In this document: piece by piece, positions 1-57,122 of the stretch
Layout of the letters: each line of letters begins with the position of its first letter
Numbering within the stretch: position 1 is the stretch's first letter
DNA from: Candidatus Woesearchaeota archaeon
Lineage (GTDB): Archaea > Nanobdellota > Nanobdellia > Woesearchaeales > UBA10216
Assembly (NCBI GenBank): GCA_016185705.1
Contig: JACPMZ010000008.1
Span: 1 to 57,122, forward strand
Reading direction: 5' to 3'
DNA length: 57,122 nucleotides
Notes under the pieces: model-generated
Told to the model about the DNA's origin: nothing
The model's input: the letters and a program-made list of their open reading frames with translations, nothing else
Database searches by the model: none
Program-made: the position numbers and the translations under genes

Positions 1-879
1 CCCTGGCGCTGCCGGCAGGCTTATTGACAGTCCTTCATTGCTGGTGAATTCGTAGTTGTCTGAGATGTTTATCCAGGTGTTGTTGCTCAGCCCTACTCCG
101 AAGCCGCTGCCGGTTGATGCTGATGTGTTGAAGCTGAAGTTGGCTGTTCCTCTGGCTGGTCCGCTGTTCTCTCCTCCCAGCTCGAAGAAATCTGTGGTGC
201 TGGCGTTCAGCAGTCTTGGCGTCAGGTTGAAGTATGTGAATGCAAAGTTCCCTGTGTTGTTGATTACAAGCGTCAGCTCGTTGTTGCTTGAGCCGATGGC
301 TGCAGTCAATGCCAGGTTGTCGTTTACCAGGTCTATTGCAGACAAGCTGTTTATTGTGAGGTTTTGGCTGCTGTTGTAGCTTGCAGTGCCGGTTCCTGAT
401 GACGATGCCTTGTCCCTTACGCTTGCGTTTATCCTCCATAATGCTGATGCGTTGTCGTGGTATCTTATTGCCACTTTGCATTCGTATGTTCTGTCCTGGT
501 CGCCGTTGAATGTTGCTATGGTTGCGCAGTTTCCTGTGTTGTTGAATCTGCTGTATTCTGCTGTTTCTCCCGGCAGGAATGTTATGTTGACCCTCACTTC
601 TGAAATGTTTATTCCGCTGTTGTCGTCATCAACTCCGTCTGCGTCTGTTACGTTGAACCTTACCACCACGTTTGTTGCGTGGCTGGCTGCTGTTGGAGTT
701 ACCTGCGCTAAAGTAACGTTGTAGACTGTTGGCGAGTTGGTTCCTGTTGTTACTGATATTGAAAAACTTTCAGTAACCTGCGCCCCATGCGCTATTAAGG
801 CAGACAGTATTAAAGCGGACAGTATTGCAAGAAGCGGTAATGCATATAGAAGTCTCTTTTTCATGTAAACGCGCTTCAT
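1..879 (-). CDS. Secreted surface protein, partial (3' end off window)
   Basis: The reading frame is open from ATG at 879 (alternative in-frame ATG at 864) to the left edge, so the C-terminus is missing. The N-terminus is a signal peptide (KKRLLYALPLLAILSALIL). The rest is a Thr/Ser/Asn-rich domain with many N-glycosylation sequons and a GDQDRTYECKV segment. It matches the last ~280 residues of the large surface protein at 1366-6093, with long nearly identical DNA stretches, so it is a recent paralog consisting of a signal peptide plus that C-terminal domain. An adhesin or S-layer-associated role is inference. TATA-like sequences lie at about 895-955. Confidence 0.75.
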   Translation of the reverse strand, partial: MKRVYMKKRLLYALPLLAILSALILSALIAHGAQVTESFSISVTTGTNSPTVYNVTLAQVTPTAASHATNVVVRFNVTDADGVDDDNSGINISEVRVNITFLPGETAEYSRFNNTGNCATIATFNGDQDRTYECKVAIRYHDNASALWRINASVRDKASSSGTGTASYNSSQNLTINSLSAIDLVNDNLALTAAIGSSNNELTLVINNTGNFAFTYFNLTPRLLNASTTDFFELGGENSGPARGTANFSFNTSASTGSGFGVGLSNNTWINISDNYEFTSNEGLSISLPAAPG

Positions 880-1132
880 AATCTCAGCTTCAATCTCATA
901 AATACCGATATCTGTATATTGCTGTACGATTCTCACTATTTGTGTATTTAAATGTTTCTGTGTGCATTTCTTCATCTGCCGGTGGCAGCTGCATGACTTT
1001 TTAGTGGTGGCAGGGCAGTTGTAGCAGCTTAGCAGCGTTACAGTTGCTGCTGCTACTGCTGCTGCGAAATATCAGCTGCTTAAAAGTGAAGCACCCGATA
1101 GGTTAACAACACAAAACTTTGCATTGCATTTT

Positions 1133-1399
1133 CTACTCTGCCAGTATTATCCATCTGTGGTCTGGCGATGTGGATGAGTTGTAGGTTACGTCGCTTGTCA
1201 GCCCTTTGCCGGCTGGTATGTCTATGTATATGTAGAATGTCCTGTTTGCCTGTATTATGTCTGTTGCTGTCTGCCCTGGCGCTGCCGGCAGGCTTATTGA
1301 CAGTCCTTCATTGCTGGTGAATTCGTAGTTGTCTGAGATGTTTATCCAGGTGTTGTTGCTCAGCCCTACTCCGAAGCCGCTGCCGGTTGATGCTGAAAG
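1133..1399 (-). pseudogene. Frameshifted C-terminal tail of the large surface protein
   Basis: After the premature stop at 1366, another frame continues the homology to the left-edge paralog (GFGVGLSNNTWINISDNYEF onward) and ends at a TAG at 1133-1135 after ..HRWIILAE. The paralog has TGTGTTG (plus strand) where this copy has nothing between 1396 and 1397. A 7-nt deletion has therefore moved about 85 codons out of frame. The lost segment looks like the end of a beta-rich domain. There is no transmembrane anchor in it. Confidence 0.7.
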
Positions 1400-1960
1400 C
1401 TGAAGTTTGCGCTGCCTCTTGTTCCTGAAGTCTCGCCTCCGAGCATGAAGAAGTCTGTTAAGCTGGCGTTCAGCAGTCTTGGGGTGAGATTCATGTAAGT
1501 GAATTCAAAGTTGCCGGTGTTGTTTATCACTAATGTCAGTTCCAGATTTTGATTGCCTATTGATCCGCTTGCTGCAAGGTTTGCATTTACCAGGTCAATT
1601 GCTGACAGGCTGTTTATTGTGAGGTTCTGGCTTGAGTTGTAGCTTGCCGAATTTGATTTGTCTTCCACGCTTGCGTTTATCCTCCATAGTGCGGATGCGT
1701 TGTCGTGGTATCTTATTGCAACTTTGCATTCGTATGTTCTGTCCTGGTCGCCGTTGAATGTTGCTATGGTTGCGCAGTTTCCTGTGTTGTTGAATCTGCT
1801 GTATTCTGCTGTTTCTCCCGGCAGGAATGTTATGTTTACTTTTGCTGTTGTGTCGTCAAGCCCTGAATCAGCATCATCCGCTCCGTCTGCGTCTGTTACG
1901 TTGAACCTTACCACCACGTTTGTTGCGTGGCTGGCTGCTGTTGGAGTTATCTGTGCAGAT
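1273..1960. repeat. Segment duplicated at 1-700 (paralogous surface genes)
   Basis: Bases 1-about 125 repeat 1273-1399 almost exactly, about 430-600 repeat 1680-1836, and about 630-700 repeat about 1890-1960, separated by more diverged stretches. The mosaic of identical and diverged blocks points to recent duplication or gene conversion between the two surface-protein genes. The window begins inside the repeat, so a contig break there is possible. Confidence 0.75.
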
Positions 1961-4900
1961 GTTACGTTGTACACTATAGGTGCTGTTGTTACTGCGTTGC
2001 TTACATTGATGCTTGACAGGTTTTCAACCAGCTGGTTTCCTGCAAAGTCTGTTGCATTCACTGTAATGTTGTAGTAGCCGTTTACCAGTGTTGTGCTGCT
2101 TACTGTTGCTCTCCAGTAGCCCTGGTCGTAGTTGCCTGAGTCAATCGCTGCATCGAGCCAGTCAGTGGCAGCGTGCGTGCTGTTGTAGATTCTGAATGAG
2201 ACGTTAAGCACCTTGCTGGTTGTGTCGTTTGCTGATGCGTTTATTACTATGTTCTGGTCTGTGAAATTCGTCAGGTTTATTGGGCTTAACAATGTGAGGT
2301 TTGCGTCAGTGTTGTCTATCATTATGGACACGTTTGCTGATATGTTTGTGTTTGGTGTTGCTGCTGAGTCTGTTGCGTTTACGCTTAGGTTGTAGTAGCC
2401 GTCTGCTGCTGTTGTTGAGTCAACTATAACGTGCCTGTATCCTGATGTTGCGCTGCCCACGCTCAGGTTCATTGCTATCGGTCCTGATGCAACGCTTCCC
2501 GGCTGCAGCAGGCTGAGGTTGACGTTGTTGACATCGCTTTCTGAGTCGTTTACAGACGCATTTACTATGAAGCTTCCTGAGATGTTTGTGCTTGCTTCTG
2601 GAATTACTATGCTCACGTTTGGCTGCGTGGTGTCAGGCACTGCGTTGTTTATGGTTATTGTTGTTATGTTTTTTATGTTCTGGTTTCCTGCGTAGTCTGT
2701 TGCGTTTATCGTGATGTTGTATTGGTCGTTGGTCAGCGTTGCGCTGTCCACTGTTGCGTTCCACCATCCTGTTTGTTTGTCGCCTGCTCCAAGCGTTGCA
2801 TCCAGCCAGTCTGTTGCTGCGTGCGTGCTGTTGTAAATTCTGAATGTTGCGTTCAGGACTTTTGAGGTGGGGTCGTTTACTGAGGCGTTGATTAGGAAGC
2901 TTTCGTCTGCGAATGTTGTGCCGCTTGTTGGTTTGTCTATTGTTACGTTTGCCGGCGTTTTGTCTATCGTTATGGACACGTTTGCTGATATGTTTGTGTT
3001 TGGTGTTGCTGCTGAGTCTGTTGCTTTCACGCTGAGGTTGTAGATTCCATCGCTTACTGCTATGGTGTAGGTTGCGCCTCTGTATCCTGACCTGACTGTT
3101 CCGTCTATGAGGCTCATTGCTGTTGGTCCTTCTGCAATGATTTCCGGCTGCAGCAGGCTGAAGCTTACGTCGTTTACGTCGCTTGCTGAGTCGTTTACAG
3201 ACGCATTTACTGTAAATGCTACTGAGAAGTTGGAGTTTGCTTCTGGCAGAACGATGCTGTTGTTTGGAGGCGTAGTGTCTGTAACTGCTATGTCTAATGC
3301 GACGTTGTTTAGTGTATTGGTGCAGCCTGTAAATGTGTCCAGGGTGTTGGCTGTGGACTCTGCGCACCCCTCCATAGTCCAGACGATTACCTGGTTGTCT
3401 GCTGTGCTTGGCCAGTTGACGCAGTCAACAGTTCCAGAGCCTGTGTCAGAGCAGCTTGCAGCGCTTGCGCCGCTCACATCAATAGCGCTTACTCTGAGGT
3501 TGTTGGCGCCGCAGCTGTTGGAGAGCGCTATTGTTGCTTCGTTGTTTATCTGGAGCGTGCACGTTACTGCAAAGGAGTCTCCGCTGTTGTCGTATTGGCC
3601 TGTGCAGAGCGTTGTTTCGCCTACTTCTATGCTTGTTTTGTCGCAGGAGAAGCTGTCGTCTAATATCTTTGCCGGCGCATCGCTTGCAATCTGCCACTGC
3701 CTTGCTTCCTTCCACGTTCCTATTTCCAATTCCCCTAAGATGTAGAACTCAGGGCTTGCGTCAGGCGCGTCAAACTCGTACGCCAAGCTTATTGTGTCGC
3801 CTTTCTTAAGCTGCACATTCCAGCTCAGCACTTTTGCGTCTGCAGCTGTTGTTGCTGTCAGTCCCTGCTGCTGTGTTATGTTGAATGTTGCAGGCACGTA
3901 TTCTGTTATTTTGCCATTGTGGTTTTCATTGGCTGTTATGGTGATGTTCATTGTGTAGTTTGCTTGCGGGAATATCCTTGTAGGCCCGTTTCTTGCTACG
4001 TCAAACTCAACTGTGCTTTGCACTGAGAAGCTGTCAAGTATGCTTCTTTCGCCGTTGCTGGTTGCTGCCGTTAGGTTCATTTCATAAGTCCCGATTCCGC
4101 TGGCACTGTAGGTTGTGTAATAGTCGGGAAGGTTTGTGACTCCGTACACTTCGCATTCGTCAGAGACTTTTATGCTGCCTTCTTTTGTTGTCAGGATTGT
4201 TTCTGCGTTGTCAGGGGCTGTTATCTTCAGCGTTACGTTTGCGTCGCATACCATATGCCCTTGGTCGTCCAGCACAGCCATTGCTATGAACGCAGCCTCA
4301 TTCGGCAGGAATATTGATTTGTTGGTGTTTATTGCCAGAACTCCCCATGTGAAGTTCTGCTCTTCTGTGTAGGTGATGTTGTCTTTTGTGAGCTGCAGCT
4401 GCAGCGTGTACTTCCCTGCCCTGAATGCCCTCTGTTTTGCAAGCCTTAGTTCAAATTTGCCTTCTCTTAATTCCGCTATTTCCACCTCCGCTGCTGCTTT
4501 GTTCCCTCTGCTGTCAAATATTTCTGCAGTTATGGTTTCGTTTTCTGTTGCCCACTTGCTGAGCTTCTTCGGCTTTGCTGGTTTTTCAGCGCTGCCGCGC
4601 TTTGTGAATTCCTCCTCTGACATGTATTCAAACTCAAACTTGGCGTCCTCGCCCTGCCTGTAGTCTTTCTTCAGCGCCTTCAGCTTGGGCGTAATGTTGA
4701 TGGCAGTGGCGTTTGTTGCGTCAGCCAGTCTGACTTTGAACATTACTTCATCCGTGCCGGTGTTGCCTGCAAGGTCTTTTGCAAACAGTTTCAGGGTGTT
4801 GTTCCCTTCTGCTGCTGTAATGGTTGTGTTCGCATTTACTGTAACGCTGCTGCCGTTGTTCAGTTCATACCATATCCTGCTTGCCGGCTCATCTGTTGTA

Positions 4901-6093
4901 AAGTTGAGCTCAAGCGTTGTTGTGTTGTAAATCCTTATTCTTGGCGAGATGATTGTTACAATTGGCAGCCTGCTGTCTATTTCTTCAGCTGCTGCTATGG
5001 TGTAGGAGACTCTGCTTATTTCAATGGCTGCATTCTCTACTTCTATCACTATTTTATAGCTGCTCTCATTTAATCCTGCCAGTGCGCATGTTTCTTTGCA
5101 GATGTTGATGAACTCTATGCCTTTCTCCGCGCTCTTTTCCTGTTCAGGAATAAACACTGCGCTCAGGCTGCTGAAGTCGCTGTATATTATCTCTGAGTAA
5201 ATTTCTCCGCTGAGGCTGTAGTTCGCAGAGATTACCCTGCTGCTTACTGTGTTATTTGCTTCAGTGCCGTACAGCCCCGGAGATATGGCGAGCATGTCAT
5301 CCCAGCTGCTGCTTTCAGGCGCTACATCCAATAATGCGCAGCAATCTCTTTCTCCGAAGCACAGGGCTGTTGCTGCATCGCTTTCATCCGGCCGTATTAT
5401 CCATTGCGTGCACAGCTTGCCTGCATCCCAGCTGAAATTGGTGTTTGCAACAGTAAAGTCTATTGCTGAATTGTTGAATTCTGTTCCGTCATTGTCTGCA
5501 TCAAACAGCGTTCCGGAGTTGTATTGCAGGGAAATGTTAATTGCTTTCTCAGCTTCAATATTCTTTACTGGTTCTGTAATATTTACTTCTGTATCATTCG
5601 GCAGCGTTGCGTTCTCTGATTCATTTTGGGCAATTGCAGCGCTGTCCGCTGTGCTGGTTATTTCTGCGGTATTGTCTGCATTGCTCTCGCCATTCTGCGC
5701 TGCATCGCTTTCTGATATTGTGAATCCTGTTATTGATGCAAGCCCCTTCTCTTCTAATAAGCTGCTGTCAAGTATCAGGTATCTTGCTCCCTCTTTCTCA
5801 AGATACACCTTTGCAGTGCCTTCTCCTTTTATCCTTCCGCTTACGGCAACGCTTCTCAGTTCTCCGGCATTTTCCGGCTGCCAGATGTAAGTGATTGATT
5901 CGGATGTGCTGACATTAAGCTCATCCTCATAGCCTGTTACTGCTTCTATGGCAACGAATCCGGTCAGGCTGCCTGACGACATGAATATGGCGAATGTGGC
6001 AAGCACTATGAGGGCTGAAGCAAGCAGCGCAGCATTATGTTTAGCTGTGTCCCGCTCTTTGGGCTTCAGTCTTCTGGCTATCTGTTTTTCCAT
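1366..6093 (-). CDS. Giant cell-surface protein with Ig-like repeats
   Basis: 1575 residues. A basic N-terminus is followed by one hydrophobic segment (about residues 22-45, ALLASALIVLATFAIFM), a signal anchor or signal peptide. The C-terminal half holds repeats of roughly 100 residues of the type NASVNDS..SDVN / ATDSAATPNTNISANVSI / SFRIYNSTHAATDWLDA, resembling bacterial and archaeal Ig-like adhesin modules. NxS/T sequons are very frequent, suggesting heavy N-glycosylation. Likely S-layer or adhesin (inference). The start overlaps the upstream HTH gene by 16 bp, so the two are probably co-transcribed. The end ..QHQPAAASE results from a 7-nt deletion relative to the paralog at 1-879. Confidence 0.8.
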   Translation of the reverse strand: MEKQIARRLKPKERDTAKHNAALLASALIVLATFAIFMSSGSLTGFVAIEAVTGYEDELNVSTSESITYIWQPENAGELRSVAVSGRIKGEGTAKVYLEKEGARYLILDSSLLEEKGLASITGFTISESDAAQNGESNADNTAEITSTADSAAIAQNESENATLPNDTEVNITEPVKNIEAEKAINISLQYNSGTLFDADNDGTEFNNSAIDFTVANTNFSWDAGKLCTQWIIRPDESDAATALCFGERDCCALLDVAPESSSWDDMLAISPGLYGTEANNTVSSRVISANYSLSGEIYSEIIYSDFSSLSAVFIPEQEKSAEKGIEFINICKETCALAGLNESSYKIVIEVENAAIEISRVSYTIAAAEEIDSRLPIVTIISPRIRIYNTTTLELNFTTDEPASRIWYELNNGSSVTVNANTTITAAEGNNTLKLFAKDLAGNTGTDEVMFKVRLADATNATAINITPKLKALKKDYRQGEDAKFEFEYMSEEEFTKRGSAEKPAKPKKLSKWATENETITAEIFDSRGNKAAAEVEIAELREGKFELRLAKQRAFRAGKYTLQLQLTKDNITYTEEQNFTWGVLAINTNKSIFLPNEAAFIAMAVLDDQGHMVCDANVTLKITAPDNAETILTTKEGSIKVSDECEVYGVTNLPDYYTTYSASGIGTYEMNLTAATSNGERSILDSFSVQSTVEFDVARNGPTRIFPQANYTMNITITANENHNGKITEYVPATFNITQQQGLTATTAADAKVLSWNVQLKKGDTISLAYEFDAPDASPEFYILGELEIGTWKEARQWQIASDAPAKILDDSFSCDKTSIEVGETTLCTGQYDNSGDSFAVTCTLQINNEATIALSNSCGANNLRVSAIDVSGASAASCSDTGSGTVDCVNWPSTADNQVIVWTMEGCAESTANTLDTFTGCTNTLNNVALDIAVTDTTPPNNSIVLPEANSNFSVAFTVNASVNDSASDVNDVSFSLLQPEIIAEGPTAMSLIDGTVRSGYRGATYTIAVSDGIYNLSVKATDSAATPNTNISANVSITIDKTPANVTIDKPTSGTTFADESFLINASVNDPTSKVLNATFRIYNSTHAATDWLDATLGAGDKQTGWWNATVDSATLTNDQYNITINATDYAGNQNIKNITTITINNAVPDTTQPNVSIVIPEASTNISGSFIVNASVNDSESDVNNVNLSLLQPGSVASGPIAMNLSVGSATSGYRHVIVDSTTAADGYYNLSVNATDSAATPNTNISANVSIMIDNTDANLTLLSPINLTNFTDQNIVINASANDTTSKVLNVSFRIYNSTHAATDWLDAAIDSGNYDQGYWRATVSSTTLVNGYYNITVNATDFAGNQLVENLSSINVSNAVTTAPIVYNVTSAQITPTAASHATNVVVRFNVTDADGADDADSGLDDTTAKVNITFLPGETAEYSRFNNTGNCATIATFNGDQDRTYECKVAIRYHDNASALWRINASVEDKSNSASYNSSQNLTINSLSAIDLVNANLAASGSIGNQNLELTLVINNTGNFEFTYMNLTPRLLNASLTDFFMLGGETSGTRGSANFSFQHQPAAASE

Positions 6094-6638
6094 TTTTTCG
6101 TTGCCTTATTGTAGATGCTCCAGATGTTTCGCTGGTCGCGGTTGAGCAAAGAGGAGATTTCAACAAGCTTCAGACCCTTCTCTTTCAGGTGGGCAACAGC
6201 AGCTTCCAGAACGCTCAGCTTTCTGTCCTGGAAAATGCTGGCAGGCAGAACGTATTTTGTAGGCGGAACCGCCAGTCCTGCCTTTAATTTTCTGGACGCA
6301 TTCCTGTACGTTGTCCATATCGTCCTGTAGTCGCGGTTGAGAAGCCCTGATATCTCCTTGTAGCCGAGATTGCGCTCTTCCTTTAGGTACTTGCAGAGAA
6401 TTTCCAGCGGCCTTAATTCAGTGTTTGTAAGGATGGAAGCGGGAATGCCGTTTTCAGGCGCTTCATCAGCCCTGACAAGCTGCAGTATCTGCTCGTCAGT
6501 CAGCTTATACTTGCTTGTCAGGCTGTCAAGGACAGCCCTCAAATCGCCCAAAAGAAGCTTCAGAATCTGGAATGAACGGTCGTCAGGAATCCTGGGACTA
6601 ATGTTTCCGCTGCCTTTCCTGCTCCTGACGCTTTTCAT
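6078..6638 (-). CDS. Tandem helix-turn-helix regulator
   Basis: 186 residues. Two related units of about 55 residues follow each other: PASILTNTELRPLEILCKYLKE..YKEISGLLNRDYRTIWTTYRNA and PASIFQDRKLSVLEAAVAHLKE..LVEISSLLNRDQRNIWSIYNKA. Each ends in a helix-turn-helix of sigma-70 region 4/resolvase type. An N-terminal helical region precedes them. It lies upstream of, and overlaps by 16 bp, the giant surface-protein gene, so it probably controls that gene or its own promoter. Repeated AATGTATTAA and CCTATAAAT elements upstream could be its targets. I do not recognise a named family. Confidence 0.7.
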   Translation of the reverse strand: MKSVRSRKGSGNISPRIPDDRSFQILKLLLGDLRAVLDSLTSKYKLTDEQILQLVRADEAPENGIPASILTNTELRPLEILCKYLKEERNLGYKEISGLLNRDYRTIWTTYRNASRKLKAGLAVPPTKYVLPASIFQDRKLSVLEAAVAHLKEKGLKLVEISSLLNRDQRNIWSIYNKATKKWKNR

Positions 6639-6654
6639 CCTTTATGCTACCAGA

Positions 6655-6800
6655 TATAATATAAACAATGTATTAAAACCTATAAATATGGTATTTTCTT
6701 TATAAATTTTACTAAAAAACAAGTATAAATTCCTATAAATAATGTATTAATTTGCTATAGAATGTGTGCTGAAGCAGCAGACAGGAGGAAACGCTTAAAA
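6655..6800. promoter_or_regulatory. Divergent promoter region with direct repeats
   Basis: This AT-rich spacer separates the HTH regulator (minus) from idi (plus). AATGTATTAA occurs twice (about 6667 and 6741) and CCTATAAAT twice (about 6683 and 6733). The element GAAACGCTTAAAAAC at about 6788-6802 is a BRE/TATA-like box upstream of the idi ATG at 6824. The repeated boxes may be operator copies for the neighbouring regulator (inference). Confidence 0.45.
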
Positions 6801-6823
6801 ACTGCCTGCTTTTTCATTTTCTC

Positions 6824-7333
6824 ATGGAACGCGTTGTTTTAGTGGACGAAAACGACAATGAGATAGGCACTGCTGAGAAGCTTCAGGCGCATAAAGATGG
6901 CAGGCTGCACCGCGCTTTTTCCATTTTCATATTTGATTCTCGCGGCAGCTTAATGCTGCAGCAAAGGGCAAAATCCAAGTATCACTCCGGCGGCTTGTGG
7001 GCGAACACCTGCTGCAGCCATCCGAGGAAAGGCGAAGCTGTTGAGCAGGCAGCGCATAGAAGATTGCAGGAGGAGATGGGCTTTGACACTGATTTGAAGG
7101 AAATAGCGTCTTTTACTTATGAAGTTAAGTTTGATAATGGGCTGTGGGAGCATGAGTTTGACCACGTTTTGCTTGGCAGATACGGCGGAAGCCCGACTGT
7201 AAATCCTGATGAGGTTGATGACTGGAAGTGGATTTCTCTGGAGGATTTAAAACAGGATGTCAAGGATAACCCGGGCATTTACGCTTACTGGCTTAAGGTT
7301 GCTCTGGAAAAGGTTGAGTTCTCTCAACTGTGA
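6824..7333 (+). CDS. idi: Isopentenyl-diphosphate delta-isomerase, type 1
   Basis: Converts isopentenyl diphosphate to dimethylallyl diphosphate for archaeal lipid synthesis. 169 residues, full length for the Nudix-fold type 1 enzyme. Visible features are LHRAFSIFIFD, the catalytic-cysteine motif NTCCSHP (residues ~63-69), a Nudix-like helix RRLQEEMGFD and the acidic EHEFDHV segment that holds the second catalytic and metal residues. A BRE/TATA-like box lies 25-35 bp upstream of the ATG, suggesting a short leader. A degraded copy of its 3' end lies at 7911-8007, beyond the toxin-antitoxin pair. Confidence 0.9.
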   Translation: MERVVLVDENDNEIGTAEKLQAHKDGRLHRAFSIFIFDSRGSLMLQQRAKSKYHSGGLWANTCCSHPRKGEAVEQAAHRRLQEEMGFDTDLKEIASFTYEVKFDNGLWEHEFDHVLLGRYGGSPTVNPDEVDDWKWISLEDLKQDVKDNPGIYAYWLKVALEKVEFSQL

Positions 7334-7523
7334 ATAGTGCTTACTGCTTTTTCCGCTTGACTTTAGCTGCTCAGAGCTTCTTTTTCCCCTCCCTTCTTGC
7401 GGTAGTTGCTCTCTTAAAGTGGGATGCGGCTGCATTGTATGTATGGCAGGCATTTGCGGGTATAGCGGGTGACATGAGCGAAACTGAAAGATTTATATAT
7501 GAAGCTGGGCTTATTGTAGTGAG

Positions 7524-7727
7524 GTGAATGATAAAATGGCATCTGTAACTTTGGAGCAATTGAATGATAATATTATGGAACTTAAAAAAGATGTTGAAGA
7601 GCTGAAAGAGTATATGCGTGAAGACTTCGTACGTGCAGATAGCGTTAAGAAGGATATTGCGGATTCTCGTAAAAGGCCTGATTCTGAATTTGTTAAGCAT
7701 GATGATGTTATGAAGCGGTATTCTTGA
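7524..7727 (+). CDS. Putative antitoxin of a RelE-type module
   Basis: 67-residue, highly charged, mostly helical protein (TLEQLNDNIMELKKDVEELKEYMREDF), likely coiled coil. It lies directly upstream of a RelE-like reading frame whose ATG follows its stop by 2 bp, the usual antitoxin-toxin order. A TATA-like ATTTATATATG lies about 30-35 bp before the start. The C-terminus (VKHDDVMKRYS) resembles the end of RelB-type antitoxins, but the assignment rests mainly on context. Confidence 0.55.
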   Translation: MNDKMASVTLEQLNDNIMELKKDVEELKEYMREDFVRADSVKKDIADSRKRPDSEFVKHDDVMKRYS

Positions 7728-7729
7728 AA

Positions 7730-7909
7730 ATGGCTTTTGAGGTAATTTGGGATCCCAAGTCGCTTAAAGTTCTTGATAAACTTCCTAAAGAAGATTCCGG
7801 AAGGATTGTTAAAAAAGTTGATATTGTTAAAGAGGATCCGAAGAGGTATGCTGAAAGATTGGTTGGTGAAGAGGGGTATAAAATTCGGGTTGGAGATTAC
7901 AAGGACTGA
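7730..7909 (+). pseudogene. Truncated RelE/ParE-family toxin
   Basis: Encodes AFEVIWDPKSLKVLDKLPKEDSGRIVKKV..ERLVGEEGYKIRVGDYKD, which covers the first two strands and helices of a RelE toxin up to the (Y/K)xRVGDYR strand. It then stops at 59 residues (ATG at 7730; TTG at 7724 possible), where RelE proteins usually have 80-90. The last two strands, with the usual catalytic Arg/Tyr/His positions, are absent and not found in other frames. The toxin is therefore probably inactive. Confidence 0.6.
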
Positions 7910-7910
7910 G

Positions 7911-8007
7911 TCTGATTTCAGTAAGTGCGGCGGATGATGGTGATTTGGTTGCTGATTCTGAGGATTTGCAGGTTGCTTTGGAAACGGTTGAGTTCCCAAA
8001 TTTGTGA
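7911..8007 (+). pseudogene. Decayed duplicate of the idi 3' end
   Basis: Bases 7971-7995 match 7297-7321 (end of idi) at 23 of 25 positions. The translated tail QVALETVEFPNL* parallels idi's KVALEKVEFSQL*. Upstream, DDGDLVADSEDL weakly parallels idi's DEVDDWKWISLEDL. Both copies are followed by a stop and then a half-hairpin (TTTTTCCC-type). The toxin-antitoxin pair is thus sandwiched between idi and a relic of its 3' end. Confidence 0.5.
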
Positions 8008-8090
8008 AGTTGCAGATAAGGCGCTTTCTCGTTTCTGCTGCCTTTTTTCCCTCCTGTTACAGCACCTCTGCAATTGGACTTTTTTCCTTC

Positions 8091-8139
8091 GCTCTCTGTT
8101 TCCGCCTCACTCGGAACTTAAGGGAGGTGGAAATAGAGC
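8091..8139. repeat. CT/AG hairpin element
   Basis: Arms GCTCTCTGTTTCCGCCTC and GGAGGTGGAAATAGAGC pair with a few mismatches around CGGAACTT. Member of the dispersed hairpin family. Solo 5' half-elements (TTTTTCCCTCC-type) lie at about 7378-7395 and 8041-8055. Confidence 0.6.
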
Positions 8140-8185
8140 TCAGTTGCGAGGGCAGATATGCAGCTGGCTGCAGAAAAGCGCAAAA

Positions 8186-9085
8186 TTAAAACTGGCGCAT
8201 CTTCTCAAATTCTTTGTATCGCTTTTCAATATCTTGGTTGCTGATTTGTTTCAGTCTGTTTAAGCTGAAATCTTCTGCGTTGAAGGATGCAAGCACGCTG
8301 CCGTAAACTATCGCTTTTCTCAAATTGCTTTCATCCGAATTGTTTGTCTTTGCCATGTATCCGATTAGTCCGCCTGCAAAGCTGTCGCCGCATCCTGTGG
8401 GGTCTTTGATTGCTTCCAGCGGATATCCTGGGGCGTTGAAGTGGCTGCCTTCGCTAAACAGCAGCGCGCCGTGCTCGCCTTTTTTGATGATGAAATGTTT
8501 TACTCCCAGCTTCAGCGCTTCTGCTCCTGCAATTGCAAGGTTCGGCGTGTTGAACATCTGCCTTGCCTCTCCGTCATTTAGCAGCAGGACGTCAGATTTC
8601 TTTATCACATCCAGCAGCTTGTCTTTTTTTGTGTATATCCACAGATTCATGCTGTCCAGCATTACCATTTCAGGGCTTTCTATCTGCTCAAGCACTTTAA
8701 GCTGCAGCTCAGGATTAATATTTGCTAAGAAAACATATTTTGCTTTTTTGTACTCTTCAGGTATTTTTGGCGAGAAGCTTTCAAAGCTGTTCAGCTCTGT
8801 TTTCACTGTTTTGGCTTCGTTCATGTCGTATTCGTAGAACCCTTCCCACCTGAATGTTTTGCCTTCCTTTTTTATTCCGCTTGTGTCTATGCCTCTGGCT
8901 TCCAGCAGCTGCAGGTGCTCTTTTGGAAAATCCTCTCCAACCACTGCCACTATGCCCGGCTTCGCAAAAAAAGAAGCAGCATAGCTTGAATAAGTTGCTG
9001 CTCCTCCAAGAACTTCCTTCACCTCGCCGAAAGGCGTTTTGACCGTGTCCAGCGCGACGCTTCCAACGATTACTGCATCCACCAT
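8186..9085 (-). CDS. PfkB-family sugar or nucleoside kinase
   Basis: 299 residues, ribokinase fold. N-terminal GSVALDTVKTPFG..LGGAATYSSYAAS is the substrate-side Gly-Gly motif of PfkB kinases. C-terminal DPTGCGDSFAGG carries the anion hole and catalytic Asp (DTxGAGD equivalent). Transfers phosphate from ATP to a sugar or nucleoside, substrate not determinable here. A BRE/TATA box (AAACCTTTATAAA on the minus strand, about 9105-9117) lies about 25-30 bp before the ATG. Transcribed alone, divergent from the Fic gene. Confidence 0.85.
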   Translation of the reverse strand: MVDAVIVGSVALDTVKTPFGEVKEVLGGAATYSSYAASFFAKPGIVAVVGEDFPKEHLQLLEARGIDTSGIKKEGKTFRWEGFYEYDMNEAKTVKTELNSFESFSPKIPEEYKKAKYVFLANINPELQLKVLEQIESPEMVMLDSMNLWIYTKKDKLLDVIKKSDVLLLNDGEARQMFNTPNLAIAGAEALKLGVKHFIIKKGEHGALLFSEGSHFNAPGYPLEAIKDPTGCGDSFAGGLIGYMAKTNNSDESNLRKAIVYGSVLASFNAEDFSLNRLKQISNQDIEKRYKEFEKMRQF

Positions 9086-9195
9086 GCTGTTCGGTGTTAA
9101 ACTTATTTTTATAAAGGTTTGTTAAAGAAGCAATTTGCTGTTCCGCTGTGGCGCTTTGGCAGGTGTAAATGTTTCAGTGGCAGTTACGGCTCGTA

Positions 9196-9238
9196 TTGTA
9201 AAGATAAACACCTAAAAATGAGGTATTTTTCTTTATTA
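9196..9238. promoter_or_regulatory. Palindromic operator 1 of the Fic gene
   Basis: Imperfect inverted repeat: left arm TTGTAAAGATAAACACCT (9196-9213), 7-nt centre, right arm AGGTATTTTTCTTTATTA (9221-9238), 14 of 18 positions complementary. The right half is repeated as a 24-nt direct repeat (one mismatch) at 9290-9313. Probably binds a dimeric regulator. Confidence 0.6.
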
Positions 9239-9268
9239 TAGCGAAGTCAAAGTGTAAAACTGATTTAA

Positions 9269-9309
9269 AATAAAGAAAATTACCTTAATATGAGGTATTT
9301 TTGTTTATT
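9269..9309. promoter_or_regulatory. Palindromic operator 2, abutting the Fic promoter
   Basis: Inverted repeat AATAAAGAAAATTACCT / AGGTATTTTTGTTTATT (9269-9285 and 9293-9309), 15 of 17 complementary, same 7-nt centre length and about 72 bp from operator 1. It abuts the TATA box AAATTTATAAAC (about 9316-9327) upstream of the ATG at 9348, so occupancy should block transcription initiation. Confidence 0.65.
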
Positions 9310-9347
9310 ATAGAAAAATTTATAAACTGCAGCTGCTTACTTCAAAT

Positions 9348-10565
9348 ATGGTATCTGAATATGATGTCTTTTACTTTGTTGCTGCTAAAGGCAATGCGCG
9401 TATTAGTGAGATTGCCCGAGGTCTGCGTCGGGAGACAGATGCTTCCAATGTGCGGAAGCTGGTGCTGCAGTTAAAGCAGGAGGGTTATGTTGAGCAGAAT
9501 GAGCGCGTTCAGGTTATCCCAAATGAAAAAGCAAAAAAATTGTATGCGCTTTTGGCGTTCTGCGTGAAGAATAATATCAGCTACAACTTTATGTTCCGTA
9601 AATCAGTTCTTGGCTTTTTGAGGAAAGTTGCGCGCAAAGAGTTTTTTACAATTAAGGATTGCAAAATTACCATGCCTACGTTTTTGGATTACACGGCAGC
9701 GCTGGAGAAGTATGGGTTTTTGCTTGTTATTTCAAGAAAGCCCTTAACCTGCAAACTGCTTAGGCATCATTTCCTGTATGACTTATTGTCTTTCTTTGGC
9801 AGCAGGCCAGTATTTTATACTCGCGCTGTTCATGATTTGATTCCAAAGATTAAGCATGAGCTGGGCAAGTACCGGAAGAATATGAAATACCGGCAGAATT
9901 TGCTTTCGGATATTGAACAAAGGGAGGAGATTAATTTTATCCATGTAAGTTTGAGTCTGGAAGGCAATCCTGTTACTCTGTCTGACACCGAAAAAATTAT
10001 TATGGATGGAACTGTATCCAGAAACTACAAAGTTGAGCACATTCAGGAAGTTGCCAACTACAGGAAAGCTGTTGATGCCATGATAATGAATGCGCAAGCA
10101 AAGGAGAAACTGACACTTCCTCTGATTTTGGAGTATCATAGGCTGGCAATGTCTCACATGCGTGGCGCCGGGGAGTTGAGGAGGCAGAATGTCCATATTT
10201 TGGGCAACCCACAGTTCAAGACATGCGAGTGGAGATTGCTGCCTGAGAAATTAGCGGATTTAATGAAGAAGTATGGTGAATTCAATTCAGAGGATGTGGC
10301 TGAGATAATCCGGTTTGCCGCATTTTTTCACAGCGAATTTCAGCGAATTCATCCGTTTATTGATGGAAACAGCAGGACGTCAAGATTATTGTTGATGCAC
10401 ATCCTGAGATTTCACGATTTGCCTGTATTAGACCTGCCTTTGGGCTATTTTGATGAATACATGGACCTGACAAAGCGCTCAGTGAAGCGAGATGATGAAT
10501 CATTCAGGCAGTTAATTGAAGAGATTGTGTTTTTTAATCTCAGAAGAGTTAATTCTGTTCTTTAA
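9348..10565 (+). CDS. Fic-domain AMPylase-like protein with N-terminal winged helix
   Basis: 405 residues. Residues 1-60 form a MarR/ArsR-like winged helix (ISEIARGLRRETDASNVRKLVLQLKQEGYV). The Fic domain has the catalytic loop HPFIDGNSR at 335-343 (consensus HPFxxGNGR; the second Gly is Ser here) and an inhibitory helix SLSLEGN at 201-207 matching (S/T)xxxE(G/N). Fic enzymes usually transfer AMP to target hydroxyls, and the inhibitory Glu competes for ATP. Fic proteins with a DNA-binding domain are often autoregulated, consistent with the two palindromes upstream. Its 3' end overlaps the convergent PLD gene by 17 bp. Confidence 0.85.
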   Translation: MVSEYDVFYFVAAKGNARISEIARGLRRETDASNVRKLVLQLKQEGYVEQNERVQVIPNEKAKKLYALLAFCVKNNISYNFMFRKSVLGFLRKVARKEFFTIKDCKITMPTFLDYTAALEKYGFLLVISRKPLTCKLLRHHFLYDLLSFFGSRPVFYTRAVHDLIPKIKHELGKYRKNMKYRQNLLSDIEQREEINFIHVSLSLEGNPVTLSDTEKIIMDGTVSRNYKVEHIQEVANYRKAVDAMIMNAQAKEKLTLPLILEYHRLAMSHMRGAGELRRQNVHILGNPQFKTCEWRLLPEKLADLMKKYGEFNSEDVAEIIRFAAFFHSEFQRIHPFIDGNSRTSRLLLMHILRFHDLPVLDLPLGYFDEYMDLTKRSVKRDDESFRQLIEEIVFFNLRRVNSVL

Positions 10566-11466
10566 GCTCATTCCAAATTTGTTTAAACTCATTCAAATAT
10601 CGTATAGCAACCCTTTCATCATTAATCACCACCACATTCTCATCATTCCTCTCGTCCCCGTTCCTCGTCGGGTTGAAGCTGCCTGTGATTACTGTCTTTT
10701 CATCTATCACAAAGAATTTATGATGAAGCGTTCTTTTAGGAGTGTCTTCGACCACATCTATGTTGTTTGATTTCAGGGTTTCAAACTGGGAGTAGGGGCT
10801 GCCTGTTTCCATTATTCCTTTTACTTTTACGCCGTTGCTGTGCTTAATTATCAGCTCATTCGCTATTTTTGGGTGCGTGAACGAGTATGTTGCAAAGTAA
10901 ATGCTTTCCTCAGCTGCGCTTAATTTGCTTTGCAGTATGCCAATGCAGCCGTCTTCCGGGCAGAAGTAATTCTCAATTAAAGTATTGTTTAGAATAATTT
11001 TCGTAGTGGCTGTTTTGCTGCTTTCGTTGGTTTTCAGTTCCTCAAATTCCTGAAGGTAGTTTGCTGCGAGAAGCGTTGAATTTATTATTATGACATTGTC
11101 AGCAGTGTTCTTGGTGCCTGTTGGGTTAAATGAGCCGGTCCAGACAATGCTGCGGTCAAACACGCAGAATTTGTTGTGCATTATTCCGGGATAGTTTCTT
11201 TTTATTACATCAGTTGCGGTGCTTTTGCTGCTGCTGTCAGTAATCAGAGTCCCTTTTGCATCAATCGCTTCAATTATGCTTTCATCTGCGTTGTACAATG
11301 CGCAGGCAGCTTCGTCGGCATTATCAATGTAATGCAGCAGTTTATCCATGCATTCACCGCAGAAGAGAATAGTGTAGTTAAAGTGTTCTTCAGCAGGAAT
11401 GTCTTGCGTTACATACCCTGTAGTGCAACCGCCTATCAGTATTAATAATGCCAGCAGGTATTTCAT
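10549..11466 (-). CDS. Phospholipase D-like lipoprotein
   Basis: 305 residues. The signal peptide MKYLLALLILIGGCTTG has a lipobox-like Cys14, so the protein is likely membrane-anchored outside the cell. It has two HxKxxxxD motifs: H97-K99-D104 (MHNKFCVFD..GSFNPT) and H248-K250-D255 (LHHKFFVID..GSFNPT). The two motifs make a complete bilobed PLD active site, used by phospholipases and Nuc/Zucchini-like nucleases. The substrate is unclear. Monocistronic and convergent with the Fic gene. Confidence 0.85.
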   Translation of the reverse strand: MKYLLALLILIGGCTTGYVTQDIPAEEHFNYTILFCGECMDKLLHYIDNADEAACALYNADESIIEAIDAKGTLITDSSSKSTATDVIKRNYPGIMHNKFCVFDRSIVWTGSFNPTGTKNTADNVIIINSTLLAANYLQEFEELKTNESSKTATTKIILNNTLIENYFCPEDGCIGILQSKLSAAEESIYFATYSFTHPKIANELIIKHSNGVKVKGIMETGSPYSQFETLKSNNIDVVEDTPKRTLHHKFFVIDEKTVITGSFNPTRNGDERNDENVVVINDERVAIRYLNEFKQIWNELKEQN

Positions 11467-11526
11467 TTCTCAGCCATAATTTTACTGCTTATTATTTTTT
11501 GCTAATCGGCTGCGATTGCACCCTTG

Positions 11527-11576
11527 TTTCCCAATTTCACCCTCCCTTAACTTGACAGGGAGGTGAAATTGGGAAA
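11527..11576. repeat. CT/AG hairpin element, long stem
   Basis: Arms TTTCCCAATTTCACC+CTCCCT and AGGGAGGTGAAATTGGGAAA pair over 20 bp with one bulged C. The loop is TAACTTGAC. Shares its outer arms with the copy at 24759. Confidence 0.75.
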
Positions 11577-11604
11577 AGCGGTGCGCAGAGGAATTTAACA
11601 GAGT

Positions 11605-12096
11605 TTACCTGCCCAGCCCAAGTATTTCCTCAGAAACCCTTGCCAAGGCATGCGTGCTTCCTTTTGAGCGCTGCTCCAGCTTTTCAACCATCTGCCCGCT
11701 TTTTTCTGCATCGCACGCAATGTTTTTTATCTTTGCATATGCTGCAATTTCTTTTCTCAGCAATTGCCCCAGCAGAGATTGTGCTGGCTCTGTTTTTCTG
11801 GATTCAAGCATGAACTCAAGCAAATCCGATGCTTTTTTGTCGGCAGTATGCGCATGCAGCACGACATCATAGCCCTCTTTTGGCAGTTTGCTGCAGCTGA
11901 CTTCAGTTATTGTTATTAATTTCCTGGCAAGGTATTCGCTGACTTTTCCTTCGCAGCTGCCGTCGTTGATTACGAGGATTCTTGAATTTCCTGTAATCTT
12001 TGGCAGCGCTTTTCTGGCTTTTTTCTCCACGCTTTTTACCAAGCAGCTCCCGCACTGCTCATCCGCAGCAGGTTTTCCGCATTTTGCGCATTCCAT
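11605..12096 (-). CDS. Zinc-ribbon protein, possible degenerate Ctu2/TtuA-like
   Basis: 163 residues. The N-terminus has two CxxC knuckles (MECAKCGKP..EQCGSCLV), then a basic helix KKARKALPK and a Rossmann-like strand SRILVINDG, where TtuA/Ncs6 tRNA thiolases have the ATP-binding SGGKDS loop. That loop is not conserved (NDGSCEG). The C-terminus (LEQRSKGSTHALARV) is reminiscent of the thiolase end. It may be a non-catalytic partner like eukaryotic Ctu2/Ncs2, but this rests on pattern only. TATA-like ATTTAAATA lies about 25-30 bp upstream. Confidence 0.45.
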   Translation of the reverse strand: MECAKCGKPAADEQCGSCLVKSVEKKARKALPKITGNSRILVINDGSCEGKVSEYLARKLITITEVSCSKLPKEGYDVVLHAHTADKKASDLLEFMLESRKTEPAQSLLGQLLRKEIAAYAKIKNIACDAEKSGQMVEKLEQRSKGSTHALARVSEEILGLGR

Positions 12097-12160
12097 AGCA
12101 GATGCGGTTGCGGCTGCTTATTTAAATTATATTGGCGATATTTATTTTCAATATAGAAAT

Positions 12161-12268
12161 GTCAGAAACCGGAGGTTTCTGAGCATGCTCAGAAGCTAAG
12201 CTTCTGACATATATATTGTAACTACTTTTATATGCTAAACCAGCGAAATGCTTTTATAGTAGTTACAA
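12161..12268. repeat. Cluster of nested perfect palindromes
   Basis: Four overlapping or adjacent inverted repeats: TCAGAAACC/GGTTTCTGA (12162-12182), the perfect palindrome TTCTGAGCATGCTCAGAA (12177-12194), TCAGAAGCTAAGCTTCTGA (12189-12207), and TTGTAACTACT/AGTAGTTACAA (12216-12226 and 12258-12268). The first three share TCAGAA and form a 47-bp cruciform-capable block bounded by GTCAGAA..TTCTGAC. Lies between the Lon-like gene and the zinc-ribbon gene. Function unknown. Confidence 0.6.
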
Positions 12269-12289
12269 CTTATATTGTTCACCTCTTTT

Positions 12290-12342
12290 TGCCCAGGATT
12301 GCCCCGCAAGGGGCTTTCCAAGGGTTTGGGTTTGCAGCAGAT
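12290..12342 (+). ncRNA. Stable GNRA-capped hairpin, possible small RNA
   Basis: GCCCC-GCAA-GGGGC (12301-12314) closes a GNRA tetraloop. The stem extends through a symmetric TT/TT internal loop to GGA/TCC, and an outer CCCA/TGGG pair is possible. It lies just beyond the 3' end of the minus-strand Lon-like gene, so it could be a terminator-proximal structure or part of an RNA. The strand is chosen from the tetraloop only. Confidence 0.3.
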
Positions 12343-12360
12343 CATTCTTAACTGTCAATG

Positions 12361-14121
12361 TCAGCGCCGCTTCTTTATCAGAATCCGCTTCTTTCTCTTT
12401 TTTCCTTTGAATCTGCTGAGGACAGATGTTATGGCTATTCCCAGCAGGAAGCCGCCAAGGAAATACAGCAGTATTGCTTCAGATTCCCGCTCATCTGCTG
12501 GTTTTGTTTCCCTTTGCAGCACTGTTGCGTTTCTTGTATTGAAATATATGTCCAGGCTGCTGAACTCAAGTGCGTAGTCTGAGAACAGCAGCGCCGAGTA
12601 TTTGTCTGTTTTCCTGAGAGAGTCCGCATATTCGTAGTAGCTGTATCCGACGATTGGAAATATTCCCTGCTGCCGCGCTATGCTTCTTTTTGCTGCCTCT
12701 ATTTTTCTGTCTACGATTTCGTCCACGTCGCTGTCCCTTGCTCCGTATACGCTCAGGATGGTGTTGGCTTCTGATTTCGCTGTTGTTGCCTTGTGCAGGC
12801 ATTGGACGTAATCGTTTTCATCCAGGTATCTTTGTGCCTGCCCGAGTTCGCTTCTGGCTCTGTCATTTGCTGTTAGCAGCAGAATGTCTGTGTATTCGAT
12901 TCTTTCCTGGGCTTCGCCGAGCTTGCTGACGCAGGCATTTTTCAGCATTTCAATTGTTATTTCCGTCTCTTCTGCTGTTCCAAAGAATCGGCTCCATGCA
13001 ACTGCGCTTTCCAGTCTTTCGGTTGCAAATGCCAGCTCAAATATGCTGTCTTCCCGGCTTCGCTGATTGAGGTAGATTGCGCTTTGGTTTGCGTGCACCC
13101 TGCTCTCAGTTACCCTGTCCTTGACTATTGCAAGTATTTGTGCGTCAGAGACTGTGCTGGCATTGGTAAGCGTGCTTTCAAATTCGTCTATCTGTCTGCT
13201 GACTTCATTCAGGTTTTCAGTAATTTCATCGCTGCTTGGCTTCTCGCCCAGCAGCTGCAAAAACCTGTATCTCACGTTTGCTCCGAAGCAGTAGCTTGCA
13301 GCAGCATAATGGCTTCCCTCCCTGTATGCTGCTGCTCCCTGATTGCTCAGGTTTAGGGCTATCAGCCGGGCTTCCTCAAATGATTCATTTGCTATTTTTC
13401 TCGTAATCTGCAATTCAGCAGTTCTTTCGCACAGGTCTGCTGCGAGCTTCTCCATGACCTCGCTGTAACTTTTATCTACATCTATTCTGCTGTCTGCGGC
13501 TTGAAAAGTGCTTCCTGTAAATTCCATCATTGCTTCGTCAAGGCTGAACACTTCCACCACTTCAATCTCAAGCGTTCTGCCGTAAGCTGCCGGGTCAATG
13601 CTTGCATTTCTTGCAAAGGAATACTCGCCCTTCGGGATAAGCACTTTTTTTATTCCTGCGTCGCTCGCCGCCTCAATTTTTTCCAGTATCCCGCCTACAT
13701 GCCCTATTACGTTGCCCGAGTTTATTGTTCCTGTAACTGCAACTGATTCGTTAAGCTCAACCCCCTCCAGAACAGCTACTGTCAATGCAGCAGTTGCTGC
13801 GCCTGCCGATGGACCTCCTATTATGACTGCATCAGCTTTTATTGTGTAGAAGAAATCCAGCTCATTGCAGCTCGTGCCCAGGTAGCTGCACGCCACTTCA
13901 TTGGCAAAACGCGTGGATATCTGCGTGTCTATTTTTGTCAGCGGAGAGCTTTCAATGAAAATTTTGCCTGTTCCCGGCTGCGTTTCCAGGTACAGGTCTG
14001 CGGTCACTCCGCTCTGCAGCGGCTCGGAAGTGGCAAGCAAAGTAGTATGCCCTCTTTCTGCCATTGCTGCATCAGCTGCCAGTATAAAGAGCACGAGCAG
14101 GACTGCGGTTTTAAGTTTCAT
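12361..14121 (-). CDS. Membrane-anchored S16 Lon-like protease
   Basis: 586 residues. N-terminal signal peptide (residues 1-21). The S16 domain at about 40-200 has the serine motif GGPSAGAAT (Ser105) and the partner lysine in GGILEKIEAA (Lys148), giving the Ser-Lys dyad. No AAA+ ATPase domain is present. A long helical region (about 210-530, coiled-coil/TPR-like) leads to a C-terminal membrane helix (YFLGGFLLGIAITSVL) and a very basic tail. The topology puts the protease outside, with a short cytoplasmic tail. Archaeal secreted Lon-like proteases of this kind are known; their substrates are not. The minus-strand box AAACCCTTTTAAAC lies about 20-30 bp before the ATG. Confidence 0.85.
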   Translation of the reverse strand: MKLKTAVLLVLFILAADAAMAERGHTTLLATSEPLQSGVTADLYLETQPGTGKIFIESSPLTKIDTQISTRFANEVACSYLGTSCNELDFFYTIKADAVIIGGPSAGAATAALTVAVLEGVELNESVAVTGTINSGNVIGHVGGILEKIEAASDAGIKKVLIPKGEYSFARNASIDPAAYGRTLEIEVVEVFSLDEAMMEFTGSTFQAADSRIDVDKSYSEVMEKLAADLCERTAELQITRKIANESFEEARLIALNLSNQGAAAYREGSHYAAASYCFGANVRYRFLQLLGEKPSSDEITENLNEVSRQIDEFESTLTNASTVSDAQILAIVKDRVTESRVHANQSAIYLNQRSREDSIFELAFATERLESAVAWSRFFGTAEETEITIEMLKNACVSKLGEAQERIEYTDILLLTANDRARSELGQAQRYLDENDYVQCLHKATTAKSEANTILSVYGARDSDVDEIVDRKIEAAKRSIARQQGIFPIVGYSYYEYADSLRKTDKYSALLFSDYALEFSSLDIYFNTRNATVLQRETKPADERESEAILLYFLGGFLLGIAITSVLSRFKGKKRKKRILIKKRR

Positions 14122-14277
14122 GCAGTTAGAAACGTCAGGCCGTTTAAAAGGGTTTTGTTTGGCTGCGGAGATACTGGTAATAAATTAGGGGTAAAGGAAT
14201 AGTAATGTGGAAAGAAGCAGCGGCGGTAGCGGCTGTTTAACAGCAAATTTTTATAATTAAAGCCCGCTGAAATTATC

Positions 14278-14889
14278 ATGCGCTTCGTTGCTTTGTGGCT
14301 TTCAGGCATTATTGTGGCAGTTTACGCTTTGCAGCAGATTTACTCTACTGAGCCGTTTCTTTTGATAAATGAGCTGAAGTGGGCTGAGCCGTGGCGCATT
14401 GTAACATCTGTCTTTGCCCACAGCAGCCCTGCTCACCTGCTTAACAACCTGTTTGCGCTTGCCCTGTTTGGCCTGATTCTGGAGGGCAGGCTTGGCGCAA
14501 AGAGGATGCTGTGGCTGTTTATGGTTGCAGGAATTGTGGTGAACATTTTTTCCCCTTACCCGCGTTCTCTTGGCGCTTCAGGGGCAATTTACGGGATTCT
14601 CGGAGCGCTTGCAGTTTTAAGGCCGGGCATGGTTATCTACGTGCATTTTATTCCCATGCCCATGGTAATCGCAGGATTTGTCTGGCTTGCCCAGGATATT
14701 TTCGGAATTTTTTATCCGTCAGGCGTTGCAAACCTTGCCCACATCGGCGGGCTGATTTTCGGGGTGATGGCTGGTTTGTACTGGAAAAAGGGCTTCGGCG
14801 ATAAGACCGGAATTAATCCTGAAGGAAAAGACCCGGTTCTTGAGAAGCAGCTTGATGACTGGGAAAAAATTTATATGAAGCCGCGTTAG
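14278..14889 (+). CDS. Rhomboid-family intramembrane serine protease
   Basis: 203 residues, about six membrane helices. Visible signatures are AHSSPAHLLNN in the TM2 region, the catalytic GASGAIYG (Ser101) and the catalytic histidine in NLAHIGGLIFG (His155). Cleaves transmembrane substrates within the bilayer. TATA-like ATTTTTATAATT lies about 25-30 bp upstream. Its 3' end overlaps convergent trxB by 4 bp. Confidence 0.9.
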   Translation: MRFVALWLSGIIVAVYALQQIYSTEPFLLINELKWAEPWRIVTSVFAHSSPAHLLNNLFALALFGLILEGRLGAKRMLWLFMVAGIVVNIFSPYPRSLGASGAIYGILGALAVLRPGMVIYVHFIPMPMVIAGFVWLAQDIFGIFYPSGVANLAHIGGLIFGVMAGLYWKKGFGDKTGINPEGKDPVLEKQLDDWEKIYMKPR

Positions 14890-15803
14890 CCGCCCTCAAG
14901 GTATCTCTCAGCTTCCAATGCAGCTTCGCATCCTGTGCCTGCTGCCGTTATTGCCTGCCTGTATACTTTGTCTACGCAGTCGCCTGCCGCAAACATTCCC
15001 GGTATGTTTGTTTTAGTCCTGTCTGCCAAGATGTAGCCCTGCTCGTCCATCTTAACAAGCCCTGAAAGGAATTTGGTGTTTGGTATATGGCCTATGGAAA
15101 GAAACATGGCATCTGTTTTAATTACGCTGCTGCCATTGTTTTTCAGATTTTTTATTTTTACTCCGGTTACCTTTTTGCCGTCTCCCAGAACTTCTTCAAC
15201 AGCGCTGTTCCATACCACTGAAATTTTTTTGTTTTTGAGCACGCGGCCCTGCATTATCTTTGAAGCCCTGAACTTGTCTCGCCTGTGTATTATCGTTACT
15301 TTGGTTGCGTGCTTTGTAAGAAACAGCGATTCTTCCATCGCGCTGTCTCCGCCGCCAACTACCACCACTTCCTTGCCGTTGTAAAAGTATGCGTCGCATA
15401 CTGCGCAGGTATGCACCCCTCTGGCCCAGTAAGTCTTTTCTGACTCCAAACCGAGTGTTTTTGCATCAGCGCCTGTCGCTATTATTACTGCTTTGCTTTC
15501 AATGTTTCCTTCCTCGGTTTCAACAACAAACGCCTTGCCTTTCAGGGAAATCTTTTTGACGTCTCCATCCACAAATTTTGTCCCGAACTTTTTTGCCTGC
15601 TCCCTTGCTTTGCTTATCATGTCAGGCCCGAGTATTCCTTCAGGGAAGCACGGATAGTTTTCCACTGCTGTTGTCAGCATCAGCTGCCCGCCCTCTTTTT
15701 TACCTGAAACAACCACCGGCTTCAGATTTGCCCGTGCATTGTAAATGGCTGCTGTAAGCCCTGCTATTCCGCTTCCTATTATGACGATGTTTTCCACAAA
15801 CAA
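14886..15803 (-). CDS. trxB: Thioredoxin-disulfide reductase
   Basis: 305-residue FAD enzyme. The N-terminal Rossmann motif is GSGIAGLTAAIYNARAN, the redox-active pair is CAVCD (HTCAVCDAYFY), the second dinucleotide motif is GGGDSAMEES, and the C-terminal FAD motif is GMFAAGDCVDK. Reduces thioredoxin with a nicotinamide cofactor. No ATG fits: TTG at 15803 or GTG at 15797 must start it, and GTG gives VENIVIIGSG, the shortest family-like N-terminus. No thioredoxin gene lies nearby. Convergent with the rhomboid gene. Confidence 0.92.
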   Translation of the reverse strand: MFVENIVIIGSGIAGLTAAIYNARANLKPVVVSGKKEGGQLMLTTAVENYPCFPEGILGPDMISKAREQAKKFGTKFVDGDVKKISLKGKAFVVETEEGNIESKAVIIATGADAKTLGLESEKTYWARGVHTCAVCDAYFYNGKEVVVVGGGDSAMEESLFLTKHATKVTIIHRRDKFRASKIMQGRVLKNKKISVVWNSAVEEVLGDGKKVTGVKIKNLKNNGSSVIKTDAMFLSIGHIPNTKFLSGLVKMDEQGYILADRTKTNIPGMFAAGDCVDKVYRQAITAAGTGCEAALEAERYLEGG

Positions 15804-15888
15804 AGAGGGTGAACACTCTGTTTTTAAAAGTTATCTTTCACAGGCGTCGTTGAAAAGTTGCCTTCACCACTGCTTTTATTCTGCCCGT

Positions 15889-15933
15889 GCTGATTTTCCC
15901 CTCCCTTGCTATTTAGGGGAGGGGAAAATCAGC
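15889..15933. repeat. CT/AG hairpin element, perfect 17-bp stem
   Basis: Arms GCTGATTTTCCCCTCCC and GGGAGGGGAAAATCAGC with loop TTGCTATTTAG. Lies in the 306-bp spacer between trxB and the next plus-strand TA module. The rest of that spacer holds a TATA box (GTTTATAAATAAG, about 16069-16081) and nothing else I can identify. Confidence 0.75.
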
Positions 15934-16109
15934 AAGCAAGCCGGCAAAACAACCTGCGCACATGAACTTTTCAATATCGCCTAATTGTGGTAATAATCTT
16001 GCCAATTATAAGCAAACTTTTCTTATTTGCTCTGTGCGGCAAGACCTAAAGTTGAAAATCAAAAAGTTTATAAATAAGTCTAGCTTAGTCCAGCTTAGGT
16101 GATGTTAAA

Positions 16110-16355
16110 ATGGTGCAGGCATTGGTTGAAATTGACGAGAATACGAACAGGGTGCTTAACATAGTGAAGGCTAAGTATAACTTCAGGGATAAAGCAGAAG
16201 CTATACGCCATGTGGTCAGCGAATACGTTGATTACGAAGGCGAACCTGAGCTTAGACCTGAATTTATTGAAAAAATCCGGCGCCTTACAAAGCAGAAGAG
16301 CATTCGCGTGAAGGACTTTGCTGCTAGGTATGGCCTTAAAAAGGCAATGAGCTAA
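16110..16355 (+). CDS. DUF2683-type antitoxin
   Basis: 81 residues: QALVEIDENTNRVLNIVKAKYNFRDKAEAIRHVVSEY..EPELRPEFIEKI. This is the archaeal DUF2683 pattern, a ribbon-helix-helix-like antitoxin family found upstream of RelE toxins. The toxin gene follows after 20 bp. TATA box TTTATAAAT lies about 35-40 bp before the ATG. A short direct repeat AGCTTAG(GT) just after it could be the autoregulatory operator. Confidence 0.75.
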   Translation: MVQALVEIDENTNRVLNIVKAKYNFRDKAEAIRHVVSEYVDYEGEPELRPEFIEKIRRLTKQKSIRVKDFAARYGLKKAMS

Positions 16356-16375
16356 CCTGCGCAAGGTGTTTTTGA

Positions 16376-16663
16376 ATGTATGATTTGCTTGTCAAGCCGG
16401 AAGCTGACCGCATATTTGGAAAGCTTGCTAAGAAAAATTCTAAACAGTTGTCAATTATAGGCAAGAAAATTTCAGAGATTCGTTCAAACCCTCACCACAG
16501 TTACAAGTACTTGCGGAAGCCACTCCATGGATTTAACAGGGTGCACATTGACAAGCATTTTGTCCTTATATTCAGGATTGACCATTCACGGCAGGCCGTT
16601 GACGTTTATTATTACGACCACCACGATAACGTTTACCAATGGCGGCCTAAAGTTGAAGGATGA
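16376..16663 (+). CDS. RelE/ParE-family toxin
   Basis: 95 residues, full length. YDLLVKPEADRIFGKLAKKN..IGKKISEIRSNPHHSYKYLRKPLHGFNRVHIDKHFVLIFRIDHSRQAVDVYYYDHHDNVYQWR has the RelE order of strands, with the basic central strand and a C-terminal YYYDHHDxVY tail that supplies the usual Tyr/His catalytic side chains. Likely a ribosome-dependent mRNA interferase neutralised by the upstream DUF2683 protein. Unlike the module at 7.5 kb it looks intact. Confidence 0.8.
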   Translation: MYDLLVKPEADRIFGKLAKKNSKQLSIIGKKISEIRSNPHHSYKYLRKPLHGFNRVHIDKHFVLIFRIDHSRQAVDVYYYDHHDNVYQWRPKVEG

Positions 16664-16750
16664 ACGTTTAACAACCTTATGATAACAAAACAGCCAAAAA
16701 GAAGGCAAAACAGGCGAATGTTTATTTTGGCTAATCAAATAAAGGGAAGA

Positions 16751-17497
16751 TTAGTCATTCTCCACTCTCGGAGCAAGAATAAACGAAAGCATTACTTTGT
16801 CAATGGCCGCATACGTCAATTTCAGCGGATAGTCTTTGTTGAACTGTATTGTTACTGTTTCTGACAGCTTGCTGCCTTCAATCATCTTCTTCAGGTATTC
16901 TATGGAATATTTTGAGCTTGTTCTCTCTTTTGCCTCAATCCTGGTTATGTCGTCTGCTTTTATTTCAATTGCTGCTTTGTTCAGGTCGCCTTCTGCATTC
17001 AGGCCAAACAGCCCCGGCTCTGCTGTGAAGCTTACCGCTTCGGCTACAGTATCTGCGTCTCCAATTGCTTCGTTTAGAACTACTGATGCTGTCTGTATGA
17101 TTACAGGATACTTCAATTCAGGAACCTTCTGCTCTTTTTCCTCAATGTCAATCAGCGGCAGGTCAAACCTTCTTGTAGACGCTGATTTCATCTGAACTTT
17201 AAGCATGTTGTCTGCAAGCTCCAGCGTAAGCATGTCAGTTGGATTTGCTCGCCTGAGTATTTGCTTGAGATTAGCAAGATTAACAGATAAATCCACCGGC
17301 TTTTCAACGCTGTACTCTGTGAACGCAGTTGGCAGCAGCTTGAACACAACCATTGCCACATTTGCAGGGTCCATGGCTGTTAGTTCCATTCCGTCAGAGC
17401 TTACTTTAATCTTCGTTTCATTGACAAGCTCAGAAATAATAGAAATGCTGTCCCTCAGGTATTTTGGCTCTGCAAGTGTTAACTTCATATCCCCCAC
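16751..17497 (-). CDS. pcn: DNA polymerase sliding clamp (PCNA)
   Basis: Archaeal proliferating cell nuclear antigen, 245-248 residues, which trimerises around DNA and tethers polymerase, ligase and FEN1. Visible features are the two-domain repeat, ISELVNETKIKVSSDGMELTAMDPANVAMVVFKL at the N-terminus, the interdomain segment KEQKVPELKYP and the C-terminal LKLTYAAIDKVMLSFILAPRVE. The start is either GTG at 17497 or ATG at 17488 (MKLTLAEPKYL). The G-rich GTGGGGGAT overlaps both, and the ATG matches the family start better. The minus-strand promoter TTTATAAATAAAAG lies just upstream. Confidence 0.93.
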   Translation of the reverse strand: MGDMKLTLAEPKYLRDSISIISELVNETKIKVSSDGMELTAMDPANVAMVVFKLLPTAFTEYSVEKPVDLSVNLANLKQILRRANPTDMLTLELADNMLKVQMKSASTRRFDLPLIDIEEKEQKVPELKYPVIIQTASVVLNEAIGDADTVAEAVSFTAEPGLFGLNAEGDLNKAAIEIKADDITRIEAKERTSSKYSIEYLKKMIEGSKLSETVTIQFNKDYPLKLTYAAIDKVMLSFILAPRVEND

Positions 17498-17708
17498 AAA
17501 ATCTGAGAGTTGGCTTTTATTTATAAAGTTTTATGTGGAATGGCGTTACTGATAAGTTCCATTTCAATGAGGTCTATAGAACAGGGCGCATCAGCTACCG
17601 CCCTTCCAACTTATATCTGATTGCTTGTTCAGGAATTGCTTCTATTTGTTCTATCATCTGTATCTCCGCTTTTTTCTCTGCGCTCTATTCCTCCGCTGCC
17701 GTATTGCT

Positions 17709-17751
17709 GCTGCTTTTTTCCCTCCCTTGAATTTTATGGGAAAAAAGCAGC
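17709..17751. repeat. CT/AG hairpin element
   Basis: Perfect 14-bp arms GCTGCTTTTTTCCC / GGGAAAAAAGCAGC enclosing TCCCTTGAATTTTAT. It sits in the 320-bp stretch 17498-17817 between pcn and tRNA-Phe, which otherwise shows only the pcn promoter and no convincing gene. Confidence 0.7.
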
Positions 17752-17817
17752 GGTGCGCACTGAAAGCGCGGCTGCAAGCCCAAATTAGCTGCTTGCTTGG
17801 GCATTTGTCATAGTGAA

Positions 17818-17891
17818 TGGGAGCGCCCGGATTTGAACCGGGGACGTCACCGGCTTCAGCGGTGTGTTCTCCCAGGCTGAACTACGCTCCC
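17818..17891 (-). tRNA. tRNA-Phe (GAA)
   Basis: A 74-nt cloverleaf on the minus strand: acceptor GGGAGCG/CGCTCCC plus discriminator A, D stem GTTC/GAAC, anticodon stem CACCG/CGGTG with loop CTGAAGC (anticodon GAA), variable ACGTC, T stem CCCGG/CCGGG with TTCAAAT. No intron and no encoded CCA. A TATA-like AATTTAAATG lies about 25-35 bp upstream. Confidence 0.96.
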
Positions 17892-17978
17892 ATAACTGCT
17901 TATGAGTTGAGGGAGCATTTAAATTATTTGTGGATACGGCTCGCTGCTCGCTCCGTCTTTTATTCATCACTCGCATCC

Positions 17979-18028
17979 CAGCTTCCTTTTTCCCTCCCTT
18001 GACTTTGCTAAGGGGAAAAAGGAAGCTG
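17979..18028. repeat. CT/AG hairpin element
   Basis: Perfect 16-bp arms CAGCTTCCTTTTTCCC / GGGAAAAAGGAAGCTG. The inner CCCTT..AAGGG can also pair. Lies between tRNA-Phe and the OB-fold gene. Confidence 0.75.
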
Positions 18029-18099
18029 CTGCAGTTTTGAAGAAAAGCGGGATAAGGGGTAATAGAAACAATGCATTTGACGTGAAGGTAATGCCAGAA

Positions 18100-18432
18100 C
18101 TACTGCCCGATATTTTCTTCCTGAGCGTCTTTCGGTGCTTCAGGCGAGCCGCCTGTTTCCAGCGTTCCAAACTTTCCTGTTGATAGCTGCAGTTCGCCCT
18201 GCCACTCGCTTACATAGCCATTCCTTATGGTTACTGTGTCGCCCTGCTTTACCTGGTCTACCTGCTCGTTCCACAGGGTTAGCTTGATTTGCCCTGAGTC
18301 GTCTTTGAGAACAGCATTCGCAACCCTTCCTTCCTTTCCGAACTTGTTGAATGTTCTCGGCTCGCCTACTTCAGCTATTTCGCCTGTCAGCTCTACTTTG
18401 CCCTTCCCTGCCTGTAATTCGCTTATCTGCAT
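18100..18432 (-). CDS. OB-fold single-stranded nucleic acid-binding protein
   Basis: 110 residues: one OB domain (ISELQAGKGKVELTGEIAEV..ANAVLKDDSGQIKLTLWNEQVDQVKQGDTVTIRNGYVSEWQGELQLSTGKFG) followed by an acidic tail (SPEAPKDAQEENIGQ). This is the layout of crenarchaeal-type SSB and RPA-like proteins, in which the acidic tail recruits partners. The minus-strand promoter AAACCTATAAATAT lies about 20 bp before the ATG and was spared by the IS inserted just upstream. Confidence 0.8.
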   Translation of the reverse strand: MQISELQAGKGKVELTGEIAEVGEPRTFNKFGKEGRVANAVLKDDSGQIKLTLWNEQVDQVKQGDTVTIRNGYVSEWQGELQLSTGKFGTLETGGSPEAPKDAQEENIGQ

Positions 18433-18470
18433 TGGTTTTTCGGTTTAGCCGCTGATATTTATAGGTTTCT

Positions 18471-18485
18471 AAACAGAAAAGATAT
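18471..18485. repeat. 15-bp target-site duplication, left copy
   Basis: AAACAGAAAAGATAT is identical at 18471-18485 and 19639-19653 and borders the insertion sequence exactly on both sides. Confidence 0.8.
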
Positions 18486-19638
18486 TGTTTAGTATCATAA
18501 TTGCGTAACCTTTCTGCTTCTTTTTAAATAGCAGCAGAATAGCTGCTGCTGGGTGATGTGAAATGTATAAGTTAAATGAAAAAAACGTGAGTGGATTATA
18601 CGACAGTTGAAGAGGAATAAACCTGTAAAAGAAATAGCTTTATCCCAGAAAGTAAGCAGGAAAACTGTATGGGAAATAAAGAAGAACTACGAGAAATGGG
18701 GCGATTCTGCACTTAAAGACCATAAGCCCGGCAGGCTCTTTGAGCCTGTAAGTCCTAAATTCTACGACCTTGTCATTAAAGAATGGAAGAAGCACAAGTG
18801 CGGAGCCAGAAAGCTCCATGCAGTTCTGAAAAAGAAGGGCTTTAAGGTTTCACTTCGGAAGATCAGTCAGGTAATGGTTAAGGAAGGCTTTCAGAAGCCT
18901 AACATGAAACGCAGGAAGCCAAGGAAGTACAAACGATACGAGTGGCCTATTCCTGATTGGATGTGGCATACAGACTGGCACATTCTCAAGAAAGGAATAC
19001 TGAAAGGCAAGTGGTTCATCTCATACCTTGATGATAGCTCCAGAAAGATAATGGCTCATGGCGTTTTTGACAGCCCAACAACCAGGAATTCATTGATTGT
19101 GCTTTACAAGGCTATATCGCTTAATTCTGTAATTCCTGTAGAGCTTAACAGTGACCGGGGAAGCCAGTTTATTCCCAACAAGTTTGACAAGAAAGGCAAG
19201 GCAAACAGCACTTTTCAGGAAGCATTGGAAGAGCTGGGCATCACTTTCGTGCCTTCACGAAGAAGGCACCCTCAAACGAACGGAAAACTGGAGAAGTTCC
19301 ACGACATACTGGAGAAAGAATTTGATGAACGATTCAAAAACTTGGACGAGTTTATCAGATGGTATAATGAGGAAAGGCTTAGCGAAGCTGTTGATTACAT
19401 GACACCAAATGAGGCGTACAAAAAGCGCCTTTAAAAAGGTGCCTGAATGTTACGTAATTTCGGTACAAGTTACGTGAAATCGGTACTATAGGTTTTACCG
19501 ACTGAGAGAAAGTTGCTGGTATCAGTTTCACGTAACATTTCAGCCAGCTGTGTAGAGAGGGTGTTGTGTATGGTTTTTCAGCTACAGCTTTACTTCAGAA
19601 CGTGCCAAAGGAATGTTACGTGAATTCGGTACTATACA
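18486..19638 (+). mobile_element. IS481-like insertion sequence (1153 bp)
   Basis: Begins TGTTTAGTATC and ends GTACTATACA, i.e. TGT...ACA termini with imperfect inverted repeats (about 19 of 27 positions match). It is bordered by a perfect 15-bp direct repeat, long but within the range reported for IS481. It contains one DDE transposase frame. The right 200 bp after the gene holds extra copies of the terminal motif (GTTACGTxAxxTCGGTAC at about 19452 and 19470, an inverted copy at about 19519-19538, and the end copy at 19616), probably transposase-binding sites or a nested relic. It lies about 50 bp upstream of the OB-fold gene start. Confidence 0.8.
18563..19434 (+). pseudogene. IS481-family transposase, frameshifted near the N-terminus
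   Basis: The main frame (TTG at 18607 onward, 275 residues) has a helix-turn-helix (IALSQKVSRKTVWEIKKNY) and an integrase core with Asp123 (HTDWH), Asp183 (NSDRGSQF) and Glu229 (NGKLEKFH). An ATG at 18563, preceded by a GGTGAT ribosome-binding site, starts MYKLNEKNV but then hits TGA at 18606-18608. Restoring one base near 18588 joins it smoothly to EWIIRQLKRNKPVKE. So a single-base loss has split the first helix from the rest. Either it is inactive, or translation uses TTG or a frameshift. Confidence 0.75.
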
Positions 19639-19653
19639 AAACAGAAAAGATAT
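19639..19653. repeat. 15-bp target-site duplication, right copy
   Basis: Identical to 18471-18485 (AAACAGAAAAGATAT), directly following the ACA terminus of the insertion sequence. Confidence 0.8.
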
Positions 19654-19832
19654 AAGATGATTCTTACTCGCTGTTAGCCTGCAGCTTTACGAAGTCAGGA
19701 TGTCTAATATTCACGCTACAGGCGTTTTTGCAGCAGCAAACATTTCCCGGAAGGATTTCAGGTTTTCTCCCGAAGAGGCCACTGGACACGCCACGATAGC
19801 GTATTTAACTGAGGAAAAAATTTAGAAAAATG

Positions 19833-19905
19833 TGCCGGCGTAGGATAATCCTGTAAGCCGCTAGGTTAAGCCCCCAGTGTCCAAGTAGGACTTCGGGGTT
19901 CAAGA
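19833..19905 (+). ncRNA. Tandem stem-loops, possible IS200/IS605 right-end RNA relic
   Basis: Two stem-loops follow each other on the plus strand: CGGC-AGGA-TAA-TCCT-GCCG (about 19837-19862) and CCCC-GTCC-AAGTA-GGAC-GGGG (about 19871-19899). The second is followed at once by TTCAAG, an arrangement reminiscent of the guide-RNA scaffold at the right end of TnpB elements. No TnpB frame is present upstream; a 40-60 residue frame ending in TEEKI* at about 19822 matches nothing I know. The rest of the stretch 19654-20030 shows no recognisable gene. Confidence 0.3.
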
Positions 19906-20030
19906 ATCTTTCGGTTTTTAGTAACAATTTACTGATGTGAAGCGTTTTTGAGCACTTCACGCAACCCCAACAGCACATTCTCCTTCCTTCCACCCTATGG
20001 ATTTGATGAGGCTTGACTTGACGGCTATCT

Positions 20031-20675
20031 TTAGAGTAATGAAACGCCTGTGTCACCGTGTGAGATAAAATGCCTGAGATCCCACCACAGGTACCTTACA
20101 GAACTGGCATCTCCTCCGCTGCTTGCCATGAGCTTTCTTATGTTTTCTTTAAACAAGTTTCTTGTTTTCGTGCAGGCCTCCTCAACGGTGTTGCCTTTTA
20201 GCATTGATTCTGCGAAGACACTTGACGGCTCCAAGAACAGCTTAGCTGTATTGTCTTTTAGCGGTCTGCTGAAATTGTTAGGATCGTAAATGAAGATGAA
20301 GTCATCATCATACCCTGTGTAGCTTATCGCACCTCTTTTGACGCTCTTCCTTCCAAGCTCTTTAGCTGAACTGCAGGAGATTGCGTACACGATTTTTGAT
20401 CTTAACAATGCCTCATTTTTCCCAGCTTCCAGTATAGGCTCGTCATTATATCCGGTTACAGTGCTTTTGTTTCCGTGTCCGTTCAGAACTACGAGGCCCG
20501 GTGAAAAACTTTTGAGCATGCTTTCCACCTCCCTCTTGTTCGCTCTTTTCCCATGGAGGTCAAGTACTCTTATTCCCTTTTTCTCGGCGTAGGGAACAGT
20601 CTCCCCAGCCCATTTGGACAGGTAGTATGTTGTGGCGTCATGCTCAGGTCTTGTCAGAAGGTAGGTTTTATTCAT
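20031..20675 (-). CDS. Caspase-like (clan CD) cysteine protease
   Basis: 214 residues, last gene of a three-gene cassette. The N-terminus LLTRPEHDATTYYLSKWAGE leads to a caspase/gingipain/CHAT-type core: strand plus catalytic histidine VVLNGHGNK (His67), then strand plus catalytic cysteine KIVYAISCSSAKELG (Cys101), then GAISYTGYDDDF, which resembles the substrate-pocket strand of CHAT/C25 proteins. No signal peptide or membrane segment, so cytoplasmic. The start overlaps the 71-residue gene by 8 bp. A role as a regulated effector is inference. I recall similar proteins annotated as hypothetical in DPANN and CPR genomes. Confidence 0.7.
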   Translation of the reverse strand: MNKTYLLTRPEHDATTYYLSKWAGETVPYAEKKGIRVLDLHGKRANKREVESMLKSFSPGLVVLNGHGNKSTVTGYNDEPILEAGKNEALLRSKIVYAISCSSAKELGRKSVKRGAISYTGYDDDFIFIYDPNNFSRPLKDNTAKLFLEPSSVFAESMLKGNTVEEACTKTRNLFKENIRKLMASSGGDASSVRYLWWDLRHFISHGDTGVSLL

Positions 20676-20883
20676 ACAGGCTCCCTTCTTTCATAGCGCG
20701 CAGGAATTCCAGTTCGACTTCTATTATTTTCCTCCCTATTTCGTCTCCTTTATTCACATGCGTGACAAGTTCGTCCTTGCTAAACTCTCCGGAAGAGCCT
20801 ATTGAAATCTTTTTGCCAGGCGGTAGCGTGCCAAGGCGGAAAACGACCAGCTTTTTCACATCCTCCGTAATTTTTTCGCTCAT
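20668..20883 (-). CDS. Small conserved protein, second gene of caspase-like cassette
   Basis: 71 residues: ITEDVKKLVVFRLGTLPPGKKISIGSSGEFSKDELVTHVNKGDEIGRKIIEVELEFLRAMKEG. Predicted mixed fold ending in a long amphipathic helix. The motif SIGxxGEFxKDELxxHVxKGDEIGxKII looks strongly constrained. No named domain is recognised. It overlaps the upstream 60-residue gene by 4 bp and the protease gene by 8 bp, so translation is coupled and its product probably acts with the protease. Confidence 0.65.
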   Translation of the reverse strand: MSEKITEDVKKLVVFRLGTLPPGKKISIGSSGEFSKDELVTHVNKGDEIGRKIIEVELEFLRAMKEGSLYE

Positions 20884-21062
20884 ATTATCCTCAGCTCATC
20901 CAATTTTTTAAGGATATCTTTGCTTTTTTCAGTGTTGTTAAATACTTCTATGTAAGCCGCGTTCCAACTAACAGGTTCGTCGTCTATAACCAATACTGCT
21001 TCCTTTCGGAGGCTTAGTGGAATATTCGCGTATATTTTTAAAAACCTTTCTTTTGAGTTCAT
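20880..21062 (-). CDS. Small conserved protein, first gene of caspase-like cassette
   Basis: 60 residues: RFLKIYANIPLSLRKEAVLVIDDEPVSWNAAYIEVFNNTEKSKDILKKLDELRII. Alpha/beta, acidic, with the motif IPLSLRxEAVLVIDDEPxSWNAAYIEVxNNTExSKxIL. No named domain recognised. TATA-like AAATATAAAAAG on the minus strand (about 21091-21102) is placed about 30-40 bp upstream. Its stop overlaps the next start by 4 bp (ATGA). Confidence 0.65.
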   Translation of the reverse strand: MNSKERFLKIYANIPLSLRKEAVLVIDDEPVSWNAAYIEVFNNTEKSKDILKKLDELRII

Positions 21063-21141
21063 GCATACCGCCGTTAGCTGCGGGAGGCCGCTTTTTATAT
21101 TTATTCAATTGCATCCCGCTTTATAGCTTATTCTCCATCTT

Positions 21142-21237
21142 CCGGCTTTGTCCGTTAAGTAGCCGAAAAGGCTGACTTTTCGGATGCCTCCTACACTTTT
21201 CGGACAGGGGGCAGTTTTCGGACAAAGCTGGTTTTTA
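21142..21237 (+). ncRNA. Candidate three-way-junction RNA
   Basis: An outer 13-bp stem (21142-21154 with 21219-21231, one G-U pair) encloses two hairpins: CCGAAAAG/CTTTTCGG (21163-21170, 21176-21183) and TGCCTCC/GGGGGCA (21185-21191, 21207-21213, one G-U). The outer 3' arm is followed by GTTTTT, an archaeal-terminator-like run, which argues for the plus strand. A TATA-like TTTATAG lies about 20 bp upstream. It sits between the caspase-like cassette and tRNA-Leu. A foldback/MITE-type element is an alternative. Confidence 0.45.
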
Positions 21238-21283
21238 CCGTAGGGCTGAAAGTCCCCGCCGCGGCGCAATAATTTTGAAGTGA

Positions 21284-21414
21284 TGCGGGGGAGAGGATTT
21301 GAACCCCTGAACCCACTAAGGGAATAGATTCCTCTTCAGTGGGAGATCATCGCTTTCGCTCACCACTCAACTCTCTTGAGTCTATCGCGTTTAGCCAGGC
21401 TTCGCTACCCCCGC
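21284..21414 (-). tRNA. tRNA-Leu (CAA) with intron
   Basis: Acceptor GCGGGGG/CCCCCGC with discriminator A, D arm containing AGCCTGG, anticodon stem ATAGA/TCTAT, loop CTCAAGA (anticodon CAA), long variable arm with CCC/GGG, and T arm AGGGG-TTCAAAT-CCTCT. A 45-nt intron at about 21330-21374 interrupts at the canonical 37/38 position. Mature length about 86 nt. The exon-intron borders should form the bulge-helix-bulge for the splicing endonuclease. TATA-like ATTTAAATTTAAAT lies upstream. Confidence 0.93.
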
Positions 21415-21500
21415 ATAGATTTATGCAGCTTCTGTTTTCTATTTAAATTTAATCAAATTGTCAGTACCTGCGCAAGTAGCTTGTTTTCGCTTGCTCACAA

Positions 21501-21552
21501 CCGCGCTCTATTTCTCCCCCTTAATTTTCGAAGGGGGAGAAATAGAGCGCGG
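21501..21552. repeat. CT/AG hairpin element, perfect 22-bp stem
   Basis: Arms 21501-21522 (CCGCGCTCTATTTC then TCCCCCTT) and 21531-21552 are perfectly complementary over 22 bp with an 8-nt loop AATTTTCG. It lies in the 356-bp gap between tRNA-Leu and the coiled-coil genes. Confidence 0.8.
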
Positions 21553-21611
21553 AGGGAAAAACGTCCAGTTGCGTGGATACTGATTGTCCGCTTTCCAGGC
21601 ATGCACAGCGC

Positions 21612-21712
21612 CCTGCCGGCTTTTCGCCCCTGAACTCCTGAGCTGCTTTTCCCCCCTGACATTTTAAGGGAGGGAAAAAAGCAGCAGGGGACTTGGCGAA
21701 AGAGGGGGCAGA
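21612..21712. repeat. CT/AG hairpin element inside a longer foldback
   Basis: The inner stem GCTGCTTTTCCCCCCT / AGGGAGGGAAAAAAGCAGC (21642-21657, 21667-21685) is nested in outer arms CTGCC..CTTTTCGCC and GGCGAAAG..GGCAG, giving a foldback of about 100 bp. Nothing else is recognisable in this gap. Confidence 0.6.
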
Positions 21713-21770
21713 ATAGAATATGGCTGAGATGAAGTATATGCTTTTAAGGTTTACTTTGCACAGTTGGAAC

Positions 21771-22130
21771 TCACAGTCTGCTCAGCTTTTCTTCTATTTC
21801 TGCCATTTCGTGTTCAAGTTTCTGCGCTTCTGATGTGTATCGCTTTGGCGCTGTTTTGCGTGTTTCGCCTGGCGTTTCAGCCATTTTGGCTGCTTTTGGC
21901 AGCGAGCTCATTTTTACTTTTGGCATCTCGGCTTTTAGGCGCGCTGTCAGTTTTTTTACTTCGTTCATTGCATTGGTTAGTTCTGCCAGCAGCTGCCGTT
22001 TCTGCTTTCTTTGCTCTTTTCTGCCTTCGTTTTCCTGCAGCAGGCTGATTAGGTTTTTGGATGATTCCAGCAGAGCACGCCTTACATCAGCAGGCTCTTC
22101 TATTCCTATGTACACCGGGTCTTCTTTCAT
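21771..22130 (-). CDS. Small coiled-coil protein, third of a DPANN-type trio
   Basis: 119 residues. EDPVYIGIEEPADVRRALLESSKNLISLLQENEGRKEQRKQKRQLLAELTNAMNEVKKLTARLKAEMPKV is a long helical hairpin or coiled coil. A linker and a final amphipathic helix (SEAQKLEHEMAEIEEKLSRL) follow. The opening PVYIGIEE parallels PVFVKIDR of the preceding gene, so the two are probably paralogous subunits. The start overlaps the upstream gene by 4 bp. Similar pairs are known to me from Woesearchaeota-like genomes without a function. A structural or membrane-associated role is inference. Confidence 0.6.
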   Translation of the reverse strand: MKEDPVYIGIEEPADVRRALLESSKNLISLLQENEGRKEQRKQKRQLLAELTNAMNEVKKLTARLKAEMPKVKMSSLPKAAKMAETPGETRKTAPKRYTSEAQKLEHEMAEIEEKLSRL

Positions 22131-22348
22131 TGCGTCATTGATCTTTCTACTGTTGATATTTTGTCTTCCATCTGGCTAAGCTCTTCGTGCCACGTTGCCA
22201 GTTCATGCTCTTCTTTTGCCTTTATTTCGTCCAGCTGCCCGAGTATGCTTTTGGCTTCCTCGATTTTCATTTTTATTTCTTTCAGCGTGTTTTCAACTTC
22301 CGCGTATCTGTCTATTTTTACGAATACTGGCGCTGTCATTTTTCCCAT
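22127..22348 (-). CDS. Small coiled-coil protein, second of trio
   Basis: 73 residues: MTAPVFVKIDRYAEVENTLKEIKMKIEEAKSILGQLDEIKAKEEHELATWHEELSQMEDKISTVERSM. It has a short beta-strand start and then two antiparallel helices with heptad-like spacing. It overlaps the upstream gene by 13 bp and the downstream gene by 4 bp. The PVFVKID start and a Trp-His in the turn (ATWHEEL) look like family hallmarks. No enzymatic motif. Confidence 0.6.
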   Translation of the reverse strand: MGKMTAPVFVKIDRYAEVENTLKEIKMKIEEAKSILGQLDEIKAKEEHELATWHEELSQMEDKISTVERSMTQ

Positions 22349-23037
22349 CCTCCGAATAGTTTGTCGTCAGCTTCCATTAGTTTGGCTTGAAGCTCTTCTA
22401 TTGTTTTGATGAATGCGTCGTGCTGTCTTTCTTCAATGCGTTCAGCGCTGGTCTCTTTGCTTTCATCTTTTTCCCTTGTAAGTATTGTGCTTATTTCCTG
22501 CATCAGCTCCCGGTAGCTCTCGCCCCTTATGAATGCCCCATCTTTCTGCCGCATGAATGCATTGTGTTGGGGCTCATGATATGGCTCAGGCATTTCCGGG
22601 AACTGCATTGGCTTCGGCATTTCTTCCGGCAGAAGTTCCGTATGGATTTGCGGCTTTCTGAACAGCTTTGGTGCAGCCGGGGTGTGCTTGTACGGCTCTT
22701 CCCTGTGCTCTGCTGGCTGGATGAACTCTTCTTTTTGCACTGGCATTTCCGGGAACTGCATTGGCTTTGGCATTTCTCTTGTCATGCTCAGCGGTTCAAC
22801 TGGCGGTATGCTGCTCATGCGTCTGGGCATTGGCTCGAATGGCTTTTCAGACGGCTCAGGAGGCATTTCCGGCTCGTCCAGCTCTCCGAGGTCAGGCAGC
22901 TTTAATTCTTCGCCTTCGCTTTCTTCCGGGAAGCTCGGCAGCCCTTCATCCCCCCTTATGTTCGGCGGGGGCAGCGGCATGTCTGCAATATCGCTGCTTT
23001 TCCCCTTTTTCTTGCTTAAGAAGTTTAAAAACCCCAC
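22336..23037 (-). CDS. Proline-rich linker protein with C-terminal coiled coil, first of trio
   Basis: 233 residues. A basic, amphipathic N-terminus MGFLNFLSKKKGK (possible membrane-surface anchor) is followed by about 150 residues of Pro/Glu-rich, probably disordered sequence with a duplicated element EMPKPMQFPEMP. The C-terminal helical region contains QHNAFMRQKDGAFIRGESYRELMQEISTIL and a second copy-like RQHDAFIKTIEELQAKL. It starts the operon with two small coiled-coil partners. The architecture suggests a tether or scaffold; function unknown. Confidence 0.6.
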   Translation of the reverse strand: MGFLNFLSKKKGKSSDIADMPLPPPNIRGDEGLPSFPEESEGEELKLPDLGELDEPEMPPEPSEKPFEPMPRRMSSIPPVEPLSMTREMPKPMQFPEMPVQKEEFIQPAEHREEPYKHTPAAPKLFRKPQIHTELLPEEMPKPMQFPEMPEPYHEPQHNAFMRQKDGAFIRGESYRELMQEISTILTREKDESKETSAERIEERQHDAFIKTIEELQAKLMEADDKLFGGWEK

Positions 23038-23116
23038 ACTACCACCTATGCTGGCAAATACGGGTTAATCGTATTAATACTTTATGGAGTATTATTGAGG
23101 GGTGACAAAGAGGTAA

Positions 23117-23166
23117 TGTCAGCTTTTGCGTTTTCCGCTAAGCGCAAACAGCTGCGGAGATGCTGA
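23117..23166. terminator. Hairpin 3' of the guaA coding region
   Basis: GTCAGC..GCTGAC outer arms and TTTGCG/CGCAAA inner arms form a branched hairpin between the guaA stop and the upstream end of the coiled-coil operon. No strong poly-T follows, so a terminator role is only likely from position. Confidence 0.35.
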
Positions 23167-23175
23167 CTCTTTCGC

Positions 23176-24699
23176 CTACTCATACTCAATAGTAGCCGGC
23201 GGCTTCTGTGTGATGTCGTAGACAACCCTTGTTACTCCTTTGATTCTTTTCGTTATTCTGCTGCTTGTCCTTTCCAGCAATTCATTTGGGAGTTTAGCCC
23301 AGTCTGCTGTCATGGCATCCTGGCTTGTTACTGCGCGCAGCGCTATGATGCGGCCGTATGCCCTTGCATCCCCCATTACGCCTACTGCTTTGCCGGGAAG
23401 CAGTGCTGCAAATGCCTGCCATGTTTTTTCGTAGTATCCGCTTTTCTTCAGTTCTTCAGTGAATATTGAGTCCGCTTCCCTGAGCATGGCAATTTTCTGC
23501 GGCGTGATTTTTCCGAGTATGCGCACTGCCAATCCTGGCCCGGGGAAAGGGTGCCTCATCAGCAGTTCTTTTTCTATGCCTAATTGCCTGCCAAGCTGCC
23601 TTACTTCGTCTTTGTACAGCTCTTTCAGCGGCTCAATCAGCTTGAGCTTCATTTTTTCAGGCAGTCCGCCTACGTTGTGGTGGGTTTTTATGACTGCTGC
23701 CTGCCCGGATGCTTTTGCTGATTCTATCCTGTCAGGGTATATTGTTCCCTGGCCCAGAAATGTGATGCGGTTCTTCTTTTTCAGCTGCTGCACCTGGCTT
23801 TCAAATACGTCAATGAATGTTTTTCCTATTATTTTGCGTTTTTCCTCTGGCTCAGACACTCCTTTCAGTTTTCTTAAAAAAAGTTTGGACGCATCTATGC
23901 GGTAAAAGTGTTCAAATTTTAATTTTTTGTAAAGCGAAACGACTTCTTCTGCTTCGCCTTTTCTTGTCAATCCGTGGTCTACAAACACGCAGTGTATGTT
24001 TGGCGTTGCTTTTCTTATTAGTGCTGAGGCAACCAGGCTGTCCACTCCGCCTGACACGCCCATTATTACTGCTTCTTCTCCAACGGCTGCTTTTATTTCT
24101 GCGATGAGCTTTCTGTCCAGCCCTCTGATTGCGTAGTCCTTTTTGCTGCCGCATATTTTTACGAAATTTCTCAGTATTTGCATGCCGTTGGTTGTGTGCA
24201 CGACTTCGGGGTGGAACTGCACGCCGTAAATTTTCCTTTTGTCATCAGCAAAAGCTGCTATTCTGCATTCTTCTGTTGAGCCGATTGTTTCAAAGCCTTC
24301 AGGCGGATTTAATACAGAGTCGCCGTGGCTGGCCCATACATGCTCCTTTTTTCCCAGGCCGTTAAACAGCAGCGATTTTTTTGGCGAGAGCATTTCTTTG
24401 CCGTACTCCTTTGAGGAAGGCGCTACTTTTCCTCCAAGCAGGTGCGCAAGCAGCTGGTGTCCGTAGCATATTCCCAGTACAGGTATGCCCAGCTTCAGTA
24501 TTTCTTTGTCAATTGCTAAGCTGTCTTCTCCGTAAACGCTTCTGGGGCCGCCTGACAGGATTATTCCGGCTGGATTTAGCTTCTCAATTTCCTCTTTTCT
24601 GGTTGCAGGCATTGCTATTTCTGCGTAGACTCCCAGGCTTCTTATGCGTCTTGCAATAAGGTGGGCGTATTGTCCTCCGAAGTCCATTACTATTATCAT
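23176..24699 (-). CDS. guaA: GMP synthase (glutamine-hydrolysing)
   Basis: Converts XMP to GMP. 507 residues from ATG 24699 (MIIVMDFGGQYAHLIARR), chosen because class I amidotransferase domains of GuaA start there; a longer frame begins inside a hairpin repeat and adds unlikely sequence. Amidotransferase triad: nucleophile in GICYGHQL, and HPE in QFHPEVVHT. PP-loop ATPase SGGVDSLVASAL, then the GMP-synthase dimerisation domain ending in TQKPPATIEYE. Bacterial-type single chain, whereas many archaea split it in two. It ends the purine operon; guaB is not in the window. Confidence 0.94.
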   Translation of the reverse strand: MIIVMDFGGQYAHLIARRIRSLGVYAEIAMPATRKEEIEKLNPAGIILSGGPRSVYGEDSLAIDKEILKLGIPVLGICYGHQLLAHLLGGKVAPSSKEYGKEMLSPKKSLLFNGLGKKEHVWASHGDSVLNPPEGFETIGSTEECRIAAFADDKRKIYGVQFHPEVVHTTNGMQILRNFVKICGSKKDYAIRGLDRKLIAEIKAAVGEEAVIMGVSGGVDSLVASALIRKATPNIHCVFVDHGLTRKGEAEEVVSLYKKLKFEHFYRIDASKLFLRKLKGVSEPEEKRKIIGKTFIDVFESQVQQLKKKNRITFLGQGTIYPDRIESAKASGQAAVIKTHHNVGGLPEKMKLKLIEPLKELYKDEVRQLGRQLGIEKELLMRHPFPGPGLAVRILGKITPQKIAMLREADSIFTEELKKSGYYEKTWQAFAALLPGKAVGVMGDARAYGRIIALRAVTSQDAMTADWAKLPNELLERTSSRITKRIKGVTRVVYDITQKPPATIEYE

Positions 24700-24758
24700 T
24701 TTTTTCTCAACCGGGCTTATTTTTTTGTGCTTTTTCGTTTGCCCAACGCTTTTTCTCC

Positions 24759-24808
24759 TTTCCCAATTCACCCTCCCTCAACTTTATAAGGGGGGTGAAC
24801 TTGGGAAA
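24759..24808. repeat. CT/AG hairpin element
   Basis: Arms TTTCCCAATTCACCCTCCCT and AGGGGGGTGAACTTGGGAAA pair over about 19 bp with one bulge. Loop CAACTTTATA. Lies between purP and guaA. Same outer-arm type as the copy at 11527. Confidence 0.7.
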
Positions 24809-24858
24809 TAGGGCGTGAGGCAGCAATATAATGCGCAGTCAGCAAAGTGTATGCGCAG

Positions 24859-25962
24859 CTACGTAACTATCTCCCCCATCCTGTTTTCCTGCGCTGCTTT
24901 TTTTATCTCCATTGCTATACGCCGCCCTGCGCTTATGTCCTTTCCGTACAGGTAGTTCATGTATGGCGTGTATCTTGTGCCCGGGCTGCCTGGTATGCGC
25001 ATGCTCACATCAAACACCACTATTTCCTCTGCAGGCGGTCCTGCTGTTATCGCTCCCTGCAGTGCAAACGGCCCTATGATGCCTGGCGGATAGTGCTGCT
25101 GAGTTGCTTTAACAAAATTAGCTGCTTCCTCGTATGCTTTTTCCAGCAGCGATTCCTTTACAGTTACTGCCGTGTGGCCTGCTTCTATGTATTTTGCTTT
25201 GTGGTGCTGCATTATTTCGTTTTGCTCAGGCGCTGTAAGACGCAGCAGTCCGTCTATGTTTGTCTGCCTGCGCACGTCTGTTCCCAAAAGTTCCAGTTCT
25301 TTTGTTAGCGGCGAATAAAAGAAGTTGAAATTCACCGGCGCTCCTGCGACAAATTCTTCTATTACTGCTTTTTTCAGGGCTTCTTCTGTTATTGTTCTGT
25401 TTTCAATGAGCTGCTGCGATTTTTTTTTGTAATCAGCTGCGTTAGCTGCAATGAAGAATGCTCTTTCATAGCTGCGCTGCGCTTCTGCTGCCTTTACCAA
25501 CGCCAGGCAGTCAATTTCCTCTGGCTTGGAAAATCTTTTTGGCGTTTTTATTCCTGCCTGCTCCAGCAGGAAGTACTGGTTTTTGTCTTCGTTTCTCTCC
25601 TCCTTCCTCACCAGCTGCCTAGTTCCGAATATCGGCACCAGAAAATCATTTTCTATTTCTTCAAAGTTGCAGTAAACCCAGAAGTATCTGCTGTGGACAA
25701 ATATGGTGTTTAGCTGCCTAAGCTGCTCCTGCACTTTTGTTATGTCGGCAAATTTGTCAATTATTATTGCCTCGTCAACGATTTTTTTGTAGTGCTGCGT
25801 GTATGTTTTTTCTCTTCCTCTTTGGCATACCACTGCTGTTCTCAGCCCTTCGTCTTTTGCTCCCCTGCACACATCCAGGGCAGAGTGGCCTCCCAGCGTG
25901 CCTACTGTTATTTCTTTGCCGTATTTTTGGAGTACTGCATCTATCTGCTGTTTTGTTATCAT
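24859..25962 (-). CDS. purP: PurP-family FAICAR synthetase, copy 1
   Basis: 367 residues. PurP makes FAICAR from AICAR, formate and ATP (archaeal step 9 of purine synthesis) with an ATP-grasp fold. Family signatures: GTLGGHSALDVCRGAKDEGLRTAVVCQRGR at the N-terminus, EEFVAGAPVNFNFFYSP, and VFDVSMRIPGSPGTR..LYGKDISAGRRIAMEIKKA at the C-terminus. It directly follows a second, clearly diverged purP (1-bp gap), so the two are old paralogs. Archaeal tandem PurPs form two groups, and only one has demonstrated activity; I cannot tell which this is. Confidence 0.88.
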   Translation of the reverse strand: MITKQQIDAVLQKYGKEITVGTLGGHSALDVCRGAKDEGLRTAVVCQRGREKTYTQHYKKIVDEAIIIDKFADITKVQEQLRQLNTIFVHSRYFWVYCNFEEIENDFLVPIFGTRQLVRKEERNEDKNQYFLLEQAGIKTPKRFSKPEEIDCLALVKAAEAQRSYERAFFIAANAADYKKKSQQLIENRTITEEALKKAVIEEFVAGAPVNFNFFYSPLTKELELLGTDVRRQTNIDGLLRLTAPEQNEIMQHHKAKYIEAGHTAVTVKESLLEKAYEEAANFVKATQQHYPPGIIGPFALQGAITAGPPAEEIVVFDVSMRIPGSPGTRYTPYMNYLYGKDISAGRRIAMEIKKAAQENRMGEIVT

Positions 25963-25963
25963 T

Positions 25964-26980
25964 TTATACCAGAACCCTGTCCAGCTGGTTGTTCTGTATT
26001 GCCAGTTTTATTTCCCTTGCTATACGCCGCCCTGTGCTCATTGGATGTCCGTACTTCAAATCCGAGTATGGGCTGCAGTTTATGAAGAAGTTTGTGCCTG
26101 CCACTATTCTTGCTGATATTTCAAATACAAAAAACTTGAGCTCTGGCGTGATTATTGTCTCTAAGCTGAATGGCCCTATCAGTCCGTGCTTTTCCAGCTT
26201 TCTGGATGCTTTTACCACTGCTTCCCCCATTTCGATTATTTCCGGAAGCAGTGATTCCCTTACTACGAGCGGCACATTTCCTGTTATGTTGTAGCTTGTC
26301 TCCAGCCCGAGGTCCAGCTGGTCTTTTGCCGCAATCCGTCCTATGCTGTCCACGTTGCTTTCGTATCTTTTGTCAAAGCTCATTATTTCAATCTCGCCGT
26401 TTATGGGTGAGTAAAAGTAGTGTATGTATATTGGCGCTCCGATGATGTATTCCTGTATTATGTAGGGGTTTCCCTGCTTTTTTCCCATTTTTTCATGGAA
26501 TTCGTCTGCATTCTTTGCAAGGAAAAAGCCCTTGCCGCCTTTTGCCCCGAAGAATTTTATTATTACAGGGCTGTCTATGTCCTCGGGCTGCGCGAATATT
26601 TTTGGCAGGATGAGCCCTGCTTTTTTGAGCCATTCCCTTTGCATCTGCCTGTTGTATTCCCATTTCAGTATTTTGCGGTTTCCAAAATACAGCAGGTTAA
26701 GCTTTTCTATTTCTTCCTGGCTCATTACGCCTGTAAAGGTTCCATGCGGCACGATTATTGCTTTTTTGTCTCTTAGCTCATTCACTTTTTCAGGAAGGTC
26801 TGAGAACCTGTTTACTGTTATTATTTCATCAGCCACCCCGAACATCCTGTATGGCCTGTCCCGCCCTTTTTCGCATATTGCTATCGTTTTGAAGCCTTCG
26901 TCTTTGGCTCCCTTGAGTATCTGGAGTGCCGAGTGGCTGCCTAATGTTGCAATTGCATAATTCAGATTTTGCTCTTCCAT
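25964..26980 (-). CDS. purP: PurP-family FAICAR synthetase, copy 2
   Basis: 338 residues from ATG 26980 (MEEQNLNYAIATLGSHSALQILKGAKDEGF; an ATG three codons earlier, at 26989, is possible). Same architecture as the downstream copy: IIQEYIIGAPIYIHYFYSP, GLIGPFSLETIITPELKFFVFEISARIVAGTNFF, YGHPMSTGRRIAREIKLA. It overlaps the purB 3' end by 19 bp. It has shorter inserts than copy 1 and appears to keep the ATP-grasp acidic residues in FEISARIVAGTN. It may be the catalytic one, or the two may form a hetero-oligomer (inference). Confidence 0.88.
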   Translation of the reverse strand: MEEQNLNYAIATLGSHSALQILKGAKDEGFKTIAICEKGRDRPYRMFGVADEIITVNRFSDLPEKVNELRDKKAIIVPHGTFTGVMSQEEIEKLNLLYFGNRKILKWEYNRQMQREWLKKAGLILPKIFAQPEDIDSPVIIKFFGAKGGKGFFLAKNADEFHEKMGKKQGNPYIIQEYIIGAPIYIHYFYSPINGEIEIMSFDKRYESNVDSIGRIAAKDQLDLGLETSYNITGNVPLVVRESLLPEIIEMGEAVVKASRKLEKHGLIGPFSLETIITPELKFFVFEISARIVAGTNFFINCSPYSDLKYGHPMSTGRRIAREIKLAIQNNQLDRVLV

Positions 26981-28302
26981 TCGTCGCACACCTTCTGTGT
27001 TTTTGCTGCTGCTATTCCTGTGTATTTTTCCGGATTCTTTAGTGTTTCAATTTGCTGCTGGGTCATTTTTGCGAGGTATGGCTTCAGCTCTTTGTCTGCC
27101 ATTAGCTGCTGCAGGAAATCCTTTCCTGAAAGTGTTATCTTCCTTACTGCTTCGTGCGCATCAGGATGTCCAAGCGCTGCAAGCATGATGTATGCCGGCT
27201 CTGCTGCCGCGCTGCTGCTGATATTTTTTCTGAGGCTTTCCTTGTCTACTGCCAGATTTTTCATTGTTTTTTTGAGCTTTTTTGCTGCGGTATATGCCGC
27301 AGCTACTATTTCTGTATTGAACCGGGATGATGCGGAGTTTGTCAGGTCCCGCTGGTGCTCGGATATCTGGTCCATGTAAACAGTATTCATTCTGGGCATT
27401 ATTGCTTTCCACATTGACTTTACGTTTTCAAAGTTTATGGGGTTGCGCTTGTGCGGCATTGTGCTTGAGCCGACCTGCTGCGCTCCAAATTCCTCGTAAA
27501 CTTCTGCGATTTCGCTTCTTTGCAGATGGCGCATGTCATCTGCTACGTTAGCCATTACGCCCATTGCAGATATGATTGCGTGCATTAAGTCTGCGGTGTA
27601 TTCTGCTTCCACGAGCTGGGTTGAGTGGCTGCCTGGCTTTAAGCTGAGTTTTTTCAGTATGGCAGCTTCAAATTCTTCCGGATTCCTGATTATCAGCGAG
27701 GAGGCATTGTATGCGCCCACCGCTCCTGAGAATTTTCCCCTCAAATTGGCGGCTGCTTCCCTTATTTTCAGTATTCTGCCGCCGAGCCGGGAAATGTATG
27801 ATGCAATGGTGAAGCCGAATGTTATTGGCTCTGCGTGCTGCCCGTGGGTTCTTCCTATCTGCGCTGTTTCCTTTTCGCGCTCCGCGATTTCTATCAGCGT
27901 TTTTTCAAGCGCTGCCAGTTCAGGCAGCAAAACCTGCTCGCAGGCATCCTTTATTCTCAATGCCTCGGCTGTTGATATTATGTCGTTGCTCGTCGCTGTC
28001 AAATGAACGAATGGCTTTGCCTCGTCGCTCACCTTCCGCTGTATGCAGTTTACCAGTGCGCGTATGTTGTGCTTTATGCGCTGCTCTTCCTCATAAACTT
28101 CGGCAGCTGTTATGCTGCGTGCTGCCTGCTCTATCTCGTCAGCTGCTTTTTGGCTGCAGATTCCGTTGTCAGCGAGCGTTTTGGCAAGCGCCGCTTCCAC
28201 TTTTATCTGGTATCGGATGGCAGCTTCCTCTGATAAGTACGGCTTCAGTTCATCGCTGTAGTACCTGTAGTCCAGCGGGCTTATTGCGTCAAACTTGTTC
28301 AT
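26962..28302 (-). CDS. purB: Adenylosuccinate lyase
   Basis: 446 residues, fumarase/aspartase superfamily. Cleaves SAICAR to AICAR and adenylosuccinate to AMP, both with fumarate release. Signature GSSTMPHKRNPINFEN on the mobile catalytic loop, upstream TATSNDIISTAEAL and GRTHGQHAEPITFG (catalytic His). C-terminal domain SGKDFLQQLMADKELKPYL as expected. The ATG at 28302 starts MNKFDAISPLDYRY, typical of the family. Placed between purC and purP, matching the pathway order of steps 8 and 9. Confidence 0.95.
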   Translation of the reverse strand: MNKFDAISPLDYRYYSDELKPYLSEEAAIRYQIKVEAALAKTLADNGICSQKAADEIEQAARSITAAEVYEEEQRIKHNIRALVNCIQRKVSDEAKPFVHLTATSNDIISTAEALRIKDACEQVLLPELAALEKTLIEIAEREKETAQIGRTHGQHAEPITFGFTIASYISRLGGRILKIREAAANLRGKFSGAVGAYNASSLIIRNPEEFEAAILKKLSLKPGSHSTQLVEAEYTADLMHAIISAMGVMANVADDMRHLQRSEIAEVYEEFGAQQVGSSTMPHKRNPINFENVKSMWKAIMPRMNTVYMDQISEHQRDLTNSASSRFNTEIVAAAYTAAKKLKKTMKNLAVDKESLRKNISSSAAAEPAYIMLAALGHPDAHEAVRKITLSGKDFLQQLMADKELKPYLAKMTQQQIETLKNPEKYTGIAAAKTQKVCDEWKSKI

Positions 28303-28383
28303 TTTTTTTTGCTTTTGTCTGAACTAACATTTTCGTTGCCTTTTAACCCCGCTGCTTTCTTCCTTCTCACATTTCTTTTCCCG

Positions 28384-28422
28384 AATTTCATGCTCCCTGT
28401 CAAGTTAAGGGAGAGCGAAATT
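28384..28422. repeat. CT/AG hairpin element
   Basis: Arms AATTTCATGCTCCCT and AGGGAGAGCGAAATT with loop GTCAAGTTA, imperfect in the middle. Spacer between purC and purB. Confidence 0.6.
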
Positions 28423-28469
28423 TGTGAAGCAGGGATGCAGCCGATTTGCCAAGCAGCGCCAGGCACATC

Positions 28470-29417
28470 CTAAGCGTTTACCCCCAAGTTCTTCTTCATC
28501 CTCTCGTTTACGTTTCCTTCTGTTGTTTCAAATTCTTTTCCTGTTATCAGTTCAAACAGCTCAATGTACTTTTTGGCTGCCTGCACTATCACTTCTTCTG
28601 AAAGTTCCGGCGCCGGCCCGTTTCCCATGTAGTTCTTCTCTTTTATGAGCCACTGCCTGATGTATTCCTTGTCCAGCATTTGCTGCGGCTCTCCTTTCGC
28701 ATAACGCTCAGAGTATGTTTCTTTTATCCAGTAGCGTGAGCTGTCCGGAGTGTGCAATTCATCAATTACTGCAATGCTGCCGTCTGCTGTTTCTCCGAAT
28801 TCGTATTTTGTGTCAACAAGTATTAGGCCGCGGGCAGCAGCAATTTCAGTTCCTTTCGCAAACAGCTTCAGGGCCATCTGCTCCATTTGCCTGTATTTGT
28901 CTTCCGGTATTAGTTTGAGCACGTCTTCCCGCTTCATTGGCATGTCATGCCCTGCTGTTGCTTTGGTGCTTGGCGTGATGATTGCAATTTCAAGCTTCTG
29001 GTCTTTTTTCATTCCTGACGGCAGCTTTAATCCGTAGCTGTCCTGCTCTTTCTCGTATTCCCGCCACAGCGAGCCGGTTATGTGCTGCCTTACCACCACT
29101 TCCACAGGGAACGGCTTGCACAGCTTTACTATCATGACGTTGGGGTCCGGGCTTGAAATGAAGTGGTTCGGAACGTCTTTTGTTTCGTTGAACCAGAATG
29201 CAGCCAGCTGGTTGAGCACCTGGCCTTTGTATGGTATTGTTCCAAGCACCACGTCAAATGCGCTGATTCTGTCAGTGGCTATGATTGTCCTTCTGTTGCT
29301 TTTCCTGTCAGTGTAGTTGTCTCTTACTTTGCCCTTGTATTTCTCTCCTAATCCGGAAAAGTCTGTTTCTTTTACTGTGTTGCTGATGTTGTTTCTGATT
29401 GTCTGTTCGGTTATCAT
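28470..29417 (-). CDS. purC: SAICAR synthase
   Basis: 315 residues, the longer form of the enzyme. Condenses CAIR with aspartate using ATP (step 7). Motifs: YKGKVRDNY near the N-terminus (nucleotide loop), ATDRISAFDVVLGTIPYKGQVLNQLAAFWF, VVRQHITGSLWREYEKE, and LVDTKYEFGE..AVIDELHTPDSSRYW for CAIR/Mg binding. ATG at 29417 (MITEQTIRNNI). Separated from purE upstream and purB downstream by spacers that each hold one CT/AG hairpin. Confidence 0.95.
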   Translation of the reverse strand: MITEQTIRNNISNTVKETDFSGLGEKYKGKVRDNYTDRKSNRRTIIATDRISAFDVVLGTIPYKGQVLNQLAAFWFNETKDVPNHFISSPDPNVMIVKLCKPFPVEVVVRQHITGSLWREYEKEQDSYGLKLPSGMKKDQKLEIAIITPSTKATAGHDMPMKREDVLKLIPEDKYRQMEQMALKLFAKGTEIAAARGLILVDTKYEFGETADGSIAVIDELHTPDSSRYWIKETYSERYAKGEPQQMLDKEYIRQWLIKEKNYMGNGPAPELSEEVIVQAAKKYIELFELITGKEFETTEGNVNERMKKNLGVNA

Positions 29418-29467
29418 TTTTTTGCACGGCTCCTGAATTTCAGCGCATTTCGCTTGCCATGTTTTCC

Positions 29468-29514
29468 GCTGCTTTTTTCCTCCATTGAAATTTAGGGGGT
29501 AAAAGAAGCGCAGC
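29468..29514. repeat. CT/AG hairpin element
   Basis: Arms GCTGCTTTTTTCCTCC and GGGGGTAAAAGAAGCGCAGC with loop ATTGAAATTTA, a 2-nt bulge in the right arm. Spacer between purE and purC. Confidence 0.65.
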
Positions 29515-29543
29515 AGGCGCGCAATGGTAAGGGGCAGGCGAGT

Positions 29544-30287
29544 TTACGCGGAAGCTCTCACCTCTTCATCTGCTTCCTTCACTTTTTCCGCTAACTTTCT
29601 TCTGTAGTCGCTGATGTCCCTGCCGGCAATCTCTGCTGCCGCTACTGCAGCATTTTCTCCCATGTTAACGCCAACCCACAGTCCATGCTTTGCAGCCCGC
29701 ATTGCCCTTATAGCATCTTCTGCTTTTGTTTCTCCGACAGGGCAGTATATTATTAGTTCCCCTTTCTTTTCAGCGGCTTTTCCAATTTCAGTAAAGACTA
29801 TGTTGATTGCATCTGCTGCTGTGTTTCCCATTTCAAATGGCATTCCGAGTTCTTCAAGCACGGCAGCGCATTTGTCAGCTGCCTTCCCTTCCCCTGTTAC
29901 CGCTACTTTGTCATTTTTCATGTTTTCAATGATTTTTTTTGCCTCTGCTGCTGCGTTTTCTTTGCTTACTGCCAGCACCGGTATTCCCGGAGGCATTTGA
30001 GCTATTGACAGGAAGCTGTCCAGTCCGTCATAGGCAGCGGCACACCACACGCCCAGCACCGGAACTGTTTTTTTTGCTGCAATTACTCCGGAAAGATGCG
30101 CTGCAAGCCCTGCTCCTGAAATTATAAGCGAATAGTTGCCGCTGATTATCTCTTCCACTTTGTCCGGCGTTTTGTGGGCGCTTGCTATCCTCAGCTCATG
30201 CTCAATGCCGAGCTGCTGCAGCTCATCTGAAATTTTTGTGTATGTTTCTTCGTCGCTTTTGCTTGCAAAAAGCACCAGGGTTTTCAT
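29544..30287 (-). CDS. purE: AIR carboxylase PurE, two-domain form
   Basis: 247 residues, longer than the ~160 of bacterial PurE. The first domain has ASKSDEETYTK (phosphate-binding loop), RIASAHKTPDKV (AIR-binding SAHRTP equivalent) and GAGLAAHLSGVIAAKKTVPVLGVW. The second half is a degenerate PurE-like repeat (VAVTGEGKAADKCAAVLEELGMPFE..GVNMGENAAVAAAEIAGRD). No purK is present, so it probably carboxylates AIR directly with CO2 (class II behaviour, inference). Overlaps the end of purQ by 4 bp. Confidence 0.85.
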   Translation of the reverse strand: MKTLVLFASKSDEETYTKISDELQQLGIEHELRIASAHKTPDKVEEIISGNYSLIISGAGLAAHLSGVIAAKKTVPVLGVWCAAAYDGLDSFLSIAQMPPGIPVLAVSKENAAAEAKKIIENMKNDKVAVTGEGKAADKCAAVLEELGMPFEMGNTAADAINIVFTEIGKAAEKKGELIIYCPVGETKAEDAIRAMRAAKHGLWVGVNMGENAAVAAAEIAGRDISDYRRKLAEKVKEADEEVRASA

Positions 30288-30976
30288 TTGTGTTGCTCTA
30301 CTATGTTTTTGAATACCTGCAGCCCTTCCCCTTTTCCCCCGGGATAGTTTTGCGGGGTAAGGTTTCTTTCAGGGTGCGGCATAATTCCTATAACATTTCC
30401 TTTTTTGTTGGTTATTCCCGCTACATCCCGCAGCGAGCCGTTTGGGTTATCAGGGTAGCGACTCCCCGCATATTTAAATAATATTTGGCTGTTTTCCTCA
30501 AGATGCTCAAGCGTTTCTTCATCTGCTGAAAATTTTCCTTCCCCGTGCGCAACCGGCAGGTAAAGCTCCTTGATTTTGCCTGTTCCTCTGAGCTTCACCC
30601 ATCTGCATTCAAATTTTCCTGAATCGTTGTTTGTAAGCATTGCTTTTCCGTTTCCCGGCAGCAGCCCTGTTCTTACCAGTACCTGGAATCCGTTGCATAT
30701 TCCGATTATGGTTTTTCCCTCTTCAGCAAACTGCTCAATCTGCGCTTTCAGTTTCATGTTCAGCTGGTTTGCGAGTATTGTTCCTGCTGCTATGTAGTCG
30801 CCGTAGCTGAATCCTCCGGGCAGTGCCAGTATGTCGTAATCTGCGAGTTTTTTTGTTCCGGCAATCAGCTCGTTGACGTGCACCTGTTCTGTCTGCGCGC
30901 CGGCCAGTTTGAAGCCGTATTCGGTTTCGTCGTTGCAGTTTGTGCCTGCGCTTCTTAGTATCAGCGCTTTTACCAT
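30284..30976 (-). CDS. purQ: FGAM synthase glutaminase subunit
   Basis: Class I glutamine amidotransferase supplying ammonia to PurL (step 4). MVKALILRSAGTNCNDETEYGFKLAG start, GGFSYGDYIAAGTILA, nucleophile in GICNGFQVLVRTGLLPG, and GIMPHPERNL with catalytic His. 230 residues from ATG 30976, whose codon overlaps the purSL stop (ATGGTAA). A GTG at 30994 is a longer alternative. As usual in archaea and Gram-positive bacteria, the FGAM synthase is a PurS/PurL/PurQ complex rather than one chain. Confidence 0.95.
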   Translation of the reverse strand: MVKALILRSAGTNCNDETEYGFKLAGAQTEQVHVNELIAGTKKLADYDILALPGGFSYGDYIAAGTILANQLNMKLKAQIEQFAEEGKTIIGICNGFQVLVRTGLLPGNGKAMLTNNDSGKFECRWVKLRGTGKIKELYLPVAHGEGKFSADEETLEHLEENSQILFKYAGSRYPDNPNGSLRDVAGITNKKGNVIGIMPHPERNLTPQNYPGGKGEGLQVFKNIVEQHK

Positions 30977-33819
30977 TTTATTGTTCCCTGCCACGCTTCT
31001 TTCAGCTCGTCCAGCGGGCAGTTGATTAAGTCGCTGCTGCCGATGTTAATTATCAGCTTTTTTTCATTTACAGTTTCTCCAATTCTTTTTCCATTGGTTA
31101 TTTTTTCAAATTCTTCCTCGTGCTCCTTTTTTACTTCAACTAAAAACCTGCTGTTTGATTCTGAGAACAATGCTTTGTAGTTTTTGTCCAGGGCTGCAAG
31201 CGTTATTTCCATTCCAATGTTTGCTGCGAATGACATTTCCGCTGCTGCTGCTGCTATCCCGCCTTCGCTGCAGTCATGGCAGCTTTTCACCAGCCCAAGG
31301 CGCATCGCTTCTGTTAATTTCAGCATGTTTTGCCGCGCTTCCGCCCTTACTTTTGGCACGTTGCTTCCGGTTTCTCCAAACAGGTCGTAGAAGTAGCTTC
31401 CTCCAAGCTCGTCGTAAGTTTCGCCTATTATATAGATGCTGTTTCCTGCTTCTTTCAAATCCATTGTTACTGATTCATTGCTGTTTATTACTGATGCTGC
31501 TGATATGAGCAGTGTGTCAGGTATGGAAACAGTTTGATTTCCAAGTTTGAATTCGTTGTGCAGGCTGTCCTTTCCTGAGATGAACGGCGTTCCAAACAGC
31601 AATGCAAAGTCGTGGCATGCTTTGGCTGCCATGACTAAGCTGCCGAGCTTTTCCTGTTCATTGACATTTCCCCAGCAAAAGTTGTCAAGCAGCGCTGTGT
31701 GCTGTATGCTGCCTCCGCTCGCTACAATGTTGCGCAGCGCCTCGTCTATTGCTGAAGCTGCCATCCAGTAGCTGCTTATCGCGCTATACCGCGGATTTAT
31801 TCCGTTTGCCACCACTATTGCTTTATTTCCGAACTCAGGCCTTATTGCTGCTGCGTCGCTTGGCCCGTCATCATTTACACCGCTCAGCGGCTTGCCTATT
31901 GTGTTGCCCTGCACTTCATGGTCATACCTTCTTATGACTTCTTCCTTGCTTGCTATTGTCGGGTGGCTGAGGATTTTTTTGAGCTCTTCGTTGTAGTTGC
32001 CCTTTTCAGCAATTTCCGGCTCTACCAATTCTTTTTCCTTCCACTTAGCTTTTCTTCGCAGCTTCGGCAGCCCGTTTTGCAGGAAGTCCATGTCAAGCTC
32101 AATAAGCATTCTGCCTTCAAACTTCACAACCAGTTTTTTCGTATCAGTGAATCTGCCGATAACAGTTGCTGTAACATCTTCGCTGCTGCAAACCCCTTTC
32201 AGTTCTGCAAGGTTTTGTTCAGGCACTGATATTATCATCCTTTCCTGGCTTTCTGACATCCATATCTCCCACGGCTTAATGCCGCCATGTTTCAGCAGCA
32301 CGCTGCTCAGCTCAACTTCAGCCCCGGTGCGCTGCGCCATTTCTCCGATTGCTGAGCTGAATCCGCCTGCGCCGCAGTCTGTTATGCAGGTGTATAGTTT
32401 TTTGTCCCTTGCAGCGAGCAGCGCATCAAGTACCTTTTTTTCCTCTATTGGATTGCCTATTTGCACTGCGCTTGCAGGGCTGGCCTCGTCCAGTGCTTTG
32501 GATGAGAATGTTGCTCCATGCAGCCCGTCGCGCCCTGTTTTTCCTCCTACTGCGACTATGAGCTCTCCTGCGCCTGCTTTTTTGTGTTCCATGCCTTTCG
32601 GAATTATTCCGCCAGTTCCGCAGAACACAAGCGGCGCTCCAAGAAAATTGTCGTGATACACAAACGCGCCGTTTACCGTTGGTATGCCCATTCTGTTTCC
32701 GTAGTCGCGCACTCCTGCCACCACTCCCCTGAACATTCTTTTCGGGTGCAGCATGCCTTCCGGGATTTCTTTGTCGTAGTCTGCTTCTGCCAGTCCGAAT
32801 ACGTCTGTTGAGAATATTGGCTTTGCTCCGAGTCCTGCTCCGAGTATGTCCCTTATGACGCCGCCCACTCCTGTTGATGCGCCGCCGTAAGGGTCTAATG
32901 CTGAGGGGTGGTTGTGCGTTTCCACTTTGAATGCAAAATTATTTTTATCATCAAAGCTCATTATGCCTGCGTTGTCCTTGAATGCAGACACAACCCATTC
33001 TTTGTTTATTTTGCTGGTGGCTGCCACTATTGTTTCCTTGAACAGATTCCCGATAAGCTCTATGCTGCCGTTGTTGTCAAATTCTATTTTGCTGTTGAAG
33101 GTTTTGTGCTTGCAGTGTTCGCTCCATGTCTGCGCCAGCGTTTCCAGCTCTCCGTCTGTGGGGTTTCTGTTTTGTTTTCTGAAGTACGCCTGAATGGCTT
33201 TCATCTCATCAAGCGACAATGCCAGCAGCCCTTCCCTGCTTATCTGCTGCAGAGTTTCATCATCTGCATTAACCATTTCTATCTCGCTTATTTTAGCAGC
33301 AGCTTTTCCCTCCAGCAGCCTTGGATTTGGCGCCTTTAATTTTCCGTATCCGTAGAAATAGTCTTCAACTGTTTCGTTTGCCAGCTCTTTCCTGCAGATT
33401 TTTTTTATTGTTTGCTCGTCTGCGTCTGCTTTTAAGTAGTAGCGCTTGGCTGTTCTCACAGATTTCACTTCTTTGCCCATGTCGCGCAGCGCTTTTTTGA
33501 TGCTGTCTTCTGCCGGGTCGCTTACTTCGTCCTTGTATCTTGTTTCTATTATCCAGCAGCCATTATCCTTGCCGCGCCCTTCCTTTCCCGGCTCTGCCTC
33601 CCTTAATCTTTGAAGGGGGGCAGAAACAGAGCTGGCTGCGGGTGTTGTGATTGGAGTTTGGTCAGAACCTGTGAATAATTCCGCTATTTCTTTTTCATCC
33701 TTTTCGCTCAGCTCGCCTTCTATGTAATAGACGCTGCTTTTTTTTGCTTCTGCGTTGTATTCTTTCAGCGCTTCCTCTGTTTCAATGTCTCTAAAACTGG
33801 CAGATTCAATCACCCTCAT
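30970..33819 (-). CDS. purL: FGAM synthase, PurS-PurL fusion
   Basis: 949 residues from ATG 33819 (AAGGAG ribosome-binding site 6 nt before, MRVIESASFRDIE). A longer frame to 33873 lies inside purM. The first ~155 residues are PurS-like: a partial unit (SSVYYIEGELSEKDEKEIAELF), a low-complexity linker, and a full unit (CWIIETRYKDEVSDPAEDSIKKALRDMGKEVKSVRTAKRYYL). PurL follows with EHCKHKTF, KVETHNHPSALDPYGGASTGVGGVIRD and a C-terminal repeat (GKDSLHNEF, HDCSEGGIAAAAAEM). A CT/AG hairpin lies in frame in the linker (codons about 63-77). The start overlaps purM by 14 bp. Confidence 0.93.
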   Translation of the reverse strand: MRVIESASFRDIETEEALKEYNAEAKKSSVYYIEGELSEKDEKEIAELFTGSDQTPITTPAASSVSAPLQRLREAEPGKEGRGKDNGCWIIETRYKDEVSDPAEDSIKKALRDMGKEVKSVRTAKRYYLKADADEQTIKKICRKELANETVEDYFYGYGKLKAPNPRLLEGKAAAKISEIEMVNADDETLQQISREGLLALSLDEMKAIQAYFRKQNRNPTDGELETLAQTWSEHCKHKTFNSKIEFDNNGSIELIGNLFKETIVAATSKINKEWVVSAFKDNAGIMSFDDKNNFAFKVETHNHPSALDPYGGASTGVGGVIRDILGAGLGAKPIFSTDVFGLAEADYDKEIPEGMLHPKRMFRGVVAGVRDYGNRMGIPTVNGAFVYHDNFLGAPLVFCGTGGIIPKGMEHKKAGAGELIVAVGGKTGRDGLHGATFSSKALDEASPASAVQIGNPIEEKKVLDALLAARDKKLYTCITDCGAGGFSSAIGEMAQRTGAEVELSSVLLKHGGIKPWEIWMSESQERMIISVPEQNLAELKGVCSSEDVTATVIGRFTDTKKLVVKFEGRMLIELDMDFLQNGLPKLRRKAKWKEKELVEPEIAEKGNYNEELKKILSHPTIASKEEVIRRYDHEVQGNTIGKPLSGVNDDGPSDAAAIRPEFGNKAIVVANGINPRYSAISSYWMAASAIDEALRNIVASGGSIQHTALLDNFCWGNVNEQEKLGSLVMAAKACHDFALLFGTPFISGKDSLHNEFKLGNQTVSIPDTLLISAASVINSNESVTMDLKEAGNSIYIIGETYDELGGSYFYDLFGETGSNVPKVRAEARQNMLKLTEAMRLGLVKSCHDCSEGGIAAAAAEMSFAANIGMEITLAALDKNYKALFSESNSRFLVEVKKEHEEEFEKITNGKRIGETVNEKKLIINIGSSDLINCPLDELKEAWQGTIKW
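33591..33632. repeat. CT/AG hairpin element inserted in the purSL coding frame
   Basis: Left arm GCTCTGCCTCCCTT, loop AATCTTTG, right arm AAGGGGGGCAGAAACAGAGC. The right arm has six extra bases (AGAAAC), which the intergenic relatives at 8091 and 21501 have in both arms, so the left arm probably lost 6 nt, preserving frame. It encodes ..SAPLQRLREAEPG.. in the PurS-PurS linker. Confidence 0.7.
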
Positions 33820-34822
33820 AGCTGACTCCTTTGCCCCGTACAATCTGCCCGATTTCATTTGCGCCTGTTGCATGCATAACTTCCTCTTTGTTTTCTTCTG
33901 ACACCGCGAGTATCATTCCGATGCCCATGTTGAATGCTGTCCTCATCTCTTTTTCTGTTACGTCGCCCTGCTGCTGGATGAATCTGAATATTTCCGGAAC
34001 GCTCCAGCTTTGCTTTATTTTTGCCCCCAGTCCTGGAGGCAGTATTCTCGGCAAGTTTCCCGGTATGCCGCCGCCTGTTATGTGCGCTATGCCATTCAGC
34101 AGTTTTTTTTCAACCATTGGCAGCACTGATGTTGCGTATTCTTTGTGCGTTGCCAGCAGCAATTCTCCGAGTTTTCCTCCTGTCGGAATCTCATCTTCAA
34201 CGCTTAATCTGCGGTCTTCAAACAAAATTTTCCGCGCAAGGCTGTATCCGTTTGTGTGCAGGCCGCTTGATGCAAGCCCAAGCAGGATGTCTCCTTCCCT
34301 TATTTTGCTTCCGTCAATGATGTTCTCCCTTTCTGCTATGCCGCCAATGGTTCCTGTCACTTCATATTTTCCTTCGCTGTACATTCCAGGCATTTCTGCT
34401 GTTTCTCCGCCAGCTAATACTATCCCGTGGCGTTTGCAGGCTTCTGCTATTCCTTTTACAATCTCTTTTACAATGCTTACGTCCAGTTTTGCGGCAGCAA
34501 TGTAGTCAAGGAAAAACATTGCCTTTGCCCCTGATGTGAGCACGTCGTTTATGCTGTGGTTGAGTATGTCCACTCCGACTGTTGAAAACCTGTTCATCAT
34601 CTCTGCAACAGCCATTTTTGTGCCTACGCCGTCTGTGCTCAGCACAAGCACCGGCTCTTTGTACTGCATGAATCTTTTCAGGCTGATTGTCCCGCCAAAC
34701 TTGAAGGTTGTAGCAGCAGAAAGCACGTCTTCTGTAAATGTTGCTTTCACGCTTTCCCTGATTTCCTTTATGGCGTTTTCCTTGCTTTCTATGTCTACTC
34801 CTGCATCCTTGTAGCTGGTCAT
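33806..34822 (-). CDS. purM: AIR synthase (FGAM cyclo-ligase)
   Basis: 338 residues from ATG 34822 (MTSYKDAGVDIESKENAI), chosen because GGGAGA precedes it by 6 nt and the family starts there. Closes the imidazole ring with ATP (step 5). Motifs: FGGTISLKRF, LSTDGVGTKMAVAE, GVDILNHSINDVLTSGAKAMFFLDYIAAAK, LAGGETAEMPGMYSEGKYEVTGTIGG, and HITGGGIPGNLPRILP. Its start codon overlaps the folD stop (ATGA). Confidence 0.95.
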   Translation of the reverse strand: MTSYKDAGVDIESKENAIKEIRESVKATFTEDVLSAATTFKFGGTISLKRFMQYKEPVLVLSTDGVGTKMAVAEMMNRFSTVGVDILNHSINDVLTSGAKAMFFLDYIAAAKLDVSIVKEIVKGIAEACKRHGIVLAGGETAEMPGMYSEGKYEVTGTIGGIAERENIIDGSKIREGDILLGLASSGLHTNGYSLARKILFEDRRLSVEDEIPTGGKLGELLLATHKEYATSVLPMVEKKLLNGIAHITGGGIPGNLPRILPPGLGAKIKQSWSVPEIFRFIQQQGDVTEKEMRTAFNMGIGMILAVSEENKEEVMHATGANEIGQIVRGKGVSYEGD

Positions 34823-35658
34823 TTTTCTATCTCCCTGTACCGGCTCAGTGTGTTTTCCAGCAGCATCGCAACTGTCATTGGCCCCACTCCGCCGGGGACT
34901 GGCGTTATCCACGCTGCTTTTTCCTTTACTTTTTCAAAGTCAACATCCCCAACTAATTCGTTGCCTGTCTTATTTATGCCTACGTCCACTACTGCAGCTC
35001 CTTCCTTAACCATGTCCTCTGTAATCATTCCTGGCTTTCCGACTGCTGCTATGAGTATGTCTGCCTGCTTTGTTATTTCGCCAAGGTTTTTTGTTTTTGA
35101 ATGGCAGACTGTTACTGTCGCATTTCTGTTGAGCAGCATTGACGCTACCGGCTTTCCTACGATGTTGCTCCTTCCTACTACAACTGCGTTTGCGCCTGCT
35201 ATTTCTATGCCTGTTTCTTCCAGTATTCTTATTATGCCTTTTGGCGTGCACGGCACCGAGTTTTCGTTGCCCGCAACTAATCTGCCGACGTTTACAGGGC
35301 TGAATCCGTCAACGTCCTTTTGCAGAAGAACTTCAGAAAACACTTTTTCAGAGCTTATGTGCTGGGGCAATGGCAGCTGCACGAGTATCGCATGTATTTT
35401 TTCATCTTCATTCAGCTTCCTTATTAGCTTGAGCAGCTCTTCCTGCGTTGTTTTTTCCGGCAGCTTGTGCTCTTCGCTGTATATGCCTGCTTTTTCGCAC
35501 GTCTTTCTTTTCATGCCAACGTATATTTTGCTGGCAGGGTTGTCTCCAACTATTACGGCCGCAAGTCCCGGCTTTTTCTGCAGCGTGCTGACTTCCTGCT
35601 TCATCTTTTCGAGTATTTTTTTCGCGATTTCTTTTCCGTCAATTATTTGTGCCGGCAT
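34819..35658 (-). CDS. folD: Methylenetetrahydrofolate dehydrogenase/cyclohydrolase
   Basis: 279 residues. Interconverts 5,10-methylene-THF and 10-formyl-THF, the formyl donor for PurN and PurH. Conserved segments: GDNPASKIYVGMKRKTCEKAGI (catalytic Lys in the YVxxKxKxxxxxGI motif), ILVQLPLPQHI, KDVDGFSPVNVGRL, PCTPKGIIRIL, VVVGRSNIVGKPVASMLL, and DVGIN..GDVDFEKV..ITPVPGGVGPMTVAML. The 5' end overlaps the preceding small gene by 20 bp. Its place inside the purine operon ties folate one-carbon supply to purine synthesis. Confidence 0.95.
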   Translation of the reverse strand: MPAQIIDGKEIAKKILEKMKQEVSTLQKKPGLAAVIVGDNPASKIYVGMKRKTCEKAGIYSEEHKLPEKTTQEELLKLIRKLNEDEKIHAILVQLPLPQHISSEKVFSEVLLQKDVDGFSPVNVGRLVAGNENSVPCTPKGIIRILEETGIEIAGANAVVVGRSNIVGKPVASMLLNRNATVTVCHSKTKNLGEITKQADILIAAVGKPGMITEDMVKEGAAVVDVGINKTGNELVGDVDFEKVKEKAAWITPVPGGVGPMTVAMLLENTLSRYREIEK

Positions 35659-35995
35659 TTTCTCCTTCTACATAGGCAAATAAGTCTGTCCCTTTTTCTG
35701 TTAGCAGAAGAGTTCCGTCATCTTTCCTGCAATAGCCAAGCTTCATTAGTATATCAACGCCGTCATCTATGTACATTCCTGTCACGTCAATTCCGCTTCT
35801 TTGAAGTGCGACATCCGCCCCCATGCATATTATCTCAAGATTACCTTGACTTATTCCTTGAGTTGTTGACAGCACTCTGTTGCTGTAGGCAGGTGCAAGC
35901 ACTGCCAGTGCGTATCTTATATCGTTTCTTGCCTTTTCGTTAAGATGTGCGGTGTCGCGAATAAGGGTTTGCTCTATTTCCGTAGCGCTTGTCAT
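35639..35995 (-). CDS. Small winged-helix-like protein of the purine operon (B)
   Basis: 118 residues, no named family recognised. TSATEIEQTLIRDTAHLNEKARNDIRYALAVLAPAY is helical. The C-terminal half GVDILMKLGYCRKDDGTLLLTEKGTDLFAYVEG has the helix-then-beta-wing look of a winged helix (TEKGxxLF is common in such proteins). It overlaps folD by 20 bp and follows another such gene with a 2-bp gap, so both are co-transcribed with glyA and folD. A regulatory or archaeal folate-related role is speculation. Confidence 0.6.
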   Translation of the reverse strand: MTSATEIEQTLIRDTAHLNEKARNDIRYALAVLAPAYSNRVLSTTQGISQGNLEIICMGADVALQRSGIDVTGMYIDDGVDILMKLGYCRKDDGTLLLTEKGTDLFAYVEGENAGTNN

Positions 35996-35997
35996 TT

Positions 35998-36357
35998 TTA
36001 TGCTATCCCTCTTTTCATTAGCAGCAGCCCTTTTGGGGTTAGGGTTAGTAATTCCAAATTTTGGGCTTCCGCTTCTCGGCTTCCTATTATATAGCTCGTT
36101 TCCCTAAGATAATTGATTGCGTCAGCTGCCCGCGTGCGCGCTTCGTATGTGTCGCAACGACCATCGTCCCGAATTACCTTGATTACCAACTCCAGCAAAT
36201 CTTCTTTTCCAATTTGGTAGCCCACAATCTTTTGGTGGCCTTGTTGTTTGTAATCCGCTTCTATGGTTGCAACAGTAAGCTGTACTGCTCTCTTGGCAGG
36301 GAATCTAAGTTGGCCTACGTCATCCGCAAACTGCTGCTGTGCATTATAATCTGCCAT
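35998..36357 (-). CDS. Small winged-helix-like protein of the purine operon (A)
   Basis: 119 residues, family not recognised. FPAKRAVQLTVATIEADYKQQGHQKIVGYQIGKEDLLELVIKVIRDDGRCDTYEARTRAADAINYLRETSYIIGSREAEAQNLELLTLTPKGLLLMKRG ends in a strand-turn-strand plus TPKGLLLM, resembling a wing. Its end parallels the neighbour's LTEKGTDLF, so the two may be distant paralogs. The gene starts 1 bp after the end of glyA (36359), so it is co-transcribed with it. Confidence 0.55.
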   Translation of the reverse strand: MADYNAQQQFADDVGQLRFPAKRAVQLTVATIEADYKQQGHQKIVGYQIGKEDLLELVIKVIRDDGRCDTYEARTRAADAINYLRETSYIIGSREAEAQNLELLTLTPKGLLLMKRGIA

Positions 36358-36358
36358 T

Positions 36359-37693
36359 TTAATCCTTGTAAAGCGGAAATTTCATGCACATTTCCTTTAC
36401 CTCTGCCCGTATTCCTTTAAGCGCTTCGTTTTCCTTTATTTCCGCCCTGAACTTTGCGAGCAGCTCTTTTCTTTCTTCTTTGTCTTCAGGCAGCTTGTAC
36501 TGCTCAGTTTCTTTGATTGCTGCTGCTATCCATCCTGCTATCTGCTGCATTTCTTTTTCTTTCATGCCGCGCGTTGTCAGCGCCGGTGTTCCTAAGCGTA
36601 TTCCGCTTGGGTAAAACGGGCTGCTTGGGTCCTGCGGTATTGTGTTTTTGTTGCATGTTATTCCTGCTGCTTCAAGCGCGTCCTGCGCAAACACCCCGTG
36701 CCCTTTTTCGATTGGTGTTAAATCTACGAGCATGAGGTGGTTGTCCGTGCCATTGGATACCAGTTTCAGCCCGTTCGCCATGAGTTCCTGCGCAAGCGCT
36801 TTTGCATTTTTGACTATCTGCTCAGCATACTGCCTGAATTCGGGCTGTGCTGCTTCCTGCAGTGCAGCTGCGATTGCTGCTGTGGTGTGGTCGTGCGGTC
36901 CGCCCTGCAGGCCCGGGAATACTGCGCTGTCAATTTTTTTTGCGAGTTCAGGGTCTTTTTGCAGTCCTTTTTCTGTCACCATTATCATCGCCCCTCTTGG
37001 GCCGCGAAGTGTTTTATGCGTAGTTGTGGTTATGATATGAGCATGCTCGCTTGGGCTTGGGTGGACTCCTGCGATTATTAGTCCGGCTATGTGCGCTATG
37101 TCTGCTGCTAAGTATGCTCCTACACTATCTGCTATTTCCGCCAGTTCTTTGAATGGGAATTCCCTGACGTAGGCTGACGCTCCCACCCATATCAGTTTTG
37201 GCCTGTGCTGCTCAGCCAGTTTTTTTGCTTCTTCCATGTCTATGTATCCGTTTGGCTTTACATGGTACTGAACCGCGTTAAAGAACAGTCCGGAAAAGCT
37301 TGTTTTCCAGCCGTGAGTGAGGTGTCCGCCGTCCGGCAGGCTCTGTCCCATGACATGGTCTCCGGCTTTGCACAGGGCTATGTACACTGCTGCGTTCGCC
37401 GGGCTTCCGGAGTATGGCTGCACGTTTGCATGCGCGACGTTGAACAGCTTCTTTGCCCGTTCAACAGCCAGCATCTCGGCTTCGTCAATGTATTCATTTC
37501 CGCCGTAATACCTTTTCTTTGGATAGCCCTCTGAGTATTTGTTGGTCATTACGCTGCCCATTGCTTCCATTACCGCTTTGCTTACAAAGTTTTCTGAGGG
37601 TATCATTTCTAATCCGAGTTCCTGCCTTGCTTCTTCTTTCATCAGTGCCTGCTTTATTTCCGGGTCTGTTTGCTGCAATGTTTTTTTGTTCAT
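36359..37693 (-). CDS. glyA: Serine hydroxymethyltransferase
   Basis: 444 residues, PLP enzyme. Makes glycine and methylene-THF from serine, feeding both PurD (glycine) and FolD. Conserved MIPSENFVSKAVMEAMGSVMTNKYSEGYPKKRYYGG, NVQPYSGSPANAAVY, and the PLP lysine in TTTTHKTLRGPRGAM. C-terminus IRLGTPALTTRGMKEKEM. Starts 4 bp after purDN-MTHFS ends, so probably translationally coupled. Bacterial-type rather than the archaeal tetrahydromethanopterin-dependent form, judging by length and motifs (inference). Confidence 0.95.
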   Translation of the reverse strand: MNKKTLQQTDPEIKQALMKEEARQELGLEMIPSENFVSKAVMEAMGSVMTNKYSEGYPKKRYYGGNEYIDEAEMLAVERAKKLFNVAHANVQPYSGSPANAAVYIALCKAGDHVMGQSLPDGGHLTHGWKTSFSGLFFNAVQYHVKPNGYIDMEEAKKLAEQHRPKLIWVGASAYVREFPFKELAEIADSVGAYLAADIAHIAGLIIAGVHPSPSEHAHIITTTTHKTLRGPRGAMIMVTEKGLQKDPELAKKIDSAVFPGLQGGPHDHTTAAIAAALQEAAQPEFRQYAEQIVKNAKALAQELMANGLKLVSNGTDNHLMLVDLTPIEKGHGVFAQDALEAAGITCNKNTIPQDPSSPFYPSGIRLGTPALTTRGMKEKEMQQIAGWIAAAIKETEQYKLPEDKEERKELLAKFRAEIKENEALKGIRAEVKEMCMKFPLYKD

Positions 37694-37697
37694 TTTT

Positions 37698-40262
37698 TCA
37701 CCTGCACTCGATAGTTCTCTTTTCAGTTATGATTTTGTCAACTGCCACGTCATTTTCTGCAGCCCTTATTTTGTCTACTATCTGTGATTCATGCGCAAGC
37801 CCGATTTTAGTCGCAGGTGTTTGTTTCAGGAATTTGTCAAAGTATCCGAGCCCGTACCCTATCCTGTTTCCGCTGCTGTCAAACGCAATGCCCGGCACTA
37901 CTGCTATGTCTATTTCTTCCGGGCTGATTTCTTTTGTCTCTGCCGGTTCAGGTATTCCGTATGCGCCGGGCCTTAATTTTTCCAGTGACTCAAGCTGCGC
38001 AGCTATTATGCGCCTGTTTTCCTGGTCGGTGACTGGTATGGCTACTGACTTGCTTGCCAGCGCCTGCCTTATTGCTTCATCTGTATGCACTTCGCTGTTT
38101 ACTCCCATGTAGAACATGACGGTTTTTGCTTTCTCATACTCGTGCAGCTGCAGCAGTTTTTTTGTTATTTCGCTGCTGTTGCTTCTGACCTGCTCGCTGC
38201 TCAGTTTGTCTCTGAGCTGCCGCATTTTTTCTCTCAGCAGCGATTTTTCCTCTTCAATATTTATTACAAGTTCTTCTTCCATCCACAGGTGGCCCAGGCT
38301 TAGCGCCTGCAGTGATTCCGGATAGATTTTCCTTCCGGCTTCTGTTACCTGCTCAAACACTTTGTTCACGCTTTCCCCATCCAGCGGCACAGCTGCGGAA
38401 ACTTTGATGACCGGCCCTTCGTCCACTCCTTCAGTCACTATGTGCACTGTGGCTCGTGCTTCTGAGGCTTTGCAGTCTAGTGCTTTCTGGATGCATTCTT
38501 CCTTGATGCATCCTGCATACATTTTCTTGCCGTGGCTGCCTATAACCCTTAAATCTGCGGGGTGCACGTTCAGCGTCAGGTAATTGCCATATATTTCTGC
38601 TGTAACAATGCTCAGGTATCCGCACAGCGCCACGGCATCAATGTTGTGTTTTTTCAGCAGCTGCAGTGTTTCTTTGTCGTATTCTTTCCTTACTGCCATG
38701 TCGCTTCTGTCAGCGTTTCTTCTGCCGTAGTATTCCCTTATGTCGTTGCAATAATAGGGAATTCCGTATTCCTCAGCTATTTTTCTGGCGTTGCATTTGC
38801 TTTCGTCAGCCGTATCAGAGAATATCATTGCCACTTCATACGCTTTGTCCTGCTGCTGCAATATTCTTTGCAGCGTGCTTCCTCTGCCTGACATGAAGGC
38901 AGCCACTTTCATCAGCTCTGCTTTTGGCTTGTAGAGCTGTTTAATGGCGAAGCTGTTGGCATGCTCAACTCTTTTCTGTATCAGGGCTGCTGTTCCTATG
39001 TCCCGGCGGTGGTAAACGCTGCCATGCACTTTGCCTGCAGCTTCCTCGGCAATTCTTTCTGCTTCCTCTATGCTGTCCGCTATCCCTACAAATGCAACTC
39101 CTCTTGATTTTGTTGTGTATATCTGCGTGCCTCTTTCTTCAACAGATGCATAGTACACCAGCGCTTTTATTCCGTCTTTTTCGCATGATGGCACTGTGAT
39201 TATTCCTGTTTGCGGGTTGTCAGGGTATCCTTCCGGCACAACGTATTTGCATACGCTTGCTTTTTTGTGGAACTCAACGTTTATTTCTGCGAGCTTTCCG
39301 TCTGCTGCTGCTTTGCACATGTCTGCGAAATTTGTTTTCAGCAGCGGCAGAACGTTCATTGCTTCGGGGTCTCCGAACCTGGCGTTGTATTCCAGCAGCT
39401 TTATGCCTTCGCGTGTTTTCATAAAGCCGCCGTACATTACTCCCTTATATGGTCCGAGTCCGAGTTCCTGCTTCAGCGCTGCAGCTGCTTTTACTGTAAT
39501 TTCTTTCGCTTTTTCAACGTCTTCAGAAGTTAAGAACGGCAGCAGATGGTTTGCATCCGAATAGCTTCCCATGCCTCCTGTGTTTGGGCCTTCATCGTTC
39601 TCATATGCCCGTTTGTGGTCCTGCACAACCGGGAAGTGGACAAAGCTTGTTCCATCAGTCAGCGTCTGCAGACTGAACTCCTGCCCTTCCAGCTTCTCTT
39701 CAACGATGACTGCCGGATGCGTTTCCAGCACTTCGCTGCAGTATGCGAGCGCTTCTTCATTGCTGTGCAGGTGCTCTCCCATTACCTTGACTCCTTTTCC
39801 TCCTGTAAGCCCGTCTGGTTTTATTACATAGCTGTCCAGTTTTGTCAGGAATCCGAGAATCTCAATTTTGTTGCTGTTGTCAAATATTTTGAACTCCGGA
39901 TTTCCTTCTATGCCGTATTTCCGCAGCAGGTTGCGGGTGAATGCTTTGCTTGTTTCTAATTGCGCGAGTTCTTTTGTCGGCCCGACGCATGCTACGCCTG
40001 TTTTCTCCAGCTCATTTACCGCTCCTGCTGCCAGCGGCGCCTCAGGCCCTATTACCACAAGCTCAATATTGTATTTTGTGGCAAGTTCAACAGCGTTTGC
40101 TGTGTTCTCAAGCGGCCCTACTGCGTACCCTTTGGCTGCTCTCTTTATTCCGGGGTTGAGCATTGGCATGTACACATAAACTTCTGCGCCCCCGGCGACA
40201 AGCGCGTCTGCTATTGCGTGTTCCCTTGCCCCTCCGCCAATAACCATTACTCTCATTTTCAT
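37698..40262 (-). CDS. purD: Triple fusion: GAR synthetase, GAR transformylase, 5-formyl-THF cyclo-ligase
   Basis: 854 residues, three enzymes in one chain. Residues 1-~430 are PurD (VIGGGAREHAIADAL, GPEAPLAAGAVNELE, ATP-grasp KPDGLTGGKGVKVMG, EYNARFGDPEAM). Residues ~440-660 are a divergent PurN (VAAFMSGRGSTLQRIL, LNVHPADL, ATVHIVTEGVDEGPVI). Residues ~670-854 are 5-formyl-THF cyclo-ligase (EEKSLLREKMRQLRDKLS, FYMGVNSEVHTD, VVPGIAFDSSGNRIGYGLGYFDKFL). They catalyse steps 2 and 3 and recycle 5-formyl-THF. ATG at 40262 or 40256. An 80-bp repeat array lies in the upstream spacer. Confidence 0.92.
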   Translation of the reverse strand: MKMRVMVIGGGAREHAIADALVAGGAEVYVYMPMLNPGIKRAAKGYAVGPLENTANAVELATKYNIELVVIGPEAPLAAGAVNELEKTGVACVGPTKELAQLETSKAFTRNLLRKYGIEGNPEFKIFDNSNKIEILGFLTKLDSYVIKPDGLTGGKGVKVMGEHLHSNEEALAYCSEVLETHPAVIVEEKLEGQEFSLQTLTDGTSFVHFPVVQDHKRAYENDEGPNTGGMGSYSDANHLLPFLTSEDVEKAKEITVKAAAALKQELGLGPYKGVMYGGFMKTREGIKLLEYNARFGDPEAMNVLPLLKTNFADMCKAAADGKLAEINVEFHKKASVCKYVVPEGYPDNPQTGIITVPSCEKDGIKALVYYASVEERGTQIYTTKSRGVAFVGIADSIEEAERIAEEAAGKVHGSVYHRRDIGTAALIQKRVEHANSFAIKQLYKPKAELMKVAAFMSGRGSTLQRILQQQDKAYEVAMIFSDTADESKCNARKIAEEYGIPYYCNDIREYYGRRNADRSDMAVRKEYDKETLQLLKKHNIDAVALCGYLSIVTAEIYGNYLTLNVHPADLRVIGSHGKKMYAGCIKEECIQKALDCKASEARATVHIVTEGVDEGPVIKVSAAVPLDGESVNKVFEQVTEAGRKIYPESLQALSLGHLWMEEELVINIEEEKSLLREKMRQLRDKLSSEQVRSNSSEITKKLLQLHEYEKAKTVMFYMGVNSEVHTDEAIRQALASKSVAIPVTDQENRRIIAAQLESLEKLRPGAYGIPEPAETKEISPEEIDIAVVPGIAFDSSGNRIGYGLGYFDKFLKQTPATKIGLAHESQIVDKIRAAENDVAVDKIITEKRTIECR

Positions 40263-40311
40263 TGTTTCCTGTGCTTCTTTAGCATCAGCTCCATAGTGTC
40301 ATTATTCGGAA

Positions 40312-40410
40312 CTATTCCCCTTTCACCCACGCTTTTCCCCTGAACTGCTCTGCCACAAATTCCCGCAATTTTGTTTTTATTTCCTCAAATTTTGTTTCAG
40401 CGTCTTTCAT
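40312..40410 (-). CDS. Possible 32-residue open frame next to the repeat array
   Basis: KDAETKFEEIKTKLREFVAEQFRGKAWVKGE, a plausible amphipathic helix ending in a basic stretch. Its ATG lies in the last partial repeat unit, so the frame may be a gene relic behind which the array expanded. Weak support: no ribosome-binding site is clear. Confidence 0.3.
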   Translation of the reverse strand: MKDAETKFEEIKTKLREFVAEQFRGKAWVKGE

Positions 40411-40413
40411 TTT

Positions 40414-40653
40414 GCGCATCTCTCTCGATGGTCTTGCATATCGTAGCTTGTCAAAATGAAAGCTGCGAACGTTAGTGAGCATGCTTTCATTTTGCGCATC
40501 TCTCTTCTTGGTCCTGCATAGCATGGCATTTCAAAATGAAAGCTGCGAACGTTAGTGAGCATGCTTTCATTTTGCGCATTTCTCTTCATGGTCCTGCATA
40601 TCGTAGCTTGTCAAAATGAAAGCTGCGAACGTTAGTGAGCATGCTTTCATTTT
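40414..40653. repeat. 80-bp tandem repeat array, locus 1
   Basis: Three copies start with TCAAAATGAAAGCTGCGAAC at 40451, 40531 and 40611, exactly 80 bp apart, preceded by a partial unit from about 40414. Each contains the 12-bp inverted repeat CAAAATGAAAGC / GCTTTCATTTTG around a 20-nt loop in which TGC/GCA can also pair. The 36-nt segment joining units (CGCATTTCTCTTCATGGTCC..) varies at a few positions only. It fills the purF-purD spacer 40411-40763 together with about 110 bp of unremarkable AT-rich sequence. Confidence 0.85.
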
Positions 40654-40763
40654 GAACGATTCCATTTGTATGCTTTCTGAAGCTGCGACGATAGTGGGTA
40701 TTGCTTCTTCCTCTTTATGGCTTTCAAAAATTTTTAGGCAATTGGAAAAATTAAGGCATCATT

Positions 40764-42206
40764 TCAGCACTTCCCTGTTATTTGCGCGATGTGCTGCTCC
40801 CTTAATTCTGTGAGGGCTGCTGCATGCTTGGTTGATGTTGGGTAGTTCTTTGTTACGCAGGCTGTGCAGAGTTCCTTTGTTCCCAGTGCTTCGTGCAGCC
40901 CTTCAACGTCCATGTAGATAACCTTGTCTGCGCCTATTTCTTTTTCAATCTCTTCTATTGTTCTGCCGCTCGCAATCAGTTCTTCTGAGCGCTGGAAGTC
41001 TATCCCGTAATAGCAGGGGCTTATTATTGGAGGAAAGGTGCTTACAAAGTATACTTTGTTTGCTCCAGAGCCCTTCAGCAGCTTAACTATCCGCTTTGAT
41101 GTTGTGCCTCTTACTATGCTGTCGTCAACCACCACTATGTTTTTTCCCCTTATCACTGATTCTATTGGCTTCAGTTTAAGGTTGACAGCGTTTTCCCGCG
41201 TTTTTTGTATCGGCATGATGAATGTCCTTCCTATGTACCTGTTTTTTATCAGCCCTTCCTCCAGCGGCAATCCAAGCTCATTTGCCAGAGCGCTTGCTGC
41301 CGGCCTGCTCGTGTCAGGCACCGGCATTACCAAATCTGCCTGTAGCTCAGGCATTTCGCGTTTGATTTTCTGCGCCAAAAATTTTCCAAGCTTTTTCCTT
41401 ACGTCGTATACTGGTTTGCCTTCTATGACTGATTCCACTGTTGAGAAGTACACCCATTCAAATACGCATGGCGCTGCTTTTTCATATTCAAGCTGCCTGC
41501 TGTGAATCTCTCCAGTATTCTCTGCGAGCACAGCTTCTCCCGGCTTCAGGTCGCGGATGTTGGTGTAGCCCTGCATGCTCAAAGCAATGCTTTCTGAGGC
41601 AAACGCGTAGTTTTTTTTGCCATTCGCTTCTTTCTCGCCCATTGCCAGCGGCCTTATTCCGTTGGGGTCTTTGAATGCAAGTATTCCCTTGTTTGCAATT
41701 ACTGTTACGACCGCATATCCTCCGATTACTTCGTCGTACACCTTTTTTACCGCGCTGAATATTCCTTCTGTTCCGTTGCGCTTTTCGTATTCGTCAGCAA
41801 ATATCTGCAGCAGCACTTCTGCGTCAGAGTTTGAGGTTAAATAAACCCGTTCTTCCTTTAGTTTTTGCTTCAGCAGAGGGTAATTTACGACATTCCCGTT
41901 GAATGCCATCCCGATTCCGTCAGGCCTTTTTATGAAGAACGGCTGAACCTCCCTTCTGTCCCCTGTTCCGACAGTCGGGTAGCGGGTCTGCCCTATTCCA
42001 ATGTTTCCTTTCAGCTCTGCTATTCTGGCCTCAGTCAGGACTTCAGAAACCAGCCCGACGTCCTTAAGCCGGTATACTTCGCCGCTGGCTGTATCGCAGG
42101 TTGTTATGCCGCATGCGTCCTGGCCCCGGTGCTGGAGGTGCATCAGGCCCATGTATATCTCTGCTGCTGCCTGTTCGCTTCCGCTGACTGCAAAAATTCC
42201 GCACAA
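40764..42206 (-). CDS. purF: Amidophosphoribosyltransferase
   Basis: 480 residues; first step of purine synthesis (PRPP plus glutamine to phosphoribosylamine). The start is TTG at 42206: Cys2 of MCGIFAV must be the N-terminal nucleophile, and AGGGGGG precedes it by 8 nt. No propeptide. Ntn-hydrolase domain (LQHRGQDACGI, GQTRYPTVGTG) followed by a PRTase domain with PRPP loop NIVVVDDSIVRGTTSKRIV. Cysteines in ISPCYYGIDF and ELCTACVTKNYP match the Fe-S-type enzymes of Bacillus. TATA-like AAAAATATAAAATAG lies about 35-50 bp upstream. Confidence 0.95.
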   Translation of the reverse strand: MCGIFAVSGSEQAAAEIYMGLMHLQHRGQDACGITTCDTASGEVYRLKDVGLVSEVLTEARIAELKGNIGIGQTRYPTVGTGDRREVQPFFIKRPDGIGMAFNGNVVNYPLLKQKLKEERVYLTSNSDAEVLLQIFADEYEKRNGTEGIFSAVKKVYDEVIGGYAVVTVIANKGILAFKDPNGIRPLAMGEKEANGKKNYAFASESIALSMQGYTNIRDLKPGEAVLAENTGEIHSRQLEYEKAAPCVFEWVYFSTVESVIEGKPVYDVRKKLGKFLAQKIKREMPELQADLVMPVPDTSRPAASALANELGLPLEEGLIKNRYIGRTFIMPIQKTRENAVNLKLKPIESVIRGKNIVVVDDSIVRGTTSKRIVKLLKGSGANKVYFVSTFPPIISPCYYGIDFQRSEELIASGRTIEEIEKEIGADKVIYMDVEGLHEALGTKELCTACVTKNYPTSTKHAAALTELREQHIAQITGKC

Positions 42207-42437
42207 CTTCGCTGCCCCCCTGCAAAAAGGGTAAGAAGGCCTATTTTATATTTTTTGGGTCAGGCATATTGAAAGTCCGCCGCAGGAGAGTGGGAACGGG
42301 ACTATTTTCTGCATGTTCACTCTTGGCAAATTAGGTTCATTTCTGTCTTCCCATAAATCTAACCATATAGACGTATCGAGATAAAATTTCATGGACTAAA
42401 AATAAATCTGGGATTAATAAATTTACTTGTGGAGCAC

Positions 42438-42704
42438 TCAGATTATCCTTTCCCTGCTCCCCTTCTTCCTTAAGTGTATGACGTTTACAGGGCATATTTC
42501 TGCTGCTGCTTTCATTGCTTCAAAGTCTTCTTCGCTTATTTCAAGCTCGGCTGTGGTGTCTTCTTTCTCCCTGCTGCCGATCAGGTCTGCTTTTCCGTCC
42601 CTGTCATAATTCATCTTCCAGAACTTTGGAGAAGTGGCAGTGCATGCCCCTGCTCCTATGCAGTTGGGCCTGTCATACTCCACAACGTATTTTTTCTTTT
42701 CCAT
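42438..42704 (-). CDS. Single-cluster ferredoxin
   Basis: 88 residues. NCIGAGACTATSPKFW and EICPVNVIHLRKK give three cluster cysteines (C-x5-C ... CP), the pattern of 3Fe-4S or incomplete 4Fe-4S archaeal ferredoxins. The central DRDGKADLIG and the acidic segment are typical. Small soluble electron carrier. It lies upstream of purF but separated by its own spacer. The AACCTTTAAATAAC promoter is about 25 bp before the ATG, so it may be transcribed alone. Confidence 0.85.
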   Translation of the reverse strand: MEKKKYVVEYDRPNCIGAGACTATSPKFWKMNYDRDGKADLIGSREKEDTTAELEISEEDFEAMKAAAEICPVNVIHLRKKGSRERII

Positions 42705-42820
42705 GAATTCCGGTGTTTTTCAGTGTTATTTAAAGGTTGTTGAGGGCTGTGTTGGCAATCTCGCTTCAGCCGCTTCGCAAGTCAGCTGCCTTTTCATCTC
42801 AAAGGCCGTGTCCTAAGAGC

Positions 42821-42858
42821 CCATCCCCCCTTAACTTTTCAGGGAGGGGGAAAATCAA
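42821..42858. repeat. CT/AG hairpin element, partly degraded
   Basis: CCATCCCCCCTTAACTTTTCAG then GGAGGGGGAAAATCA. The inner CCCCCCTT / AGGGAGGGGG pairs, and the right outer arm matches the copy at 15889 but the left outer arm has decayed. Confidence 0.5.
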
Positions 42859-42887
42859 TCCCGCTGAAAGGAAGCAGTATCTTTTGA

Positions 42888-43898
42888 TTACTCTGCCTTC
42901 ACCGCTATCTTCCTGTTCTCCTCCTCGCTTATCATGTATCTTAGTGCAATCAGCAAAAATATGTTCCACGCGAATCCTGCGAGTGCTGTGAGCTGCTGCT
43001 GGTAGAAGGTGAAGAAGTGCGTCAGGAATATGGTTACCAGCACTGCGCGCTTGAACATTTTGTATGCTGCAATCCGCGACTGCCGCATTTTCCACAGTCC
43101 GAGCATGACGAATGCTGTTGAGAGCGCAGAGGAAGCCATTTCACCAAGTCTTATGATTGATGCTGATGGCAATGTGAAGCTGAGGTATGATGTGTATGCC
43201 AGCGCTGTTAATGAGTGTAAGATAAAAAACGTAAGCAAAGCTGCTGTGAACAGTTTTTGCTTGACAAGCTGCCTGTACAGGTTGTGGAAGAAGCGGTGCG
43301 TCTTTGCTATTGTGCCCGGCTCTTTTGATATTGGCTCCATTTTGTGCAGCATGCTTCTTATTGATTTCACCATCGGGTTTTTTTGGTCTGCCTGCTGCAG
43401 CAGTTCCAGTGCGCGTTGTTTTTCGTGGCCTTCAAGGTCGTTGTAGACTGCTTCTTTCGCATCTTGCACGGCGTTCATAAGGTATTCGTGTTCGCCCAGC
43501 TTAATCCTGCTGATGTTTTGCGACAGCAAATATATCAGCACGAAAATAAGATATATAACTGCTATTGCCGGCTGGAAAAAATAGTTGCTGTCGTTCGTCA
43601 CAAACTTTCCGAGCTCGTCTATGAATGTTCCGAAGCCGATTCCTCCAAGTATGGCAGCTGCTTTTGTCGCTGCCCTGCTTAGGAATATGAGCATCATCAG
43701 TATGGCTGCCATCATGAGCAGCCCGCCCCATAGCATGTGCGCTATGTGCAGCCCGTTGCCGCTCAGCGAGGGATATCCTGTTATGCTGAGGAAGAATCTT
43801 ATGGCAAGCATTGTAACAATTGCTGCCACAAGGAAGTTTTCTGTCAAATCCTCGGCATTCACGTTCCTCACAAGGAATTTGCTTTGCAGTATGCTCAT
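42888..43898 (-). CDS. Polytopic membrane protein of unknown function
   Basis: 336 residues from ATG 43898 (MSILQSKFLVRNVNAEDLTENF); a longer frame to 44000 has no ribosome-binding site. About seven to eight membrane helices. The conserved-looking segment HIAHMLWGGLLMMAAILMML..LGGIGFGTFIDELGKFVTNDSNYFFQP occupies TM2-TM4, with an Asp/Glu pair (FIDELGKF) in or at the membrane. A cytoplasmic helical loop follows (about residues 145-200). I recall similar proteins in bacteria annotated hypothetical. Its place between purF/ferredoxin and purH seems incidental. Confidence 0.65.
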   Translation of the reverse strand: MSILQSKFLVRNVNAEDLTENFLVAAIVTMLAIRFFLSITGYPSLSGNGLHIAHMLWGGLLMMAAILMMLIFLSRAATKAAAILGGIGFGTFIDELGKFVTNDSNYFFQPAIAVIYLIFVLIYLLSQNISRIKLGEHEYLMNAVQDAKEAVYNDLEGHEKQRALELLQQADQKNPMVKSIRSMLHKMEPISKEPGTIAKTHRFFHNLYRQLVKQKLFTAALLTFFILHSLTALAYTSYLSFTLPSASIIRLGEMASSALSTAFVMLGLWKMRQSRIAAYKMFKRAVLVTIFLTHFFTFYQQQLTALAGFAWNIFLLIALRYMISEEENRKIAVKAE

Positions 43899-44033
43899 GG
43901 CTCTGCATGCTATTGCAGGGTTAATATAGTTTTTGGAATCTCGGTAACGTAAAGCTAAGTGTGTTTTGCCATCACGCGGATTCTCTTTTAAGCCGCACAA
44001 ATATTTTTATACTTTAAATTATTCAGTCCTGCT

Positions 44034-44921
44034 ATGTCCATCTCATCTCAGTTATCCAGGCTAAAGGAAAATTGGCTGATAATTGTTCTGGTTTTGCTGG
44101 TTTTGTCATTTTCCAACTGCAGCGGCCTGTCCAGCCCCTTGGGTTTAGGCAATGGCTTTAGCCCCCAGCGGGCAGCGTATGACTATGCTGAGTCAGCCAT
44201 AGCTTCAGAGCGTTACATAGCCCCAACACCAAGCAGCGGCTTTGCTCCTGAAGTTGAGGTGCGGAAGATAATAAAAACAGCTTCCTTGTCTTCAGAGGTC
44301 AAAAAGGGCGCATTTACCAGTGCAGAATCGCAGCTGAAAAACATAATTCAATCCTCAGACTCTTTCCTGCTTGACCAAAGTGTTCGCGAGCTTGGAGAGC
44401 CCAGAAGCAAATACAAATCAGGTTCTTATAATATAAAAGTAGATACTGAAAAATATAACTCGGTAATCTCGCAGCTTAGGCAGATTGGTGAGATAACGTA
44501 TTTTTCTGAAACAGATACTGATGTTACGGCCCGGGTTGAGAATCTTGATGACAGGCTCGAAGCAGAGCGATCCCGGCTTCAGCGTTATCAGTCCATGTTT
44601 GATACCGCATCGCGCGTGGAGGATCAAATCACTTTAAACGATCGCATCTTTGAGCAGGAGCGAACTATTAAATATTTGGAGGAATCTCTAAGAAATATTG
44701 GCCAGCAAATAGATTATTCCTCGATATCCTTTACGCTTACCGAAAGGCAGTCTGATTACGCCAGCATCGCTTTTGTCAAGTTATCGCAGCTTGTGAAGAA
44801 CTTCGTTGGAAGCGTTAACAGCCTGCTTACGCTCTTTGTTGTTGTAGTGCCGTATGCCTTTGCAGCAGCAATTGCATGGTTTGGCTACAATCTTGTTAGG
44901 CGAAAAAAGAAGCAATCTTAA
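44034..44921 (+). CDS. DUF4349 family membrane protein
   Basis: 295 residues. N-terminal signal or anchor (WLIIVLVLLVLSFSNCSG, with a lipobox-like Cys). The DUF4349 region has KIIKTASLSSEVKKGAFTSAESQLKNIIQSS.., RSKYKSGSYNIKVDTEKYNSVISQLRQIGEI and a coiled coil around residues 165-230 (LDDRLEAERSRLQRYQSMFD). C-terminal helix (LLTLFVVVVPYAFAAAIAWFGY) and a basic tail. Found widely in bacteria and archaea; function unknown. TATA-like TTTTTATACTTTAAAT lies about 20-30 bp upstream. Convergent with purH, overlapping by 4 bp. Confidence 0.8.
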   Translation: MSISSQLSRLKENWLIIVLVLLVLSFSNCSGLSSPLGLGNGFSPQRAAYDYAESAIASERYIAPTPSSGFAPEVEVRKIIKTASLSSEVKKGAFTSAESQLKNIIQSSDSFLLDQSVRELGEPRSKYKSGSYNIKVDTEKYNSVISQLRQIGEITYFSETDTDVTARVENLDDRLEAERSRLQRYQSMFDTASRVEDQITLNDRIFEQERTIKYLEESLRNIGQQIDYSSISFTLTERQSDYASIAFVKLSQLVKNFVGSVNSLLTLFVVVVPYAFAAAIAWFGYNLVRRKKKQS

Positions 44922-46180
44922 TGCCTGAACACCCTTTTTCCTGTGAATGCCATGCTTATGCCGTATTCGTTGCACGCTTCTATGCTCTGGTAGTCCCGCG
45001 TTGAGCCGCCGGGCTGTATTATGCCTGCGATTTCTTCTTTGGCTGCCACGTCCACTGTGTCCCTGAACGGCAGGAAGCCGTCTGATGCAAGCACTGATCC
45101 CCTGAGGTCTGCCTTTTTTGCAGCCACTTCTTTCTCAATCTCCTTTTTTTTGGCAGCATCATTCAGCTCCCACAGCGGTATTCCGTATCGCTGGAAGCAG
45201 ATTTTGTCTGCTGCTTTCTTGTATGCCTTTATTATTGCAAGCTCAGTTGCTCCTACTCTGTCCTGTTCGCCTGCGCATATTGCTATTGTTTTTTTGTCTT
45301 TGGCAAACACCATTGAGTTTGATATCACGCCCTGCAGCACTTTCCATGCAAACATCATGTCTTCAGTTTCCTTTTCGCTTGGCATTCTGGCTTTGTACAG
45401 CTTTCCCTGATATTCAGCTTCTGCATTCGCTACCTCGTTGATTTCGTTGTCTGCTGACTGCTGCACCAGCAGGCCGCCGTCAATAAGCGCTTTGAATTCT
45501 ATTGTCCGCAGCTTTCTGTATTCGCTTAGCGCAGTAAGCTTGTTTATTCTTATCAGCCGCATGTTTTTTCTTGCAGTCAGCGTTTTGACTGCATAATTGT
45601 CGAATTCCGGCGCTGCCACAACTTCCAGGTAATTTTTTGCTATCTCCTCAGCTGTCTGCCAGTCAATTTTTTTGTTTACAACGAGGACTCCCCCAAATGC
45701 AGCAATTCTGTCTGCGTAATTTGCTTCAATGTACGCTTCCCTGATGTTTGGCCTGCTTGCCACTCCGCTGGGGTTTGAGTGCTTTATTATTGCTGCTGTC
45801 GGCTCGTCAAAATATTTCAGTATGTTCAGTGCTGCGTCAATGTCGCTCAGGTTGCTTTTGCTCAGGTGTTTGCCTGTTGCTGTCAGCTCCTCATTTCCAA
45901 TGTTGCTGATGAGTCCTTGGCCTGCGCTGATAAATTCGCAGTCTCCGAGCTTCAGGTTTCCTTCAGCCAGCTCGTACAGGGCAGCTTCCTGCCCCGGATT
46001 GTCGCCGTATCTTAGGCCTGTTTTCTGCCCATTAACGTCCCATTTTCTTTTTTTATAGCGGAGTTTTTGTTCTCCGAAAGAAATCGTTATTTCTTCCGGG
46101 AAATGGTCCGGCAGCACTTCTTTGTATGTTTTTTTTAGGTCTTTCATTTTTCTTTCCCGGTCTTGCTGCAGCGCTTTCAT
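44918..46180 (-). CDS. purH: AICAR transformylase (PurH C-terminal half as separate gene)
   Basis: 420 residues. Formylates AICAR with 10-formyl-THF (step 9). LRYGDNPGQEAALYE, catalytic IKHSNPSGVA (Lys-His), EANYADRIAAFGGVLVVN, CAGEQDRVGATELAI, GSVLASDGFLPFRDTVD and the terminal MAFTGKRVFRH are diagnostic. ATG 46180 is preceded by GGGGAGGG, which lies in the 3' arm of a CT/AG hairpin; ATG 46147 (MKDLKKTYK) is an alternative. In bacteria it is fused to IMP cyclohydrolase. Here the two are separate genes 141 bp apart. Confidence 0.93.
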   Translation of the reverse strand: MKALQQDRERKMKDLKKTYKEVLPDHFPEEITISFGEQKLRYKKRKWDVNGQKTGLRYGDNPGQEAALYELAEGNLKLGDCEFISAGQGLISNIGNEELTATGKHLSKSNLSDIDAALNILKYFDEPTAAIIKHSNPSGVASRPNIREAYIEANYADRIAAFGGVLVVNKKIDWQTAEEIAKNYLEVVAAPEFDNYAVKTLTARKNMRLIRINKLTALSEYRKLRTIEFKALIDGGLLVQQSADNEINEVANAEAEYQGKLYKARMPSEKETEDMMFAWKVLQGVISNSMVFAKDKKTIAICAGEQDRVGATELAIIKAYKKAADKICFQRYGIPLWELNDAAKKKEIEKEVAAKKADLRGSVLASDGFLPFRDTVDVAAKEEIAGIIQPGGSTRDYQSIEACNEYGISMAFTGKRVFRH

Positions 46181-46222
46181 TTTTCCCTCCCCTGCGAAGA
46201 TTAAGGGGGAAAGTGAATGCAG
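46164..46222. repeat. CT/AG hairpin overlapping the purH-C start
   Basis: CATTTTTCCCTCCCCT and AAGGGGGAAAGTGAATG, with outer GCTGCA/TGCAGC. On the mRNA the GGGGAGGG ribosome-binding site and the AUG of purH-C fall in the 3' arm, so folding would hide them. Confidence 0.55.
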
Positions 46223-46321
46223 CCGTGGATGTGTGCGTCGGTTGCTTTAATTTTATTGAAAACAGCGCAGGTTTAATGCCTCGTATTTTAGGGCGTGGTT
46301 ATCTCCGAGCGGCGAGTTTTG

Positions 46322-46894
46322 TTATTTTACATCCTCTATTCTTAGCTGTTCAAAATATGCGTTTATTCTGCCAAAGTATTGGTGCAAATATTTAATCGCT
46401 TTTTTTGCCAGCTCAAACCGCACTGCCAAATTTGTTCCGTTTAATACTCTGGGATAATCTTCCCTGTCGTGCACCACTGCCACTCTTGTAAAATTCTTTG
46501 CCCCTGCTTCCAGCAGGCTTACTCCTCCTATGTCTATATTTTCCTTTGCTTCCTGAAAATTTTCTGCTGCTCGGAATGGGTACAGGTTTACGACTACTAA
46601 GTCAAATGCTTCAATATTGTTTTCTTCCAAGTATCTTTTGTGCTCGTGATTGTTTAGGTCAGCGAGTATGCCTGAATGTATTTTAGGGTGCAGTGTTTTT
46701 ACGAGTCCTGAGGGCATTTCTTTGAAGCCGATGTATTCTGAAACTTCGTGTATGCTGCCTGCTGCTGCATCCTTTAATTCAGCGTATGTTCCGCTGCTGC
46801 TGAATATTTTTATGTCCGGATTTTTTTTTATAAGTTCTGCCGCGAAATCTTTCAGTCCCGTTTTGTCGTAGCAGCTTATAAGGGCGGCTTTCAT
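46322..46894 (-). CDS. purH: IMP cyclohydrolase (PurH N-terminal half as separate gene)
   Basis: 190 residues from ATG 46894 (MKAALISCYDKTGLKDFAAEL), the standard family start; upstream codons come from the repeat array. MGS-like fold that closes FAICAR to IMP (step 10), replacing archaeal PurO. Motifs: SSSGTYAELKD, SEYIGFKEMPSGLVKTLHPKIHSGIL, VVVNLYPFRA, ENIDIGGVSLLEAGAKNFTRVAVVHDREDY. The start ATG sits in a half-copy of the 80-bp repeat motif (CAAAATGAAAGC). Confidence 0.92.
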   Translation of the reverse strand: MKAALISCYDKTGLKDFAAELIKKNPDIKIFSSSGTYAELKDAAAGSIHEVSEYIGFKEMPSGLVKTLHPKIHSGILADLNNHEHKRYLEENNIEAFDLVVVNLYPFRAAENFQEAKENIDIGGVSLLEAGAKNFTRVAVVHDREDYPRVLNGTNLAVRFELAKKAIKYLHQYFGRINAYFEQLRIEDVK

Positions 46895-46919
46895 TTTGAA
46901 TTCCTCTGCTGCTGCGTTG

Positions 46920-47150
46920 TCAAAATGAAAGCTGCGAACGATAGTGAGTATGCTTTCATTTTGCGCATTTCTCTTCATGGTCCTGCATAGCATGGCATTT
47001 CAAAATGAAAGCTGCGGACGGTAGTGAGTATGCTTTCATTTTGCGCATTTCTCTTCATGGTCCTGCATATCGTAGCTTGTCAAAATGAAAGCTGCGAACG
47101 AGCTTGTCAAAATGAAAGCTGCGAACGATAGTGAGCATGCTTTCATTTTC
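46920..47150. repeat. 80-bp tandem repeat array, locus 2
   Basis: Units start at 46920, 47000 and 47080 (80-bp period), and the last is cut short and restarted at 47107 (27-bp step). Same 12-bp inverted repeat and linker as the array at 40.4 kb. It fills the spacer exactly: purA's TGA stop lies in the final repeat, and purH-N's ATG lies in a half-unit at the other end. Confidence 0.85.
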
Positions 47151-48522
47151 TCAGGTATTCCACTGTTCTTTCAAACACCCCATTGATTAGGGTTATGTCC
47201 CTCTCTGGGCTTAATGATATCATTCTGACTGGGATTCCGGTGTGCCGCACAAGCTCTTTTATGTACTGCTTCATTCCTTTTGGCAAAGCGTCATACCCTT
47301 CGCTTACAGCTGCTTTGCATTGCCCTTCTGTCATGCTCGGCCAGAAATACTCTGTTTGCCCGTATACTGCTTCGTATCCTTCAAGCTTGAACGGGAATCT
47401 TTCGGTTATGCTTGTTCCTTTTTTGTACGCAATCGCTGCCTTAAACGCCTTTCCTCCCAGCACGTCTATTTTTGTTATTGCCCATTCGTTTATGCCGTTT
47501 ATCATTGCCGCATACTTTAGTGCAACAAAGTCAGGGAATCCCACTCTTCTCGGACGCCCGGTTGTTGCGCCGTATTCTGCGCCGTCCATTCTTATCCATC
47601 TGCCAAGCAGCTTTTCATTTCCTTCTACAACCGATTTTTTTTCTGCAATTGTCAGTGGCTTGTTTCTTTCCTCATTTTTCGTGTCTTCATAGTTTCCAAG
47701 CTCTGTTACAAACAGCCCCTCTCCGACTCTCGTTGGGTATGCTTTAACTATCCCGATTATTTTGAATGGCCTTAGGTCAATTCCTAAATTGGCAGCTGCC
47801 CCTCCGGCAATGGTGTTGCTTGAAGTTACATGCGGCCTTGTTCCGTGCACTACATCCAGCAAACTTCCTTGAGCTCCTTCAAGCAGGACAGAGCTGCCTT
47901 TTTTTATTTCTTCATTGAGCATGTAGCTTACGTTTCCGGCATATTGCCTGATGCGCGCAGCATAGGCGGAGTACACTTCATAAATGCGTCTGCAGTAGGT
48001 TTCAGCATCAAAATTTTTCCCCAAAATCCCGGCAGCGGTCAATTGTGCTTCTTTTTCATTTACGACTTCCTTTATTTTTTTCAGAAAATCCGGGCTTGTC
48101 ATGTCAAAAACAGTTACGTCTGTGGTCCTGTTGGCTTTGTCCTGCGCAGCAGGGCCGATTCCGCGTTTGGTTGTCCCTATTTTTTCGCCTTCTAATTTGA
48201 TATGGTAAGGCATGATGACGTGCGCGCGCTCATCAACAACTATTTTTCCGGGACTGAATCCGCTTTCCCTGACGTGATTCAAATCCTTCAGAAAAGATGC
48301 CGGATTAAAGAAAACATCCGGGCCAATCGCCACATTCTTGCCCTGCAATGCTCCGGAAGGCAGCACGTGCAGCACTATCTTTTTATCGCCTACAACTATT
48401 GTATGCCCTGCGTTGTCCCCGCCGTTGTAGCGCACGACCCAGTCAGAATTGGCTGCCAGCAAATCAACTATCTTGCCCTTGCCTTCGTCTCCCCAGTATG
48501 CCCCTACAACTAAAGCGTTCAT
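47143..48522 (-). CDS. purA: Adenylosuccinate synthetase
   Basis: 459 residues. Converts IMP plus aspartate plus GTP to adenylosuccinate. P-loop VVGAYWGDEGKGKIVDLLA, YNGGDNAGHTIVV (catalytic Asp/His), GTTKRGIGPAAQDK, VLLEGAQGSLLDVVHGTRPHVTSSNT, and TTGRPRRVGFPDFVALKY. Slightly longer than the bacterial enzyme. It heads the purine cluster, about 120 bp of repeat array before the next gene. The minus-strand promoter AAACCATTAAAAAG lies about 25-35 bp before the ATG. Confidence 0.95.
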   Translation of the reverse strand: MNALVVGAYWGDEGKGKIVDLLAANSDWVVRYNGGDNAGHTIVVGDKKIVLHVLPSGALQGKNVAIGPDVFFNPASFLKDLNHVRESGFSPGKIVVDERAHVIMPYHIKLEGEKIGTTKRGIGPAAQDKANRTTDVTVFDMTSPDFLKKIKEVVNEKEAQLTAAGILGKNFDAETYCRRIYEVYSAYAARIRQYAGNVSYMLNEEIKKGSSVLLEGAQGSLLDVVHGTRPHVTSSNTIAGGAAANLGIDLRPFKIIGIVKAYPTRVGEGLFVTELGNYEDTKNEERNKPLTIAEKKSVVEGNEKLLGRWIRMDGAEYGATTGRPRRVGFPDFVALKYAAMINGINEWAITKIDVLGGKAFKAAIAYKKGTSITERFPFKLEGYEAVYGQTEYFWPSMTEGQCKAAVSEGYDALPKGMKQYIKELVRHTGIPVRMISLSPERDITLINGVFERTVEYLRK

Positions 48523-48582
48523 TCGGCATTTTTTGGAAGTTCACGATTCTTTTTAATGGTTTTGGGTGTGTAAAGCGCAGAC

Positions 48583-48633
48583 TTTTCGCAGCAGCAGTTA
48601 TTGCTGTTGCAGCGGAAAAAACTGCTACTGCTG
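48583..48633. terminator. GCAGCAG-rich hairpin between pyrF and purA
   Basis: CGCAGCAG-CAGTT (48587 onward) pairs with AACTG-CTACTGCTGCG ending about 48633. It is placed between the pyrF 3' end and the purA promoter, probably a terminator or boundary. Not a CT/AG family member. Confidence 0.35.
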
Positions 48634-48695
48634 CGGCTGACGGTCAAAAGATTCGCCAGCCGCGGATTGAACAATGCGTTCCAATGAGATTCTGT

Positions 48696-49520
48696 TTAAA
48701 CTTTTCCAATCTCCCTGTTTAGCTGGTCAACTGCTTTCGCCGCCTCGCCAGCATAATCATCGGTGTCCTGCTCAATGTATGCATAGTTTATGCTGCGGCT
48801 GCTGTTGATTCGGTGGATTTTTATGTCACCAGCTCTTTTCAAAACCTCTGCTACTTCTTTTGCGCTTCCTCCCTGAGCGCCTGCTCCTGGAATAAGAAGC
48901 GGTATTTTCCCCTGGAAGAGTTCATTTATTTGGGATAGTTCAGCAGTGTTTGTTGCTCCAACCACTGCCCCTGTTCCTTCCTTTTTCCATTCAGACACTT
49001 TCTCTGCTACAATTGCAAATATTTTTTTATTGCTGCTGCTGGAAATTTCCTGAACATCATTGGCGCCGGGATTGGAAGTCCTTACTAATATGTAAACGCC
49101 TTTCCCTTTGCCGCAGTACTTTATGAAAGGCATTACGCTGTCTTTTCCCATGTACGGGCTTATTGTTGCAGCGTCTGCTTTCCAGAAATCAAATATTTCT
49201 TTTGCGTATGCCTCTGAGCTTTTTCCTGTGTCTCCGCGCTTGGCGTCCAGTATGGTGATTACGTTTTTCTTTTTGCATATGCTTATTATTTCTTTCAGTG
49301 CTTTCAGCCCCGGGAAGCCGTATTGTGCGAAGAAAGCATAGTTTGGCTTTGCTGCCCCGATTTTGTCTGCTGTTGCTTCCAGTATGTCAGCGTAAAATTT
49401 TGTTATATTTTTTTGAACGTCCAGCTTCAGCGGTATTTTGTCAATTACAGGGTCCATTCCCAGGCAAACAATGCTGTTTGCTTCCCCTGCCTTTTGTCTG
49501 AGTTTTTCTGTGAATAGCAT
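48696..49520 (-). CDS. pyrF: Orotidine 5'-phosphate decarboxylase
   Basis: 274 residues, type 2 subfamily (longer). Last step of UMP synthesis. CLGMDPVIDKIP at the N-terminus, catalytic TILDAKRGDTGKSSEAYA, VRTSNPGANDVQ, GAVVGATN, LLIPGAGAQGGSAKE. The minus-strand promoter AAACCATTAAAAAAAC lies about 25-35 bp before the ATG, nearly identical to that of purA, so the two may be controlled alike. Separate from the pyrECB operon by the SLOG and TA genes. Confidence 0.94.
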   Translation of the reverse strand: MLFTEKLRQKAGEANSIVCLGMDPVIDKIPLKLDVQKNITKFYADILEATADKIGAAKPNYAFFAQYGFPGLKALKEIISICKKKNVITILDAKRGDTGKSSEAYAKEIFDFWKADAATISPYMGKDSVMPFIKYCGKGKGVYILVRTSNPGANDVQEISSSSNKKIFAIVAEKVSEWKKEGTGAVVGATNTAELSQINELFQGKIPLLIPGAGAQGGSAKEVAEVLKRAGDIKIHRINSSRSINYAYIEQDTDDYAGEAAKAVDQLNREIGKV

Positions 49521-49685
49521 GCTTACGCATTTATTGCTGTTTTTTTAATGGTTTCTGAGATGTCAGTATCTGCCAGCTAATTTTTTGCCTTCGCCCAACT
49601 GCGCTCCATTTTCAGTAACTGCCCGCTGCTTCCCTCCCCATAATACAGTGCAGTATCCCTGCATGCGCATGCTTTTCTCCCAAGA

Positions 49686-49728
49686 TTCCTTTTTCCCTCG
49701 CCTTTGCGAAGCCAGGGAAAAGGGAAGG
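49686..49728. repeat. CT/AG hairpin element
   Basis: Arms TTCCTTTTTCCCT and AGGGAAAAGGGAA with CGCC..GGC-like centre. Lies in the 323-bp stretch 49521-49843, which otherwise holds the pyrF promoter and no convincing gene. Confidence 0.6.
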
Positions 49729-49843
49729 CAAAGATGCTGCGGAGAGTCTGGTTTTAATTGAGAGAAAAAAGCAGCGCAAAGCAATGACGATAAAGGAGGA
49801 AATAGAGCGCAGCGGTAGGTGGCAGCATAATTTATTTTATCGC

Positions 49844-50455
49844 CTACCTGCACCGGTAGCAGCCCCTGTGCGAGGATTCTTTTGTTATCAGCTTTTTTTC
49901 TTCTGTCTGCCTTTTTCTTATTTCTTTTATGACTTTTTTTATGAGCTGGTGCGGGTTCGTGTCGTATATGACGGTTGCGCCTGTTTTTTTGTTGGCTATT
50001 CTTATTATTTCATCCACAAAGTCTGCTATTCCCCCTGAGCCCTGCATCACTCCGACAACCATTCCTTCGTCGTAAGCTATGCTGAACTCGTTCAGCGTTC
50101 CCATGTGCCCTGATACGATTATTACTGCGTCGCAGTTGCTTACGTTTACAACGTTTCTTCCCTTGAATCCGAAGCCGGTGTAGAATATTACGTCAAACTC
50201 CTTGTACGGAAAATTGTATTTGTGGACGTGCTCATGAAAATTCTCGGCAGGGCTGATTCCTACGAGGAAGCCGTCTGCTTCCCTTGCGCCTTTGGCAGCT
50301 ATGGCTGGTATTCCGCCGCATGCTCCGTTGATGAATATGCAGTTGTGGTTGGCTATTGCCCGCCCCAGTTTGTACGCCAATATCTTGCCCTTCACAGGTA
50401 TGTCTGCTTCGCCTCTTTCCAGCGCTGAACCCATGACGCCTATTTTTAGTTTCAT
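49844..50455 (-). CDS. SLOG/LOG-like Rossmann-fold protein
   Basis: 203 residues. KIGVMGSALERGEADIPVKGKILAYKLGRAIANHNCIFINGACGGIPAIAAKGAREADGFLVGISP and SGHMGTLNEFSIAYDEG correspond to the two signature segments of the lysine-decarboxylase/LOG superfamily (GGGxGLMG and PGGxGTxxE), here as GACGGIPAIAAKGA and SGHMGTLNEF. LOG proteins hydrolyse nucleotide N-ribosyl bonds or bind nucleotide ligands. The pyrimidine-gene context fits nucleotide handling. The Cys-rich basic C-terminus (SSHRGCYRCR) is unusual. Confidence 0.75.
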   Translation of the reverse strand: MKLKIGVMGSALERGEADIPVKGKILAYKLGRAIANHNCIFINGACGGIPAIAAKGAREADGFLVGISPAENFHEHVHKYNFPYKEFDVIFYTGFGFKGRNVVNVSNCDAVIIVSGHMGTLNEFSIAYDEGMVVGVMQGSGGIADFVDEIIRIANKKTGATVIYDTNPHQLIKKVIKEIRKRQTEEKKLITKESSHRGCYRCR

Positions 50456-50604
50456 TTTGTGCGCTGTTTATTCACACGCCAGAATAAAAAGTTATTGGTG
50501 GTTTTTAGTTGAGGACAATAGTCTCGCATGTTCATTTTCCTCAGCTAATTCTTGGAAGGCATAGCATTTCATATACATTACTTATGTCTTCCATTACTTG
50601 CAAT

Positions 50605-50988
50605 TTACTTCACAAATTCCACGTTTTCTTTGATTTCAAATTTTTCATCGCCTGTCAGGAACTTTATGCCGAATTCCAGGGCAAGCGCATATCCTATGCA
50701 GTCTGCGTAGCTTAGCTTTTCCTGTTTGTGCTTTAGCTTGAATTCCATGCCTGTTCTTATGCTGTTGTTTGTTATTGGAACAACAAATTTGGAGTATAGA
50801 CTGAGATATTTGTCTGCTGTTTCTTTGCCATAGTCTTTCAGGAAATGGTAATACAGCTCTATGAGATTGAACTTGGTGGTTATCAGGACGTGGTTAAGGT
50901 ATGGTTTGTAGTCAGGATTCCCGCCTAATAGCTCTATTAGCGCATAGGTGTCTGCTAAAAATATCTTTGTTTCAGTCGTATCCTGCAT
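50605..50988 (-). CDS. PIN-domain toxin (VapC-like)
   Basis: 127 residues. PIN-domain acidic residues are in IFLADTYALIELL (Asp), TKFNLIELYYHF (Glu), KLSYADCIGYALALEFG (Asp) and FLTGDEKF (Asp), a complete metal site for RNase activity. Overlaps by 17 bp the 3' end of the AbrB-type antitoxin gene, the usual antitoxin-first order. Confidence 0.85.
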   Translation of the reverse strand: MQDTTETKIFLADTYALIELLGGNPDYKPYLNHVLITTKFNLIELYYHFLKDYGKETADKYLSLYSKFVVPITNNSIRTGMEFKLKHKQEKLSYADCIGYALALEFGIKFLTGDEKFEIKENVEFVK

Positions 50989-51190
50989 CTATCTCATCCA
51001 TTGCCTTTTGGGTTTCCTTTTTCAGCTTTAATGAGCCGAATGCGTCCTTCAGGCCTTCCATGCCTGCCCCGACTACCAGGAATTTGGCCTTGTGTTTTGG
51101 AGAGATTTTTTCTTTCCTGATTATTTCCTTTGGTATGGTTATGCCCAATGAGTTTCCCCATTGCTTTGGAACTGCGTCAAATGCCTGCAT
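50972..51190 (-). CDS. AbrB/MazE-type antitoxin
   Basis: 72 residues from ATG 51190 (MQAFDAVPKQWGNSLGITIPKEIIRKEKISPKHKAKFLVV), the swapped-hairpin AbrB DNA-binding fold. The C-terminal part (LKLKKETQKAMDEIDAGYD) should wrap the PIN toxin. The TATA box TTATATATAATTAAG lies 25-40 bp before the ATG and the gene probably autoregulates there. An upstream extension of the frame to 51316 crosses this promoter and is not credible. Confidence 0.82.
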   Translation of the reverse strand: MQAFDAVPKQWGNSLGITIPKEIIRKEKISPKHKAKFLVVGAGMEGLKDAFGSLKLKKETQKAMDEIDAGYD

Positions 51191-51323
51191 TTTTATCACC
51201 CAACCGATGTATAACTTAATTATATATAAGCTTTTCTGTTCTATGGCGGCAGGCAGTGTTTTTGCGCATATAATGAATTCTGAATGATTAAGGCAGTTGG
51301 CGTCTGAGCAATTCATCCTGGAA

Positions 51324-51950
51324 TTATTTCCCCCACCCCTCAGGATTGGCGTTCCATTCCCTGAGCATTTGTATTTCTTCTTCTTTGACGTATCCTTTTT
51401 TGGCTGCGACTTCTGTCAATGCGGAAAAGTTGCTTAGCGTTACCAGTTCGCATTTTGCGTGTTCAAACCCTTTTTTTGCAGCTTCCATTTCGTAAGTGAA
51501 TATTGCCAGGCAAACTTCAACTGCTGCACCTTCCTTTCTGGCTGCCTCTACCGAACTTAGCGACGTTCCTCCGGTGCTTACCAAGTCTTCAATTACCAGC
51601 ACTTTCTGCCCTTTTTCAAGCCCGCCTTCAATCAGGTTCTGCTTGCCGTGCTCTTTGGCTGCTTTCCTGATGTATATCATTGGTTTTGCCAGTTTTTCCG
51701 CAATCAAGGCAGCCCACGGAATAGAAGCGGTTGCGATGCCTGCTGCCACGTCAAATTCAATGCTGTTTTCCTGTATTTTTTTGATGTAGTAGCTGACTAT
51801 TTTTTCCCTCTGCTCAACTTTGGACAGCAGCAGCCGGTTGTCGCAGTAAATCGGGCTCAGAATTCCTGATGCAAACCTGAACGGCTGCTTAGGCCGCAGG
51901 ATTATTGCCTCTGCTTTGAGCAGCAGTTCTGCCACTTCTTCTGCTATCAT
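51324..51950 (-). CDS. pyrE: Orotate phosphoribosyltransferase
   Basis: 208 residues. Adds PRPP to orotate. FASGILSPIYCDNRLLLS, AAGIATASIPWAALIAEKL, PMIYIRKAAKEHGKQNLIEG (catalytic loop) and PRPP motif VLVIEDLVSTGGTSLSSV. The start codon overlaps the pyrC stop by 4 bp, so pyrB-pyrC-pyrE form one coupled operon, pyrE last. Confidence 0.94.
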   Translation of the reverse strand: MIAEEVAELLLKAEAIILRPKQPFRFASGILSPIYCDNRLLLSKVEQREKIVSYYIKKIQENSIEFDVAAGIATASIPWAALIAEKLAKPMIYIRKAAKEHGKQNLIEGGLEKGQKVLVIEDLVSTGGTSLSSVEAARKEGAAVEVCLAIFTYEMEAAKKGFEHAKCELVTLSNFSALTEVAAKKGYVKEEEIQMLREWNANPEGWGK

Positions 51951-53236
51951 TCCAGCGCCACTTCCCTGCCCTTAATGTCATTTACTGCGCCTTCATCATA
52001 AACAACATTTCCGTTTACTATTGTCATCACCGGCCACCCCCGCAGTTTCCAGCCGCTGAACGGGCTCCATTTGCATTTTGTGAACAGTTCTTCGTTTTTT
52101 ACTTCTTTTGTTTTGTCCATGTCTACTACCACCAGGTCAGCATCATATCCTATTTCTATTTTTCCCTTATTCCTCACTCCGAATAATTTTGCAGGGTTTG
52201 CTGCAGTCAATTCTGCTAATCGCTGCAGCGTTAATCTGTTTTTGTTTACCGCATCTAATAGCAGCGGCAGCATTGTCTCCAGGCCCGGAACGCCTGATGG
52301 CGCTTCCCAATAGCTTGCTTCTTTCTCTTCCTTTGTGTGGGCAGCGTGGTCAGTTGCAATGCAGTCCACCACTCCTTCATTAATCGCATTCCATAGCGCA
52401 TTTACGTCTTCCCTGCTGCGCAGTGCAGGGTTCATCTTGGCAAAATTCCCCTGCCTGCCCAATTCGTCAGCTGTTAAAAAAAGGTGGTGCGGTGTTACGT
52501 CGCAGCTGATGTTATTGTTTTTCTTTGCCTCTTTCACTATTGACATGCTTTCTTTTGTGCTTGTGTGCGTGAAATGAACTTGCTTATAATTGCAGCTGCT
52601 TAGCATGCTGGCTGCATTTTTTATTGCGCTGCTTTCAACCTCGCTGCTTCTTATCTTTGCATGTATTTCCGGATTGCTTTCACCCTTGTATCTGGCAGCG
52701 TTTTTGTTCATCAGCTCTTCATCTTCGGCGTGAACAATTATTCTTTTGCCGCTGCTGAAAAATTTTTTAATCACTTCTGTGTCAGTTACCAACAAATTCC
52801 CGGTTGATGAGCCCATGTAGATTTTTACGCCTGCTATGTTGCTTGCCTTCATCACTTGCTCCATGTTGTCTGCTGTTGCTCCCATGTATATGCCGTAGTT
52901 TACAACTGCTTTCTTTGCCATTTCTCTTTTTTCCTCTAAGGCAGCAAGCGTTGTTGTTGGCGGCTTTGTGTTTGGCATTTCCAGTATTGTTGTCACGCCG
53001 CCTGCTGCCGCTGCCATGCTTCCGGTAAGGAAATCTTCTTTGTGCGTAAGTCCTGGCTCGCGCATATGGGTGTGAATGTCAATCAGTCCGGGAAGAATTA
53101 TTTTTCCTGCTGCATTTATAGTTTCGCCGCTGCTGTTATCGCTGATGTCAATTATCTTGCCATTTTCAATTATTACATTTTTTTCAGCCAGTTCACCATT
53201 CAGCAATACTTTGCCGTTAATCACAGAAAGCGTCAT
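51947..53236 (-). CDS. pyrC: Dihydroorotase
   Basis: 429 residues, class I amidohydrolase. Metal ligands in LIDIHTHMREPGLTHKED (HxH), the later His residues in HAEDEEL and VHFTHTSTKES, and Asp in CIATDHAAHTKEEKE. VFGVRNKGKIEIGYDADLVVVDM closes the composite beta domain. Cyclises carbamoyl aspartate. Overlaps pyrB by 4 bp upstream and pyrE by 4 bp downstream. Confidence 0.94.
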   Translation of the reverse strand: MTLSVINGKVLLNGELAEKNVIIENGKIIDISDNSSGETINAAGKIILPGLIDIHTHMREPGLTHKEDFLTGSMAAAAGGVTTILEMPNTKPPTTTLAALEEKREMAKKAVVNYGIYMGATADNMEQVMKASNIAGVKIYMGSSTGNLLVTDTEVIKKFFSSGKRIIVHAEDEELMNKNAARYKGESNPEIHAKIRSSEVESSAIKNAASMLSSCNYKQVHFTHTSTKESMSIVKEAKKNNNISCDVTPHHLFLTADELGRQGNFAKMNPALRSREDVNALWNAINEGVVDCIATDHAAHTKEEKEASYWEAPSGVPGLETMLPLLLDAVNKNRLTLQRLAELTAANPAKLFGVRNKGKIEIGYDADLVVVDMDKTKEVKNEELFTKCKWSPFSGWKLRGWPVMTIVNGNVVYDEGAVNDIKGREVALE

Positions 53237-54156
53237 TTTATTTTGCCAAGCACCAGGCCGAGCAATGCCATTCTTACAGGTATTCCGTTGTGCGCCTGTT
53301 TGAAGTAGATGCTCTGCTCCAATGAATCAAGGTCAGGGTTCATTTCGTCCACTCTTGGCAGCGGATGGAGGATTTTGCATTCTGGCTTGATGTGCTGCAC
53401 AAGTGTTTTGTCCAGCTTATACACGCCTTTTACTTTCGCATACTCCTCCGGATTTACAAATCTTTCTTTCTGCACTCTGGTAACATATAATACGTCCAGT
53501 TCTTTGCTTACTTTGAACAGGTCTTCTTCCTGCGAGTATTTTATTCCTTTTTTGTCCAGCTCTTCAAGATACTTTTGCGGCATGGCAAGCGATTTTGGCG
53601 ATATGAAATAAAATTCAGGATTGAAATGGAGTAGCGCAGTTGCCAGCGAGTGCACAGTCCTGCCGTATTTCAGGTCGCCGACAAATCCCACTTTAAGCCC
53701 TTCCAGCGTTCCCAGCTCTTTCTGTATGGTGTACAGGTCAAGTATGGTCTGGGTGGGATGCTCGTTTGGCCCGTCACCGGCGTTAATCACAGGCACGGTT
53801 GCGTCTCCGGCCGCTTTTGCCACGCTTCCCGTTTCAGGGTGCCGCATTACTATGGCATCGCAGTAGCCGCTGATTATCTTTATTGTGTCTGGCAGGCTTT
53901 CTCCCTTCTGCAGCGATGTAGTGGAAACCTGCGAGAATCCGATGATTGAGCCGCCCATGCGCTGCATTGCTGCCTGAAAGCTCATTCTTGTCCTTGTGGA
54001 GGGCTCAAAGAAAAGCGTTGCCAGTATTTTGCCATGCAGCATGCCGGAATACTTGTATTGGCTGCTGTCGATTTCTTCAGCTGCTGAAAGTATCTTCAAC
54101 AGCTCTTCTTTAGAAAAATCTGCTATTGCAAGTATGTGCCTGCCTTCAAAGTTCAT
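53233..54156 (-). CDS. pyrB: Aspartate carbamoyltransferase catalytic chain
   Basis: 307 residues. ATLFFEPSTRTRMSFQAAMQRMGG (carbamoyl-phosphate site), QKGESLPDT, VINAGDGPNEHPTQTILDLYTI, VGFVGDLKYGRTVHSLA and ILHPLPRVDEMNPDLD are all present. No regulatory chain (pyrI) is adjacent. First gene of the pyrB-pyrC-pyrE operon. The minus-strand promoter AAACCATTTTAAATAAAG lies about 20-35 bp before the ATG, resembling those of purA and pyrF. Confidence 0.95.
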   Translation of the reverse strand: MNFEGRHILAIADFSKEELLKILSAAEEIDSSQYKYSGMLHGKILATLFFEPSTRTRMSFQAAMQRMGGSIIGFSQVSTTSLQKGESLPDTIKIISGYCDAIVMRHPETGSVAKAAGDATVPVINAGDGPNEHPTQTILDLYTIQKELGTLEGLKVGFVGDLKYGRTVHSLATALLHFNPEFYFISPKSLAMPQKYLEELDKKGIKYSQEEDLFKVSKELDVLYVTRVQKERFVNPEEYAKVKGVYKLDKTLVQHIKPECKILHPLPRVDEMNPDLDSLEQSIYFKQAHNGIPVRMALLGLVLGKIK

Positions 54157-54221
54157 TAAAAACAGCGGGAACGCAGCTTTATTTAAAATGGTTTGCTTAT
54201 TCTTGGCTGAATTTTCCTCGG

Positions 54222-54273
54222 TGCTTTTCCTTTTTTCCCTCCCCTAAAGTTAATTGGGGAAAAAGGAAAAGCA
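54222..54273. repeat. CT/AG hairpin element
   Basis: Arms TGCTTTTCCTTTTTTCCC and GGGGAAAAAGGAAAAGCA, about 17 bp, enclosing TCCCCTAAAGTTAATT. Spacer between pyrD and pyrB. Confidence 0.75.
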
Positions 54274-54337
54274 ATGGAGATAAGAACAGTGCGATTCCGG
54301 AAATGAAGCGCATTTGCAGCGAAAAACAGAAGATGGC

Positions 54338-55309
54338 TTATTCTATAACCTTCAGCTTTCCCCTGAAGTCTTCAAGCGTTTCGTACCCTTTCTTGTCCAT
54401 GTATTCCCGCAGTTCTTTTTGTATTCTTTCAAACACTCCCGGCCCATGCTGCAGGAATGCTGTTCCCACTTGCACTGCGGTTGCGCCTGCCAGGATGTAT
54501 TCAAATGCATCAACTCCTGTAAACACTCCGCCTACGCCTATAATTGGCGTTTTGCCTTCGCTTAACTCGTAGAATTTCCTGACGTTTGCGAGCGCTGTCG
54601 GCTTGATATACTGCCCTCCCAATCCACCGAATCCGCCTTTGGGCTTTATTACTGTCTGCTCTTTCTCAGGGTCTATGACCAGCGCGTTGCCTACGGAATT
54701 TATTGTGCTGATAAACTTAATGTCATGCTTCTTCAGCACTTTCCATGCCTGCTCAAAGTGCACGAAGTCAAAGTACGGAGGCAGCTTTATCCCTACTGGC
54801 TTGTTTGATATTCCCAAAGCCGCTGTCAGCAGCTCGTCCACGTACTGCATGTCATACCCTGCTGTGGGCTTGCCTATTGTGTTCGGGCTGCCCGGGTTAA
54901 ATTCTATGAAGTCAGCTTCTGAATCGTTGAATGCCTCAAAAATTATTTCGTTGTCCTGCCGCGTTAATCCTGAAATGCTTGGTATTATGGGCTTGCCGAA
55001 TTTTTTCAGCGCAGCAACAAACTCTATGTATTTTCTGTATCCTAAGTTCGGAAGCCCCATTGAGTTTATTGAGCCGAATGCAAGGTCGCGGTATCTGGGC
55101 TCAGGATTTCCTTCACGAGCTTCCAGCGTGCAGGACTTCATTGTTATTGCAGAGCTTTTTGATTTTCCGATTACTTCCAGCTCTTCCAGTGTTACGTCAG
55201 CAGGTCCTGCTGCGTTGAACACGCACGTTTCCATGCTTATTCCGCAGATTTCTGTTGCGATGCTTGCCATTTTGAATTCTATCGCTCTTCGGCGCAGTTC
55301 AGCGCTCAC
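54338..55309 (-). CDS. pyrD: Dihydroorotate dehydrogenase, class 1A-like
   Basis: 323 residues from GTG 55309, which has a strong GGGAGGG 6 nt upstream but lies in a hairpin arm. ATG 55270 (MASIATEICG) gives 310 residues, closer to the Lactococcus class 1A enzyme. FMN/orotate motifs: KSSAITMKSCTLEAREGNPEPRY, INSVGNALVIDPE, IKPKGGFGGLGGQYIKPTALANV, GVGGVFTGVDAFEYILAGATAVQVGTA. The catalytic-base loop reads FNPGSPNTIGKP where class 1 enzymes have NxSCPN: Ser replaces Cys, as in class 2. No pyrK nearby. Confidence 0.9.
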   Translation of the reverse strand: MSAELRRRAIEFKMASIATEICGISMETCVFNAAGPADVTLEELEVIGKSKSSAITMKSCTLEAREGNPEPRYRDLAFGSINSMGLPNLGYRKYIEFVAALKKFGKPIIPSISGLTRQDNEIIFEAFNDSEADFIEFNPGSPNTIGKPTAGYDMQYVDELLTAALGISNKPVGIKLPPYFDFVHFEQAWKVLKKHDIKFISTINSVGNALVIDPEKEQTVIKPKGGFGGLGGQYIKPTALANVRKFYELSEGKTPIIGVGGVFTGVDAFEYILAGATAVQVGTAFLQHGPGVFERIQKELREYMDKKGYETLEDFRGKLKVIE

Positions 55310-55350
55310 TTTTTTCCCTCCCTTGATTTGCGGGGGAGGGAAAAAAGGTG
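55307..55350. repeat. CT/AG hairpin overlapping the pyrD start
   Basis: Arms CACTTTTTTCCCTCCC and GGGAGGGAAAAAAGGTG, about 16 bp, loop TTGATTTGCGG. On the mRNA the 3' arm is GGGAGGGAAAAAAGUG, i.e. ribosome-binding site and possible GUG start of pyrD. Confidence 0.7.
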
Positions 55351-55366
55351 GGCGGTTGAATGTGCG

Positions 55367-55864
55367 CTACTGCGAAATCGCTTTCAGTTTATCCATCACT
55401 ATCTTTACTGATGGCGTCATTTCGCCTTTTTTAATCATTTCCGTTATTTCAGCGAGCGTCATGAATCTGCCGTGCTCTATCTCTGATTCCTGCAGCTTCA
55501 GTTTTCCGTCATAAATGCATCTGTACACTTTTGCGTTCGTGTTTACATCCTTGCTGCGGTATTTGTAGTCAAACAGGTATTGCAGCTTTGCTCCGCTTAT
55601 TCCTGCTTCTTCTTCCAGTTCGCGGACAGCGCATGAGTCGTAGCTTTCTCCTGAGTCCGCTATTCCTCCAAACTTTGCGTCGTACACGCTTGGGTGCAGC
55701 GGCAGGTTTCTGCTGCGCTTGTGCACGAACAGCTCTCCTTTGGAATTGAACACAAGCACGTTTGCTACTCTGTGCAGCAAAGCGTTTTTGTGCATCTCTT
55801 CCCACGGAACGCTCTTGAGAACAATATCGTTATCATCCACTATGTCAACGTAGTGCGTGTTCAT
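55367..55864 (-). CDS. Nudix hydrolase, IPP-isomerase-like
   Basis: 165 residues from ATG 55864 (MNTHYVDIVDDNDIVLKSVPWEEMHKNALLHRVANVLVFN); an ATG ten codons earlier is possible. Intact Nudix box GIADSGESYDSCAVRELEEEAGI (GX5EX7REUXEEXGU). The N-terminal VDIVDDNDxV and LLHRVANVLVF resemble the YfcD/Idi-like branch, which hydrolyses nucleoside or isoprenoid diphosphates. Its 5' end overlaps the upstream Nudix gene by 20 bp. The two are paralogs in tandem. Confidence 0.85.
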   Translation of the reverse strand: MNTHYVDIVDDNDIVLKSVPWEEMHKNALLHRVANVLVFNSKGELFVHKRSRNLPLHPSVYDAKFGGIADSGESYDSCAVRELEEEAGISGAKLQYLFDYKYRSKDVNTNAKVYRCIYDGKLKLQESEIEHGRFMTLAEITEMIKKGEMTPSVKIVMDKLKAISQ

Positions 55865-56369
55865 TTTTGGTTTCAAGGTATTTGTTGAATGCAATTTCTC
55901 CGGTCGGCGTGAATTGCCCGGCAGAAATTATTTTTTTTACGTCTTCTGCTACCAGGAATTTGATTTCGTCTATTTCCTCCGGCTGCGGATTTACGTTTCT
56001 GCTGTGCAGGAGCTCGTATGCTTTGTAGTTGGCGTTATCCTGCTCAGACCGGTATTTTAGCGCAAAATTTGTGCCGCGCATTAATTGTATTTTTGACACC
56101 CCTGTTATCCCGAATTCCTCAGCAAGCCCCCTTATTGCTGCTGCTTCAAAGCTTTCGCCGCTCCGCACGGTTTCTCCCATTCCTATGTCCCATTTTCCGG
56201 GGTGGATGTCTTTGCTTTCCTGGCGTTTCTGCACAAGGAACTTTTTTTCATTGACAATTATTACTATTGCACATTTGTGGAGCAGTGCTTTTTGCCGCAT
56301 TTCTTTTCTCGTTGCCTTCCTTATGAACTTGTTGTTGTCATCAACAATGTCAACCATTTCTTCAGCCAT
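55845..56369 (-). CDS. Nudix hydrolase paralog with altered Nudix box
   Basis: 174 residues. EMVDIVDDNNKFIRKATRKEMRQKALLHKCAIVIIV matches the downstream paralog. The Nudix box is GETVRSGESFEAAAIRGLAEEFGI: the REUXEE motif reads RGLAEE, with Gly in place of the first Glu. The EE pair that carries most metal ligands remains, so activity may be weakened rather than lost. TATA-like ATTATATATTA (minus strand) lies about 20-30 bp before the ATG. Confidence 0.82.
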   Translation of the reverse strand: MAEEMVDIVDDNNKFIRKATRKEMRQKALLHKCAIVIIVNEKKFLVQKRQESKDIHPGKWDIGMGETVRSGESFEAAAIRGLAEEFGITGVSKIQLMRGTNFALKYRSEQDNANYKAYELLHSRNVNPQPEEIDEIKFLVAEDVKKIISAGQFTPTGEIAFNKYLETKNEHALR

Positions 56370-56384
56370 TTTTCAAAGAGAAAA

Positions 56385-56402
56385 CAGTGTAATATATAAT
56401 AT
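56385..56402 (-). promoter_or_regulatory. Promoter of the tandem Nudix genes
   Basis: TATA box ATAATATTATATATTACA on the minus strand, centred about 25 bp before the ATG at 56369, in the short spacer after the partial gene at the right edge. Confidence 0.5.
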
Positions 56403-56417
56403 TATCCCCTAACCAAT

Positions 56418-57122
56418 TTATCGTTGCGCAGCTAATTCTTCCAGTTGCGCAGCGGGTTGCCGAGGCGCTGCTGCAAAATGCACTAGGGGATAATGCAGGT
56501 TGCTTACCATGAGGATTTGGTTGCCTCCCAATCCCGCCAAGTGCCCGTGCGGAGTGCTTGTCAAGCCAGGCCTGCTCACGTCGACTACCCTTACTTTGAG
56601 GTCTTTGTCTCCGTAATACCTTTCTCCAATGATTCTAAGAAGCTGTTCTGCTTTGTCGCTTCCTCCAAGCACTGCAGTTATGCCTTTGTCTTTCATGGCG
56701 TAATCAATTCTTACAAGCCCTTCCACTCCTTCTGCCCACTCCTTGCCGTCTACAACGAAAATGGTTTTGCCGTCTTCTTCCCCAAGGTAGCGCAGGAATT
56801 CATCTTGCGGTATTTCTGGAGTTCTGATTATTACCCCGGCTTTGATGATTTCTGCGATGTTATCAGGATTTGTAAGATAGTGCGGTCTGTGGACTACTGC
56901 CACTACCTTCGCTCCTGCTGGTGTTTTTCCGGTAAATATGCCTGTTCCTGTGTAATAGCTTTTCCTCCATAAAGGGCTTTGTCCATTCAGGATTAGCTCG
57001 GCAGCAACATCCGGGGCATACATTTCCAGCAATCCGGCACTTCTTAATGCAGTCAGAACTTCATGGGGCTTGTGGCCATTGGATGTAACTGCGCTGACTG
57101 CCCTTCTTCTTGCCGCTAAGTC
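56418..57122 (-). CDS. Unrecognised protein, partial (5' end off window)
   Basis: The frame stays open to the right edge (..LAARRRAVSAVTSNGHKPHEVLTALRSAGLLEMYAPDVAAEL..), so the ATG at 57032 is internal or alternative. At least 234 residues. Visible segments: TPAGAKVVAVVHRPHYLTNPDNIAEIIKAG, IFVVDGKEWAEGVEGLVRIDYA, GITAVLGGSDKAEQLLRIIGERYYGD, STPHGHLAGLGGNQILMVSNL. These suggest an alpha/beta fold with a Gly-rich loop. I do not recognise the family. Confidence 0.55.
   Translation of the reverse strand, partial: DLAARRRAVSAVTSNGHKPHEVLTALRSAGLLEMYAPDVAAELILNGQSPLWRKSYYTGTGIFTGKTPAGAKVVAVVHRPHYLTNPDNIAEIIKAGVIIRTPEIPQDEFLRYLGEEDGKTIFVVDGKEWAEGVEGLVRIDYAMKDKGITAVLGGSDKAEQLLRIIGERYYGDKDLKVRVVDVSRPGLTSTPHGHLAGLGGNQILMVSNLHYPLVHFAAAPRQPAAQLEELAAQR

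Follow-up and report, generated by a model that had tools for sequence, protein, structure and literature searches.

A Fic protein with tandem N-terminal winged helices in a Candidatus Woesearchaeota archaeon is predicted to bind palindromic operators at its own promoter

We propose that a Fic protein of a Candidatus Woesearchaeota archaeon directly binds an operator at its own promoter and thereby regulates its own gene, a reading to which we assign a probability of roughly 0.78 for regulation of either sign. The gene lies in the window, a 57,122-nt stretch of DNA that is one whole contig of a 1.23 Mb genome in 14 contigs; the gene's relatives and promoter also point to an archaeal origin. 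Direct autoregulation, which an earlier note on this DNA had suggested, is supported here by palindromes that covary while keeping their position and by half-sites that vary together with the protein's recognition helices; the two results in combination provide strong computational evidence for direct binding.

Two palindromes precede the gene (Table 1). Both have the core ACCT-N7-AGGT, at 9210-9224 and 9282-9296, with a start-to-start distance of 72 bp, and both cores sit within a 43-nt direct repeat that is 86% identical. Scored over extended arms of 18 positions, located 4-21 nt from the palindrome's centre, the near copy has 15/18 pairs, which 0/200 dinucleotide shuffles equalled anywhere in 250 nt, and the far copy has 14/18 pairs (2/200 shuffles as good). 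A distance of 72 bp is close to seven turns, and both operators should therefore face one way. The near operator ends at the likely BRE, 6 bp before a TATA-like element that is itself 22-29 nt before the Fic ATG, and this TATA-to-ATG distance suggests a leaderless transcript. By eye, a TAGAAA-TTTATAAA-like layout is also present in most of the relative loci printed.

Table 1. Coordinates of the Fic gene, its core promoter, operators and selected codons, as window positions. The limits of the operator arms derive from the pairing profile over 47 loci.
Feature	Position	Strand	Basis or detail
Far operator (centre 9217), a second copy lying exactly 72 bp upstream of the near one	9194..9240	.	Repeat search, pairing scores
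Far operator half-sites	inner 9208-9213/9221-9226, outer 9194-9202/9232-9240		
Near operator, 47 bp palindrome, centre 9289, 59 nt before ATG	9266..9312	.	Repeat search, pairing scores
Near operator half-sites	inner 9280-9285/9293-9298, outer 9266-9274/9304-9312		
Archaeal core promoter	9312..9326	+	BRE-like purine-rich 9312-9318; TATA-like TTTATAAA 9319-9326
Fic protein gene, 405 aa	9348..10565	+	Pfam match, alignment, AlphaFold2 model, fold comparison
Codons 31-44, putative recognition helix 1 (res 32-44)	9438..9479	+	Best inner half-site predictor
Codons 106-122, putative recognition helix 2 (res 109-122)	9663..9713	+	Best outer half-site predictor
Codons 335-346, catalytic loop HPFIDGNSRTSR, Ser342 at the second-Gly (G2) position	10350..10385	+	

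The two sites stand alone in their genome. A search with the extended pattern at up to three mismatches returned three matches, all within the two sites (two on the plus strand, and the near site read on the minus strand), and none for a reversed control; it reaches sites that differ by at most three letters, and more divergent sites of a regulon would escape it. A shorter pattern found only the two Fic operators at up to one mismatch, and reached chance level at three mismatches (30 matches versus 29 for the control). The earlier note had described two inverted repeats with 7-nt centres 72 bp apart, exactly as found, and a second palindrome abutting the TATA box, which is right to within 6 bp, the near operator abutting the likely BRE instead; it had also named palindromes before many unrelated genes as grounds for refuting its reading, and when we looked in this genome for sites like these two, no others appeared.

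A nucleotidyltransferase gene at C14:26614 was considered as a second owner of the operator, its palindrome being three mismatches away, and was rejected: the core and the gene are different, and the palindrome is placed between the TATA box and the start codon, unlike the Fic operator. At this locus (L014 5409-6597, G000:C14:25408-26596, minus strand), the nucleotidyltransferase-like gene (217 aa) overlaps a HEPN-like gene (184 aa), and another Fic gene with a canonical GNGR (4248-5207) follows them; judged by eye, they resemble a HEPN/MNT-like pair with its own operator, the palindrome TACCCTAATATCAGGTA. Two further observations concern the window itself. A small two-gene pair lies on the plus strand at 7524-7909, and its second ORF (61 aa), which ends early, resembles by eye the first part of a RelE/ParE toxin, with no match to a Pfam family. 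On the minus strand at 6078-6638, next to a 1575-aa surface-like protein, is a 186-aa protein with two tandem HTH-like repeats and a weak Pfam match to sigma-70 region 4 (E 6e-4, below the cut-off).

We collected relatives at several taxonomic depths. Matches at E <= 1e-22 occur in 42 of 352 genomes of the order, a count that includes the source genome and a more distant subfamily, and a profile search of the class returned 37 of 378 genomes at E <= 1e-40. The gene is patchy, because a full-length ortholog is absent from both other genomes of the genus and present in only one (G004) of the family's other 18. An alignment search of named genomes found 199 relatives; a single-protein query returned 20 stretches, none of them a relative. 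The best 80 of the 199 were kept (L072-L151), and by label 60 of these are Woese-, Pace-, Nano-, Aenigmat-, Micr- or Nanohalarchaeota or Diapherotrites, all of which we take to be DPANN archaea, 12 are labelled only archaeon, 2 are other archaea and 6 are bacterial; the latter six may be mis-binned or transferred. Operator counts use 74 of the 80 loci and the window, 75 in all, after six loci that were truncated, frameshifted or had too little upstream sequence were dropped (L083, L086, L129, L130, L142 and L146), and reduction at 70% identity leaves 47 divergent loci. Protein alignment A2 also has 75 rows, with L086 and without L143. L064, which has an internal stop, was left out of alignment A1, and L126, with the same upstream sequence, is in A2 up to its stop. 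We dropped 17 class-level regions as a fresh test set, taking them for the same records as in L072-L151, where contigs of identical length exist for all 17.

The commonest neighbouring gene family occurs at 4 of the 75 loci (flanks of 4 kb at most, less where a contig ends). Consequently, we find no conserved neighbour as a regulator or partner, and the gene seems to move with its promoter but without other genes. On viral contigs, matches were confined to the Fic domain, those listed starting at query residue 163 or later, except one at 64. Several loci have features of their own. L072 (MFWN01000081.1) holds two wHTH-Fic paralogs, one at 4001-5227 and the other 1848 nt after its start, and a third paralog (L102) is on another contig of the same assembly prefix. 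In L078, on the minus strand, AbiEi/AbiEii-like genes (phage-defence toxin-antitoxin) were recognised by eye 2.4-3.7 kb downstream of the Fic start. A sister subfamily (L232-L245) of about 380 aa begins with MPTKYDVFA and has GNSR in 13 of 14 loops, with VNSR in L242; its palindrome, like AATTAACTTTTTTT...AAAAATAGTTAATT, lies about 50 nt before the start and is by eye much less varied, and the best palindrome is at -49/-50 in 10 of the 14 loci, two ties included.

In relatives that are 29-55% identical, a palindrome recurs at the corresponding position, some 60 bp ahead of the start codon. The best palindrome within 250 nt is centred at -57 to -62 in 26.4 of the 47 divergent loci (ties split), compared to 1.36 expected. 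Near -60, 34 of the 47 loci reach 11 or more of 18 pairs, versus 9 of 212 regions upstream of neighbouring ORFs, and 16/47 versus 1/212 reach 13 or more (Mann-Whitney p 1e-19); 13 of the 47 loci score below 11. The control regions themselves have their best palindrome at that position slightly above chance (11.2/212, about 6 expected). Across the 47 loci, the pairing profile has one peak at 4-9 nt from the centre (57-89%) and another at 15-23 nt (55-85%), with 38-49% between the peaks, values near the 32% background beyond 24 nt, and background pairing at the innermost centre. The two peaks match the two winged helices that each protein chain appears to contain.

Circularity was avoided by choosing the centre from the inner arms alone before the outer arms were scored; paired positions then make up 249 of the 423 outer-arm cells (59%), compared to 22-31% in 24 control windows. 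Swapping arms between loci reduced the inner pairs from 211 of 282 to 124 +/- 7 and the outer pairs from 288 of 423 to 222 +/- 8, while positions 22-23 alone (66 versus 61 +/- 2, largest 67) are not clearly above this swap control. Therefore, the letters differ between clades while the symmetry is kept, and the inner half-site, ACCT in the window, is TCCG, TTTA, TTAC, TAGA or TTAA elsewhere. The second copy is itself recurrent: the best repeat of the near operator lies at 72 bp in 5 of the 47 divergent loci, where 0.5 is expected, and a second copy at 72-73 bp is found in at least 13 of the 75 loci.

We now turn to the protein residues that track these changing letters. In a blind scan of 396 nine-residue windows, the half-sites of each locus were compared with those of a donor that was less than 60% or less than 70% identical overall and most alike within the window, under four settings, some of them with all 75 loci. 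In every setting, the six best windows for the inner half-site start at residues 28-33 (similarity 0.64 versus 0.43 for random donors, all loci, 60% limit), and the best window for the outer half-site starts at 106 or 107 (0.66 versus 0.51); at the 60% settings, windows at 12 and 250-251 join it in the top six for the outer half-site. Partial correlation over 50 loci with 4/5 inner pairs, a sample shared with the paralog comparison, linked the inner half-site to columns 33, 36, 285 and 329 and the outer half-site to columns 108, 110 and 379. Mutual information between operator positions and 405 protein columns, over all 75 loci and with no symmetry filter, placed operator position d16 with residue 108, d4 with 36, d6 with 33, d4 with 173 and d5 with 37 at the top of 6075 pairs. 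Columns outside both winged helices (149, 173, 285 and 329) also rank high. A preset face of helix 1 (residues 32, 33, 36, 37 and 40) scored 1.49 against the inner positions, where the largest of 60 within-clade permutations gave 0.57. The preset face of helix 2 failed against the outer positions 15-18 (0.19; largest of 60 permutations 0.28), and the support for recognition helix 2 consists of single pairs (d16 with residue 108, d17 with residue 110) and the window scan.

Residue 33 stands out when close relatives are compared. Among 205 close pairs with inner arms pairing at 3/4 or better (below 88% identity for the column comparison), it differs in 96% of the 91 pairs with changed inner half-sites versus 14% of the 86 whose inner half-sites agree, an increase that no other of the 399 columns reaches, with the proviso that the pairs are non-independent and that mean identity is 0.63 in the changed set and 0.72 in the equal set. 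Residues 33, 36 and 37 are all unchanged in four of the 91 changed pairs, for example L074/L077, where the palindrome of L074 is poor. L119 and L125 form the cleanest pair: at 78% identity, the former combines Lys33 with TAGA and the latter His33 with TTAC. Within L072, the first paralog has the helix YQIVFN and TTTA in both arms; the second has the helix YHAIHK and TTAC in the left arm, the right arm being imperfect.

The protein belongs to the Fic superfamily: residues 255-353 match PF02661 (E 9.6e-16, 58.9 bits, cut-off 24), as do all 75 members of A2 at E <= 0.01. Pfam gives a weak hint at the N-terminus (HTH_IclR, E 0.016). An AlphaFold2 model built from 75 sequences (pLDDT 93.5, pTM 0.90) orders the chain as wHTH1, wHTH2, linker helices, the inhibitory motif and the Fic core with its loop H335-R346. 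In the model, wHTH1 occupies residues 4-56 (helices 4-14, 19-25 and 32-44, hairpin 48-56) and wHTH2 residues 85-137 (helices 85-94, 102-104 and 109-122, hairpin 125-137), and the N-terminal part modelled alone has the same fold. Three features read earlier from the sequence recur in these results: the N-terminal winged helix, to which the model adds a second that had been missed; the internal inhibitory motif, as S201-x3-E205-G206; and HPFIDGNSR with Ser in place of Gly, as H335-PFIDGNS342R. By VIA-align, wHTH1 superimposes on the winged helices of MecR2 (Z 10.6, rmsd 1.3 A, 56 aligned) and FeoC (Z 10.3). Foldseek, queried with the N-terminal model, found nothing at E <= 0.001, and the wHTH2 sequence gave nothing significant against solved structures (best E 0.015, a DNA polymerase); wHTH2 is recognised by its topology in the model. 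Residues 159-405 align with FICD (Z 29.4, rmsd 2.3 A, 238 aligned), BT_2513 (Z 28.5), a C. difficile Fic (24.3), CbFic2 (23.0) and SoFic (22.0).

The (S/T)xxxE(G/N) helix N-terminal to the core, S201-E205-G206, identifies a class II Fic protein, and its Glu and Gly are invariant in 75 of 75 rows, with Ser in at least 90%. The catalytic loop, HPFIDGNSRTSR, departs from the canonical AMPylating motif HPFx(D/E)GNGRxxR in having Ser342 at G2. Ser is found there in all 75 aligned members of A2; one of the two patterns that retrieved the named-genome relatives contained GNS, a possible bias to Ser, and alignment A1, from a whole-protein search free of that bias, has Ser in all 25 rows. The 29 distinct non-orthologous Fic motifs in the family's genomes (33 printed, four of them twice) all have Gly, the lone Ser among family-genome motifs being that of the ortholog L018, and Gly is present in 80 of 80 Fic motifs at viral loci, near-copies included. 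Profiles for named relatives do not claim the protein: it has Ser342 rather than the Lys of Doc kinases at motif position 8 and scores 22 bits against TIGR01550 (cut-off 38.65), it scores 31.6 against the SoFic family NF046030 of NCBIfam (cut-off 550), and PADLOC profiles, which have no curated cut-off, match the Fic domain only (PDC-S04, E 2.4e-26; SoFic, E 1.1e-25). We searched CC-licensed PMC articles for Fic proteins with GNSR, DPANN Fic proteins with a helix-turn-helix and a Woesearch- Fic family, and found none.

Altered chemistry at Ser342 is plausible from the sequence. In the part of the source available, Lys at motif position 8 of Doc causes ATP to be bound inverted, and phosphorylation results (PMC4177925); the accessible text of a second source likewise states that a side chain at this position prevents canonical ATP binding, as in some Beps (PMC8401265). 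These precedents, and the contrast between a Ser kept by all 75 members and the Gly of the non-orthologous and viral motifs, speak against a neutral substitution in an ordinary AMPylase. That reading nevertheless stands at even odds in our estimate, Ser being small and His335, Asp339, Asn341, Arg343 and Arg346 of the motif being invariant.

In our model, one gene would form a self-regulating module whose Fic enzyme binds as a dimer to the 47-bp palindrome upstream of its own BRE/TATA. The inner half-sites, at 4-9 bp from the centre, would be contacted by recognition helix 1 and the outer half-sites, at 15-23 bp, by recognition helix 2, placing the four winged helices of the dimer on four half-sites about one turn apart. 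The second operator, on the same face, would strengthen binding or cooperate in it. The outer arm touches the BRE, and a protein bound there would most likely exclude TFB and act as a repressor of its own leaderless transcript; we infer the sign, and consider repression the likelier one. The inhibitory Glu205 would keep the Fic active site closed at rest. According to the available part of one report, CbFic2 is proposed to switch on DNA from an AMPylating monomer to a deAMPylating dimer (PMC10628234), and therefore, as a guess, the Fic enzyme may be off on its operator. A more speculative and rather improbable extension treats the operator as the module's antitoxin: DNA-bound dimers would be shut or would reverse the modification, operator loss or titration would free monomers to modify a cell target by Ser-shifted chemistry, and changes in helix and half-site would insulate co-resident paralogs, as in toxin-antitoxin families but within one gene.

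The same binding could have the opposite sign. The protein would then recruit TFB/TBP to its own promoter and create a positive-feedback switch, an outcome that we find doubtful and that is counted within the probability of autoregulation. Its appeal is that the operator ends at the BRE without covering the TATA box or the start, that the tandem sites are in fixed helical phase, and that some archaeal activators also bind just upstream of the BRE. However, a protein on arms reaching +23 from the operator centre should touch a BRE that occupies +24 onward, and CccR, the Fic-HTH autoregulator that has been studied, represses in the account available to us (PMC9755527).

Two other readings dispense with direct autoregulation. 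A palindrome by itself only implies a dimeric binder, and a different transcription factor could occupy it while the Fic winged helices do something else; we regard this as very unlikely, as the half-sites vary with the Fic protein's own two recognition helices, ranked first of 396 windows, the sites are unique in their genome, no other gene family travels along, and the two paralogs of L072, at the same locus, differ in both helix and site. Least credible of all is the reading of the inverted repeats, which do lie in an AT-rich intergenic stretch, as RNA or DNA hairpins that terminate the upstream region or structure a leader. The repeats are upstream of the TATA box and should be outside the transcript, their position is fixed to the BRE/TATA, their innermost centre pairs at background, and their covariation follows the protein's recognition helices.

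To our knowledge, few regulators have been characterised in DPANN archaea. Dozens of protein/operator pairs occur naturally in the family, and in these a 4-bp half-site varies along with residue 33 and the residues near it; a recognition code for winged helices and the coupling of DNA binding to Fic activity are therefore directly testable. Throughout the family, moreover, Ser occupies the position that distinguishes AMP transfer from phosphorylation.

HTH-Fic fusions, possibly regulating fic, were already noted in 2009, in the text available (PMC2686095), and in the CC-licensed PMC literature CccR of Yersinia pseudotuberculosis is the one clear case of Fic autoregulation through a palindrome. 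CccR has been shown to repress its own promoter and needs to form a dimer, as described in the accessible part of the report (PMC9755527), and by sequence the archaeal protein appears to share its combination of Fic and HTH in one chain with a palindromic operator at its own promoter. The differences, on the same partial account, are several. The CccR operator is a 46-nt palindrome with 10-bp arms and a 26-bp spacer, whereas the archaeal outer arms are 29 bp apart and inner half-sites are added; CccR has a single C-terminal HTH rather than tandem N-terminal winged helices; and CccR is a bacterial secreted effector with a -35/-10 promoter, whereas the archaeal gene has an archaeal promoter and Ser in its Fic loop. 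SoFic and CbFic2 (PDB 3eqx, 8cil) share the class II fold and inhibitory Glu, but their HTH is C-terminal and their N-terminus is DUF4172, a different domain order, and CbFic2 has a canonical GNGR and was assayed on random DNA, so far as the available text describes them (PMC10628234). FICD/HYPE, C. elegans Fic-1 and B. thetaiotaomicron BT_2513 are the best fold matches of residues 159-405; these matches exclude the wHTH pair, and the Fic-1 loop is GNGR. In the Doc toxin, position 8 of the Fic motif is likewise not Gly, but it is Lys rather than Ser, and the excerpted source describes a six-helix core with the antitoxin Phd in trans (PMC4177925). An autoregulated Fic-HTH protein is thus already known in CccR; what is new here is the archaeal pair of tandem N-terminal winged helices, the four-half-site operator predicted for them and the altered catalytic loop.
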